Shown here piece after piece: positions 1-42,860 of a DNA stretch of 42,860 nt. The DNA is taken from positions 1 through 42,860 of the IMG/VR virus record IMGVR_UViG_3300028794_000203; one strand, 5' to 3'. The stretch comes from a virus. A program made the position numbers and the translations under genes. The notes under the pieces are model-generated. The model saw only the letters and a list, made by a program, of their open reading frames with translations, was not told where the DNA came from and searched no databases. The stretch's first letter is position 1; each line of letters opens with the position of its first letter.

Positions 1-121
1 CTAAGCTTTGCATTGGTTTGTTCTTTTCCGGTGCAAAGCCGACAAACAATAAGGAAATAAGCATGTAGAAAGCTTTCGGCGAATATGTTTGGACGGGAGT
101 TCGACCCTCCCCGGCTCCACC
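1..121 (+). ncRNA. ssrA: tmRNA (ssrA), 3' portion only
   Basis: This is the 3' end of transfer-messenger RNA, which rescues stalled ribosomes. The last part shows a tRNA-like T arm: stem GGGAG (95-99), loop TTCGACC (100-106), stem CTCCC (107-111). It is followed by an acceptor 3' strand CGGCTCC-A-CC (112-121). Upstream, GTTTGT and ACAAAC (about 17-51) can pair, as in a tmRNA pseudoknot. The 5' half, with the alanine acceptor strand and the tag reading frame, lies outside the window. The base after CC is T, so the terminal A of CCA is either added after transcription or was replaced at the phage junction. Confidence is high because the T arm and acceptor fit canonical spacing and the following DNA is phage. 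Confidence 0.85.
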
Positions 122-1623
122 TGAGCAGGTTTTTGCAAAATACCGTCGTAGATAAGAAGATTTTTTGACTTCAATATCAACAGGTTGTGTGTAAAAATCG
201 GCATAATATAAGGTGTTCGATAAATACCCTGTTTATAAGCTAAGCAGGAATCGAACACCATCCGTAATAGCTCCTGCTTTTGAAGAGTGGGAGCTATTTC
301 ATACATGGCATCCAGTTTTGAGAGCTTCATTAAGTTTTTTTCCATCAGTAGAAACACCTGGTCATGATCTTTGCCCAAAGCATCTACCTGACTGCGCAGA
401 TATAATCTTTTCTGGTTGAGCTCCTGGTGCCAACGCTGATAACTTTCATGGCTCAGCTGGTCATTGATCCATTTTTCTTCAACAGATACCAACTGTGTTT
501 CCGTTTGCTGCAGTTCAGTTTTTTTCTTCTTTAATTCCGAAACATTTCCATGCAACTTTTCCTGCAGCTGCGACGCACTTTTTTCAATAATCGCATCAAC
601 CATTCTTTCAGGCAAGCTAAGGTGTTTTAAAATTTCATTCAATTGATAATGTGATTTTATCGCACTTATATTATTGTGTTTAGCCTGATTGCATTTATAG
701 TAATAGAAATATTTGCCGCTTTTGCCGCGGCTGGGAGCGCCGGTTAAAAGATACCCGCAATGACATTTGAGTACACCACGCAACGGCATTTTATCTTCAA
801 TCGTTACGCGCGGCTTGTCTTCACGCTTCATTTTTTCCTGTACTCGTTGCCAGCTTAGCATATCAACAATAGCCTCATGCTTTGCCGGAAATATTCCACC
901 GGGATTTTCTTTCCATGATTTTACATAAATCTGTCCGCTGTACAGTGGATTACTCAGTATTTTCTGAATTGACATTTTATCGCCCTTATGCAGGCCCATT
1001 TCCTCAGCATGTTTTTTTATAATATAAATAGGCGTGCTGCGCAGGTAAGCATCATAGATATATGAAATGATTGTTGCTTTGTCTTTATCAGGTATCAGCA
1101 TTCTGTTTTCTGCATTGCCTTCCTTTAAATAGCCGAAGGGTGCTCTTGATCCAATGTAACGGCCTTTGATTGCTTTGGCGGTATAAATACCCCCATTGAT
1201 ATCATTCTGCCGTTTAATATTTTCGCTATTCCCCAAAAGAAATTCCAACCCCATCATGAAAAACGAATTACTATCATACACATCATAAATGCAGCTGCGA
1301 CTGGCGCTAACAATACTTATACCATACAGTTTTTGTATTTCCTTCAATAGATTTATAGCGTCACCCACCTCACGGCTGAAACGTGTGAGCTCTGACACTA
1401 CCAGGTAATCTATTGAACGGTAATTTTTACGGACAAAGGCCATCAATAATTTCATATCAGGCCTGTCAAATGTCCTGGCAGATATTCCTTCGTCTTTAAA
1501 GGTGTCAACAATTTCGATTTTATTATAATTAGCCCAGCCTGAGGTAACCATTTTTTGACGTTCGATACTGTGCTGTGATTGATCATCGCTGCTGAAGCGA
1601 AGATAAATTATTGCCTTTTTCAT
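1..1623 (-). CDS. large serine recombinase (phage integrase)
   Basis: Site-specific recombinase of the resolvase/invertase superfamily, 540 aa, expected to integrate and excise the prophage. The N-terminal catalytic domain (about 3-140) contains YLRFSSDDQSQHSIERQ with the candidate nucleophile serine near residue 11-12, and the SELTRFSREV helix. A recombinase domain follows (about 155-290, RAPFGYLKEG), then a zinc-ribbon-like segment (LKCHCGYLLTGAPS...YYYKC), then a charged coiled coil (about 350-415) as in large serine integrases. The last 40 codons (QVEPGRVELPSKHIRRK onward) are antisense to ssrA, so this tail comes from the attachment site and would probably differ in the excised phage. 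ATG start at 1621-1623. Serine integrases in tmRNA genes are less common than tyrosine ones. Confidence 0.9.
   Translation of the reverse strand: MKKAIIYLRFSSDDQSQHSIERQKMVTSGWANYNKIEIVDTFKDEGISARTFDRPDMKLLMAFVRKNYRSIDYLVVSELTRFSREVGDAINLLKEIQKLYGISIVSASRSCIYDVYDSNSFFMMGLEFLLGNSENIKRQNDINGGIYTAKAIKGRYIGSRAPFGYLKEGNAENRMLIPDKDKATIISYIYDAYLRSTPIYIIKKHAEEMGLHKGDKMSIQKILSNPLYSGQIYVKSWKENPGGIFPAKHEAIVDMLSWQRVQEKMKREDKPRVTIEDKMPLRGVLKCHCGYLLTGAPSRGKSGKYFYYYKCNQAKHNNISAIKSHYQLNEILKHLSLPERMVDAIIEKSASQLQEKLHGNVSELKKKKTELQQTETQLVSVEEKWINDQLSHESYQRWHQELNQKRLYLRSQVDALGKDHDQVFLLMEKNLMKLSKLDAMYEIAPTLQKQELLRMVFDSCLAYKQGIYRTPYIMPIFTHNLLILKSKNLLIYDGILQKPAQVEPGRVELPSKHIRRKLSTCLFPYCLSALHRKRTNQCKA
95..123. other. 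probable attL (prophage left end in the 3' end of ssrA)
   Basis: The integrase gene runs directly into the tRNA-like 3' end of ssrA, and everything to the right is phage. tRNA and tmRNA 3' ends are classic integration targets. The exact crossover cannot be placed without the matching copy at the right end, which is not in this window. I inferred the position from the end of ssrA. Confidence 0.5.
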
Positions 1624-1711
1624 TTGCTTGGTTTAGGGTTGCAGACACTATAATGGTTGCCAATAAAGCTACCAAATTTTCCTCTTCCGGTGAAAGCGCC
1701 GGTTTTGGCAT
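1583..1711 (-). CDS. small hypothetical protein overlapping the integrase start
   Basis: A 42-aa ORF with an ATG at 1709-1711 and a TGA at 1583-1585, overlapping the first 41 bases of the integrase gene in another frame. The product starts MPKPALSPEEENLVALLAT and continues as an amphipathic helix ending in a polar NEKGNNLSSLQQR tail. It resembles short acidic-start helical proteins that I recall from Bacteroidota mobile elements, but I cannot name a family. The overlap suggests translational coupling to the integrase. There is no other gene between the integrase and the next ORF at 1735. Confidence 0.45.
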   Translation of the reverse strand: MPKPALSPEEENLVALLATIIVSATLNQANEKGNNLSSLQQR

Positions 1712-1734
1712 GGGTAATATTGTTGCGGGCAGGC

Positions 1735-2079
1735 TCAGGCTTCCAATTTTTTATAGTAATAAATGGCCATAACCGTTTCAGCATTAGCGTCTACCTGTAA
1801 ATCTTTTACCCACTTATAAAAATCAAAATAATCCATACCATGACTGGGCCAGGTGATAATATTTGACAAGTCCCCTAAAGGAATTCGTAGTAGGTCGACC
1901 AGTTGCCATTTGCTGGGTGGATAACTGGTATCCTGCGTTTGTATTTCATACACCATGCTGGCCAACAAGCTTTCTGAAATAACTATAGTAGGTGACGGCG
2001 CCCTATCAATATGTACCATCACTCTGCTGTGTAGCTTGTTATTAAAATTTGTTGAGAAGAAAATCGTTTTCGTTGCCAT
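1735..2079 (-). CDS. hypothetical phage protein
   Basis: A 114-aa ORF starting at an ATG (2077-2079). It has no signal peptide or membrane segment. The product begins MATKTIFFSTNFNNKLHSR and contains aromatic-rich stretches (GMDYFDFYKWVKDL, MAIYYYKKLEA). I do not recognise a family. It lies between the ASCH-like gene and the integrase in the same leftward run, so it is probably an early accessory protein. Confidence 0.6.
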   Translation of the reverse strand: MATKTIFFSTNFNNKLHSRVMVHIDRAPSPTIVISESLLASMVYEIQTQDTSYPPSKWQLVDLLRIPLGDLSNIITWPSHGMDYFDFYKWVKDLQVDANAETVMAIYYYKKLEA

Positions 2080-2107
2080 CGGTAAATGGGTTAATTTGAG
2101 TTAACAA

Positions 2108-2563
2108 TTACCAGTAAATAATATCTCCAATAAATGGTAGTTCATGGGTAGTTTTCCACCATCGAAGCATCAAGTCAAAACTGCCGGCTGTTTTTCTCGC
2201 TGTACTTCCCTGTTGCCGAAATCCATCCTTCCAGGCTAAATCTTCTCTCTGTTTTCCACCCAAAGGATTGGCAAGCCAACTAATACTTTTACCCTGTGTT
2301 AATTCATCGTACACTTCACATACCTGGGAATCCGAAAGACGCATCCAAACAATATAGATTTCTGATTCTGTTATAATGATTGTCCTTATTTTTTTGAAAG
2401 GAGCATCCATTATCCGGGTACAATATTTTGTTCTCATTGCTGAAAATAATTGTAGCGTGCTGCCGGGTTTTGGGACGTGTTTCCTTCTTGCTCTAATTGT
2501 ATGGCGTTTGCTGCCTTCTTTTACGAGAGGTACAAAGCGTTGTTGAAATGAATAAGCGGGCAT
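2108..2563 (-). CDS. ASCH/PUA-like domain protein
   Basis: A 151-aa protein. The N-terminus reads SFQQRFVPLVKEGSKRHTIRA, followed by a KPGSTLQLFSAMRTKYC segment. This K-x-x-T-I-R-x-R-R plus 'G-x-x-L-x-L-F/Y' pattern is typical of phage ASCH-domain (PUA-fold) proteins, which are thought to bind RNA or act on nucleic acids. The C-terminal part (ANPLGGKQREDLAWKDGF) is also common in such phage proteins. ATG start at 2561-2563, four bases beyond the stop of the HNH gene at 2567, so it is in the same operon. The biochemical role is unproven. Confidence 0.65.
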   Translation of the reverse strand: MPAYSFQQRFVPLVKEGSKRHTIRARRKHVPKPGSTLQLFSAMRTKYCTRIMDAPFKKIRTIIITESEIYIVWMRLSDSQVCEVYDELTQGKSISWLANPLGGKQREDLAWKDGFRQQGSTARKTAGSFDLMLRWWKTTHELPFIGDIIYW

Positions 2564-2566
2564 ATG

Positions 2567-2872
2567 TTATAGATTTATTTTTAATTGATGTTCTCCTTTC
2601 CAGTGCCGGCCATATCGCCGGTTGTCTACATGCTGCTTTATATCGTGATTGAGGTGACATTTTTGACATAGTGCAGCGAGATTCCAAAAACGGTTATTTC
2701 TTTTATCATGATCAAGGTGTGCAACCGTCAGCACTACTTTGCTGCCTGTTACAGGGTGCGGTTTATAATTTTCAGCATGGCATTTTTCGCACCGGTTACC
2801 GGCCCGCCTCACCCGTATAAGCCAGCTGATTAATTTCCATTTCGGATGATATTCTTTATAGTTAATTGGCAT
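2567..2872 (-). CDS. HNH endonuclease
   Basis: About 101 aa from the ATG at 2870-2872; a TTG two codons upstream (2876-2878) overlaps the previous stop and could also be used. The fold is a small HNH nuclease with two CxxC zinc knuckles: RCEKCHAEN near the middle and LCQKCHLNH near the end. The catalytic VAHLDHDKRNNRFWNLAAL block lies between them (AHLDHD with H, N-R-x-W-N-L). Such free-standing HNH proteins in phages can cut DNA during packaging or act as homing nucleases. Here it sits with early genes, not beside the terminase. Confidence 0.85.
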   Translation of the reverse strand: MPINYKEYHPKWKLISWLIRVRRAGNRCEKCHAENYKPHPVTGSKVVLTVAHLDHDKRNNRFWNLAALCQKCHLNHDIKQHVDNRRYGRHWKGEHQLKINL

Positions 2873-2874
2873 AA

Positions 2875-3192
2875 TCAACTTTTGCCATGGTGTAATTCTG
2901 TAGCCAATCCATATGGTGACGGAATGTTACCATACACTGCAGGCGGCCGGATAAGCTTTTTCGGTTTCGTTTCCTGGTCAAATTGTTTAATACTGGCCAG
3001 CCTTGCTGCCCGTTCATTGGCAATACTTTCATCTACTTTTTTAAAAGACAGCTTCCTTTTATAGCAATAATTATAAATGACATGCTCCGGAGCATCAAGC
3101 CTTACTGCCATTTCTTTGACCGTACATTTTGCGTGCTCACGTTCTATAAAATCCCTTTCCCAGTCTTCCAGTTCATATTTTGGGTGATGCAT
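2875..3192 (-). CDS. putative HTH-containing small protein
   Basis: 105 aa with ATG at 3190-3192. The first 55 residues look like a helix-turn-helix: acidic ELEDWERDFIEREH, then KCTVKEMAVRLDAPEHVIY (recognition-type helix), then NYCYKRKLSFKK. The rest is charged and then proline-rich (KLIRPPAVYGNIPSP). Its stop overlaps the possible start of the HNH gene by a few bases, so the pair is probably co-translated. A DNA-binding role is inferred. It lies just downstream of the iteron region and could act there, but nothing proves that. Confidence 0.6.
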   Translation of the reverse strand: MHHPKYELEDWERDFIEREHAKCTVKEMAVRLDAPEHVIYNYCYKRKLSFKKVDESIANERAARLASIKQFDQETKPKKLIRPPAVYGNIPSPYGLATELHHGKS

Positions 3193-3294
3193 GTTTTTTG
3201 AATTTGAGGTTAAAAATGTGGATGAGAAGTAGTGATATTTCGTCTAAAAAAATATTTTCGAAATTTTCTGTGACTTGGCTTTTTTGCCGGTTTA

Positions 3295-3676
3295 CTGTCA
3301 CACTTTTTGTAATTAATTGATTGTTATATGTTTAGAGTGTGACAGTAAGTGTGACAGTGATTGTGACAGCAACGTGACAGATTGTGACAGCAACGTGACA
3401 GTAAATACTATTTTCAATTTTACTGTCACAGCCTCAAACCCTTTACTGTTAAGCCTTTTATTATTTATTATTATTGATTGTAACAGTTGTAACAGTAAAA
3501 TAGAAAGTTGGGAGAAAACGGCATGTAACTGGCTAAAGGCATCTGGCAGGTCTGAAACAGGCCGAAAAATCAATTTTTTTAAAGGAATACTACTTCTGCT
3601 CCTCCTAGTAATATACCCGGATGTAATTAAATCAATAGAAATCATGTGATTAGGATTTGTGACAGTGGTGTAACAG
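3295..3676. repeat. GTGACAG iteron cluster, candidate replication origin
   Basis: About 500 bases (3193-3692) hold no convincing gene. Six direct copies of GTGACAG lie at 3339, 3351, 3363, 3374, 3384 and 3395, spaced 12, 12, 11, 10 and 11 bases, close to one helical turn. Inverted copies (CTGTCAC) flank them at 3295-3301 and 3423-3429. A further direct copy is at 3659, and GTAACAG variants are at 3480, 3489 and 3670. The region between is very A+T rich. Evenly phased iterons plus an AT-rich stretch beside a primase/helicase gene fit a phage replication origin. Opposed ORFs on both strands here are by-products of the repeats. Confidence 0.6.
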
Positions 3677-3692
3677 CCCTGTTTACGGGCTT

Positions 3693-6224
3693 TTAAAATG
3701 GTAAATCGTTTTGTTCGCCCTGCAATGCTGCCTGCGGTTTTACTTCTGGAATAAACTGCGCCAATTCCGGATCCACAACAATGTTTGCTATCTCATCTTT
3801 GGTTAAAAACATTTCCCGGCGGAACACATATGGCCGGCCGTTGTCCTTCACCCATACCAATACTTTTTCTGTGCGACCCTCAGTCATCTTCTTTTCATAG
3901 CGTGGGAAGCTGTGCCGGTTGGGTACATACTTTTTTTTAATCTGTGCCATATCGGCTGTTGTCATTTCGGGATGGGCCATTAAATACTGCTGGGTGGCCA
4001 GCTCCATGGTGTCATAGTTTCTACCTTCAAACTCAAATACATGAAACAGGTCTACCCGCATGATATCTTTTAGCACGTCTTCCAGGTAGTTTTTTTCATA
4101 CTTAAAGCGGAAAATATCCTCCTGGATAACCCCCAGTGTCATTTTAATTTCAGGGGCGCCAATCTCCGTAAACAGGCTGTGCATGTGTTGCCGCAATTCC
4201 TTCACTACCACCGGCATGCTGTGTTGAATAACCTTCTTAAGCGCTTCCGTCTTAAGCAGGCTGGGGTGGAACCACATACGGTTTAAACTCTCTGTAAGCA
4301 GCTTGCGGCGGTTCAGGAAACTAATAAAAGCTGGTATTTCATCTTTCATCAGCGAAAGCAGATCGGTAATTTCATCTTTAAACTGTGGCACCTTAATAAT
4401 CCAGTATCTGATATCATCTTCTGACAGATAAATAAAATTGCCCTCGTTATTGGTGCAGAAAATAAATTTTATAAAACACTCCAACTCCACATGATCCTTT
4501 CCCTTGCTGTTCATCATTATTTTATCTGCAGTGCTGAGGCTCTTTACTTTCTCTACAACAATCTGCTTATCAATTTTGGCCTCATCGCATATTACGACCA
4601 GCTTGGTTGCCCAGTGCCGGTTAAAGTCACCAGAAAGGTCCTGGTTGCCTACGATGGCCACGTTACCGGTAAAGATTAGTTTCAGCAGTTTTGCGAATGT
4701 GCTCTTACCTGTATTGTTTTCCTTGCTCACCAGGCAAAGGATCGGAAGCTTCTCCGCTGGCTTCTGTAGCAACAGCTGCATGTAATCCAGGGCCAGCTCA
4801 TAGTTCAGGTACTTTCGTTTTGTTTTGTCTTTCGGATGGGTAAATACAATTTCATTATCTCCAAAGACGTGCTTTACAAAATTGATAATGTTGGGGCAGT
4901 CGGCTTCCGTGCAGGGGGCGTCATCTTCCTCCCATTCAAATGGGCTGTACACATTAAAACAGCCATTGATTACCTGCTGGAAATTTAGATGGTCAGGTAT
5001 ATTGCAGAACGTCTTATACTTTGGAATGTGGGATACGAATTTTTTACCATAGTCTTCAATGATGGTGCTTTTCTGCCGGACGTCGAAACGTTTTTCCAGC
5101 TGGTGGTATTTGTTGGGCACCCAAACGAATTCATAATACTGGTCACCTACACGGAAATAATTCTTTGCTTCACCTGGCACCACCATCAGGCATTCATTCT
5201 TTTCCTCATTGTACTTATATGTGGTTCCGTTGAATTTAAATTCTATACCCTTCATTTCAGGCCGGCGCTCAACATGGAACGAATAAAACTCATTTACGTT
5301 CCACAGATGGAAATACTTATGAATCTTACTGGTGCCGCTCGTGATATTGAAACGTTGAAAATAAGTGCCAGGCAGTGTGCTTTTGATGTCTTTAACAATG
5401 TCAGCAACCCGGTCAGGGAAAGTTACCAGCAAATCATCCAGCCCCTTTACCATGTCCCTGGTTATACCTTTCTCCTGGTGTACAATGGCATCGGTATCTA
5501 TATGCATGAACCATTTTTCCACGTCATAATCATCCAGCAGGTTTTTAAAAGTTTCGCAGCTGCTGTAAAAATTCTTTGGCCGGCGATACAGATCTACACC
5601 ATCTTTTAAATCTTTACCGGTAATATCCAGGCAATCTCCATCGGTAAGCCATACCATTTTTTTAACGCTGCAGAAGTCCATCAGTTTTTTTATATCTGGG
5701 TGCAGGATGCCGGTATCCTTTTCTTTCATATGGGTAATGCTGCTTAATCCGACTACCGGTATACCATGATTGCAACCCTTCCAGGCTTTAAAAAATCCTT
5801 CAACCAGGTACAGCGTGTCTATGGCTTGTTTTTTTTCAAATTGCTCAATTAGCCATGGATGAAAAAAAGGGTATGTGCCCTGACCTTTTGGAATATTGTA
5901 CTTCTGTACGCTGCCATCCTTCCTGACAACAGGTTTTTCCAGCCGGGTGATGGAATAGCTATCGCTCCACCTTTTGCCTTCCTGTTTGTAGATGATCTGG
6001 TTGCGGTCTAAAGTGTATACCAGAATATCTATGCCCAGGCCTTTGGGGTTTTCCCGGAAAATGGGCACGGGATTTAATACCGTTTCATTCGATTTAACCC
6101 CGTCTTTTTCTACTACGCCTGATTGTTTAACTTCTATAATATTGTTGGCAGCCGTTACGCCCAGTTGCTGCATGCGGGTTTCAAAATAGCTTTCCGCATT
6201 ATAGGTAGAGTCAGTATGAGCCAT
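3693..6224 (-). CDS. bifunctional primase / SF3 helicase
   Basis: 843-aa replication protein. The N-terminal third has a Toprim-like primase region (TLYLVEGFFKAWKGCNHG near 135, then KKMVWLTDGDCLD near 188). The C-terminal half is a superfamily 3 (D5-like) helicase, with Walker A SKENNTGKSTFAKL near 498 and Walker B LVVICDEA near 542. It goes on through a FIFCTNN sensor-type motif (motif C) and a YWIIKVPQF segment. It would prime and unwind phage DNA. It starts at ATG 6222-6224 and is followed downstream by the iteron cluster, which supports a joint replication module. No separate DNA polymerase is seen, so the phage probably uses the host one. Confidence 0.85.
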   Translation of the reverse strand: MAHTDSTYNAESYFETRMQQLGVTAANNIIEVKQSGVVEKDGVKSNETVLNPVPIFRENPKGLGIDILVYTLDRNQIIYKQEGKRWSDSYSITRLEKPVVRKDGSVQKYNIPKGQGTYPFFHPWLIEQFEKKQAIDTLYLVEGFFKAWKGCNHGIPVVGLSSITHMKEKDTGILHPDIKKLMDFCSVKKMVWLTDGDCLDITGKDLKDGVDLYRRPKNFYSSCETFKNLLDDYDVEKWFMHIDTDAIVHQEKGITRDMVKGLDDLLVTFPDRVADIVKDIKSTLPGTYFQRFNITSGTSKIHKYFHLWNVNEFYSFHVERRPEMKGIEFKFNGTTYKYNEEKNECLMVVPGEAKNYFRVGDQYYEFVWVPNKYHQLEKRFDVRQKSTIIEDYGKKFVSHIPKYKTFCNIPDHLNFQQVINGCFNVYSPFEWEEDDAPCTEADCPNIINFVKHVFGDNEIVFTHPKDKTKRKYLNYELALDYMQLLLQKPAEKLPILCLVSKENNTGKSTFAKLLKLIFTGNVAIVGNQDLSGDFNRHWATKLVVICDEAKIDKQIVVEKVKSLSTADKIMMNSKGKDHVELECFIKFIFCTNNEGNFIYLSEDDIRYWIIKVPQFKDEITDLLSLMKDEIPAFISFLNRRKLLTESLNRMWFHPSLLKTEALKKVIQHSMPVVVKELRQHMHSLFTEIGAPEIKMTLGVIQEDIFRFKYEKNYLEDVLKDIMRVDLFHVFEFEGRNYDTMELATQQYLMAHPEMTTADMAQIKKKYVPNRHSFPRYEKKMTEGRTEKVLVWVKDNGRPYVFRREMFLTKDEIANIVVDPELAQFIPEVKPQAALQGEQNDLPF

Positions 6225-6250
6225 TTGGTTATTCTATTGGGTATTGGTGA

Positions 6251-6373
6251 TTAAAAGAAAAGGTAACATACGAGGCAAACAATTGCGATGAGAAAGAATA
6301 CGATAACACCTGTAATCAACCTCATTTCGGCAATGCCATTGGGATTGTCGTCGTGAAAAAAGTTTTCGTTCAT
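6251..6373 (-). CDS. 40-aa single-pass membrane protein
   Basis: A short ORF with ATG at 6371-6373 and TAA at 6251-6253. The product has a polar N-terminus (MNENFFHDDNPNGIAEMR) and one long hydrophobic helix (LITGVIVFFLIAIVCLVC) ending YLFF. The clean layout of polar head and transmembrane helix argues it is real, and it fills the gap upstream of the primase. A longer overlapping frame (6234-6434) is arginine/histidine-rich, lacks structure, and is less likely. Function unknown. Confidence 0.5.
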   Translation of the reverse strand: MNENFFHDDNPNGIAEMRLITGVIVFFLIAIVCLVCYLFF

Positions 6374-6486
6374 AGTTGTAATTTTTGGTTGTAGGGGTTA
6401 AAAAATCCGGGGTGTCCCTCATTTTATTTCTCACCCATGCATTACTGCATTTTTTTTGTTTTTAAATAAATGCACCCCGGAATGAC

Positions 6487-6759
6487 TTATGATAGCTTTT
6501 CAAATTGATGACGTTCTTTTACAGATGAAAATTCAACAGTTTCTGACCAGGTTGAGAATACGCGCTGGTGTGGGTTGTTGATGGTAGGTATAAACTCGTC
6601 TGCCTCTTTATTCGTGTCAAATACTTTGGCATCCATCACATTGATACTGAAATTTACCAGCCACTTACCTGACTGAGATTTGGAGTGGCCGCCGGCCACG
6701 TAGTTTTTACGCCCATTGATCAGGGTGAAAACGACAATGATTTGCGTGTTTGATTTCAT
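6487..6759 (-). CDS. hypothetical phage protein
   Basis: 90 aa from ATG 6757-6759. It begins MKSNTQIIVVFTLINGRKNY and has an alternating beta-type pattern (KWLVNFSINVMDAKVF), then an acidic stretch. There is no signal peptide or transmembrane helix. It lies in the early leftward cluster between the primase and the ExoX-like small gene. Family not recognised. Confidence 0.6.
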   Translation of the reverse strand: MKSNTQIIVVFTLINGRKNYVAGGHSKSQSGKWLVNFSINVMDAKVFDTNKEADEFIPTINNPHQRVFSTWSETVEFSSVKERHQFEKLS

Positions 6760-6768
6760 AAACCTGTT

Positions 6769-6963
6769 TTAATTATTTAAAAATTTTGTGTCGTTGATTT
6801 TCTTTTGCAGTGCATCAGAGAATAATACTTTATTATTTTTCTGCCACCATTCCAGGTGGCCGGCATTATAATCAGCCAGAGAAGAGAGTGTGACACCGTG
6901 GTATTTTCCGAAAGGGAAAACATCCCAAAGCTGGTACACCCGTTTCTCGTGCTTTTCTTTCAT
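6769..6963 (-). CDS. ExoX C-terminal / DUF3820-like small protein
   Basis: 64 aa starting at ATG 6961-6963. This start was chosen because it forms a TGATG overlap with the stop of the upstream gene; an in-frame ATG 16 codons earlier is less likely. The core FPFGKYHGVTLSSLADYNAG followed by HLEWW matches the '(M/F)PFGK(Y/H)xGxxLxxL...YLxW' signature of the exonuclease X C-terminal/DUF3820 group, which binds or helps process nucleic acids. No nuclease catalytic domain is present. It is probably co-translated with the membrane protein upstream. Confidence 0.6.
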   Translation of the reverse strand: MKEKHEKRVYQLWDVFPFGKYHGVTLSSLADYNAGHLEWWQKNNKVLFSDALQKKINDTKFLNN

Positions 6964-7190
6964 CAGTGGTATCGCTTCAATAAAAAGAAACTGATTACAC
7001 GGCCAGTCCAAGCCAGGCGTTTGTGTGCTTGTTTCAGGCGTGGCTCTTTATTGTAATATTTTTCTGCCCTTCTGAGGTTATTTACTGCATCACTGAAAGC
7101 GTGCAGAGATGCCAGCAAGGCAACAAAGCAAAACACGACAATGATGGCTACGAAGTTTTGGAGTAGGGGATGGTGGTTAAGAAAATTCAT
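6963..7190 (-). CDS. small membrane protein
   Basis: 75 aa from ATG 7188-7190; a longer frame opens at 7253, but the chosen start places the gene in a short overlap with the upstream gene. After MNFLNHHPLLQN there is one transmembrane helix (FVAIIVVFCFVALLASLHAF). A basic cytoplasmic tail follows (NNLRRAEKYYNKEPRLKQAHKR). It overlaps genes on both sides and so belongs to a tightly packed early operon directly downstream of the DGR reverse transcriptase. Function unknown. Confidence 0.5.
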   Translation of the reverse strand: MNFLNHHPLLQNFVAIIVVFCFVALLASLHAFSDAVNNLRRAEKYYNKEPRLKQAHKRLAWTGRVISFFLLKRYH

Positions 7191-7479
7191 AATGCTTATT
7201 AATTTTAACAATCGTTGTTTTAAATGGAAAATCTTCTTTGTTGATACTTTCAATGGTTTCCATCAGGTAAGAGGACCCGCTAAACACAACACGCAGTTCC
7301 CCTTTATATTTTAACTGCAGTGTAAGGCACTTGCCGGATCCTTTTTCAGGATATTTTGATGCGCCTATTTTATAATCAAGAACTTCTATTTCGGTATTGG
7401 TAATGCGGTCAATGCTGATGCTATCACCCTGAAAGGATTTTATTTGTACGCTTATACCCAGTTCGCTGAATTTTTTCAT
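7177..7479 (-). CDS. conserved small phage protein downstream of DGR RT
   Basis: 100 aa with ATG at 7477-7479, overlapping the end of the reverse transcriptase gene by 56 bases in another frame. The product looks like a compact beta-rich fold. It has SVQIKSFQGDSISIDRITN, EIEVLDYKIGASKYPEKGSGKC, VVFSGSSYLMETIE and FPFKTTIVKINKHYEF. I recall similar short proteins from Bacteroidota phages, but no assigned function. An OB-type single-strand-binding fold is possible from the pattern but unproven. The overlap suggests coupling to RT translation. Confidence 0.65.
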   Translation of the reverse strand: MKKFSELGISVQIKSFQGDSISIDRITNTEIEVLDYKIGASKYPEKGSGKCLTLQLKYKGELRVVFSGSSYLMETIESINKEDFPFKTTIVKINKHYEFS

Positions 7480-8500
7480 TGGAGGTTAGTTTGTTTAGGA
7501 GGTTAGAACTTTGGCAATGCTTTGCCCATCCATAGTAGGAGGCGAACGTGGCAGGCCTAGCCCCGGCCGCTACTTTGCGGGCAAAGTTTTTCTTGATACT
7601 TTTTCTCAGCAGGGTATGGGTATGGTAAAACCGGTAGCCTACAAAATCAATGCTTCTGGCTGCCACCGGGAATACCTGGTAGTTTTGCTTTACGGTCAGT
7701 TTTAAATGCTGCTGCAGGTAGTCTGAAATATCAGCCAGCAGCTGGTGGAGGTAGGGTTTATTGCCGGATAGGATTACGATATCATCGGCATAACGGAAAT
7801 AGTATTTTACGGATTTGTTTTCTTTTATCCAGTGGTCAAAAAATGTGAGGTAAAAGTTTGCAAAGTACTGGCTGAGATAATTACCGATGGGAAGGCCCGG
7901 CGCACTGTCTATAATGCCATCCAATAACCAAAGCATGCCAGCATCTTTTATTTTCCTGCGCAGCAATTGCTTTAAAATATTGTGGTCAACGGACGGGTAA
8001 AACTTTTTGATATCCAATTTCAGGCAATACTGTGTACCGGCCTCGTCTCTGAGCGCTTTCCTGACAGCCCTGGCGGCGCCATGTATGCCCCGGTCTTTTA
8101 TGCAGCTGAAACTATCGGCAGTGAAAACAGAAACGAAAAGCGGCTCCAGGACGTTCATTGCAGCGTGGTGCACGATCCTGTCTGGGAAATAAGGGAGACA
8201 AAAAACTTCGCGCTCTTTCGGCTCATATACCTTAAACGTTTTGTATGGTGATGTTTGAAAGGTTTTATTCACCAGCATATTGTGCAGCTTCCAGATGTTG
8301 TTATCCCTGTCTTTGTCATGCATCTGCACACCATACTGGTATGCCTTGCCTTTGCGCGCTTTGGTGTCAGCCAGTTCCAGGTTGTCAATGCTGTATACCA
8401 TTTGAAAAAGATTGTTTAGCCGTTTCATGCCTTTGCTTTGAAAGCTCATTTTCCCGGTGAGGGTACCAATGAACTTTTGTTGAAGATCATTTTTTGCCAA
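7424..8500 (-). CDS. DGR reverse transcriptase
   Basis: Reverse transcriptase of the diversity-generating retroelement, up to 358 aa. Motifs in order: YCLKLDIKKFYPSVDHNIL (catalytic Asp), LPIGNYLSQYFANFYL (the I/L-G-x-x-x-S-Q box typical of DGR and related RTs), YFRYADDIVILSG (the YADD catalytic pair) and FVGYRFYHTHTLL. It would copy TR RNA into adenine-mutated cDNA. The reading frame opens with TTG at 8498-8500; ATG starts at 8447-8449 (MSFQSKGMKRL) or 8426-8428 (MKRLNNLFQM) are more usual for this family, so the true start is uncertain. It lies 31 bases beyond the TR and overlaps the next gene. No Avd accessory protein is recognisable. Confidence 0.93.
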   Translation of the reverse strand: MAKNDLQQKFIGTLTGKMSFQSKGMKRLNNLFQMVYSIDNLELADTKARKGKAYQYGVQMHDKDRDNNIWKLHNMLVNKTFQTSPYKTFKVYEPKEREVFCLPYFPDRIVHHAAMNVLEPLFVSVFTADSFSCIKDRGIHGAARAVRKALRDEAGTQYCLKLDIKKFYPSVDHNILKQLLRRKIKDAGMLWLLDGIIDSAPGLPIGNYLSQYFANFYLTFFDHWIKENKSVKYYFRYADDIVILSGNKPYLHQLLADISDYLQQHLKLTVKQNYQVFPVAARSIDFVGYRFYHTHTLLRKSIKKNFARKVAAGARPATFASYYGWAKHCQSSNLLNKLTSNEKIQRTGYKRTNKILSG

Positions 8501-8531
8501 GGGGCAAGGTCTGTGCTGATAAAAATTTGCA

Positions 8532-8601
8532 ATTGCTGGGAACTGCCGGTCGTGTTCGTATTCGTGTAATCGTAGTTCGTGTCGTTGAACTGGAAGCTGG
8601 G
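8532..8601 (-). repeat. DGR template repeat (TR)
   Basis: 70-bp non-coding template between the last target gene and the RT. Read on the minus strand it matches the three VRs at 8727-8796, 9095-9164 and 9564-9633 (offsets +195, +563 and +1032) without gaps. Mismatches number 16, 17 and 19, and all 52 are at TR adenines; there is no mismatch at C, G or T. It contains 23 adenines, many in AAC/AAT/ACG-type codons. In the VR frame it would read PSFQFNDTNYDYTNTNTTGS. A perfect palindrome CTAACCCGGGTTAG (8605-8618) sits next to its 5' end. This is a textbook TR by the adenine rule. Confidence 0.95.
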
Positions 8602-8604
8602 AAC

Positions 8605-8618
8605 CTAACCCGGGTTAG
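8605..8618. repeat. 14-bp perfect palindrome beside the TR
   Basis: CTAACCCGGGTTAG lies three bases upstream (in transcription direction) of the TR and between it and the stop of the nearest target gene. It could form a hairpin in the TR RNA. Structured RNA around the TR is needed in well-studied DGRs, so a role is plausible, but it is inferred. Confidence 0.5.
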
Positions 8619-8643
8619 CTCAGACAGCACACCACCCACTAAT

Positions 8644-9012
8644 TTATTTTGGCACCACCATCATGTCTTTATACAAATTGATAAAGGTTTTTCCTGCATA
8701 GGTGGCCAGCTCTCTGGTCTTAAAGCAAAGCCGGGAACCGCCGGCCGAGTTCGCAGCCGCGTAAACGTAGTTCGAGTCGAGGAACCGGAAGCCGGGTTTA
8801 TTCATATAGAACCACGGGAAATACTTGTATTCATCGTAATCATCCCAGTTGGGCGTCCAGCCTTCATTCAATGCTTCAGCAATAATTATCATCTGCATAT
8901 GTGCGATCATTGCTGCATGATGTTTTGTCGGGAATTTTGATACATCCGGGATGATCTTCTTTGGATCGTGGCCTAATTTTTTGCAGGCCTGGGCAAATGT
9001 TTTTATTGGCAT
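8644..9012 (-). CDS. DGR target protein 1 (variable protein)
   Basis: 122 aa, ATG at 9010-9012. It shares with the next two genes the core ALNEGW-TPNW, FPWFYMNKPGFRF, the variable segment (LDSNYVYAAANSAG), then GGSRLCFKTRELATYAG and a helical C-terminus. The GFR...GGSR layout resembles the C-type-lectin-like ligand-binding domains diversified by DGRs. The VR occupies 8727-8796, about 27 codons before the stop. Against the TR-encoded residues, variable positions include N to L, D to V, and T or N to A. There is no signal peptide or lipobox, so the protein is either cytoplasmic or built into virions. Confidence 0.88.
   Translation of the reverse strand: MPIKTFAQACKKLGHDPKKIIPDVSKFPTKHHAAMIAHMQMIIIAEALNEGWTPNWDDYDEYKYFPWFYMNKPGFRFLDSNYVYAAANSAGGSRLCFKTRELATYAGKTFINLYKDMMVVPK
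8727..8796 (-). repeat. DGR variable repeat VR1
   Basis: Matches the TR over 70 bp with 16 substitutions, all at TR adenines (7 of 23 adenines retained). It lies inside target gene 1. Confidence 0.93.
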
Positions 9013-9020
9013 GATGTATT

Positions 9021-9482
9021 TTATTTTAAGAATTCTTCATAAATATCCATGAACTGTTTGCCGGCATATTCTGCGAGCTCCCTGCTTTTAAAGCAAAGCC
9101 GGGAACCGCCGGCCGAGTACGAATGCGAGTAATCGTAGACCGAGTCGGCGAACCGGAAGCCGGGTTTGTTCATATAGAACCAGGGATACCATTTAGCTTG
9201 ATTGCCATCATTCCAATCTGGTTTCCATCCTTCGTTCAATGCGCGGGCAATGACCTTTAATTTTTGATAGGCGTTATCATCTGTGCTCCCGGCAGTAAAA
9301 GCCTGGTAGTATGGATCCATATCAGTTTCAGTGCAGGCGTCGAAAAATGTTTTTACCCGGTCTGTTACTTTACTGGAAAAGAAATTTTCGCCAAAGGTGT
9401 CTTCCAACATTGTTTTGAATTCATCAGACGCGCTTTTGTAAAGACTGCGGGCTTTTGTTTCATCAATTTGAAGTGCTTGCAT
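9021..9482 (-). CDS. DGR target protein 2 (variable protein)
   Basis: 153 aa, ATG at 9480-9482. The N-terminal ~70 residues (charged, helical) differ from targets 1 and 3. The C-terminal ~80 residues share ALNEGWKPDW, KWYPWFYMNKPGFRF, the variable stretch ADSVYDYSHSYSAG and GGSRLCFKSRELAEYAGKQF. The VR is at 9095-9164. It ends in a helix (MDIYEEFLK). Shared C-terminal halves with different N-termini suggest paralogues that diversify one binding fold while presenting it differently. It is tandem with targets 1 and 3, with gaps under 10 bases, so it is co-transcribed with the RT. Confidence 0.88.
   Translation of the reverse strand: MQALQIDETKARSLYKSASDEFKTMLEDTFGENFFSSKVTDRVKTFFDACTETDMDPYYQAFTAGSTDDNAYQKLKVIARALNEGWKPDWNDGNQAKWYPWFYMNKPGFRFADSVYDYSHSYSAGGSRLCFKSRELAEYAGKQFMDIYEEFLK
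9095..9164 (-). repeat. DGR variable repeat VR2
   Basis: Matches the TR over 70 bp with 17 substitutions, all at TR adenines. It lies inside target gene 2. Confidence 0.93.
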
Positions 9483-9489
9483 AGTAGGT

Positions 9490-9885
9490 TTATTTTAAAA
9501 GTTGCTGATATATATCAGTGAATTGTTTACCTGCATATTCAGCCAGTTCCCCTGACTTAAAGCAAAGCCGGGAACCGCCGGCCGAGTACGTACCCGCGTA
9601 AGCGCAGTACGCGCCGACGAACCGGAAGCCGGGGGGATTGTTGCGATCAACTTCCATATCAAACCATGGATACCATTTATGCTGGCTGTTATCATTCCAA
9701 TCAGGCTGCCAGCCTTCATTCAATGCCCTGATAATGACAATTAATTTGCATAGTGCATTCACAGCAAGCTCGTCAGGTGTGTTGCCGGTAAATGCAAGCA
9801 CATCCTTTTCTGGGACCTTTAGCAGGCTGCACGCATCCTGGAAGGTTTTGATGCGGTCAGTAATGAGTGTGGTTGTTTTTTTCAT
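9490..9885 (-). CDS. DGR target protein 3 (variable protein)
   Basis: 131 aa, ATG at 9883-9885. It has the shared core ALNEGWQPDW, KWYPWFDM, then an insertion EVDRNNP relative to the other two before PGFRF. The variable segment is VGAYCAYAGTYSAG, followed by GGSRLCFKSGELAEYAGKQF. The VR is at 9564-9633. The N-terminal TDRIKTFQDACSLLKV is similar to a TDRVKTFFDACTET stretch in target 2, so these two share ancestry beyond the VR domain. It is the first target after the Cro-like and 71-aa genes in the leftward operon. Confidence 0.88.
   Translation of the reverse strand: MKKTTTLITDRIKTFQDACSLLKVPEKDVLAFTGNTPDELAVNALCKLIVIIRALNEGWQPDWNDNSQHKWYPWFDMEVDRNNPPGFRFVGAYCAYAGTYSAGGSRLCFKSGELAEYAGKQFTDIYQQLLK
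9564..9633 (-). repeat. DGR variable repeat VR3
   Basis: Matches the TR over 70 bp with 19 substitutions, all at TR adenines; the most diverged of the three. It lies inside target gene 3. Confidence 0.93.
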
Positions 9886-9903
9886 TTTATAATAATTAAG
9901 AAG

Positions 9904-10119
9904 TTACTCTGTAGGTGGCAGCACGCCGGGCACACTGTATACTGTTGCCTGCATGAATGCTTCAGTGTGTGAGCAGATAGTTAACCAGACTTTAGTGTGG
10001 ATGTCAAGGGCATTGCTGCTGTGAGGGAGTTCACGCTGTGACAGAACATTTTCAACGAAACGCAACATTTTATCAAGTTGACGCGCTTCGTTAGCTGTCA
10101 AACCCTGTTGATTATTCAT
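9904..10119 (-). CDS. hypothetical small early protein
   Basis: 71 aa, ATG at 10117-10119, all-helical by inspection (LTANEARQLDKMLRFVENVL...KVWLTICSHTEAFMQATVY) with a Pro-rich end. It lies between the Cro-like gene and DGR target 3. DGRs usually have a small helical accessory protein (Avd, about 120 aa, four-helix bundle). This protein is helical but too short and acidic to be called Avd, so its role is open. Confidence 0.55.
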   Translation of the reverse strand: MNNQQGLTANEARQLDKMLRFVENVLSQRELPHSSNALDIHTKVWLTICSHTEAFMQATVYSVPGVLPPTE

Positions 10120-10194
10120 GTGTTTTATAATGGTTTAAAAAAGATTTAGGGGGAAAGCTTGCACCAGTAAGAGTTACCTATTACTTTAGCGCTT

Positions 10195-10410
10195 CTATAC
10201 TGCTGACTTAATTCTCACCAGAATCTCATTATCCTTCAATCCAGTATACTTCCGAATTACTTCCATTGCTGCCGCCTTGGTTAAGGAATCATCATTATTA
10301 TTTATATACCTGATTATTGTTTGTTCAGTGCATTGCAGTGCTTGAGCCAGTTGGATCCGGGTTTCAGGGTTGTTGATTTGCTTGATTACTTTCTTAGATA
10401 ACTGAAACAT
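10195..10410 (-). CDS. Cro-like HTH transcription regulator
   Basis: 71 aa, ATG at 10408-10410. The helix-turn-helix is visible in TRIQLAQALQCTEQTIIRYINN, where AQALQCTEQTIIRYI is the turn and recognition helix. It is divergent from the repressor at 10546 across a 135-base operator region, the arrangement of a Cro/CI-type lysis-lysogeny switch. It is the first gene of the leftward early run that includes the DGR and replication genes. It could act as Cro or as an excision/activator protein. Confidence 0.75.
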   Translation of the reverse strand: MFQLSKKVIKQINNPETRIQLAQALQCTEQTIIRYINNNDDSLTKAAAMEVIRKYTGLKDNEILVRIKSAV

Positions 10411-10545
10411 TGACTTTAATTATTAGATTTGATAATCAGATTTGATATATGCAAACTTATATAACAAATTGTAATAAAACACACAAATTGTAATGTAAAG
10501 ACAAGATTTAGAAAATATTTAATTAACAAAGTGTAAGATTAGAAA
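10411..10545. promoter_or_regulatory. divergent switch region with operator-like repeats
   Basis: A very A+T-rich spacer between divergent regulators. ACAAATTGTAAT occurs at 10464-10475 and 10483-10494 (19 bases apart), with a 10/12 match, ACAAAGTGTAAG, at 10526-10537. Each holds the palindrome ACAA-N-TTGT or a near version. A second direct repeat, AGATTTGATA, occurs at 10425-10434 and 10438-10447. On the minus strand CAAACTTA (10452-10459) reads TAAGTTTG, matching the Bacteroidota -7 box TAnnTTTG for the Cro-like gene. On the plus strand TAGATTTG (10424-10431) also fits that box. Spacing to a -33 TTG is not ideal in either case. Confidence 0.6.
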
Positions 10546-11133
10546 ATGGATAATAAATTGAAGGCTTTAGTAAAGGAAATAAAATATAGAATGGATTGGA
10601 ATACTTTGCAGGTGGCAAAAAGTATTGGTTACAGTCGGGAATACTTAACAACGGAAATGAATAAAGGAGATAATCCTGATATCATAAAGCTCCTATCAGA
10701 CAAGCATGCAGCTATATTACAAAATGTTAACAAAAAAGCTAAAAGCGATTCGGATGCTGAAAACAGTGCGGAGGCAAAAAAAGAACAGGACCTAACAATG
10801 CAGGTCCTGTCAGATTTAATTCAAAATAACAAAGTCGTCGTAAATGCACATAGCAGATTGGTTGATTCTCATAACGATATTACCGCTTCGAATAAAGAAT
10901 TGGTGATGCTTCTTAAAAGTAAGTCTACTGCTGGTGTTGATTCACATACTCAATTAGAGATTCACGCAGTAGTTTTGGCTTTGAGGGAAGTGGTTGTGCA
11001 ACTTTCTGCGAAAGTGAATAATACAACTGTCGAGTTTCAGGATGATTTTCTTGACAAAATGACGAAGGCTTCGATGGAAAATCTCGTACAAAAGGACAAA
11101 GTTTCTGACGCCGACAGGCAAGGCAAGGATTAG
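10546..11133 (+). CDS. phage repressor (CI-like, HTH)
   Basis: 195 aa, ATG at 10546. The N-terminal ~50 residues form an HTH domain (ALVKEIKYRMDWNTLQVAKS then IGYSREYLTTEMNKG). The rest is helical with long Ala/Ser/Lys-rich segments (AENSAEAKKEQDLTMQVLSD) and likely coiled coils for multimerisation. No S24 (LexA/CI) autocleavage domain is seen, so induction probably does not go through RecA-stimulated self-cleavage. Its position opposite the Cro-like gene and the operator repeats between them support the prophage-repressor role. Confidence 0.75.
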   Translation: MDNKLKALVKEIKYRMDWNTLQVAKSIGYSREYLTTEMNKGDNPDIIKLLSDKHAAILQNVNKKAKSDSDAENSAEAKKEQDLTMQVLSDLIQNNKVVVNAHSRLVDSHNDITASNKELVMLLKSKSTAGVDSHTQLEIHAVVLALREVVVQLSAKVNNTTVEFQDDFLDKMTKASMENLVQKDKVSDADRQGKD

Positions 11134-11268
11134 ACATACGAGGGCTGGTTTTAGGGTTAATGATTTACGACTTTAAATTTAGATGCGTTAAACCACATTT
11201 TATGAGTATTCTTACTATGAATATGTACGTTTAACAATTAATTGACTATAATCATTAAATCTTTAACC

Positions 11269-11838
11269 ATGAACATCAAACTCATTTTATTCACTTTCTT
11301 GACGCCCCTCTTATTGAGAGGTCAGAAAAATAATCCCAATGAAATATTCCCATTAGATTCTGAATCGCATTTGATAAAAATTGAAGAGGTTGTTCAGGTT
11401 GACAGCGTGGCTGCAAAAGAACTTTTTTCACGTGCACAACTTGCAGTTGCTAGAATTTATAATAATGCAAATCATGTCACCCAATTAAAAGACAATGAAA
11501 GCTTTCAAATTCTGGCAAAGGGGGGCACAGAACAAACGTTGAAAGGCGCATTTGTCTGGTATAAAGGAATGGTAAAATTTGATTTTATTGTGCAGGTAAA
11601 AGATGGTCGGTATAAGTATACTATTGAAAACATGAGCTTTAATGGTAGTGGTGATGGATTACACTATTTTGAATTTGGGGATCTATCAGGAGAGCGTCCT
11701 GGTTCTGACAAGAATATGTGTTCAAAAAAAGTGTGGTTAAAGTTGAAAGAAGATACACGACATGCAATAAATAAAATGATTTCAGACTTCAAAAGTTTTA
11801 TGTCTTCAAATAAATATTCAAATAAGGAAGCTTGGTGA
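11269..11838 (+). CDS. secreted DUF4468-like protein
   Basis: 189 aa from ATG 11269-11271; an upstream start at 11242 is less likely because it would precede the signal peptide. A signal peptide (MNIKLILFTFLTPLLLRGQ) is followed by a region with SVAAKELFSRAQLAVARIY, FQILAKGGTEQTL, then KFDFIVQVKDGRYKYTIEN. That pattern fits the DUF4468 (TBP-like fold) family of Bacteroidota periplasmic or outer-membrane proteins of unknown function. It is the first of three plus-strand genes after the repressor, a typical place for lysogenic-conversion cargo. Its stop overlaps the next gene's GTG. Confidence 0.7.
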   Translation: MNIKLILFTFLTPLLLRGQKNNPNEIFPLDSESHLIKIEEVVQVDSVAAKELFSRAQLAVARIYNNANHVTQLKDNESFQILAKGGTEQTLKGAFVWYKGMVKFDFIVQVKDGRYKYTIENMSFNGSGDGLHYFEFGDLSGERPGSDKNMCSKKVWLKLKEDTRHAINKMISDFKSFMSSNKYSNKEAW

Positions 11839-12101
11839 ATGATCAACTCAATCATATATACATAACATGGGCGCAAAAGTATTTTCACTATACCTACGTT
11901 AACGAGCACATGAGTGGGGTAGAAGTTTCCTATCGTGTGACGTATGCTAGTGGTTCATTTGTTCTAATAAGAGATTTAAAAACGGATGCCTGGTGGCAGC
12001 AACCGCCGTTGCAAAACGGCAATATCAAGTTGCCTCAAAATTTTATAGATATTGTCGGGAAAGAAATTTTAAAAGACCAGCGGCCGAAACAACGCCCATA
12101 A
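11835..12101 (+). CDS. hypothetical protein, coupled to the DUF4468 gene
   Basis: 88 aa, probably starting at the GTG 11835-11837, which overlaps the upstream TGA as GTGA; a TTG one codon earlier is possible. The product is aromatic-rich (HIYITWAQKYFHYTYV, DAWWQQPPLQNG) with no signal peptide. I do not recognise it. Tight coupling suggests it works with, or is a displaced part of, the upstream protein. Ten bases separate it from the Ntn hydrolase gene. Confidence 0.5.
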   Translation: MNDQLNHIYITWAQKYFHYTYVNEHMSGVEVSYRVTYASGSFVLIRDLKTDAWWQQPPLQNGNIKLPQNFIDIVGKEILKDQRPKQRP

Positions 12102-12111
12102 ACTAATTGCC

Positions 12112-12864
12112 ATGAAATTATTATTGCTATTATTATTGCCGCTCTCTTCGTATTGCCAGGAAATTAATTATACTGTTAGTGGAGGGACTACCATTATAGC
12201 AATGTCCTCAAAGGACAGTATCTGGATTGGTGCAGATACAAAAGAAAAGTTGACACCTGGGCCAGCACAGGCCAAGTCACTGGCTAAAGTATTTATTTCA
12301 AAAGACACATACTGTGCAATGGCCGGAACAATTGTTTACAGGAACCCCAGGGGAATTGTTGTTTTAGATCTTCAAGAAAAGCTAAAGGAAATTATAAATA
12401 ATCGGGACGTGAAAAAACCGCTAAATGAGCAAATTGGATCTGGATTGCAAAAAGCAGTACAGTCTGTAATTGACCAAATACCCCGAAATCAGATTCCCCT
12501 ACTTTTTCCAAATCTTAATAAACATGTTTTAGAAACAGTGGCGGCCCGATTCAATCGGGGCATTCCGGAAGTGTACCTTTTTGGTTTTAAGATTCAGCTT
12601 TCGAATAGTTCGTACCATGTCGTTATTACCGATACAAACACTTACAAAAATGCCTTAAAGGTAACCACGCTTGGCACCCATGACCATATAGACAAAATAG
12701 TTTTCAACGGGACCTTCAAGTGGTCTCCGAGTGGCGTCAAAGATGATATTGTGAACCTGATAAACATTGAGGCAAGCAACCATCCGGAAACTGTTGGGGG
12801 GCGAATTGATGTACTAGTAGGCTATAAAAAGGGCTACAAATGGCTAACCCCAAAGCCAGATTAG
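12112..12864 (+). CDS. secreted proteasome-like Ntn hydrolase
   Basis: 250 aa, ATG at 12112. A signal peptide (MKLLLLLLLPLSSYCQ) leads to SGGTTIIAMSSKDSIWIGAD. Counting the first Thr of GGTT as residue 1, the acidic AD falls at 17, as in proteasome beta subunits (Thr1, Asp17). A lysine (AKVFI) falls at about 34, near the expected Lys33, followed by CAMAGT like the beta-subunit MAG turn. This suggests an N-terminal-nucleophile peptidase or amidase exported from the cell. It ends the conversion operon; its stop overlaps a convergent small ORF. Autoprocessing and substrate are inferred, not shown. Confidence 0.65.
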   Translation: MKLLLLLLLPLSSYCQEINYTVSGGTTIIAMSSKDSIWIGADTKEKLTPGPAQAKSLAKVFISKDTYCAMAGTIVYRNPRGIVVLDLQEKLKEIINNRDVKKPLNEQIGSGLQKAVQSVIDQIPRNQIPLLFPNLNKHVLETVAARFNRGIPEVYLFGFKIQLSNSSYHVVITDTNTYKNALKVTTLGTHDHIDKIVFNGTFKWSPSGVKDDIVNLINIEASNHPETVGGRIDVLVGYKKGYKWLTPKPD

Positions 12865-13007
12865 TGTGCGAAGATTACAGTATCTGATTTGTAAGATGTT
12901 TCTATGACATCACCAAAGACTGACCATTTGCTGCAAGTGCACATGGTTTTCTCTTTTGCGCAGCCGGTTGATAGACAAACGATAACGCAGATAAACAATA
13001 TTTTCAT
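12861..13007 (-). CDS. 48-aa putative lipoprotein
   Basis: Short ORF with ATG at 13005-13007 and TAA at 12861-12863, convergent with and touching the stop of the Ntn hydrolase gene. The N-terminus MKILFICVIVCLSTGCAKEK is a signal peptide with a loose lipobox (STGC), the cysteine being the likely lipid anchor. The mature part has two more cysteines (TMCTCSKW) and ends in VIFAH. The lipoprotein layout argues it is real. Function unknown. Confidence 0.5.
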   Translation of the reverse strand: MKILFICVIVCLSTGCAKEKTMCTCSKWSVFGDVIETSYKSDTVIFAH

Positions 13008-13015
13008 TGGTTAAT

Positions 13016-13146
13016 GATTTTATATTTAATTATTAAAACGTAATGTTTAAGCCTTGAAAGGATAACTCCTCACAACCTTGTTAGGATTATTCTATTGACA
13101 ATCAACTATTTGGGTTGCTTTCACAATTAAAAAATCAAGGTCAAGT
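13016..13146. repeat. structured non-coding repeat, copy A
   Basis: About 130 bp, aligning with copy B at 13399-13532 along its length. It folds as a three-way junction: outer stem CCTTGA (13052-13057) with TCAAGG (13135-13140); hairpin 1 GGATAA (13060-13065) with TTATTC (13087-13092), extended by CCT/AGG and AAC/GTT; and hairpin 2 CAATC with GGTTG (about 13100-13116). The middle of hairpin 1 differs from copy B in sequence but still pairs. It is directly followed by a 49-codon ORF. Confidence 0.55.
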
Positions 13147-13160
13147 ATACTGCGGATTTG

Positions 13161-13310
13161 ATGTCAGCAACGGCCGTTCTGGCAAATGCCATTGGGTCTC
13201 TTTCCATAGGTGTTAGCGGTATGATTTCGGCAAACTACCTTCATGCCGAATTACAGGGCTGTAATTTACGGGCCCAACGCCGTGCGTTGAATCAGCCAGG
13301 TAAAAAATAA
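13161..13310 (+). CDS. small hypothetical protein
   Basis: 49-aa ORF, ATG at 13161, TAA at 13308-13310. It is G+C-rich against an A+T-rich surrounding and lies 15 bases after repeat copy A. The first half is small and hydrophobic (AVLANAIGSLSIGVSGMISA), the second basic (NLRAQRRALNQPGKK). It could be a small membrane peptide or a decayed gene end. Confidence is low. Confidence 0.35.
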   Translation: MSATAVLANAIGSLSIGVSGMISANYLHAELQGCNLRAQRRALNQPGKK

Positions 13311-13398
13311 AAGTGTTGGGTTTTGGTGTAGTGCAACTAAAAGCTGGAAACACGACAATCGCACATGTTAAAAAAAACTTCATCGCTTTGCGGCTTAA

Positions 13399-13532
13399 GA
13401 TTTTATATTATTAAAAAGTAATGCTTAAGTCTTGAAAGAATAGCGCCATACAACATTGTATGTGTTATTCTATTGACAATCAAGTGTTTCGGTTGCTTTC
13501 GAAATAAAGAAATAAAAAAATCAAGGTCAAGT
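13399..13532. repeat. structured non-coding repeat, copy B
   Basis: Second copy of the element at 13016-13146. It keeps the outer stem (13430-13435 with 13521-13526, one G-U pair), hairpin 1 GAATA (13438-13442) with TATTC (13466-13470) whose inner arm is the palindromic CATACAA/TTGTATG, and hairpin 2. Paired changes between copies keep the stems, which suggests selection on structure. Confidence 0.55.
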
Positions 13533-13632
13533 GTGCGTGTTCCCTGTTTTCGACGTGGCCGGACACATAAAAATTATAGAGATATGATGCGCCCTGGAGC
13601 GTCGTATACGGCAACGTGGGATGCACCATGCA

Positions 13633-15273
13633 TCACCTGGTACCAAAGCTGCCACCTCCCATACCGCCGCCATTCTTTATCTTCTTTTTCTTTATAACCG
13701 CATGGTTGGTCATATCAAAGCAATCACTGAAGTGCGTGGTAGTTCGCTGGTCAAGCTTAGGATAGGCAGCGCTGTCTTCATACTTCTTTTGCTTTCTGGT
13801 AACAAGAGTATTGCCCTTTTTCCGCGTTATGGCCTCAGCCCCTTTAATGCTGATATCTAAGAACACACATTTATCCAGGTTAATCCTGATGGGCATTTCC
13901 GTAGTATCCGCTTGCAGCCAAGCTTTTGTATCGTTATACTTGTCAAAGTGCTCAGGCGCCTGGCCAGTGTATATGGAAACAACATTCCAACGATTCTTTC
14001 TTAATGTGCGCAATACAATCTTGTAATACTGTACTGCATCATTTCTTTTACCTGTGGCCGTTTGGTCATAGATATAATAGATCCGTTTCTTATTATGTGT
14101 TTTGTACCTGTCACAGAACTCCTGTACTGCGTCTTCTAAGCCCTGTGGTGCTAACGTGGATAGCTCATCTATATAGTTTAAGGATTCAACTTCAGCTCCC
14201 GGCAGCCTTGATATTTGGCATATGGGCATTGGGCTTACAGAATGCTGGTAATCCAATGAAATGATAAATGGCTTATTACTATCATAATCTTTTAAATTGC
14301 GATACCCGTGCACATCAGGGTCGTAGTCAGGATAAAATCCATCTTCCGGACGAGTTGGGTCTTCATTATGGATAGCTATTTTTAGCTCATAAGGTTTTAA
14401 AATATCAACCTTATCCTTGTACCATTCTGGCCCCTGGATTACCTGTGTATCGTTGTGATCAGCTTCAATATAAAGGGTGAGATTTTTACGTAGATTATAA
14501 AGCCTGACTTCCAGCCTGTTTATTTGCGGCCGCAACTCTCGTTTCTTGTTTTTTCCCGATGCGTTGTATTCATCATTCAATACATTTAGCGCCATTTGCA
14601 GGGTCATAATGACCTGGTTTTTTACCGGGTTATTTAGTTTTCGCTTCTCTAAAATCCAGTTGATTTTATTTGGTGGTGCAAGTTTGTCTGTGGAAAAGAA
14701 TTTGGCGTATAAGAGGCTACTCATTTTCCATTTTGCGGGCATACCCTTGAATGGGCGGAAAATCGGAAAAACCTCACTCATCAAGGTTGATTCATCTAAC
14801 AATTTGGCTTCGTCAAATTTACCATTGGTTACGCTTAACGCATTTGTACTACCCAAACGTGCCAGGCTAACCAAATGATCAGTGTAACCATTGTGCCAGG
14901 TCATTAGGTTGTCATATTTCTTTGTTGCAATATTTATGAAAGGTTTTGGCCAATCATCAGGCGGTTTCACTCTTACAACAAAATGAATTCCATCAACAAA
15001 TCCGATATCGGTTAAACCTTTTACTAAGGCATTAAGCGTGTTATCATAAAGGTGCTCAAACGTTGGCCCGACAATTACCCCGCTGCCTCGCGGAAATTCA
15101 TATGCGCATTCCTCAGCAAATGGTGCCATACCAAGTGAAGTTTTAAATCCGCCACGATTTGCAGGAAAGATGATCGTAGGGGCCTTTATTAATCTAATCT
15201 GCATATGTGGCCATGGCATGGACACTTCGGTTATTTTCGACTCAACGTCAGTATTATTCGGTATCATCATCAT
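13633..15273 (-). CDS. terminase large subunit
   Basis: DNA-packaging motor, about 546 aa from the ATG at 15271-15273; two more ATGs follow directly, and an upstream frame start at 15303 would overlap the preceding gene more. An ATPase P-loop-like segment appears early (FPANRGGFKTSLG). Then come VIVGPTFEHLYDN, a Walker B-type KLLDES and a coupling region near LMSEVFPIFRPFKG. The C-terminal nuclease part includes an acidic FIISLDYQHSVSPM. It ends in a glycine-rich tail (GGGMGGGSFGTR). It starts within the tail of the small-terminase-like gene. Unusually, it is the last gene of the late region. Confidence 0.85.
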   Translation of the reverse strand: MMMIPNNTDVESKITEVSMPWPHMQIRLIKAPTIIFPANRGGFKTSLGMAPFAEECAYEFPRGSGVIVGPTFEHLYDNTLNALVKGLTDIGFVDGIHFVVRVKPPDDWPKPFINIATKKYDNLMTWHNGYTDHLVSLARLGSTNALSVTNGKFDEAKLLDESTLMSEVFPIFRPFKGMPAKWKMSSLLYAKFFSTDKLAPPNKINWILEKRKLNNPVKNQVIMTLQMALNVLNDEYNASGKNKKRELRPQINRLEVRLYNLRKNLTLYIEADHNDTQVIQGPEWYKDKVDILKPYELKIAIHNEDPTRPEDGFYPDYDPDVHGYRNLKDYDSNKPFIISLDYQHSVSPMPICQISRLPGAEVESLNYIDELSTLAPQGLEDAVQEFCDRYKTHNKKRIYYIYDQTATGKRNDAVQYYKIVLRTLRKNRWNVVSIYTGQAPEHFDKYNDTKAWLQADTTEMPIRINLDKCVFLDISIKGAEAITRKKGNTLVTRKQKKYEDSAAYPKLDQRTTTHFSDCFDMTNHAVIKKKKIKNGGGMGGGSFGTR

Positions 15274-15844
15274 CAGGGATTTGTTCAGCCAATGGCAAAC
15301 CATTTATAAATTTGTCTGCTAATTCCATGGCAGTATTTATATCCATTAACAAAGGCTGATTATTTACACCAACAAGGTTGTATTGAATTACCGGCTTTGG
15401 AACATCTGGGGTTTGCTGATCTTCAGGAAGGCTGTTAATTTGATAGGTATAGGCTTCATGAATGCGGGCCAATGCTGCGACATCTTTATGGCTTAGCGTT
15501 TCATATTTCCCGGTTTCTGCATCAATTTTGAAAAACCCTTCCCTTATTCTTTTGAGATCATCCTGTAATTGCTCGATGTGCAAATGGGCCAGGTAACGTT
15601 TATTTAATTTTCTACTGCGAGCAAATACCTCTTGCGCGGCCGTGATATCATTGTTAGTAGTGAATTTGCTGACGTTAAATTTTAAGGTGTGCTTTAGCAA
15701 TATATCTGTGTAAGAAAGTGCCTGCCGATGAAGTAGGTCAATATGTTCCCACCTAGCTAAAATTGTCTCTTCCTCTGCGGTCAGGGTGATATCAGATTTA
15801 GTAAGGTATCTGATGATTCGTGTTTTGGCGTCAATCTTACTCAT
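15254..15844 (-). CDS. putative terminase small subunit
   Basis: 196 aa from the ATG at 15842-15844, inside the end of the upstream gene. It is helical and charged, with an N-terminal region rich in ILTAEEETILARWEHIDLLH and a middle LQDDLKRIREGFFKI. Its place immediately before the large terminase, overlapping it by about 20 bases, is the main argument. No HTH is obvious, so the call rests on context. It ends in an acidic PDDDDTE tail. Confidence 0.5.
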   Translation of the reverse strand: MSKIDAKTRIIRYLTKSDITLTAEEETILARWEHIDLLHRQALSYTDILLKHTLKFNVSKFTTNNDITAAQEVFARSRKLNKRYLAHLHIEQLQDDLKRIREGFFKIDAETGKYETLSHKDVAALARIHEAYTYQINSLPEDQQTPDVPKPVIQYNLVGVNNQPLLMDINTAMELADKFINGLPLAEQIPDDDDTE

Positions 15845-16541
15845 CGATTTTAAGTAATTTTTTGTAATGTGCAACCATTGCAACGCTTTTCTTTAGCAAA
15901 TCAGCCCAATTAGGAACATTTTTATTGTTCGGATTGTCGGAGATTTTTTTTGTATATCTGCGAACATAGCGTTTGTGTTTTTCAAGCTCCACCATCCATT
16001 TTACAGGATCCACTACAGGCATTTCTTCTTTGTCCTTTGTTGCAGGCAACCGGTTGTTCTGGTAGTAATAATCCCGATCATAGTAAACAGTTAATATTTC
16101 ATCTTCCAGATCCAGAATCTGGAATGCCATTTGCCCGGCTTCCATAAGCTTGTTTCTGTCCGTTTCGGCTTGCCTGGCGATGTCGTCTATTCTGTGTTGC
16201 AGGCTTTTCATCTCACCGTATAATGGCCGCCAGCGATTATAAAGGGCAGCAATTACTGTATCTTCTATTGGCTGGGATGGCCAGCCTGATTTTAATACAT
16301 TGGTCTGAGTTACCTGGGAAGGCTGAAGATTGTCAATGTCACGTGCAACGGTGGTAATGGCTGGCTTCGCCGTATTAAGTATTTGCGTTAATGCCTCACG
16401 AAGTTTTTGCTGTTTGAAGGGAGTTTCGGCTTCAGTGGTAAGAACGCGTTTTAATGTCGCGTTATTCCCATAAAGAATATAGAGCTTAACGCCGGCGTCG
16501 TAGTTCATTGGGCTTCTAAGCCATTTTCTGATACTATCCAC
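15837..16541 (-). CDS. conserved phage protein, first gene of a late block
   Basis: About 234 aa from the GTG at 16539-16541. This start was chosen because the conserved late box lies exactly 24 bases upstream, as in the other blocks, and because the IRKWLRSPMNYDAGVKLYIL segment looks like the true N-terminus of this phage family (short repeat 'W/YL-x-SP-x-x-Y-x-x-G-x-x-L'). The rest is helical and charged with ETPFKQQKLREAL and a Tyr-rich DRDYYYQNNRLP. It comes before the terminase genes. Function unknown. Confidence 0.6.
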   Translation of the reverse strand: MDSIRKWLRSPMNYDAGVKLYILYGNNATLKRVLTTEAETPFKQQKLREALTQILNTAKPAITTVARDIDNLQPSQVTQTNVLKSGWPSQPIEDTVIAALYNRWRPLYGEMKSLQHRIDDIARQAETDRNKLMEAGQMAFQILDLEDEILTVYYDRDYYYQNNRLPATKDKEEMPVVDPVKWMVELEKHKRYVRRYTKKISDNPNNKNVPNWADLLKKSVAMVAHYKKLLKIDE

Positions 16542-16565
16542 TATGTAAAGATGTGTCCGGCCAGA

Positions 16566-16583
16566 GTGTAAGAAAAGGACAGG
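16566..16583 (-). promoter_or_regulatory. late box copy 4
   Basis: Minus strand CCTGTCCTTTTCTTACAC, 16/18 to the consensus CCTGTCCTTTNCCTGCAC. It is followed by 16 bases, then TTTACATA, then the GTG start of the gene at 15837-16541 (24 bases in total). TTTACATAGTG is identical to copy 2. Confidence 0.7.
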
Positions 16584-16584
16584 A

Positions 16585-18312
16585 CTATAGGCGGACAAGA
16601 GTGAGCGCAACTAATCCGTTGTAAGGGAGCTGCCGCCGGCGCTTTTGTATAATGTACTCTGTATGATTTATGAGGTAAGTAGCATCCCATTTAAAGTTAA
16701 TGACCTGCTGCGGTGTAAATCGGCATAGTAATTCAATCGTTTCCTCATTCTTTAATTTAGAAAGAAAGTTTGCCCAGTATGTAGGTACCAGCCCGATATC
16801 GGTACCAGTGACAGGATCATCAAATGTGTAGTCAAAGCTTAATCCTCCCAATTTTGTTCCGTTATAAGAATAGGGGCTTTCCGAGCCAAAACCCTGGAAT
16901 AACTTTGGGGCATAATTAAACGGTTTGCACTCTTGTAATCCATAGTGAAAGCATATATAAAACAAGTCAGTAGACCCGTTTGCATCAGCAATAGAAATTT
17001 CAGGCATCAATTTTTCTGATCCGTCGTCCGGCCTGAATTCTCCCATTGGATATTTTCTCATAATTGGCACCAGGCAACTGGTAGTAATATCATCGGTTTT
17101 ATCCGGAGGAATGTAGCTAAAATCGTTATGGGTTAAAATGTGCCATTCCCAATCATTACCGAAATTAGTATGTGGCTCACAAATATAGAATGCATCTTCC
17201 CCCGCGATAAAATAAATTTCATTTTCATGACCGGCATTGGCAGGGGGCAGGGTTGAAAATGTCGCTAATGCGCCTCTATAGTCCCATTGTGTTTTATCAG
17301 GCGCATCACTGCCGCCGGCGATTAGTCCATATACCTTTTTATTTGCGGAGATTTTATTTGTAAAGAAAGGTTCAACCTGCCTGCTGATATCTATCCGGTT
17401 ACTTCCGTCAAATACATCGTTAATCCTCCTAATAGTACATTTCTTTGCTACGTAATCAAAATCATACCACCAGCCCATCCGATTTTTAAGAGCGATTAAA
17501 AATGAGCTTATTTTTATTTTAGGTACAAAATTCTTCAGGTCAAGGAAAAGTTTTCCATTTTTAAAATCCCGGCCGGGGATTATAGTTTCAGTTTGCAATA
17601 AAACGGCTCTTTTGAATTCAGGGCTGTCAAAAATAAAACCGGATACCTGCCAGCCAAAAGATTCAAAACAGGTTTTTATGACCAGGTTCAAATAGGGGAA
17701 CGGAGTATAGTACGGATCATTTCTTGAACCATATATTTGAGGCATGCCATCAGTCTGAATATTAATTGAACAAAAATTATAGGTATTGGCCCAGTCAGGC
17801 GTTTCGCCAATTTGAGTGTTGTAAACATCAAAAAGCGCATATTTAAAAGTTGCGCTGTTGCCATTTCTTATAATATTATTTGCGTAAGCGTGCAGACCAA
17901 TAAGAGTAGCATCAATCTCTTCAGCGCCGCCGTAGTCGCAATCGGCAAGTGTTTTATTTTCTACATCTTTAAAAAAGTGCGAGGTTCCTTTTAAAAAATA
18001 CAGACTGACATAATCGGCCACGCTACCGTTTATGTTGGCGTTCACCTGTTCGTTTTTTAGAATGCCCGAAGCGTATTCTGAACCATCTGTAACTATTACT
18101 TTATCATAGGTATTAATCTTGCCACGGGTTTGTAAACGGTGCACGTGCTGCAATGCTTTTTCATTTCCTTTTACCGGAACTTGAATAGGATAACTAAAAT
18201 CGCCCTGCAATGCATCATTTAACTGCAAAAAGGGGTTGGTTTCTTCGATATCAAGCGCGGCATTTGCTGGTAATTTTAAACCTCTTCCCTCTATTTGTAT
18301 ACTCAGCGTCAT
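16585..18312 (-). CDS. distal tail / baseplate-hub-like protein
   Basis: 575 aa, ATG at 18310-18312. It starts MTLSIQIEGRGLKLPANAAL, with EETNPFLQLNDALQGDFSYP resembling the beginnings of Bacteroidota phage tail-tip proteins. It is beta-rich, with aromatic segments (NRMGWWYDFDYVAK, EWHILTHNDFSYIPP). It ends in QKRRRQLPYNGLVAL. It directly follows the 620-aa tail-associated gene. Together the two probably form the tail tip downstream of the tape measure, but I cannot see a hallmark motif, so the role is positional. Confidence 0.5.
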   Translation of the reverse strand: MTLSIQIEGRGLKLPANAALDIEETNPFLQLNDALQGDFSYPIQVPVKGNEKALQHVHRLQTRGKINTYDKVIVTDGSEYASGILKNEQVNANINGSVADYVSLYFLKGTSHFFKDVENKTLADCDYGGAEEIDATLIGLHAYANNIIRNGNSATFKYALFDVYNTQIGETPDWANTYNFCSINIQTDGMPQIYGSRNDPYYTPFPYLNLVIKTCFESFGWQVSGFIFDSPEFKRAVLLQTETIIPGRDFKNGKLFLDLKNFVPKIKISSFLIALKNRMGWWYDFDYVAKKCTIRRINDVFDGSNRIDISRQVEPFFTNKISANKKVYGLIAGGSDAPDKTQWDYRGALATFSTLPPANAGHENEIYFIAGEDAFYICEPHTNFGNDWEWHILTHNDFSYIPPDKTDDITTSCLVPIMRKYPMGEFRPDDGSEKLMPEISIADANGSTDLFYICFHYGLQECKPFNYAPKLFQGFGSESPYSYNGTKLGGLSFDYTFDDPVTGTDIGLVPTYWANFLSKLKNEETIELLCRFTPQQVINFKWDATYLINHTEYIIQKRRRQLPYNGLVALTLVRL

Positions 18313-20163
18313 TTATCTTAATGTTAAATTGAAGCCGTTAACAATATTCACTGCATTGAACTGCATCACATCGGGGCCTGCAGATAGCCCGTAATAACCA
18401 ACGCCGTTGCTTTCTAATAAGGTCAATGAGCCCAATGTATTGGCCGGGGTTTGGATAATTAATGTGGCGCCTGCAGTATCTGCGGTTGCTCCTGTCGTAT
18501 AACCGCCATCTGGTATGCTGCCACTGCCTACCATAATTCCATTGATGCGCAGATAATATATAATCAGATGGCCAGTAAAATTTGAAATCCTGCTATTGTC
18601 TACCGGCGGAATTGGATCACCAGGTAATGCCGGCGGAATTGTGTCAACGATATCTCTTTTTACTATTCCCCCCATTGAGTTGGGGCATATCGCACGGAAA
18701 GAGACTGTAACGAATTGATTAGCGGCAAGATTAAAAGATAATGGGACGGCATACGGATACACAAGGTCTTTCCAAATGTCATCAGTACTTAGCTTGTATT
18801 GGACCTTTGTAACCACCTGACCGCTTTCGCTGGCCACATCATAATTTACAGTCACCGTGCAGATCGTTCTGTCAACATTGAAGACTTTTTCAAAGGCGAG
18901 GTTTTCAATGATTGCATCACAAACATTTCTGTCTGCGTAGTCGGTGCCGAAATCCATGTTTTTGGGAGCATAGAAAAAATCGCCATCGGCAGCCAGGCTA
19001 AATTCAATCGGCAGGCTCCACAGCATATCCGTTGACTTTCTTAAACCAAAATCTTTGATGCTGAAATTTAATGGCCACCAGCGTTTGTTTTTTACCTGAT
19101 AAATCTCCCTATGTAAATACAAATCTCTTAACCTATCCTGCTCTTCTTTGTTTAAGTGCCCCACATCACCGGTATACAGCATTGATTCTTGCGATGGCAG
19201 TTGATATAAGGATGCTGAAATTTTATTTCCATCTTCAAAATAAGGCTTTCTTATGCTACCTGTTTGTTGCTGCTGATAACCGGTTTTGCTTTCAATTACA
19301 CCCCGAATTCTCAATGTATCTAAACCGCCAGTGCTGCCGCGATAAAGGAGGGCGATATCGTTATATTCCGGCCGGTTGTCTAATTCGAAATTGAATTTCT
19401 CGCTCATTTTTACCGGAGCAGCTGGATTGCTATTATCAAGCACTTCGACACTCCACATCCATATTCTTAACAGAGGGTTCAACGCAGACAAATTCAACAT
19501 GTTTGCGCCTACAGGCAGGTAGTGTACGTTGCCACGAACGACGATAAAAGGAAAATCAATTTCAGCCGTTGTGAGATTTGAATAAATGATGTGAAGCCTG
19601 TATAAATAGTTTCCGCCCGGAAGTACTTCAATATCCGGATGCTGGTACCATGCAAGGTAGATTCGCTCATCCTGGCCTGCAAGCCGGCCGTTGAACTGCC
19701 AGGTAAGAAATGGTTTCGTTGCAGGAAAATATGTTTGCCAATAGCCGTTATTGTTAAATAAGAACTCAGGCACGCCTCCTTTTACAACGTTTCTGGGGTA
19801 CTCTATCTCGCTTCCATCCCAGGCAGGGTCAATAGTGGAACTCGTTACTTCCCGCACTTCAATATAAAACTGGCCACTCTGGGTTGCGACTGGTGTTACT
19901 TGTGCGTCGTTTAATAATTGGGGAATACCGAATTCAAGTTCTGCATTTAAATGATCCTGCAGGTTGTATGAAGCAATCCCCTTATAAGGAATCAAAGGGA
20001 TAGCAGCTGATGGATTGAAAACCACTGAATCTGAGCGTTTGAACATTATGCGTAGCTCAAATGAAATACCGGTATCAGCTAAGGCGGCAGCGCTGTATAG
20101 CTGGTACCAGATTCCATTACCGCTCCAATTTATATTATATGGCCGTGCCTTTATTAGTATCAT
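18313..20163 (-). CDS. tail-associated structural protein
   Basis: 616 aa from the ATG at 20161-20163 (an upstream in-frame ATG four codons earlier is also possible). Begins MILIKARPYNINWSGNGIWY and is beta-strand rich. A middle stretch LYTGDVGHLNKEEQDRLRDL precedes a Gly/Thr-rich tail (PDGGYTTGATADTAG) of the sort seen in tail-fibre or tip proteins. It abuts the next gene by one base. It is probably part of the tail tip or baseplate. Confidence 0.5.
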   Translation of the reverse strand: MILIKARPYNINWSGNGIWYQLYSAAALADTGISFELRIMFKRSDSVVFNPSAAIPLIPYKGIASYNLQDHLNAELEFGIPQLLNDAQVTPVATQSGQFYIEVREVTSSTIDPAWDGSEIEYPRNVVKGGVPEFLFNNNGYWQTYFPATKPFLTWQFNGRLAGQDERIYLAWYQHPDIEVLPGGNYLYRLHIIYSNLTTAEIDFPFIVVRGNVHYLPVGANMLNLSALNPLLRIWMWSVEVLDNSNPAAPVKMSEKFNFELDNRPEYNDIALLYRGSTGGLDTLRIRGVIESKTGYQQQQTGSIRKPYFEDGNKISASLYQLPSQESMLYTGDVGHLNKEEQDRLRDLYLHREIYQVKNKRWWPLNFSIKDFGLRKSTDMLWSLPIEFSLAADGDFFYAPKNMDFGTDYADRNVCDAIIENLAFEKVFNVDRTICTVTVNYDVASESGQVVTKVQYKLSTDDIWKDLVYPYAVPLSFNLAANQFVTVSFRAICPNSMGGIVKRDIVDTIPPALPGDPIPPVDNSRISNFTGHLIIYYLRINGIMVGSGSIPDGGYTTGATADTAGATLIIQTPANTLGSLTLLESNGVGYYGLSAGPDVMQFNAVNIVNGFNLTLR

Positions 20164-20672
20164 GCGACATTCCATTTATTGGCGTCATATGCCGGCAGGT
20201 TAACATCCATTGGTATGGTCATCAGCCAACCGTAATGATTTTCATCCACCGGACCGTCAATCGGTTCAAAAATCATTTGTGTAGCATCCAGGTATTGCAA
20301 GGGGCCACAATCATCAGTTTCATAATCGTACTTCATTCTTTCATAAAAATCAAACATGATTTCCATAGCCTTTTGCTGCGCCGTTTCAATAACGCCATAA
20401 GGGTTGCCATTAGAGTTTTCAGCAGCCTTTAAGAACAATAGGGTTATTTCCTGGCGAAGCATATTTTGTTCAAAAGACCCTTTTACCTTGCCTGTGAAAT
20501 TGTCCAACAGAATAAAATATTTAGATGCATTGTTTCGCAGGGAGGCTATATCCTGTATGGTTTGCATGCGAATAAAAACAACGTTGTCATTATCATCATG
20601 CAATAGAGTAACATGTTCAATGCAAAGCTGCCTGAAATAGTCCTGAAGAGGTTTTATATATAATTCACTCAT
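20160..20672 (-). CDS. phage structural protein, head-tail or tail completion
   Basis: 170 aa, ATG at 20670-20672, overlapping the next gene's start. Begins MSELYIKPLQDYFRQLCIEH, then NNASKYFILLDNFTGKVKGS. The compact alpha/beta look and the slot between connector-like and tail-tip genes suggest a head-tail joining or tail-terminator role. No diagnostic motif is visible. Confidence 0.45.
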   Translation of the reverse strand: MSELYIKPLQDYFRQLCIEHVTLLHDDNDNVVFIRMQTIQDIASLRNNASKYFILLDNFTGKVKGSFEQNMLRQEITLLFLKAAENSNGNPYGVIETAQQKAMEIMFDFYERMKYDYETDDCGPLQYLDATQMIFEPIDGPVDENHYGWLMTIPMDVNLPAYDANKWNVA

Positions 20673-21439
20673 GCGGATTTCGGTGTTAAACGTCTTGCCT
20701 GGTCAATATTTTCACTCAGACCAATAAAAAAAGTATGCAATAGTAATTTCTCAACTTTCTCGAAGTCCCCGAATGTGCCAGTTTCAGCCATCATCACTGC
20801 AAGGCTAAGCATGCCACGTTTTGCAGGTTCGCCATTTCCTCCAAAGCAATCACTATAGGTAGAAACCAGTTCCTGCCTGCAGCCTTCGTAAAAGTGCAGA
20901 ATGATTCTTTTGATTTCGGCGGGCCAGTTTTTCACCCGCAAAGCATAGTAGGGAATGAGATTATCATTAAAAGGCAACCGGCGATCACCCGCCGGGTTTA
21001 AAAGATGGTCATACCGCCAACTGCTTTTCCCTTTCCTGTAAAGAATGCCAATTAAAGAATCCAAATCATCAGTGGAGTTGTGTTCTTTGTATAACAGGTA
21101 GTGGTTTTCGGTGAAGATGTATTCACTTGCAATGATATTCTCAAGAAAATCAGCAGGCCCATAAAATTTTTGGTAGGCTGGCAATAGGTTTTTAGTAAGC
21201 GTGTTTGTATCAAAAAGAAAATTGAGCAGATAAAAAAACTCTTCCAATTCAGCCATTGGACAGATCATATAACGAAAGCGGCTTATGCGGGTTAAACATT
21301 TCATTAACGATATTCTTTTTCTGTCATCGTCCCAATCATTTTCTATGATTTTTATGCAAGTAATGAGCTGTTTTTTAGTCAGCTCATTCCATGCAGCAGG
21401 TAATTCATAGTAGCGATTATTTAAATGAATTGTAACCAT
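20669..21439 (-). CDS. hypothetical late phage protein
   Basis: 256 aa, ATG at 21437-21439, overlapping neighbours on both sides by a base or a few. It begins MVTIHLNNRYYELPAAWNEL, then helical, charged segments (KIIENDWDDDRKRISLMKCL) and a cysteine-containing middle (QELVSTYSDCFGGNGEPAKR). I do not recognise it; the context is between the portal/connector and tail-tip genes. Confidence 0.5.
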   Translation of the reverse strand: MVTIHLNNRYYELPAAWNELTKKQLITCIKIIENDWDDDRKRISLMKCLTRISRFRYMICPMAELEEFFYLLNFLFDTNTLTKNLLPAYQKFYGPADFLENIIASEYIFTENHYLLYKEHNSTDDLDSLIGILYRKGKSSWRYDHLLNPAGDRRLPFNDNLIPYYALRVKNWPAEIKRIILHFYEGCRQELVSTYSDCFGGNGEPAKRGMLSLAVMMAETGTFGDFEKVEKLLLHTFFIGLSENIDQARRLTPKSA

Positions 21440-22482
21440 TAAAATCGGAATATTTTTCTTTTTTCGTTGCCGTTGGTATATGGCTTAGCATCTGGGATTG
21501 GCTTCAATGGAGATTCTGCAAATGCGGCGATAAAATCTACATCTGAGCTGTATGCGGCCGTGTTAATACCATGGTATACGCCCAGTAGCAAGGCTACTGA
21601 TTTTGCCAGGTAGTTTTGGCCTTCCCTGTCACACACTTGTTTTTTTTGCGCCAAGTCTGCCGCACTCGCTGCTGACTGTCCGGTATTACTGTTGTCGTCC
21701 GGGTTACTACCTCTTAATATTGTAAACCCATTATGGTCAAATCTGACCGTATAGTGCTCGCACGCATGCTTAATAGTGAGAAAGGCAACAGATTTTTTTA
21801 TCAGTTTTAGCACATCAACTGTTCCGGTTGCAGGAACAGTTGTTTCCAATGCTGCCTGATTTTTTATCCATTTTAGAAGAGACCGGCCAAAGGTATCGGC
21901 CAGATAATTTTCATCGACATCTTTCATTATTGGAATGAGGGAATAGAATGTATACAACGGCGCATACAAAGGGTATTGCTTGCTGAAATCCATGCCTGTC
22001 TTTATTGTGAGGTCATTTAAGGATTTATATTCCTCACTTGCGGTCCACAAAGGCAAGACATTTTTTTTGTCGTATAGGAATTGCAGAAGTTGTTCAATAC
22101 CATCAATGGCGCAGTCCTGTAAAGCGTTTTCAATTGCAAGGTATTCCCATTTATGCGCAGCTTGTAGCTTGTCAGTGCTGGCCGTTCTGATGCCGCCGTC
22201 GGTAATCATACTTTGTATGAATGCCAGGTCATCCAACATCGCATACGCACTCAATGGCAATTGTACATAATCCAATAATTCGATATACGGAGCAATGAGC
22301 GGCGTAACAGCTTTTACAGTGTATTTTGATTGCAAATCATCAAGCAACGCTTTGCCCAGGATTGGTATTAAGTATTTGCGCTGTGCCTTGTTAATATTTG
22401 GCATTAATGCCGTGTCGCTCAGGTTGCTCAATAATCTGGGCAGTTGCTTGCGTAATTCCTGGATGGTAGTTATAAGGGCCAT
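21439..22482 (-). CDS. DUF6712-like phage protein
   Basis: 347 aa, ATG at 22480-22482. The beginning, ITTIQELRKQLPRLLSNLSD then MPNINKAQRKYLIPILG, fits the DUF6712 group of Bacteroidota phage proteins, which lie next to portal genes. It is largely helical with a Ser/Thr/Asn-rich loop. It is likely a connector or head-completion protein given its place just after the portal. The family call is from memory of the pattern and is moderate. Confidence 0.55.
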   Translation of the reverse strand: MALITTIQELRKQLPRLLSNLSDTALMPNINKAQRKYLIPILGKALLDDLQSKYTVKAVTPLIAPYIELLDYVQLPLSAYAMLDDLAFIQSMITDGGIRTASTDKLQAAHKWEYLAIENALQDCAIDGIEQLLQFLYDKKNVLPLWTASEEYKSLNDLTIKTGMDFSKQYPLYAPLYTFYSLIPIMKDVDENYLADTFGRSLLKWIKNQAALETTVPATGTVDVLKLIKKSVAFLTIKHACEHYTVRFDHNGFTILRGSNPDDNSNTGQSAASAADLAQKKQVCDREGQNYLAKSVALLLGVYHGINTAAYSSDVDFIAAFAESPLKPIPDAKPYTNGNEKRKIFRF

Positions 22483-23918
22483 TACTGTTGATTAATAGGT
22501 GATCCGGGATTATTGCCTTCTTTTGCAGGTGCACCGCCAGGGATGGCGGGCTTTGTACCCCCGCCGGTATCCAGCGTTGTCAAAATGGTAGTAGGCATTA
22601 TCGGTTCAAGTTTCAATCCCGGCTTTACATAAGATTTATCCCATTCGTTGAATCGCTTAATGATATTGTAATTACGCAGTACTAACTGCCGCTCCGGCTC
22701 ATGAATTAAAATCTGTACAGTGACGCTTTCCCTTACATTGCTGCCTCCCTGGCTATTGGTGTATGGGCCGCTTGGCAAAGACGCTCCGATAATCGCTGGA
22801 TTGTACATCATGGCAAATGCAATTACACTTATTGCAGTGGCACTTTCCGGCAGCATATCGCCCTCTTTGATAAGATCATCTATTGGCTTTATCTCAATTT
22901 CACTATATGTCTTCCCAGTAGCTTCATCAACCCATCCGCTCACATAAATGGCCTTCCCGTGGTTGTCAACGCCGGCCAGATGATCGTCGATATCGTCGTA
23001 AACGGCCTGCCTTTTATCTTCCTTTTGTTTGTCGGTATAATCTCCCCAGTTTGTTTCATTCCCATCGCCATTAAAGCGATTTTCCCAAAACCTTTCAAAA
23101 ATAGTCACCTGGTAACGCGGCCGAAAGTTGTGATCAAACATCGCGTCTTTCATTTTCGGAATTTTCCGCTCGATATTTATCCAGTCCTGCACTGTCTGCC
23201 ATGCGCCAATGGGATAATATTTTTTATTCCAGGTAGGCCCTTTGAAAGTAAATGCCAGTTGTTTTTTACCTGCTTTTGCAAAGTCTTGCAGGCTTTTAAT
23301 TGGTTGATCGGCGTTAATTAATGGAACCTCTATAATCCGCTCGTCTTTAGAACTATATACTTTGTCCCATTCAGCACACAGAAATATCTTGTCAATGACG
23401 CCCGCCTTATCCATTTTGCCATAGCGCAGTTCGGTAATATCATCTCTTTTAAAACTTGCAATTTTCGGGGACTGCTCATTGTTCAATACAAATCTGGTAG
23501 CACCATGGCTATAGCCTTTCAGATCTTCCATCCATGCCCATTCCTGCCAGAAGTGATTATTGTCTTCCATAAACTCATCCAGCTCAGATATGACGGGAAT
23601 GTCTTCGACAATAGTCTGCCCCTTTTTATCTTTTCGTGTATAAGCCCACTGTACGCCGCCGCCGGTTGCCATACGCGCCTGACCTTTTACAATGCTGTTA
23701 AGAATACCACATCCCTCCAAGCTTTGCAACATTGTAAGAGGCATTTTATTATCTATTCCCCACGGCATGTAAGGCTGCACGGTATAATCTTTAGTAGTAG
23801 TCTGCTGAATGGGGCTGTTGGTTTCGGCAGTTGGAGTACCCTTAGGCGCTGATACAGACTTGTCCACGATAACAGCATTTTTGCCAAATCCGATACCATT
23901 AATTATCCGTACACTCAT
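22482..23918 (-). CDS. portal protein
   Basis: 478 aa, ATG at 23916-23918, sharing a TAATG with the upstream stop. The segment VQPYMPWGIDNKMPLTMLQS then CGILNSIVKGQARMATGGG matches the 'PWGxxNxMP...' start of Bacteroidota phage portal proteins. The middle has a long, Trp-rich stem/clip region (WNKKYYPIGAWQTVQDWINI). The tail is Pro/Gly-rich and probably disordered. As portal it would form the dodecameric vertex through which DNA is packaged. Here it follows the tape measure, an unusual position. Confidence 0.75.
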   Translation of the reverse strand: MSVRIINGIGFGKNAVIVDKSVSAPKGTPTAETNSPIQQTTTKDYTVQPYMPWGIDNKMPLTMLQSLEGCGILNSIVKGQARMATGGGVQWAYTRKDKKGQTIVEDIPVISELDEFMEDNNHFWQEWAWMEDLKGYSHGATRFVLNNEQSPKIASFKRDDITELRYGKMDKAGVIDKIFLCAEWDKVYSSKDERIIEVPLINADQPIKSLQDFAKAGKKQLAFTFKGPTWNKKYYPIGAWQTVQDWINIERKIPKMKDAMFDHNFRPRYQVTIFERFWENRFNGDGNETNWGDYTDKQKEDKRQAVYDDIDDHLAGVDNHGKAIYVSGWVDEATGKTYSEIEIKPIDDLIKEGDMLPESATAISVIAFAMMYNPAIIGASLPSGPYTNSQGGSNVRESVTVQILIHEPERQLVLRNYNIIKRFNEWDKSYVKPGLKLEPIMPTTILTTLDTGGGTKPAIPGGAPAKEGNNPGSPINQQ

Positions 23919-24250
23919 TAGTCAATAATTCTTTTACCGTTAAAAAATGTCATCAGAGAATAATGCACTGCAGTAATATGCTGCCGGGGGTTCAAAGGAT
24001 TATAGATGTTAAACATGATGCCTTCAGGATGCCTGATTTCAGTTCGGAGGTTTGATTTTTCTTGCATTGTGAGTGTCCGGCCGGGAATTTTCATCTCCAT
24101 ATCCGGATTGACAATTTTTACCCAGTTTGTAACTTCTACCCGCCGGCCTCCTGTACCCCTCTTTCTGTCAGCAGTGATAAAAACAAGGCTAAATGCTTTG
24201 CCTGTATCAATTTCTTTTAGCACCGCATACCTGGAAATAGTGGCCTCCAT
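23918..24250 (-). CDS. small late protein, first gene of a late block
   Basis: 110 aa from ATG 24248-24250. This start was chosen because the late box sits exactly 24 bases upstream and TTTATAAT leads into the ATG. A frame opening at 24322 runs through the box and is not expected to be translated. The product (MEATISRYAVLKEIDTGKAF) is compact and beta-type, with RRVEVTNWVKIVN. It precedes and overlaps the portal gene. No family recognised. Confidence 0.6.
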   Translation of the reverse strand: MEATISRYAVLKEIDTGKAFSLVFITADRKRGTGGRRVEVTNWVKIVNPDMEMKIPGRTLTMQEKSNLRTEIRHPEGIMFNIYNPLNPRQHITAVHYSLMTFFNGKRIID

Positions 24251-24274
24251 ATTATAAATATCTGAGGTTTTATT

Positions 24275-24292
24275 GTGCAGGTAAAGGACAGG
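24275..24292 (-). promoter_or_regulatory. late box copy 3
   Basis: Minus strand CCTGTCCTTTACCTGCAC, a perfect consensus match. Then 16 bases, TTTATAAT and the ATG of the gene at 23918-24250. Confidence 0.75.
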
Positions 24293-24296
24293 GAAT

Positions 24297-24596
24297 TTAC
24301 ATTTTCGCCTTCCATTTTTCAATACAATATTCTATTCCGAGCGCACGGGCAGCCTTGCTGCAGCGTGTGTAAAAATTAAGAAGGTCGGCCAGATCTTTAT
24401 GCGTGTACATATATTGTTCCATTGGCCACTTGGCTTTTTGCAAAAAGAAAATTTTTGTGTTCACACTAACATTACCGTAATGCCTATGTCGGTAACGCAA
24501 TTGCAAAATGCTGTTCAAGCTGCGTCCTGCAGTCTTATGAATACCGCGTTTATTTATTAGCTCATTGAAAGCTTTCTCTATTGCAGCTGGTGTCAT
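24297..24596 (-). CDS. hypothetical late protein downstream of the tape measure
   Basis: 99 aa, ATG at 24594-24596, one base from the tape-measure stop. It is basic and helical: MTPAAIEKAFNELINKRGIH, then SLNSILQLRYRHRHYGNVSV. It is small, with no membrane segment. It ends just before late box copy 3 (24275-24292). It could be a tail chaperone-type or DNA-binding protein; nothing decides. Confidence 0.5.
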   Translation of the reverse strand: MTPAAIEKAFNELINKRGIHKTAGRSLNSILQLRYRHRHYGNVSVNTKIFFLQKAKWPMEQYMYTHKDLADLLNFYTRCSKAARALGIEYCIEKWKAKM

Positions 24597-24597
24597 A

Positions 24598-27540
24598 TTA
24601 TGTTGCTGTTGCGTCAGAAATAAGATTGTCTAACCGTCCCTGCTGAATATTTAACTCAGTAAGGCTTACGCCCGCTTTTATGCCATTCTTTAGTTGTTGA
24701 TTGAGCGCTGCCAGTGTTGTTAAAATAGCTACTTGGGTGGCATCTGTCTGGCTTGCCTGGCTGCCGCCGGCACCTGGTGCAAATCCACCACTGGCAAATT
24801 TCCGATCCATGCTTTGCTGAATGGCAGGAAAATTCATGTATGATATCGGGGCAGTTTTCCAGGAAGCGTTTAATGGGGCACCTCCTCTACGCATACTGTT
24901 ATAAACCAAAGCATCAACAAGGGGTTTATTATTTCGGTAAGTGTCCCTGCTAAGGATGGGCTCACCACCTTCAATTTCTCCGCGAATTCTACCAGTGGTA
25001 CTATCTACTAATTTTATGCCTCCCTGGGCATGGCTGGCACCATTCGCTATAAATCCACCTTTGCCATATGACGGCGGTTTTTGTTTTGCGATGATGGCTA
25101 TCTGTGCAATACCAATTGCGGCCGCTATGCCCGCTAAAATCTGCCCCGCTATAGGCCCGGCTTTCAACATCGCAGTTACCGCCTCAGCTACATTGGCAGT
25201 GGCCTTAGCAATACTGGTTAACTTTTGCTGCTGAAATTGTTTGATTCTAAGTGCACGTTCTTTTTCAGCCAGCTCCTTATCCATCTGCGTAACCTTCCGC
25301 TGGTATTCCCGCTGGGTAATAACCTTACCATCCAATTGACTTTGAAACTGCTGTTTTTTTGACTCATTTACCGAACGGTCGGAATCAATCTCCGCCTGGG
25401 CTTTGGCATTGATAAGGTTATAATAGGATTCAAGTTGAGATGTAGCACCTGATATGAAATCTGCAACCTGCTGAATAGTTTCTGCAGTGTGATTCCTTTT
25501 TAGTTCTAAAATCTTCTTTTCGTATTCAGCGATAATAAGCAGGCGCTTTGAGCCAATTGCATCCTCCGCCGCAAGCTCTAGCTCTTCCTGGTCTTTTAAT
25601 TGCTTTATTTGCGCCTCAAGCTTCGCTTTGCCTCTTTTCTTTAAGACTTGCAGTTCATCAAATGCTGCGGTTTCATTAAGCTCCCTTTTTGCCGTACGGG
25701 CAACCTCTTCAGCTACCTTTTCCTGAACTAATATAAATGCATCTAACCTCTCTTTGGTTATTCGCCTTTCCTCGTCCAACCGTCTTTTATTACTGTTTTT
25801 AAAAGCTAGATCACTTTGTTTGTCCGCCTCTATTAGTTGCTGCTGTATTTCTGCCAGACGTTGATTATTAGCATCCAGATAAAGTTGGTCAAATTCCTTT
25901 TGTGCTGCATTGCGCTGAGCCAAAGTGGTATTCTCATTTTTTAAATATTCATCCAGTTTTCTTTTGGCGCCATGCAAGAGATCATCCAGCTGGATATTTA
26001 TTTCAGTTATTTTTTTGGTAAAGACGTCACTGTTTTCAGTTAGCGCTTTTGCAATCCGGTCTAATAGTTTCTGCTCCTCACTATCCAAATCAAAGTTTTT
26101 AACAGTTGTTTTTTTGGTACTGGTGCCGGCATTTACACCAAGCGTCTTTTTGTTCCTGCTATCCTGCTCAACTTTTATTGCATCCAAATAGGCTTTGTTA
26201 AACGCCGCTGTGCTTTTCAGTTCATCAATGCCGTCTTTAATATCCTGAATGGAGAATTGTTGTTTCTGTATTTTTTTAGTATTTAAACCTGCATCAATTA
26301 ACCCCTGTTCTTTTTCGCGTTCTATTAAAATCTTATTTGCCCGGTCAAGTGCTGTGTTGGTCTTATCCAATTCTTTCTGCCTTGCATCGGCTTCATTGTT
26401 TAATGCTTCATTATTCATGCCCTCAATTCTGCCTTTTAGTTTTTCAACCTGGCCGGCAACTAATTCATTTCGGTTGCTTTCAAGTAAGTCTTGGAAATGA
26501 AAAGCCTCCTTAAATGCGGTAATGATGAATGTAATTGTGCCCAGTAGAGTATTGAGTATAGGAATAAGGCCATTGCCTATTTCCTCTTTTAATTCGGTGA
26601 GCTCCTTTTTAGACGCGGCAATTTTACCTTGAGTAGTTTCACCGAAGGCCTCAGCCGCTCCCTCAACTTTTCTACCAAGCTGTTCAGTAATAATCGAAAA
26701 ACGTTCACTCTCTGTTTTAGCGTCAGCGATATTGATACCATAAGTTTTTAGTGCTTTACCACTTCCTTCCAGGCCCTTTGTAATAACGTCGGTGGCCTCT
26801 TCGAGGCTGATTCTTTGTTTGGCGGCAAAATTGATAATGATAGGTGTGAGTTGAAGTATCTGCTTTTCTGTCAACTTACCATAATCAATCAGCTTTGTAA
26901 ATATTGGTAGTATATCATCGTCCTGAATCGTCTTGAACTTTCTACTAAACCCTTCTGCAGATCTGGTCAGGCGTTCAAAGACATCACTTCGGCCAACGTT
27001 GTCCAAAGTGGCTTTGAATCTCGCAATATTTTGTTCCTGTTCAATTGCAGCCTCTATGCTACTGGTTACTAATTCCACTGCTTTTTCAAGTGCAAAAAGG
27101 GCAATTATAGGGCCTGCCAGCTCCTTTGCAAAAGCGCCAAATTTTCCCAACAGCCCGCTGTGTTGACTGTTTAACCCTTTAATGGTATTAAGCTGTTGTG
27201 TGTACGCTGTATTAGCTTGCCGTAATTGGAGTAGTTTTTTCTCAAAGCCGGGGTCATTGGCACTCATCGTGCGCAACTCAGTTGAGAGCTTTTTCACGGT
27301 ATTGCTCAAGTCCGTCAGTGATGGTTTAAGTTCTCCACTGAGTTTTTTGGAAGCACGGGTAATAGGCTCTTCCAATTTTGACAACTCTGTATTCAGCCGT
27401 TTAATTGTTGCTGGGTCAGTTGCGGTTTTTAACTGGTCTGTAAAGTTTTTTTGTTTAGCAATGAGCCGGTCATATGCTTTCTGCGCTTCGCCGGTTTCTA
27501 TAAAGACGTTTACTCCCCGGTTGACAGATTGTGTACTCAT
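24598..27540 (-). CDS. tape measure protein
   Basis: 980 aa, ATG at 27538-27540, the longest protein here. It has long coiled-coil stretches (about 20-130, 360-420 and 500-760; heptad-rich, Lys/Glu/Gln). Hydrophobic segments occur near 140 (AGPIIALFALEKAVELV), near 330 (GLIPILNTLLGTITFIITAF) and near 800 (AGQILAGIAAAIGIAQIAII). It ends in a Gly/Gln-rich tail. This is the standard make-up of siphovirus tape measures that set tail length. It is placed after tail tube and tail-completion genes, as expected. Confidence 0.85.
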   Translation of the reverse strand: MSTQSVNRGVNVFIETGEAQKAYDRLIAKQKNFTDQLKTATDPATIKRLNTELSKLEEPITRASKKLSGELKPSLTDLSNTVKKLSTELRTMSANDPGFEKKLLQLRQANTAYTQQLNTIKGLNSQHSGLLGKFGAFAKELAGPIIALFALEKAVELVTSSIEAAIEQEQNIARFKATLDNVGRSDVFERLTRSAEGFSRKFKTIQDDDILPIFTKLIDYGKLTEKQILQLTPIIINFAAKQRISLEEATDVITKGLEGSGKALKTYGINIADAKTESERFSIITEQLGRKVEGAAEAFGETTQGKIAASKKELTELKEEIGNGLIPILNTLLGTITFIITAFKEAFHFQDLLESNRNELVAGQVEKLKGRIEGMNNEALNNEADARQKELDKTNTALDRANKILIEREKEQGLIDAGLNTKKIQKQQFSIQDIKDGIDELKSTAAFNKAYLDAIKVEQDSRNKKTLGVNAGTSTKKTTVKNFDLDSEEQKLLDRIAKALTENSDVFTKKITEINIQLDDLLHGAKRKLDEYLKNENTTLAQRNAAQKEFDQLYLDANNQRLAEIQQQLIEADKQSDLAFKNSNKRRLDEERRITKERLDAFILVQEKVAEEVARTAKRELNETAAFDELQVLKKRGKAKLEAQIKQLKDQEELELAAEDAIGSKRLLIIAEYEKKILELKRNHTAETIQQVADFISGATSQLESYYNLINAKAQAEIDSDRSVNESKKQQFQSQLDGKVITQREYQRKVTQMDKELAEKERALRIKQFQQQKLTSIAKATANVAEAVTAMLKAGPIAGQILAGIAAAIGIAQIAIIAKQKPPSYGKGGFIANGASHAQGGIKLVDSTTGRIRGEIEGGEPILSRDTYRNNKPLVDALVYNSMRRGGAPLNASWKTAPISYMNFPAIQQSMDRKFASGGFAPGAGGSQASQTDATQVAILTTLAALNQQLKNGIKAGVSLTELNIQQGRLDNLISDATAT

Positions 27541-27543
27541 AAT

Positions 27544-27996
27544 TTAACTTGTAAGGATTTTTGAAACAATAGCATCGCCTAAACTTTCTGCAGCAATGTC
27601 TGCCAGCTCTTCTATTCCATTTACTCCATCCAGCGTCTCGATGACGAAATTTTTTTGTTTGCGGCTGCCTTTACCAATTTTACCAAGGCTTGCCCTTGCT
27701 GTTTTCTTTGTTTCTCCTTTCGCATTTAACCACCTGCTGCCCTTGTTTCCGCCAATCCCTTTACCAGAACCAGTAATTGTATAAAATAGGGTCCGCCGGA
27801 AAACGAAGCTAATTTTATTGATAGAGCCATGGGATAGCCGGTATTTGTCTTTTAGTAGCGGCAATGACGCTGACGGCGATGGGCTGTTACTTCTATGTGT
27901 TATGCCCATCCCAGTGCCTTTACTTTTGGCAAGTCCCCGAAAACGAACACCCCAGGCACGTATATTTTCATTGTATAATTCGAGATCTAAAGGCAT
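27544..27996 (-). CDS. tail-completion (gp10-like) protein
   Basis: 150 aa, ATG at 27994-27996. Basic and Gly/Lys-rich in the middle (KKTARASLGKIGKGSRKQKN), with VIETLDGVNGIEELADIAAE near the end. Its size, charge and position between tail tube and tape measure fit HK97 gp10-type head-tail or tail-completion proteins. No firm motif. The upstream terminator separates it from the tail tube transcript, so it may have its own promoter or depend on read-through. Confidence 0.5.
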   Translation of the reverse strand: MPLDLELYNENIRAWGVRFRGLAKSKGTGMGITHRSNSPSPSASLPLLKDKYRLSHGSINKISFVFRRTLFYTITGSGKGIGGNKGSRWLNAKGETKKTARASLGKIGKGSRKQKNFVIETLDGVNGIEELADIAAESLGDAIVSKILTS

Positions 27997-28000
27997 CTTG

Positions 28001-28039
28001 CTTAATTAAAAAAGTCTCGTCCCAGTGGGGCGAGACTTT
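28001..28039 (-). terminator. intrinsic terminator after the tail tube gene
   Basis: A 13-bp stem (28011-28023 with 28027-28039, one G-U pair, 3-base loop AGT) is followed on the minus strand by TTTTTAATTAAG. It is 23 bases beyond the stop of the tail-tube gene. Confidence 0.85.
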
Positions 28040-28061
28040 ACTACTGATCAGAAATTATTTA

Positions 28062-28604
28062 CTATGGAGCTGGTATAGGCAATGCGGCTAAATAGAAGTA
28101 TTTCTTTTTCGTTGTGATGGTCAACGTGTAGCCTTTTTGGCCACCTTGCGGGCCATTATTTTGGCCGTCGAATGCAGGGGTTACATTAATTGGATTACAA
28201 TCGTCTCCCAATTGTATGTAACCATTGTTATTTATACAATCTGCATCCTTGAGCCAACACACCTTATTGTCATTGAGCATTCGTATAACTTGTTCCTGTG
28301 TGCCAGCGTTATCACCCAATATTACCACAACTGCGCTCCAAAGAATTTCCTCACTGCCAGGATCACCCACAGGAGCACCAGTAACAGTGCCGCTAAACTT
28401 TTTCATGTCCCAGCTGTGAACTGATTTTCCGGCAACCAGTACGTGGGAATCTTCAATTAGAACGGTATCTCCAATTACTGCGCCAGCAGCGGTTGGCCGT
28501 TCCCATGTAAGAACGTCTTCTACCTCAGCGAAGTAAAGAGTAGGTTTGTAACCACCCGCCTTACCTGTCTGGGTGCTTCCGCTTATGTTTGAGTAATTCG
28601 CCAT
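28062..28604 (-). CDS. major tail (tube) protein
   Basis: 180 aa, ATG at 28602-28604. Beta-rich with Gly/Thr-rich turns: MANYSNISGSTQTGKAGGYK, then LYFAEVEDVLTWERP, GDTVLIEDSHVLVAG and a C-terminal YTLTITTKKKYFYLAALP. This all-beta, tube-forming type and its place between capsid and tape measure support the tail-tube call. It is followed by a strong terminator, as expected for an abundantly made protein. Confidence 0.65.
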   Translation of the reverse strand: MANYSNISGSTQTGKAGGYKPTLYFAEVEDVLTWERPTAAGAVIGDTVLIEDSHVLVAGKSVHSWDMKKFSGTVTGAPVGDPGSEEILWSAVVVILGDNAGTQEQVIRMLNDNKVCWLKDADCINNNGYIQLGDDCNPINVTPAFDGQNNGPQGGQKGYTLTITTKKKYFYLAALPIPAP

Positions 28605-28666
28605 TTTATAAAAAATTATAAGTTGAAAAATGTGTGAACAAAAGATATTGGATTTAAATACAGGAA

Positions 28667-28984
28667 TTACTCCTGGGTGGCCTTTGATTCTTTATCGGCC
28701 GCATCTTTTTTACTCTCCAATTTTGCAACAGATTTAGCATCCTTTTTTGCCGGCTTTGTTTCAGGCACTTTTTTAGGCGCTTTTTTCTTTGGCTCTTCAT
28801 CAGCTTCGTCGATTTCGGCCACGATGTTTTCTCCATTGCCCTTGTCAACCAGCCACTCCTGGGCGGCGTCATCTACGCAGATTTCGCCGGCAGTGAGCGT
28901 TCTGTTTTGTCCCTTTGATGGCAGTGTAACCGATGCAATCAACACCGCGTACATAATACCATTTCTTTCAAAAGTGTTTTTCAT
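28667..28984 (-). CDS. head-associated small protein with charged tail
   Basis: 105 aa, ATG at 28982-28984. The first ~55 residues are a small domain (MYAVLIASVTLPSKGQNRTL, then EWLVDKGNGENIVAEID). The rest is a Lys/Ala/Pro/Glu-rich low-complexity tail (KKKAPKKVPETKPAKKDAK). It sits between major capsid and tail tube genes, so it is probably a head or head-tail component. The tail could bind DNA or be disordered. Confidence 0.55.
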   Translation of the reverse strand: MKNTFERNGIMYAVLIASVTLPSKGQNRTLTAGEICVDDAAQEWLVDKGNGENIVAEIDEADEEPKKKAPKKVPETKPAKKDAKSVAKLESKKDAADKESKATQE

Positions 28985-29002
28985 ACAAAAAATTATTTCA
29001 GT

Positions 29003-29037
29003 TTTAAAAAAATAAGCAAGCGCCGTAAAGCGCTTGC
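29003..29037 (-). terminator. intrinsic terminator after the major capsid gene
   Basis: Stem GCAAGCGC (29016-29023) with GCGCTTGC (29030-29037) and a 6-base loop, followed on the minus strand by TTATTTTTTTAAAA. It lies about 10 bases past the capsid stop. Confidence 0.85.
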
Positions 29038-29046
29038 CGAATATGT

Positions 29047-30123
29047 TTATGCCACATTGTTTACCACAAGTGCGCTTAAGTCGCGTATTTGTGTGCCAAT
29101 TACAAAGTCAATACCTGCCTCCATTGTCCGGAGCTTTTGGAAAGTATTTATTTTGTTCAGGTCACTGATGCGGTCAGTACCAATCAGCATGTTTTCTTTT
29201 GGTGTGCAAATCAGGCGGCCGCTTGAACCCATCCAGGTGGCCGGAATAATCTGACATTTTCTGTTTGTTTTGCTGAGGTATACCTTGCCAGTGGCCGGAT
29301 CCGTTTCTGTGTACTTAGTTACCCTGGTTTCAAAATCATCGGCTAATAGGTCTGTGCTATTCCATCCGGCAAATATTGTTGCGCCAGCTTTGCGGTATGC
29401 AATCGGAAGTGCACGCCATACTGAAGTAAACTGATCGTAGGCTGTTGTGTTTGTCAACGCTCCTGTGGCCACCGGTGCTATCGGTAATCCGGCAGTGATT
29501 GCAGCAGCTAGGCGTACACCAAATCCTACTGAAATTGCTTCGGCATTAACCTGCAGCCATTTTGCTGGGTGGGTAACCGGTGTCTGGCCGGCTGTCGTAG
29601 CAGATATACATTTCCAGTAATCATCGAACCCATCGGCCGCAGTATAAATCATGTAATCGCCAACTGCGTAGGCAGTGCCGCCGGCGTATGCGGCAGCAGT
29701 GGCTTTATCAAACCCGAAATATACTGTCTTGTCATTGATCTCTGCAGCGAGTTCCTTCATTACCTGTGCCCATACATAAGCTGCAAAAGGCATGTCGTCA
29801 GGATTTACACCAGGACGCATTACTTCGCTCATCCAGGTGCTGCGGTATTTTAAGGGCTCAACTTCCAAATCCCTTTTACCCTGGGTTACTTCTAACACAC
29901 GGCCAGTGTATGCCAAGTCACCGGCACGAGCTGTAGTCCCAACGGAGTAGGGCCGTGCGCCATTGCCGGCACGGAGCTTGGTCATATTGAGCTTATTCTT
30001 GACATCCTGAATAAGGGTCAAATCTGTAACGGCATCTAGCTCATTGACCAGTGTGCTGAATAGTTGTTTTTCATACAATCCGGCGTATGCTGCCAGTGCT
30101 GTGATATCCGGTGATGTTGCCAT
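29047..30123 (-). CDS. major capsid protein (HK97-like), with inserted domain
   Basis: 358 aa, ATG at 30121-30123. The order protease, scaffold, capsid and the pattern (DLEVEPLKYRSTWMSEVMRP, then ISVGFGVRLAAAITAGLPIA, and a C-terminal P-domain-like KMRT...GTQIRDLSALVV region) fit an HK97-fold coat protein. Residues about 149-192 look like an insertion resembling a carbohydrate-binding CBM5/12-type module: AYAVGDYMIYTAADGFDDYW and TPVTHPAKWLQVN (Y-x-V-G-D, Trp at both ends). That would be displayed on the capsid surface. A strong terminator follows the gene. Confidence 0.75.
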   Translation of the reverse strand: MATSPDITALAAYAGLYEKQLFSTLVNELDAVTDLTLIQDVKNKLNMTKLRAGNGARPYSVGTTARAGDLAYTGRVLEVTQGKRDLEVEPLKYRSTWMSEVMRPGVNPDDMPFAAYVWAQVMKELAAEINDKTVYFGFDKATAAAYAGGTAYAVGDYMIYTAADGFDDYWKCISATTAGQTPVTHPAKWLQVNAEAISVGFGVRLAAAITAGLPIAPVATGALTNTTAYDQFTSVWRALPIAYRKAGATIFAGWNSTDLLADDFETRVTKYTETDPATGKVYLSKTNRKCQIIPATWMGSSGRLICTPKENMLIGTDRISDLNKINTFQKLRTMEAGIDFVIGTQIRDLSALVVNNVA

Positions 30124-30185
30124 TGGATTAATATTTAATTGAATATTTGTTTGAAAAATTGTGTCTGAAAAAATGTCTTTGAAAA

Positions 30186-30605
30186 TTATTTGTAGCCCAA
30201 TTCTGCCCGCATCTTTTTGACATCCGCGTCAGCGCTTGTCATGTAAGAAGCTTTTTTGTCGACCTGTTCACCAGGTATTTCGTCTTTGCCTTCTTTCACG
30301 GTGTTTGTAATCTCCTGGGCTGGCTTTTTTTCCAATTCGAGGATACGTGTACTCTGTGTCTGAATAGTTGCATTGGCAGTAGTCAGACTGTTTGTTGCGT
30401 CGGTCAGTTGGGTCTGTACTGCCTGCGCATTACCTTTTACGGTGTTTAGTTCACCTGTTAATCGGGTGAAGTCGGTAGCAATTAAGCCAAGGCGGCTTTC
30501 GATTGCATTCAAGTGAGCAACGCTCAACCAAACCCCTTCACCAACTGCGGATGAATCAAAGTGCTCATTTGCCGGCACCAAGCTTTTTACATTTGTATAT
30601 TCCAT
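30186..30605 (-). CDS. scaffold-like coiled-coil protein
   Basis: 139 aa, ATG at 30603-30605. The middle is a long coiled coil (LNTVKGNAQAVQTQLTDATN, then RILELEKKPAQE). The C-terminal end is helical (SYMTSADADVKKMRAELGYK). The position between prohead protease and major capsid, and the coiled-coil build, match assembly scaffolds that the protease removes. It is small for a scaffold. No catalytic motif. Confidence 0.6.
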   Translation of the reverse strand: MEYTNVKSLVPANEHFDSSAVGEGVWLSVAHLNAIESRLGLIATDFTRLTGELNTVKGNAQAVQTQLTDATNSLTTANATIQTQSTRILELEKKPAQEITNTVKEGKDEIPGEQVDKKASYMTSADADVKKMRAELGYK

Positions 30606-30615
30606 AAAAAATAAA

Positions 30616-31515
30616 TTACTTATTTCGTTTTCCCAACCAGGCGGCTTTGCTCACGACTTGTTCAAAACTTCTCACCCCATCCGCTAATCCTAACTGTTTT
30701 GCTTCGGCTGCATAGAACATCTTACCTGTTCCCCATTCACTTTGTGTCGCTGCACTTTGCGGCCGCTGTGTTTTTATATAATTGATGAATGCATCTACAT
30801 GCAAACCCAAATCCTTTTTGATTGCAGAATAATCCCCCTTCATTGCATCCTTATAGTCTCTATTCTTATCCTCACTTTGCGGGGCATATATTTCATGGAG
30901 CTTAATGCCTTCCTTCTCCAACATGCCTGTAAAATCTGCCAGCATTACATAGCTACCTACACTACCAACTTGATCTAAACTGCTACTCAGATAAGTTTCC
31001 TTACTGCCGGCTGTAATCCACATTCCTAAACTCGCACTCATTCCATCAACGAGACTTAATACCGGCTTATTCATACTGTTCATTGTCCCAGTAAGGATAT
31101 TTGCTGCTCTTGCTTCGCCCCCGGGTGTATCCATAAGCATCAGAACACTTCCAATGTTGCTACGCTTATTCATATCCATCAGGTAGTTTGCCTGTTGAAT
31201 TGCACCAGGTTCACCACAATCGCCATTATACTTTGTAATTGGGCCGCTGATAGGAATGATGCCAACACTGTTTTCCGGGATATTTGGATTTGGTTTGTAC
31301 CCATCTCTTGTATACGCATACATTTCATATCGCTGCATTGAAGATGGATCGACCACAAAAGGCCGTTCAACTCCCTCATTGCCGGTTCGTTCAACAGCGC
31401 TAATGGGAGAACCTTTTAATATGGAAAGAACTAGTGGAAGATGCGCTTCTGCCCAACTTCTTTCTATCATCCATGCGCCGCGTAAAATGGCAGATATTGT
31501 GTGGCTGTACTTCAC
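30616..31515 (-). CDS. S49 (SppA/gpC-like) prohead protease
   Basis: 299 aa, GTG start at 31513-31515, confirmed by the late box 24 bases upstream. The fold is a ClpP-type serine peptidase of family S49: VGIIPISGPI, LMLMDTPGGEARAANIL, then VDGMSASLGMWITAGS with the likely nucleophile Ser in MSAS, and LDQVGSVGSYVMLADF. S49-family proteases mature phage heads, usually by cutting the scaffold. It opens the capsid operon, just after a terminator, and is followed by scaffold and capsid genes. Confidence 0.85.
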   Translation of the reverse strand: MKYSHTISAILRGAWMIERSWAEAHLPLVLSILKGSPISAVERTGNEGVERPFVVDPSSMQRYEMYAYTRDGYKPNPNIPENSVGIIPISGPITKYNGDCGEPGAIQQANYLMDMNKRSNIGSVLMLMDTPGGEARAANILTGTMNSMNKPVLSLVDGMSASLGMWITAGSKETYLSSSLDQVGSVGSYVMLADFTGMLEKEGIKLHEIYAPQSEDKNRDYKDAMKGDYSAIKKDLGLHVDAFINYIKTQRPQSAATQSEWGTGKMFYAAEAKQLGLADGVRSFEQVVSKAAWLGKRNK

Positions 31516-31539
31516 TATGTAAATGTGGAACTAAAAGAG

Positions 31540-31557
31540 GTGCAGGAAAAGGACAGG
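31540..31557 (-). promoter_or_regulatory. late box copy 2
   Basis: Minus strand CCTGTCCTTTTCCTGCAC, a perfect consensus match. Then 16 bases, TTTACATA and the GTG of the S49 protease gene (24 bases in total). A terminator lies about 50 bases upstream, so this interval must hold a new promoter. Confidence 0.8.
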
Positions 31558-31593
31558 AATTGCGTTTTGATAAATTGAGATGTAGAGGGTTGA

Positions 31594-31628
31594 TTTTATA
31601 AGAAAAACCCCTGTGGAAACAGGGGTTT
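31594..31628 (-). terminator. intrinsic terminator of the lysis block
   Basis: Stem AAACCCCTGT (31605-31614) with ACAGGGGTTT (31619-31628) and a 4-base loop, followed on the minus strand by TTCTTATAAAATC. It lies about 50 bases after the endolysin stop. Confidence 0.8.
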
Positions 31629-31678
31629 CATGAAAAAAACATGCCATCAAAAAATGCTGATGCTGCTTATCAGCGACT

Positions 31679-32185
31679 TTACACGGCATTCGGTAGCCGT
31701 AAGTATTTTGTGCCAGGCAGAAAGCCATGAGCATTATAAATGGTCAGCAACGTCTGCCAGGTATACCCGAAACTGATCTGGAAATGCGGCATATCCACCA
31801 GATGTTCGTCTTTATCGCCCTGCGCCTTTGTTTTTCCGTCATTGTCCCAGTCAGCTCCCCAAACTATATCCATGTCACGCGCGATCTTCTGCAGCTTTCC
31901 ATAGTCAAATTTCCAGTTAACCTGACCTCTATCAAGCTGAGCAATATCAATGGCCAGCCCGTAATTGTGATAACTGCTGCCAGCTTTTGCATTGCTGACA
32001 ATTTTGCCAGGCGTTGTCCTTCCTTGCGCATAGATGGCAGCCTGTTCGTCAAATGTGCGCAGCCCTTGTACAATGCGCAGTGTTATATCCAGCGTGTCCT
32101 CACATGTTTCAATGAACTTCTGAAAGCGTACGCGGACTGCAGGGTGTAAAAGCTGTATCCGTGAAACGCTGGTTATGTCTCTCAT
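31679..32185 (-). CDS. M15 family peptidase (endolysin)
   Basis: 168 aa, ATG at 32183-32185. Contains RIVQGLRTFDEQAAIYAQGR and SSYHNYGLAIDI (the S-x-H-x-x-G-x-A-x-D zinc motif), then WGADW and DMPHFQI (third zinc ligand). This is the VanY/D-alanyl-D-alanine carboxypeptidase-type fold of M15 L-alanyl-D-glutamate endopeptidase endolysins, which cut peptidoglycan cross-links. No secretion signal is seen, so release would need a holin. It ends the lysis cassette, before a terminator. Confidence 0.85.
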   Translation of the reverse strand: MRDITSVSRIQLLHPAVRVRFQKFIETCEDTLDITLRIVQGLRTFDEQAAIYAQGRTTPGKIVSNAKAGSSYHNYGLAIDIAQLDRGQVNWKFDYGKLQKIARDMDIVWGADWDNDGKTKAQGDKDEHLVDMPHFQISFGYTWQTLLTIYNAHGFLPGTKYLRLPNAV

Positions 32186-32589
32186 AAAATAAATTGGGCA
32201 GTTAAAGATATAATCCAGATAACCCCGTAAATAACGGTTGGCGCCTTCCCGTTATACCCGAATATTTTGACCTCAATGCGATCCATGATCGCCTGTGGAG
32301 GCATGGCCATGCTGACGTAGTCCCATTTCAAGTCCCGGCGCAGGTTCAGCGGTATATCAAAGGTGATCTGCCTGCAAAAGAATGCTGAGACAACATACAG
32401 CACAGCATGCCATAATGGAAAGTTGAACAGCCACACACATAGCCCGGTCACCACCAGGTAGGCTGTCAGATTAATAGCATGCCTGATGGCTTTTTTCAAT
32501 ACCGTTATTTTATAGGCGTCGATAAAAGCATTGGTGACATTGGCTAGGATCAGGACGAACCCGGCCAGTATTATAATTTTAGTCTGCAT
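32182..32589 (-). CDS. membrane protein in the lysis cassette
   Basis: 135 aa, ATG at 32587-32589, overlapping the endolysin start. Hydrophobic helices at the N-terminus (IIILAGFVLILANVTNAF), in the middle (LTAYLVVTGLCVWLFNFPLW, then HAVLYVVSAFF) and at the end (VIYGVIWIISLTAQFIL). Its three or four membrane helices and place next to the endolysin make it a holin candidate, though similar small membrane proteins follow. Confidence 0.55.
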   Translation of the reverse strand: MQTKIIILAGFVLILANVTNAFIDAYKITVLKKAIRHAINLTAYLVVTGLCVWLFNFPLWHAVLYVVSAFFCRQITFDIPLNLRRDLKWDYVSMAMPPQAIMDRIEVKIFGYNGKAPTVIYGVIWIISLTAQFIL

Positions 32590-32918
32590 TATTTTTTAAT
32601 GTATTCAATGTGATCTTCTTTATCAGCTACAAATTGACTCCCCCAACCTGCCAGCCAGGCAAAAAGAATGACAGTTGTAATTATAACAAGCCACATACGG
32701 CCGCTGAAATACTCATACACATCTTCTTTTAGCGTAATCAGCCACCGGTAACAGGAATAAAGAAAAGCTGCCAGCAAGATGATGGCAGGAATGAGAAAAA
32801 GCATTTCCCGGCTTTTAACGTCCAATGCCTTGTGCCAGAAAAGGAGAGCAAATACAATGGCTGTTAAGCATCCGAGAATTGTAAACCAGGTGTTTCTTTT
32901 TGGAATGATGTTTGGCAT
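32589..32918 (-). CDS. membrane protein in the lysis cassette
   Basis: 109 aa from ATG 32916-32918; a longer frame opening at 32966 overlaps the spanin-like gene. Three membrane helices: WFTILGCLTAIVFALLFW, MLFLIPAIILLAAFLYSCY and MWLVIITTVILFAWLAGWG. A charged tail (DKEDHIEYIKK) follows. The start codon of the next gene touches its stop. It may be a holin or antiholin; the cassette has four such small membrane proteins and I cannot tell them apart. Confidence 0.55.
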   Translation of the reverse strand: MPNIIPKRNTWFTILGCLTAIVFALLFWHKALDVKSREMLFLIPAIILLAAFLYSCYRWLITLKEDVYEYFSGRMWLVIITTVILFAWLAGWGSQFVADKEDHIEYIKK

Positions 32919-32946
32919 AAAATTTATTTTAATGATGGTTAAGAAA

Positions 32947-33594
32947 CTATTTAATAAACTTCCCAATCAACCCGAGTTTGCAGGCAAAGAACCGGATGGC
33001 GATGTAGATACCAATCAGTGACCAGGTTATAATACACCACTTACGCCATTTATCTCTGCTGCCTATCGCTTCGTCCTTTTCACCTTGTACACGTTCAGAT
33101 TTCAAATAAGTCGCCATGTACTTTGCGGTGCTAATTCCTGTATCAGTTGTAATGATGGAATCTTTACAGGGTTTGATGGAAGAATATATTTTCGCCTCAA
33201 TACTTCTGCGCAATGACGACGTGTCAACTGGTTTTATTCCATTTAATTGCGCTTGTAATACATCGGCAGTGGCCTGACTATAGGCCCCACTCTGTTGTAA
33301 ATGATAAATTCTATCTCTCATCATTTGTATCGAATCATTCCTTTGCACCGCCTTATTCAGAATGGAATCTTTATAGGTGTTCAATTCTCTCTTTGCCTGA
33401 TTGCTTTTTGCAGTATCTTCTTTGACCTTAATTTTTGTAGTTTTTTCAGCAGGGAACTGAGCATCACAGAATTCAGCGGCGGCTTCACGGTGATTCGCCA
33501 GATACCCTTTTGCTTTTTCAGCAGTCATGCAGGAAGAAAATAGTATTGCAACTATTGATATTATGAACGGCAGATTTTTTACATTGGTTTGCAT
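32947..33594 (-). CDS. unimolecular spanin candidate (lipoprotein with C-terminal TM)
   Basis: 215 aa, ATG at 33592-33594. N-terminal signal with a loose lipobox (VAILFSSC, Cys near residue 22), a long Lys/Glu/Gln-rich periplasmic part, and near the C-terminus one transmembrane helix (WCIITWSLIGIYIAIRFFAC). A protein anchored by lipid in the outer membrane and by a C-terminal helix in the inner membrane is the build of u-spanins (T1 gp11 type), which fuse the two membranes at lysis. The middle part, with heptads such as RDRIYHLQQSGAYSQATADV, could form the connecting coiled coil. Context with endolysin and holin-like genes supports it. Confidence 0.65.
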   Translation of the reverse strand: MQTNVKNLPFIISIVAILFSSCMTAEKAKGYLANHREAAAEFCDAQFPAEKTTKIKVKEDTAKSNQAKRELNTYKDSILNKAVQRNDSIQMMRDRIYHLQQSGAYSQATADVLQAQLNGIKPVDTSSLRRSIEAKIYSSIKPCKDSIITTDTGISTAKYMATYLKSERVQGEKDEAIGSRDKWRKWCIITWSLIGIYIAIRFFACKLGLIGKFIK

Positions 33595-33621
33595 AATAAA
33601 TTGTTTTTCAGTAATGTTTAA

Positions 33622-34032
33622 TTAGCCTACCGCCCCATCTTTTGGAACCGATGCAGCTATTTCACTATTAATACCCATGGCGGTTTTGACTACTCCGTCA
33701 AATTTTGACAGCTTAGCAAGGACAGCAGCTGACCCTGAAAACGCTATAAAGAAAAACACCCACTCAACATATTCAGTGAGTGCAGGCCGTAATTTCAAAG
33801 CTGAGCCCAGGCCGATGATGCATACGATGCCGACTATCTGCATCCCTGCAATGACGTTCCAGTCATAGCAGAAATATTCTTTCATAGAAAACGATTTATT
33901 GGCAAGCTTTGCCCGCTCTCTTAATGCTGGGATTTTTATCCAAAACAGGTGCAAAGCTTGCCCGAGCACAAACATTAAAATGCACATTGCAATTTTGCCA
34001 GTGCTTACGTGTATTGCGATTTGTTCTTTCAT
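33622..34032 (-). CDS. membrane protein, holin candidate
   Basis: 136 aa, ATG at 34030-34032. Helices: IAMCILMFVLGQALHLFW, AGMQIVGIVCIIGLGSAL and EYVEWVFFFIAFSGSAAVLA. The N-terminal basic/polar start and the ~3 helices fit a class I-type holin. The tail is soluble (INSEIAASVPKDGAVG). Placed just before the spanin candidate. Which of the cassette's membrane proteins is the true holin is undecided. Confidence 0.5.
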   Translation of the reverse strand: MKEQIAIHVSTGKIAMCILMFVLGQALHLFWIKIPALRERAKLANKSFSMKEYFCYDWNVIAGMQIVGIVCIIGLGSALKLRPALTEYVEWVFFFIAFSGSAAVLAKLSKFDGVVKTAMGINSEIAASVPKDGAVG

Positions 34033-34035
34033 AAT

Positions 34036-34254
34036 TTATTTTTTAGGTTTTAGATTTTTGACCTTTATCCTCTTGTCATCCCGTATGTTTTTCCGCATAG
34101 AGACAGCAGAATTTGCAATACTCATAACAGATACAATTACACCAAGGCTGAAAGCAAAATCACTTTTAGTAATCCCGAACCATAGGAGTACCCCGAGGCA
34201 TCCTACCCACTTGCACACGATATTCAGAATATGATAATCCATTGCTTTCATCAT
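34036..34254 (-). CDS. small membrane protein, lysis cassette
   Basis: 72 aa, ATG at 34252-34254 (the frame opens with two Met codons; either may be used). Two membrane helices: ILNIVCKWVGCLGVLLWFG and AFSLGVIVSVMSIANSAVSM. The C-terminus is strongly basic (RKNIRDDKRIKVKNLKPKK). Two-helix, ~70-residue proteins of this build are typical small holins. Three bases separate it from the next gene. Confidence 0.5.
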   Translation of the reverse strand: MMKAMDYHILNIVCKWVGCLGVLLWFGITKSDFAFSLGVIVSVMSIANSAVSMRKNIRDDKRIKVKNLKPKK

Positions 34255-34256
34255 TT

Positions 34257-36347
34257 TTATTGTCTATAAATGAAGTAATCAATAAAGGTTGGTGGAACTG
34301 GCAATGTTGCAAATGTTGTGTACACAGTGCTGCATCCTGTTGCATCGCCGTAAGTATTGTATGGAGTAATATAAAACCTGTATGTAAAGCCGGCGGTCAA
34401 ACCTGTTATTAATAACGAGGTACTGCTTGTATCAAATGTTGGGCTGCCTGGTGCACTGCCCCCGTTCAACCAGAAGTACACATGATATCCTGTAGCGCCT
34501 GCTGCTGTGTTCCAGTGGATAGTTGCGCCAGTTTGAGAAATTGCAGTTGTTGCTGTATTTGTTGTGCAAGATGGTGGGTTACCTGCCGTGGTGAATGTTG
34601 TGGCTGTACTGCTGCATCCAGTGGCGTCCCCGCTGGCATTCTTTGGAACTACATACCAGCTGAGTGTTGATGACGCTGTGAGGCCAGTAAGCCCCCAGGT
34701 CGTGCTGACTGTATTACCCCACAAAGCTCCGTTTACATACACATCATAGCTAATGGCCGTGGCTACTGTGCCCCATGAGATAGTAGCCGTTGTCTGCGTG
34801 CCTATTGTTGCGCCGTTCGCCGGGCTGGTGTTCGTTGCGCATGATGGCGGGCTGCCTGCTGAATAGTAATTGATCCAGCCAATGTCATCACCCGTATTAC
34901 CATTCTTATCGGTTGCGCGTACAAACCAGGGCAATGCCGCTGCAGCATGCCTGAGCGGGCCGGCAACGGTTGGCATATAGTCAGTACTGTCCTGTGCATT
35001 ATTTTTTACCCAGCGGGAACTGAAATTGTTTGAAATGGTTTTATGCGTTGCTGCCGATCCGATTTCTGAATTAAAATAACCTTTCTGTGCCACGCTGTCA
35101 ATGGGATAATCCATTTCCATTTTAAAGCACACATTATTTTTGATAATGGCTGTATCAAAATTCACCAGGTCAATCAATACGCCGTGATACTTATCATCAG
35201 GACCGCCGCCTGCATGGTAGGTATTCGCCACCGTGCTGTCTACGGTGTTATTCCATACCTCTATACGCGCAGGATAAAAACCGTTGCCGCTGTTTCTATT
35301 GCCGGCGCCTGTGTGACTTCCTTCAAATGCGCTGTATGATGCTTTTTTCTTTGACCGGTTGCGCCAAATTTTTGTATATAATGTATCGTAACCGGGTAGA
35401 CCGGTCCAACGCAATGTATAGTTTCTTAATGCCTGCGCGTATTCATTTTGATCATCGTTGTCATGATAGTTGATCGTACCATACCATAAAACAACGGCAG
35501 TATGGTTGCGCGGGCCGGCGCCGGCATTTACTGCAATGCTGTCAATGTGATTGTGGCAAAATTCCATGTTTGCACCTGTACCGCTAATTACATTAAAGCC
35601 GCTGGTTGTATTGGTAATTTTATCAACTGTGTTGCCATGTATAAACCAGTTCAATGCAATGGATCTGTTTTGTTCAGTGCCGCCTCCCCAATTGCTGCCA
35701 ATACGAACCACGTCAATATCCTGGAAACCGCGGAACGTGCAGCCAACAATGGAATCATTGTAAAATGTTTGACTTAAAGAACCGGTGAATACCATATCAG
35801 TGATGAACGGGCCGTCAACGGATATGGCCGGTTCGCTTCTATATGTGCCTGTGTTTATAAAACTTACGTTGAGCAGCTTAAAATTGTGAATGGTTTTTTT
35901 CCATGTGATTTTGCCATTGTAATTGGAATATGCAAAACCCATAACAGTCAAATTTGCCAGGCCTAACCATTCAGGCTGCTGAAATGAGGCATTGGTGATC
36001 GTTGCGCCGATTCCATCAATGCAGTTACCGACACCGCTGATATTTTGTATTTCCATATCACCAAAAGTGCCGGTGACAGTCAAAGTATCGTATGTTGTTA
36101 AAGTGTACCCTGTTCCAGATTGTGATAAGCTCAAATTGCCTGAATGCGTGCCGTAGGTTGTGCGAGATCCGTTGTATACGGTCACATACCCGTATTTATC
36201 CATGTACGGGCCTTTGCCGTGCTCTTTCACTTGCCTGGTAGAATATACCGGGCGGCCGAAATTGGTGCCATGGTCTGCAGCAATGGCAAAGCATGGTATA
36301 AATAGCAGTATTAAAATGATTATTCTCAAAGTATTACTCTTTTCCAT
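34257..36347 (-). CDS. secreted-type tailspike/fibre with beta-helix and FN3 repeats
   Basis: 696 aa, ATG at 36345-36347. The N-terminus (MEKSNTLRIIILILLFIPCF then AIAADHG) is a signal peptide. Residues about 70-490 are a parallel beta-helix of the kind found in glycan-binding or glycan-cutting proteins (Asn-rich turns such as NITNTTSG, FCHNHIDS, EVWNNTVDS). The last ~200 residues hold two fibronectin type III-like repeats (SYDVYVNGALWGN, then GYHVYFWLNGGSAPG). It sits with two other large fibre-like genes, so I read it as a receptor-binding tail protein, though export to the cell surface is an alternative. Confidence 0.6.
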   Translation of the reverse strand: MEKSNTLRIIILILLFIPCFAIAADHGTNFGRPVYSTRQVKEHGKGPYMDKYGYVTVYNGSRTTYGTHSGNLSLSQSGTGYTLTTYDTLTVTGTFGDMEIQNISGVGNCIDGIGATITNASFQQPEWLGLANLTVMGFAYSNYNGKITWKKTIHNFKLLNVSFINTGTYRSEPAISVDGPFITDMVFTGSLSQTFYNDSIVGCTFRGFQDIDVVRIGSNWGGGTEQNRSIALNWFIHGNTVDKITNTTSGFNVISGTGANMEFCHNHIDSIAVNAGAGPRNHTAVVLWYGTINYHDNDDQNEYAQALRNYTLRWTGLPGYDTLYTKIWRNRSKKKASYSAFEGSHTGAGNRNSGNGFYPARIEVWNNTVDSTVANTYHAGGGPDDKYHGVLIDLVNFDTAIIKNNVCFKMEMDYPIDSVAQKGYFNSEIGSAATHKTISNNFSSRWVKNNAQDSTDYMPTVAGPLRHAAAALPWFVRATDKNGNTGDDIGWINYYSAGSPPSCATNTSPANGATIGTQTTATISWGTVATAISYDVYVNGALWGNTVSTTWGLTGLTASSTLSWYVVPKNASGDATGCSSTATTFTTAGNPPSCTTNTATTAISQTGATIHWNTAAGATGYHVYFWLNGGSAPGSPTFDTSSTSLLITGLTAGFTYRFYITPYNTYGDATGCSTVYTTFATLPVPPTFIDYFIYRQ

Positions 36348-39034
36348 TTGCCTAATGTAGAATCATAAATAAACTTGAAAGCATCGCCACCTACGATAGT
36401 TGAAGGCACTGTCCCATAGGTAATGGATGCTGAACTGGTTAATTGAAAATTTGTAGCTACCGCCCCGCCGATGGCTATTTGACCACCTACAATAACGTTC
36501 ATAACGTCTCCATCCAGAGGGCTACCCGGAAAGTCGCAACCAATAACTGATGCGCCAACAGATGATGAAGGATCGATAAAAACTGTTGTGAAAGCCCTTC
36601 TCGCTAATGGTGCTGTTATACCGCTCGTAATATGTAATACCTGTTTGCTTGCTGTTAAATCAGAATAGGCTGTGGTTGCAATATTTGTACTGTTATCATC
36701 CTGTGATTTTGTTGGCGATGTTGGGCTGCCGGTTAATGCAGGTGATGCAAGTGTGGCAAATAACGCAGGGTCATACGCAGACCGTGTAAGGTCACCTGCT
36801 GAATTGAACACCCCAATACGGTTGCCCGTTCCCGTTAATCCCAAATAATTGTAAACGCTGCCGGACTTACCGAAAATCATATCCCCGTTTGCCTGCGCTA
36901 ATAAGAATTGATTTCCATTGGTACCCATCCTGAAAGCAACGTTATCATAATCAAAAATTTGCGCCAAGCCAGGGAAACCACTGAATGTAGATGATAGCTT
37001 ATAAAAATGAAGGCCTGTGGTTGCGCCAGTGCCAGCGTCATTCCACAGGGCGATGTCAACACCAGCACCAGCGCCAGCATGAATATTTCTAAAACTGTGA
37101 GCCGTTGCAATTGTTGCGTTACTAAATGACACGCTCATTGGAGTGGCTGTAGAAGCTCCGGCACCGGTCACGGAGCTGAGCGTTGGCGTGCCGCCGCTAA
37201 TAGATGATTGCGGGACTTTTTTAAGCACGTCAGTTCCGCTCACCTTTGTCACAACCAGCACGCTGTCTGTAATTGTTCCGGCCGGAATGGCAACATTTGA
37301 AAATTTAATGAAATTGTTTCCCGCGTCAATGCTTGCAATTGATGATATTGGGTCAACAAATATCTGACTGTGCGTGGTGTCTAAAACCAACCCTGATACT
37401 ACAGCGCCGGTGCCAACATTTACGCCAGCGACACCATACTTGATTGAATTAAAAACCTGACCGCCCCCGAAAACGTTCCATGAGGACCCCGCTGCATTCG
37501 TTTTATACCGGTAACCTGCATTATAGTCCATATTCAGACCAAGTATGAAATTCGTTGATGAATAGGGTTGAAAATACACCCCTCCCACCTGGAACTTTGG
37601 ACCCGTGGTGCTTGACCCTGTTATGCTGATGGCGTCAGTTGTAGTGGCGCCTATTGCAGTAACCGCACTCAATGAACCAGCGCCACCACCTGCAGCGGTT
37701 CCGATCTCTTTAGTTTGTATTCCCGTTCCACCAACCTTAGTAAATATGTGATCGTTGCCTACATTGCCATGTACTACGTTCCATGTGATTTCGCCAACTC
37801 CCAAGTTAGATGGGTCAAGAACGTCGGCCCAGGTAACTTGCCATAAATTATTTGCATTGGTTTGTGTAGCACTGTCAGCGTGTTCAATATTATATTGTGC
37901 AATTGTGAAATAGCTGAGACCGGAAACTTTTAAATTGTACTTATTTCTGTATCCTCCAATTCTGGTAAAATAAGAGGCGTGTCCGCCGGCTTTAAAATCA
38001 AGAGCATAATAACAAGATGCTATAACAAGATCCTCGCCGTATGTATGTTCATTTACTTCTAAGCCGGTTTGATATCCTGTAATCACCGCATTCTTTATCA
38101 TTGTCTTTGCCCCATTATTTATGGCTGGGGTTCGAATGCCTATCGACGCATTTGTTGGATTTGAAGCATCGACATTGTAACGGTTAGTGTTTACAAACAC
38201 GTTTTCAATTAATGGAACAAAAGCGGCATTGTAAACATCTATGCCGCCGATTTGTGAATTATTGTATGTGCGAAGATCTAAATTTCTTATTGTCACACTT
38301 ACTGTACTGAAGTCCGGACCGGTGTTGGCATCTGCTAAAATTATCGCCCCCGCCGTTGTGCTATTGCAAAAGATTACAGGGCCTTTATGTGGCATAACTG
38401 CTGTACCAACGGTGCCAAAAAAGAAATTTGGAACCTGTTCCCCCATTATTTCAATACTTACCGTAGTAGTTACATTCAATGCTGGAATACGGATGCTGTC
38501 TACCCTGTAACCATAAGAGGGAAGAGGTATATAAAACACGCCTCCCCGAGCAGCTATTAAAGCAGCCATACAATCACGAAAAGCCTGCGTATCATTCGTT
38601 GTGCTGTCACCAACTGCGCCATACCGTCTTACATTGAAAAACTTCGGCATGTATTTCAATAATACCCAGTCGCTTGCGGACATCACACCTGCCTTGAGCG
38701 AATCAGCACCTTTGATTAATGCATCGGTATAGCCAACCGGAGCCTTGACCGTTACGGTCGTTGTGGTACGCGACGTGTCAAGGTTAGGAGCTGTGCCAGC
38801 GCCCCCCACTGATGAAGTCAAAACTTTTTTCATTTGGCCCGTAGTTGGATCCTCCGCATACAGATATGTAGGGCTTGTCACGGTTGGCGCTGTGACTTTC
38901 ACTGGCCCCGGTATTTTTATTGTGTCTCCTTTTAGTGATACTATATATCCGGGATTGCCAGACTGCCTGGTGCCTTGTGAGTACCCAGCAAGCATGAACA
39001 ATGAAACACTGATAATTGAAAGTACTTTTTTCAT
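36326..39034 (-). CDS. pectate-lyase-fold tailspike-like protein with signal peptide
   Basis: 902 aa, ATG at 39032-39034. Signal peptide MKKVLSIISVSLFMLAGYSQ. Next EDPTTGQMKKVLTSS is a fibre-type repeat start. From about residue 130, FNVRRYGAVGDSTTNDTQAF and LIAARGGVFYIPLPSYGYRV are the hallmark of pectate-lyase-3/tailspike beta-helix domains. From ~450 there is an Ala/Gly/Ser/Thr-rich fibre shaft. Near 770 comes LTGSPTSPTKSQDDNSTNIA, a classic tail-fibre segment. It is expected to bind and cut host surface glycan. It overlaps the next gene by 22 bases. Confidence 0.75.
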   Translation of the reverse strand: MKKVLSIISVSLFMLAGYSQGTRQSGNPGYIVSLKGDTIKIPGPVKVTAPTVTSPTYLYAEDPTTGQMKKVLTSSVGGAGTAPNLDTSRTTTTVTVKAPVGYTDALIKGADSLKAGVMSASDWVLLKYMPKFFNVRRYGAVGDSTTNDTQAFRDCMAALIAARGGVFYIPLPSYGYRVDSIRIPALNVTTTVSIEIMGEQVPNFFFGTVGTAVMPHKGPVIFCNSTTAGAIILADANTGPDFSTVSVTIRNLDLRTYNNSQIGGIDVYNAAFVPLIENVFVNTNRYNVDASNPTNASIGIRTPAINNGAKTMIKNAVITGYQTGLEVNEHTYGEDLVIASCYYALDFKAGGHASYFTRIGGYRNKYNLKVSGLSYFTIAQYNIEHADSATQTNANNLWQVTWADVLDPSNLGVGEITWNVVHGNVGNDHIFTKVGGTGIQTKEIGTAAGGGAGSLSAVTAIGATTTDAISITGSSTTGPKFQVGGVYFQPYSSTNFILGLNMDYNAGYRYKTNAAGSSWNVFGGGQVFNSIKYGVAGVNVGTGAVVSGLVLDTTHSQIFVDPISSIASIDAGNNFIKFSNVAIPAGTITDSVLVVTKVSGTDVLKKVPQSSISGGTPTLSSVTGAGASTATPMSVSFSNATIATAHSFRNIHAGAGAGVDIALWNDAGTGATTGLHFYKLSSTFSGFPGLAQIFDYDNVAFRMGTNGNQFLLAQANGDMIFGKSGSVYNYLGLTGTGNRIGVFNSAGDLTRSAYDPALFATLASPALTGSPTSPTKSQDDNSTNIATTAYSDLTASKQVLHITSGITAPLARRAFTTVFIDPSSSVGASVIGCDFPGSPLDGDVMNVIVGGQIAIGGAVATNFQLTSSASITYGTVPSTIVGGDAFKFIYDSTLGKWKRVIL

Positions 39035-39037
39035 AAC

Positions 39038-41611
39038 TTAATAGATTTGTTCAAATATTGCATTGCCGCCGCCTGGCCATCTGTTGTTTGTAATGGGTTT
39101 TGAACTTGTTCCGCTGGCCACGGTCAGTCCTCCCCGAATTATTTCTACTGTTATTGTTCCCAATGCCTGAGCCTGTTCAAAGAAAACTATGCCCGGCCCT
39201 ATAGTGCTCGAAGGCGTTCCCCCATTTATTTTGATTTGCGCAGGCGTCATCAGGTGAGCTGCGACTTTGATTGTATTAAACTTTGGAAATTTTGTGGCAT
39301 CACTTGCCCACGATGGCACACTTGCATAAGGAGTACCAGCCCAAAAACCTACGCCGTTGTAGCCTGCATTATTTGCCAGCTCTGCCGGTATTGTTGTATA
39401 TGCCGAAGCATTTTTCGGATGTAAAGTGTAATCAATAAAAATTTTATCCTGTGTAATTGTTGCAATTGATGACCTGTTATTTAGAAAAGCATCAATGTAA
39501 GGGTTACCAAATTTTTGTAAACCACTGTGATCAAGCTGCGGGTAAGAAAATATATTCGCTCCATAACTGGAATGCGTTGCCGTGTCTGGCAAATAGGAGC
39601 TACCAGCTACAACCGGTGTCCATGAATTGATTGTATTGTATGACCACTCAAATTGATCATTGGCAGTATTGTCTAATAGAATATCCGGCTTGTTGGCCAG
39701 CATCGCCTTGTAAAGTGTATCTGTCCCGTCATACCCAATATTCCACAGTTGCACCGCTGGGTTGTGGTATATGGTGCTGATGCCGGCTGCGCTTATTTTA
39801 TTCTGTGCCCGGCTGGCTTTTACGATATTAGTATTTTCATCCCTGATAACATGCGTCACCACTGATGGATTACTGCTGCCTTTGTCCACTGAAAAATCCA
39901 ACACCCCATCCAGGAAAGTAAAATGATTGTAAAGGTGTGCGACAGTGGCGCTGTCAGCAGGTCCGCCTGTTCTATACGTCCACGCTGACCCGGTAAATGT
40001 GGGATAGACAGTGCTGGCAACCAACCAATATTTAGAGCGGGCATAACCACGGTTGGTTAATGTGTCAATCATGCCGCTCAATTTCGCAGAATCAAAATCA
40101 TAAGAAAATATCAACCTTCGCCCTCGATACCATTGTAAGCCGGGATGATTCCACGAATCAGTAATGACATTGGCAGCCTCAACCGCTGTCTCCTGAATCG
40201 AAATACCAATTATTGATCTCAGGCCTGCTGCATAGGAACTATCAAGACTTTCACGCAGCCTGCTGACATTGGTTGGAGTATCATATCCGTCATCATGCAG
40301 CCATACTGCATTATAGCCGGCTGCTCTCAAGCCTGCGTACCATGTTTTGAGCTTTGGCCGTGCAAAATCAGTGAAGGCAAGCATCACGTGAGTTGTATAA
40401 ATGGGAACGAAAGCCGCATCTTGGATTCCAAAACGCCAGTTCCATTTTGCATTTGCACTGTCATAGACCCCGGTCAAAAATGTTACTTCACCTGTGCCTG
40501 TTGCCCAATAAAAATCCCATGGAAGTTTTGCAGGCAGATTGGTAATAGTAGTTCCTGCAACACTATGCGTTATTTCAAGATCTAAAATTTCGCTTTGTCT
40601 CGCATTTATAATTTTAATCGCCCGGTTTACCGATAATATTATTTTTTGGGTAGGGCCATTTATTAGGTCAATCACAATGGTATCAACATCGGCAGCTGTA
40701 TACCAACTACCTCTTTTCTGATTAATAGTATCAGTCCCGGTTACTGTAAAATCCCTGGCATTTGCTTTAATTAAAGCTTTCATACGTGTTACGCTGTCGC
40801 GCAAAGTCTGAATTGCCTTATCGGTGTACCTGGTTGTTGCTACATTAGAATTCGAACTATCTCGTGCTGTCCGGGTCGTAACATTGGCAATATCATATTT
40901 CAACGCTATTGCGGTTGCTTGTGCCGTGCTGACCGGTTTTGCATTGTCAGGGGTATTGTCCACCGATCCAAGGCCTACCAACGATTTTGTTGGAGCGATT
41001 GCTGCACCAGTACCATCTAAAAGTTTTGTATTATCACCAGGCGGCGTATACCCCCCACTACCACCCGCACCAATACTATCCGATGCCGGCGCCCAGGCAG
41101 TTCCATTCCATTTTAACACCTGGCCATTTGTGGGCGTCACAATTGAAACAGGATTACCTCTTATTTTATTTGCATTCCAATATGCACTATCTTTTTTAAC
41201 AGTAATAACATCAGCGATTATTGATACTTCGGCACTTGTGGTAAGTGTGTTTTGCTTCCCATTCCAGAATATCTTATCAGTATTTGTAATTGTTTTTGCA
41301 GCGGCATTAACGGATGGGTCTGTTTCCGAAGAAACGCCACCGGTATTTAGCCTAACCTTTAATGTTGTAAATCCTCCACGACGTACCAAAAACAAAGTGT
41401 CTTCGATTCTGTATGAGCTATCTATCGCATAAGCCTTCATAAGCTTAGTAATACCAAGCAGAATATTGTTCAGCTTTGCTGCAGAAATCTGTTTACTGCC
41501 GTTTGTAACAATATCTGTTCTGATTTGAAGATTAAGGGCGCCTGTATCTGACGGAACTTGTCCAAAAAGAACAGCAGGAATAAAAAAGAGAAATAAGATT
41601 AGCTTTTTCAT
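39038..41611 (-). CDS. fibre-like protein with GH71-like TIM-barrel region
   Basis: 857 aa, ATG at 41609-41611. Signal peptide MKKLILFLFFIPAVLFGQ. Residues about 20-300 are fibre-like (LNLQIRTDIVTNGSKQISAA, and SLVGLGSVDNTPDNAKPVST). The middle, about 400-665, looks like a glycoside hydrolase barrel of the GH71/GH99 type: HVMLAFTDFARPKLKTWYAG, AVWLHDDGYDTP, GRRLIFSYDFDSAKL and KPDILLDNTANDQFEWSYN. The C-terminal ~120 residues are beta-rich. A glycan-degrading tail fibre is the simplest reading. The enzyme family is from fold pattern only. Confidence 0.6.
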   Translation of the reverse strand: MKKLILFLFFIPAVLFGQVPSDTGALNLQIRTDIVTNGSKQISAAKLNNILLGITKLMKAYAIDSSYRIEDTLFLVRRGGFTTLKVRLNTGGVSSETDPSVNAAAKTITNTDKIFWNGKQNTLTTSAEVSIIADVITVKKDSAYWNANKIRGNPVSIVTPTNGQVLKWNGTAWAPASDSIGAGGSGGYTPPGDNTKLLDGTGAAIAPTKSLVGLGSVDNTPDNAKPVSTAQATAIALKYDIANVTTRTARDSSNSNVATTRYTDKAIQTLRDSVTRMKALIKANARDFTVTGTDTINQKRGSWYTAADVDTIVIDLINGPTQKIILSVNRAIKIINARQSEILDLEITHSVAGTTITNLPAKLPWDFYWATGTGEVTFLTGVYDSANAKWNWRFGIQDAAFVPIYTTHVMLAFTDFARPKLKTWYAGLRAAGYNAVWLHDDGYDTPTNVSRLRESLDSSYAAGLRSIIGISIQETAVEAANVITDSWNHPGLQWYRGRRLIFSYDFDSAKLSGMIDTLTNRGYARSKYWLVASTVYPTFTGSAWTYRTGGPADSATVAHLYNHFTFLDGVLDFSVDKGSSNPSVVTHVIRDENTNIVKASRAQNKISAAGISTIYHNPAVQLWNIGYDGTDTLYKAMLANKPDILLDNTANDQFEWSYNTINSWTPVVAGSSYLPDTATHSSYGANIFSYPQLDHSGLQKFGNPYIDAFLNNRSSIATITQDKIFIDYTLHPKNASAYTTIPAELANNAGYNGVGFWAGTPYASVPSWASDATKFPKFNTIKVAAHLMTPAQIKINGGTPSSTIGPGIVFFEQAQALGTITVEIIRGGLTVASGTSSKPITNNRWPGGGNAIFEQIY

Positions 41612-41613
41612 GG

Positions 41614-42204
41614 TTATCCATTATTAAAATCATCATTAAAATCACTTGTAAAATCTCCGAGGTTGGCAAAAGGCGGTGTTATGATATCATTCAATATATT
41701 ATCTGCACCCCCGATATAAATTGGAGCTGGTGCAGCGCTTTGCCATAAAAATTGCATGCTGGATTTCCGGCTGGCATCACTATCTCCGCTGTTGTACCCA
41801 GGAATGAACATCGCGCCTTTATCAGCACTGCCGATAAATCGAACGCTACCATAACGGTCCTTGAACATCAATACGAATTCTTCAAATGGCATTATGCCAA
41901 AGGCCAGAATATGACTGTCAGTAGCCCCGCCTTGATAGCCATTAACTAGTATGTCCCACGAGGGGCCAGCATCTGTATTTTTTTGAATCTCAGAATAGAA
42001 TTTGTCCTTATTGACCAGTTTGAGTTCGTACCAGGTTTTGCCTGGCTGAAGTTGAATGGGAGTGAAAGCCTTACCTGTTTCGGGATGTATTATCGGCCAT
42101 AGAAAAACGTCAGTTTTTCGAGCGAAAACAGTCCAACACAAACCACCAGGATGGACAGGGGGCCGTCGCAGATGTTGAACAGGCGTATAGACGTTTTGAT
42201 ACAT
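41614..42204 (-). CDS. putative virion protein, first gene of the rightmost late block
   Basis: 196 aa from the ATG at 42202-42204 (MYQNVYTPVQHLRRPPVHPG). The frame opens upstream at 42240, but the late box (42231-42248) lies across that start, so the ATG was preferred. It is beta-rich with WYELKLVNKDKFYSEIQ, YGSVRFIGSADKGAMFIPG and an Asn/Asp-rich end. No family recognised. As the first gene of the block that carries the fibre proteins it may be an adaptor that attaches them to the tail. Confidence 0.55.
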   Translation of the reverse strand: MYQNVYTPVQHLRRPPVHPGGLCWTVFARKTDVFLWPIIHPETGKAFTPIQLQPGKTWYELKLVNKDKFYSEIQKNTDAGPSWDILVNGYQGGATDSHILAFGIMPFEEFVLMFKDRYGSVRFIGSADKGAMFIPGYNSGDSDASRKSSMQFLWQSAAPAPIYIGGADNILNDIITPPFANLGDFTSDFNDDFNNG

Positions 42205-42230
42205 GCAACACGAAAGTGCTGCTATACTGG

Positions 42231-42248
42231 GTGCAGGCAAAGGACAGG
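42231..42248 (-). promoter_or_regulatory. late box copy 1
   Basis: Minus strand CCTGTCCTTTGCCTGCAC, a perfect consensus match, 26 bases before the ATG of the gene at 41614-42204. The TTTACATA step seen in copies 2 and 4 is here TTCGTGTT. Confidence 0.7.
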
Positions 42249-42263
42249 GACAATGAAAAATAC

Positions 42264-42860
42264 TTAAGAGAAAAGCATCATTATTCTGCCATTATTAATG
42301 GTCGGGACAACCGGCGAAAAAGTTTTTTTGGAGCGAATTCGATACTCCATTTTTTTTAAACCTTCAAAGGAAATATCTTTTTCAATTTCAATAGAAAGCT
42401 TATCTGCAAAGGCTTCCAAAGCATCCTTTAAAGTTGCTTCACGATTCAATTTTCTGATCTCGCGACTTTGAATGGAAATATTATAGCTGTCAGCAAAAGC
42501 AAAAATCGCTTTTTTTGCTACGTCTTGATATTTTAAAAATTCATTACAAAAGTTGTATAGTTCATCGTCAAACATTGCCTCCAAATAGAGGTTCATATTT
42601 ATCACATTGGCGGGTTTAATGCCGAAGCCACTTTTTAGAAATTGGCTTTTTGTGACCCAGATAACCAGCGTGTCTTTAAACTGATTATTCAGCTGATCAA
42701 ATTTGTAGAAATATGATTTTTTTTCAATGATTGCGCTGAGGTATCGTTGAATATGGTGTGGCCCGTCAGAAAAAATATGTTCTCCCAGCAGATGGTGAGT
42801 AAATTTTTTTAAGTAGGACCGGGTTGGTACCCTGATGGAAAGATGTTTGGAGCCTTGCAT
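42264..42860 (-). CDS. hypothetical protein at the right edge
   Basis: 198 aa, with an ATG at the very edge (42858-42860); the gene could extend further right. It begins MQGSKHLSIRVPTRSYLKKF. The start is similar to short phage and mobile-element proteins of Bacteroidota with 'I-R-V-P-x-K/R-x-Y-L-K-K'. A charged, HTH-like stretch SREIRKLNREATLKDALEAF lies near residue 150. It sits directly upstream of late box copy 1 on the same strand, so a regulatory role toward the late genes is possible but is speculation. Confidence 0.5.
   Translation of the reverse strand: MQGSKHLSIRVPTRSYLKKFTHHLLGEHIFSDGPHHIQRYLSAIIEKKSYFYKFDQLNNQFKDTLVIWVTKSQFLKSGFGIKPANVINMNLYLEAMFDDELYNFCNEFLKYQDVAKKAIFAFADSYNISIQSREIRKLNREATLKDALEAFADKLSIEIEKDISFEGLKKMEYRIRSKKTFSPVVPTINNGRIMMLFS

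What the first reader, a model, noticed from the sequence alone, without database searches (positions are those of the whole stretch)
7424..9885. Complete DGR with one TR and three tandem target genes
The TR at 8532-8601 aligns without gaps to VRs at 8727-8796, 9095-9164 and 9564-9633. Differences number 16, 17 and 19, and all 52 are at TR adenines, none at C, G or T. A reverse transcriptase with YADD and IGNYLSQ motifs is adjacent. DGRs with three targets fed by one TR are less common than single-target ones. The targets are short (122-153 aa), share only their C-terminal ~80 residues, and have different N-termini.
Basis: partly seen in the sequence, partly recalled or inferred. Interest (0 to 1): 0.85.

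Follow-up and report, generated by a model that had tools for sequence, protein, structure and literature searches.

The report
Three-target hypermutation cassette without Avd
This phage carries a real DNA-hypermutation machine that rewrites three small neighbouring genes from one template, and it belongs to a widespread family that carries an apparently undescribed helper gene in place of the usual one (Avd) and seems to diversify early phage proteins rather than tail fibres.

Summary
In detail: one 70-nt template repeat (TR), three variable repeats (VRs), 52 mismatches, all at TR adenines, beside a DGR reverse transcriptase (RT). One TR feeding several VRs is already known (28.6% of 948 DGRs have several VRs). 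Less expected is what surrounds it. (1) Relatives carry two anciently diverged small target paralogues, long A and short B, before TR and RT; the window's third gene is an extra A-type copy. (2) No Avd was found. A conserved ~100-aa basic gene (7177-7479) overlaps the RT 3' end instead. It follows the RT in 82 of 86 relatives; used alone as query, all 26 viral and all 5 Bacteroidota-genome hits lay beside a DGR RT; archaeal viruses have it too. AlphaFold suggests an OB-like barrel (weak fold matches). (3) Targets show no signal peptide, Pfam family or recognised C-type lectin fold, and sit among replication, methylation or packaging genes, not tail genes. (4) Near-identical relatives differ by 11-13 changes in one VR, all at TR-A, with none elsewhere in ~3.7 kb. 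Verdict: genuine DGR, new variant of a known kind. The accessory's role and the targets' intracellular action are inferred.

The parts
9490..9885 (-). Target 3 (131 aa), an extra A-type target
   Evidence: contains VR 9564-9633; phrog_11581 E 7e-28; falls in the A (TR-distal) clade
9021..9482 (-). Target 2 (153 aa), the A-type target
   Evidence: contains VR 9095-9164; phrog_11581 E 4e-34; A clade
8644..9012 (-). Target 1 (122 aa), the B-type, TR-proximal target
   Evidence: contains VR 8727-8796; phrog_11581 E 2e-29; groups with TR-proximal copies
9564..9633 (-). VR of target 3
   Evidence: 19 differences to TR, all at TR-A
9095..9164 (-). VR of target 2
   Evidence: 17 differences to TR, all at TR-A
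8727..8796 (-). VR of target 1
   Evidence: 16 differences to TR, all at TR-A
8532..8601 (-). Template repeat (TR), ending in IMH*
   Evidence: 23 A of 70; sole template in the record; IMH*/IMH difference shared with relatives
7424..8500 (-). DGR reverse transcriptase (ORF opens with TTG; true start probably one of the ATG codons 18 or 24 codons further in)
   Evidence: PHROG 1423 1e-124, RVT_1 1e-17, YADD and IGNYLSQ; 80 relatives at 62-74% identity
7177..7479 (-).
   Evidence: phrog_19665; directly 3' of the RT in 82 of 86 RT loci, 26 of 26 IMG/VR hits, 5 of 5 hits in 395 Bacteroidota genomes; model pLDDT 88

Best explanation
This is a DGR in a Bacteroidota phage. The TR RNA is copied by the neighbouring RT with random bases opposite adenines, and the cDNA replaces the matching VR of any of three small target genes, each independently, guided by the IMH segment at the VR 3' end. 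It belongs to a family of Bacteroidota phage DGRs with a conserved pair of small targets, A (long) and B (short); here A is duplicated. In place of Avd the cassette carries a ~100-aa basic, OB-like protein whose gene overlaps the RT gene; it most likely binds the TR RNA or cDNA and works with the RT in priming or retrohoming. The targets are probably cytoplasmic early proteins that recognise a variable partner inside the host, rather than tail fibres. Shown: TR/VR/RT pattern, natural VR variation in relatives, accessory-RT linkage, A/B pair, gene context. Inferred: activity of this exact copy, the accessory's biochemical role, the targets' site of action. My confidence by part: DGR 0.97; accessory is a DGR component 0.8; intracellular targets about 0.55. 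The figure below is for the statement without the last clause.
For: A-only TR/VR pattern and RT motifs. Relatives differing only in one VR, all changes at TR-A: L064/L068 11 vs 0 of 3731 outside, L065/L066 12 vs 0 of 3764, L022/L023 13 vs 0 of 3661, with another VR unchanged each time. Accessory: 82 of 86 RT loci; 26 of 26 loci found with the accessory alone have the RT upstream; 5 of 5 in Bacteroidota genomes; also ANMV-1 and vir525. bAvd found in BPP-1 (2e-37) but in none of 36 other records. OB-like topology with weak OB-domain matches. A/B clades. Gene context and DGR-free homologues.
Against: No sister strain of this phage was found, so its own activity is unproven. No fold match below E 0.001 for the accessory or the target against solved structures. 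Four RT loci have intact surroundings but no accessory (L006 and three near-identical ones, L065-L067), and one of these (L065/L066) still shows VR variation, so the accessory is not strictly needed in every member. crAss-like relatives lack it next to the RT. Function of both protein families rests on association.
Confidence: 0.8

Rival explanations
1. The targets are ordinary receptor-binding or virion-decorating proteins, as in most phage DGRs, merely encoded away from the tail operon.
For: Characterised phage DGR targets are mostly tail proteins (PMC8144416, PMC10743442). One DGR-free homologue, in phage Versailles, is annotated 'tail protein' by profile search.
Against: Neighbours in relatives are primase, exonuclease, methyltransferase, helicase and terminase genes, with no tail family among the 25 commonest on either side. 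DGR-free homologues lie among recombination, replication, methyltransferase or hypothetical genes. The window's tail genes are 14 kb or more away and carry no VR. No profile similarity to Mtd, AdtA or the crAss LMMB target.
Confidence: 0.35
2. The 100-aa gene is a hitchhiker (for example a phage ssDNA-binding protein) that merely lies next to the RT and plays no part in mutagenic homing; such DGRs need no accessory or borrow one from the host.
For: Some related DGRs lack it: L006, L065-L067 and crAss-like phages. L065/L066 show VR variation without it. crAssphage LMMB is described as avd-less (PMC7290462).
Against: Every hit of accessory-only searches is beside a DGR RT, even where RT identity is 25-36% and the host is an archaeal virus. 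It accompanies quite different target types. Shared frame overlap with the RT gene and basic pI 8.9.
Confidence: 0.2
3. The cassette in this phage is a decayed, no longer active DGR, and the VR differences are old.
For: No strain variation is available for this copy; 24 of 52 changes are shared by all three VRs.
Against: No mismatch at any of the 47 non-A positions in three VRs; RT and accessory ORFs are intact; relatives with the same architecture show recent VR replacement.
Confidence: 0.08

Closest known systems
BPP-1 DGR (mtd-avd-TR-brt), Bordetella phage
   Same: TR/VR with adenine-only differences, related RT (33% identity), IMH/IMH* difference, target-TR-RT order
   Different: BPP-1 has Avd and lacks the 100-aa accessory; its single target is a tail protein with a 134-bp repeat; here three 122-153-aa targets with 70-nt VRs in an early region
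Avd-less lineage 3 DGRs, e.g. crAssphage LMMB (PMC7290462)
   Same: Target-TR-RT order, no avd, RT 45-54% identical to crAss-like RTs
   Different: crAss targets are single tail-collar fibre genes near tail genes; no homologue of the accessory in the ORF next to their RT. Whether the window's RT falls in published lineage 3 was not tested
ANMV-1 and vir525 archaeal-virus DGRs
   Same: The accessory homologue directly follows the RT
   Different: One target with a 98-113-nt VR; ANMV-1's AdtA resembles Mtd (PMC4372165). The ANMV-1 paper draws an Avd ORF; no bAvd match was found in that record
Multi-VR DGRs (Treponema, Stenotrophomonas, others; PMC3521204, PMC6642488) and tentaclin two-target phage DGRs (PMC10743442)
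   Same: One TR feeding several target genes
   Different: Tentaclin-type targets are 569-579 aa with C-type lectin and Ig domains; here small stand-alone targets form a conserved A/B pair

Membership tests
Diversity-generating retroelement | TR and VR that differ only or mainly at TR adenines | tested here: met
   52 of 52 differences at TR-A in three VRs
Diversity-generating retroelement | Adjacent DGR-type RT with the SQ motif | tested here: met
   PHROG 1423 1e-124, YADD, IGNYLSQ
Diversity-generating retroelement | VR inside an open reading frame near its 3' end | tested here: met
   24-27 codons before the stop in all three targets
Diversity-generating retroelement | IMH at VR 3' end, non-identical IMH* in TR | tested here: met
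   CGGTTCCCGGCTTTGC in VRs vs CAGTTCCCAGCAATTGC in TR; same manner of difference in the relatives displayed
Diversity-generating retroelement | Mutagenic homing in vivo | tested here: inconclusive
   Seen as natural variation in relatives; no sister strain for the window
BPP-1-type DGR | Avd accessory protein | tested here: not met
   PF22296 finds BPP-1 avd (2e-37) but nothing in the window's record or 35 others
BPP-1-type DGR | Hairpin just downstream of VR | tested here: not met
   Longest stems 4-5 bp in the window, about the shuffle level
C-type lectin DGR targets | C-type lectin fold around the VR | tested here: inconclusive
   No PDB match at E 0.001; model low-confidence in the VR; no profile link to Mtd, AdtA or LMMB target
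Phage tail-fibre DGR targets | Target gene lies in the tail operon | tested here: not met
   Tail genes at 24.6-41.6 kb, DGR at 7.2-9.9 kb; relatives likewise show replication, methylation or packaging neighbours. Presence in virions itself not testable

The most novel reading that the evidence does not exclude
A deep set of DGRs in Bacteroidota phages and archaeal viruses uses an OB-fold nucleic-acid-binding accessory instead of Avd, and in the Bacteroidota phages it diversifies a conserved pair of intracellular early proteins, giving these phages a hypermutable recognition system that works inside the host cell (for example in counter-defence) rather than at its surface.
Probability: 0.35. 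Interest if true: 0.85.

Novelty: new variant of a known kind. Interest (0 to 1): 0.62.

Why it matters
About a quarter of DGRs are said to lack a known accessory gene (PMC7290462), while Avd is needed in the reconstituted BPP-1 system (PMC12875486). A gene family that tracks the RT in Avd-less DGRs makes the question of how those elements home directly testable in a simple reporter assay. If the targets prove intracellular, DGRs would be shown to diversify a phage function other than host attachment.

Tried and rejected
Exact TR search for a sister strain in IMG/VR: none. Search with the accessory alignment failed for lack of a conserved stretch; the single protein worked. PF22296 and PF05635 at first rang in no control genome; PF22296 was repeated with BPP-1 as positive control, PF05635 was not. 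A conserved hairpin after the VR: not supported. Clustering of called ORFs first gave 66 of 87 loci with the accessory; the profile search raised this to 82 of 86 because alternative ORF calls had hidden some. ORFs directly 3' of the RT in cr55_1, LMMB, Perkons, Versailles, vir215, LBR48 and ARM81mr are not members; Versailles has a marginal hit (E 7e-4) one gene further on. Sequence search of solved structures gave nothing for either family. Chance as the source of the A-only pattern is rejected, and so is a fourth VR in the window. An earlier count said 7 shared positions; the computed number is 8.

Full report
Observation. The TR (8532-8601) and three VRs, read on the minus strand, align without gaps; 16, 17 and 19 differences all fall on TR adenines, and all 47 non-A positions are identical in every copy. 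Eight A positions carry the same change in all three VRs, so 13 A positions are variable between copies; even those alone would all fall on A by chance with probability 2e-8. Four of the shared changes form the IMH/IMH* difference: in the relatives displayed the TR typically ends like CAGCTCNCACCTATGC and the VR like CGGCTCNCGCCTTTGC. The rest of the 42.9-kb record holds no other VR. The statement that the N-termini differ is only partly right, since all three proteins match phrog_11581 in N-terminal parts too.

Setting. The window is the whole of an IMG/VR virus record. The cassette lies between small ORFs upstream (9904-10119, 10195-10410) and, downstream, a primase (3693-6224; PHROG primase 2.5e-21, DUF5906) and a serine integrase (1-1623). 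Portal, head protease, tape measure and tail fibre genes are at 22-42 kb. The Bacteroidota host is inferred from the cellular genomes that carry relatives.

Relatives. The RT query gave 80 loci in IMG/VR, 62-74% identical. A script scanning for A-only repeat pairs found TR and VRs in most. Two tandem targets is the rule; three occur in L014, L021, L025, L033, L051, L056, L061 and the window, with a remote extra VR in L050 and L052. Among 51 loci with tandem targets, the TR-distal gene of the last pair is the longer in 46. With VR residues cut out, a tree puts 43 TR-distal and all 8 'third' copies in one clade with only 3 TR-proximal copies (support 98/95); most TR-proximal copies lie outside it. 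So the family has two old paralogues, A and B, and the window's target 3 is an extra A. This persistence suggests that A and B have distinct, perhaps joint, roles (inference).

Activity. Three pairs of near-identical relatives differ only in one VR, by 11, 12 and 13 changes, all at TR-A, with none in about 3.7 kb outside and another VR unchanged (L064/L068, L065/L066, L022/L023). This is natural evidence of retrohoming and of independent updating of each target. The window's own activity is inferred.

Accessory gene. A 100-aa ORF (7177-7479) overlaps the RT 3' end. A profile of 59 members finds it within -67 to +36 nt of the RT match end in 82 of 86 RT loci from the first two searches (some loci are near-identical). 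Searching IMG/VR with this protein alone returned 26 loci, all with a DGR RT just upstream, including RTs only 25-36% identical. A profile search of 395 Bacteroidota genomes gave five hits, all beside a DGR RT. Homologues follow the RT in ANMV-1 and vir525. Loci L106, L107, L110, L112, L113, L115, L117, L118, ANMV-1 and vir525 have one 98-121-nt VR near the RT instead of the small-target arrangement, so the gene goes with the machinery, not with the targets. bAvd is present in BPP-1 and in none of 36 other records. In the RT tree the accessory is spread over deep branches and absent from the BPP-1/Aeromonas/Vibrio group (sampling favours carriers and several branches are long, so rates cannot be read from it). 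AlphaFold gives a small strand-rich barrel-like model with a helix between the third and fourth strands (pLDDT 88); PDB matches are weak (none below E 0.001) but rich in OB domains of RuvB-like proteins, HIN domains and RPA. Median pI is 8.9. No Pfam family matches. Papers searched name Avd, HRDC and MSL as accessories (PMC10053308) and lineage 3 as avd-less (PMC7290462); none found describes this gene, though subscription papers are not in the library.

Counter-evidence. L006 and the near-identical L065-L067 lack the accessory, and L065/L066 nevertheless differ in a VR. So it may be dispensable or replaced in some members.

Targets. None has a convincing Pfam match, a hydrophobic leader or a significant solved fold; viral structure hits are uncharacterised phage proteins. 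The model is helical with a short hairpin at the VR, which is low-confidence, so a C-type lectin fold is neither shown nor excluded. Neighbours in relatives are DNA primases, exonucleases, HNH nucleases and small terminase upstream, and methyltransferases, large terminase and helicases downstream; no tail family appears among the 25 commonest on either side. Homologues in Bacteroides phages Versailles and BI-TP1, Dulem virus 41 and cr60_1 lie beside recombination, replication, methyltransferase or hypothetical genes. An intracellular early role is therefore favoured over tail fibre, but on context only.

Verdict. A genuine DGR; three targets from one TR is a known arrangement (PMC3521204, PMC6642488). 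The new elements are the RT-linked accessory family in Avd-less DGRs and the conserved A/B pair of small, early-region targets. New variant of a known kind.

Noticed in passing
L083 (SAAO01000015.1), TR at 8914-8918, VRs at 8317 and 8730: A TR and two VRs with 21 and 16 A-only differences but no RT match in the 16-kb locus: a cassette that may be served in trans or has lost its RT.
   Followed up: no
L006 after 7030; L065-L067 after the RT: These RT loci lack the accessory and instead have a roughly 130-aa ORF with a Pro/Ala/Glu-rich linker directly after the RT; it could be a substitute, and L065/L066 show VR variation without the usual gene.
   Followed up: partly
L050 VR 404-484; L052 VR 606-694; L090 VR 8215; L091 VR 4599: A further A-only VR lies 3-5 kb upstream of the TR, in its own small target ORF where checked (L050, L052): remote third targets of the same family.
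   Followed up: no
L021, L030, L044, L051 and relatives: In some relatives the cassette sits between the small terminase and the large terminase genes.
   Followed up: no
window 13633-20175 (-): A run of large ORFs (556, 209, 257, 575 and 620 aa) at the end of the structural operon has no PHROG match at E 0.01.
   Followed up: no
L065-L067 (195-aa ORF near 12 kb in L065), L087, L088: Target-family homologues without a VR occur in the same phages among replication genes, for example after a DNA polymerase in L065-L067.
   Followed up: partly
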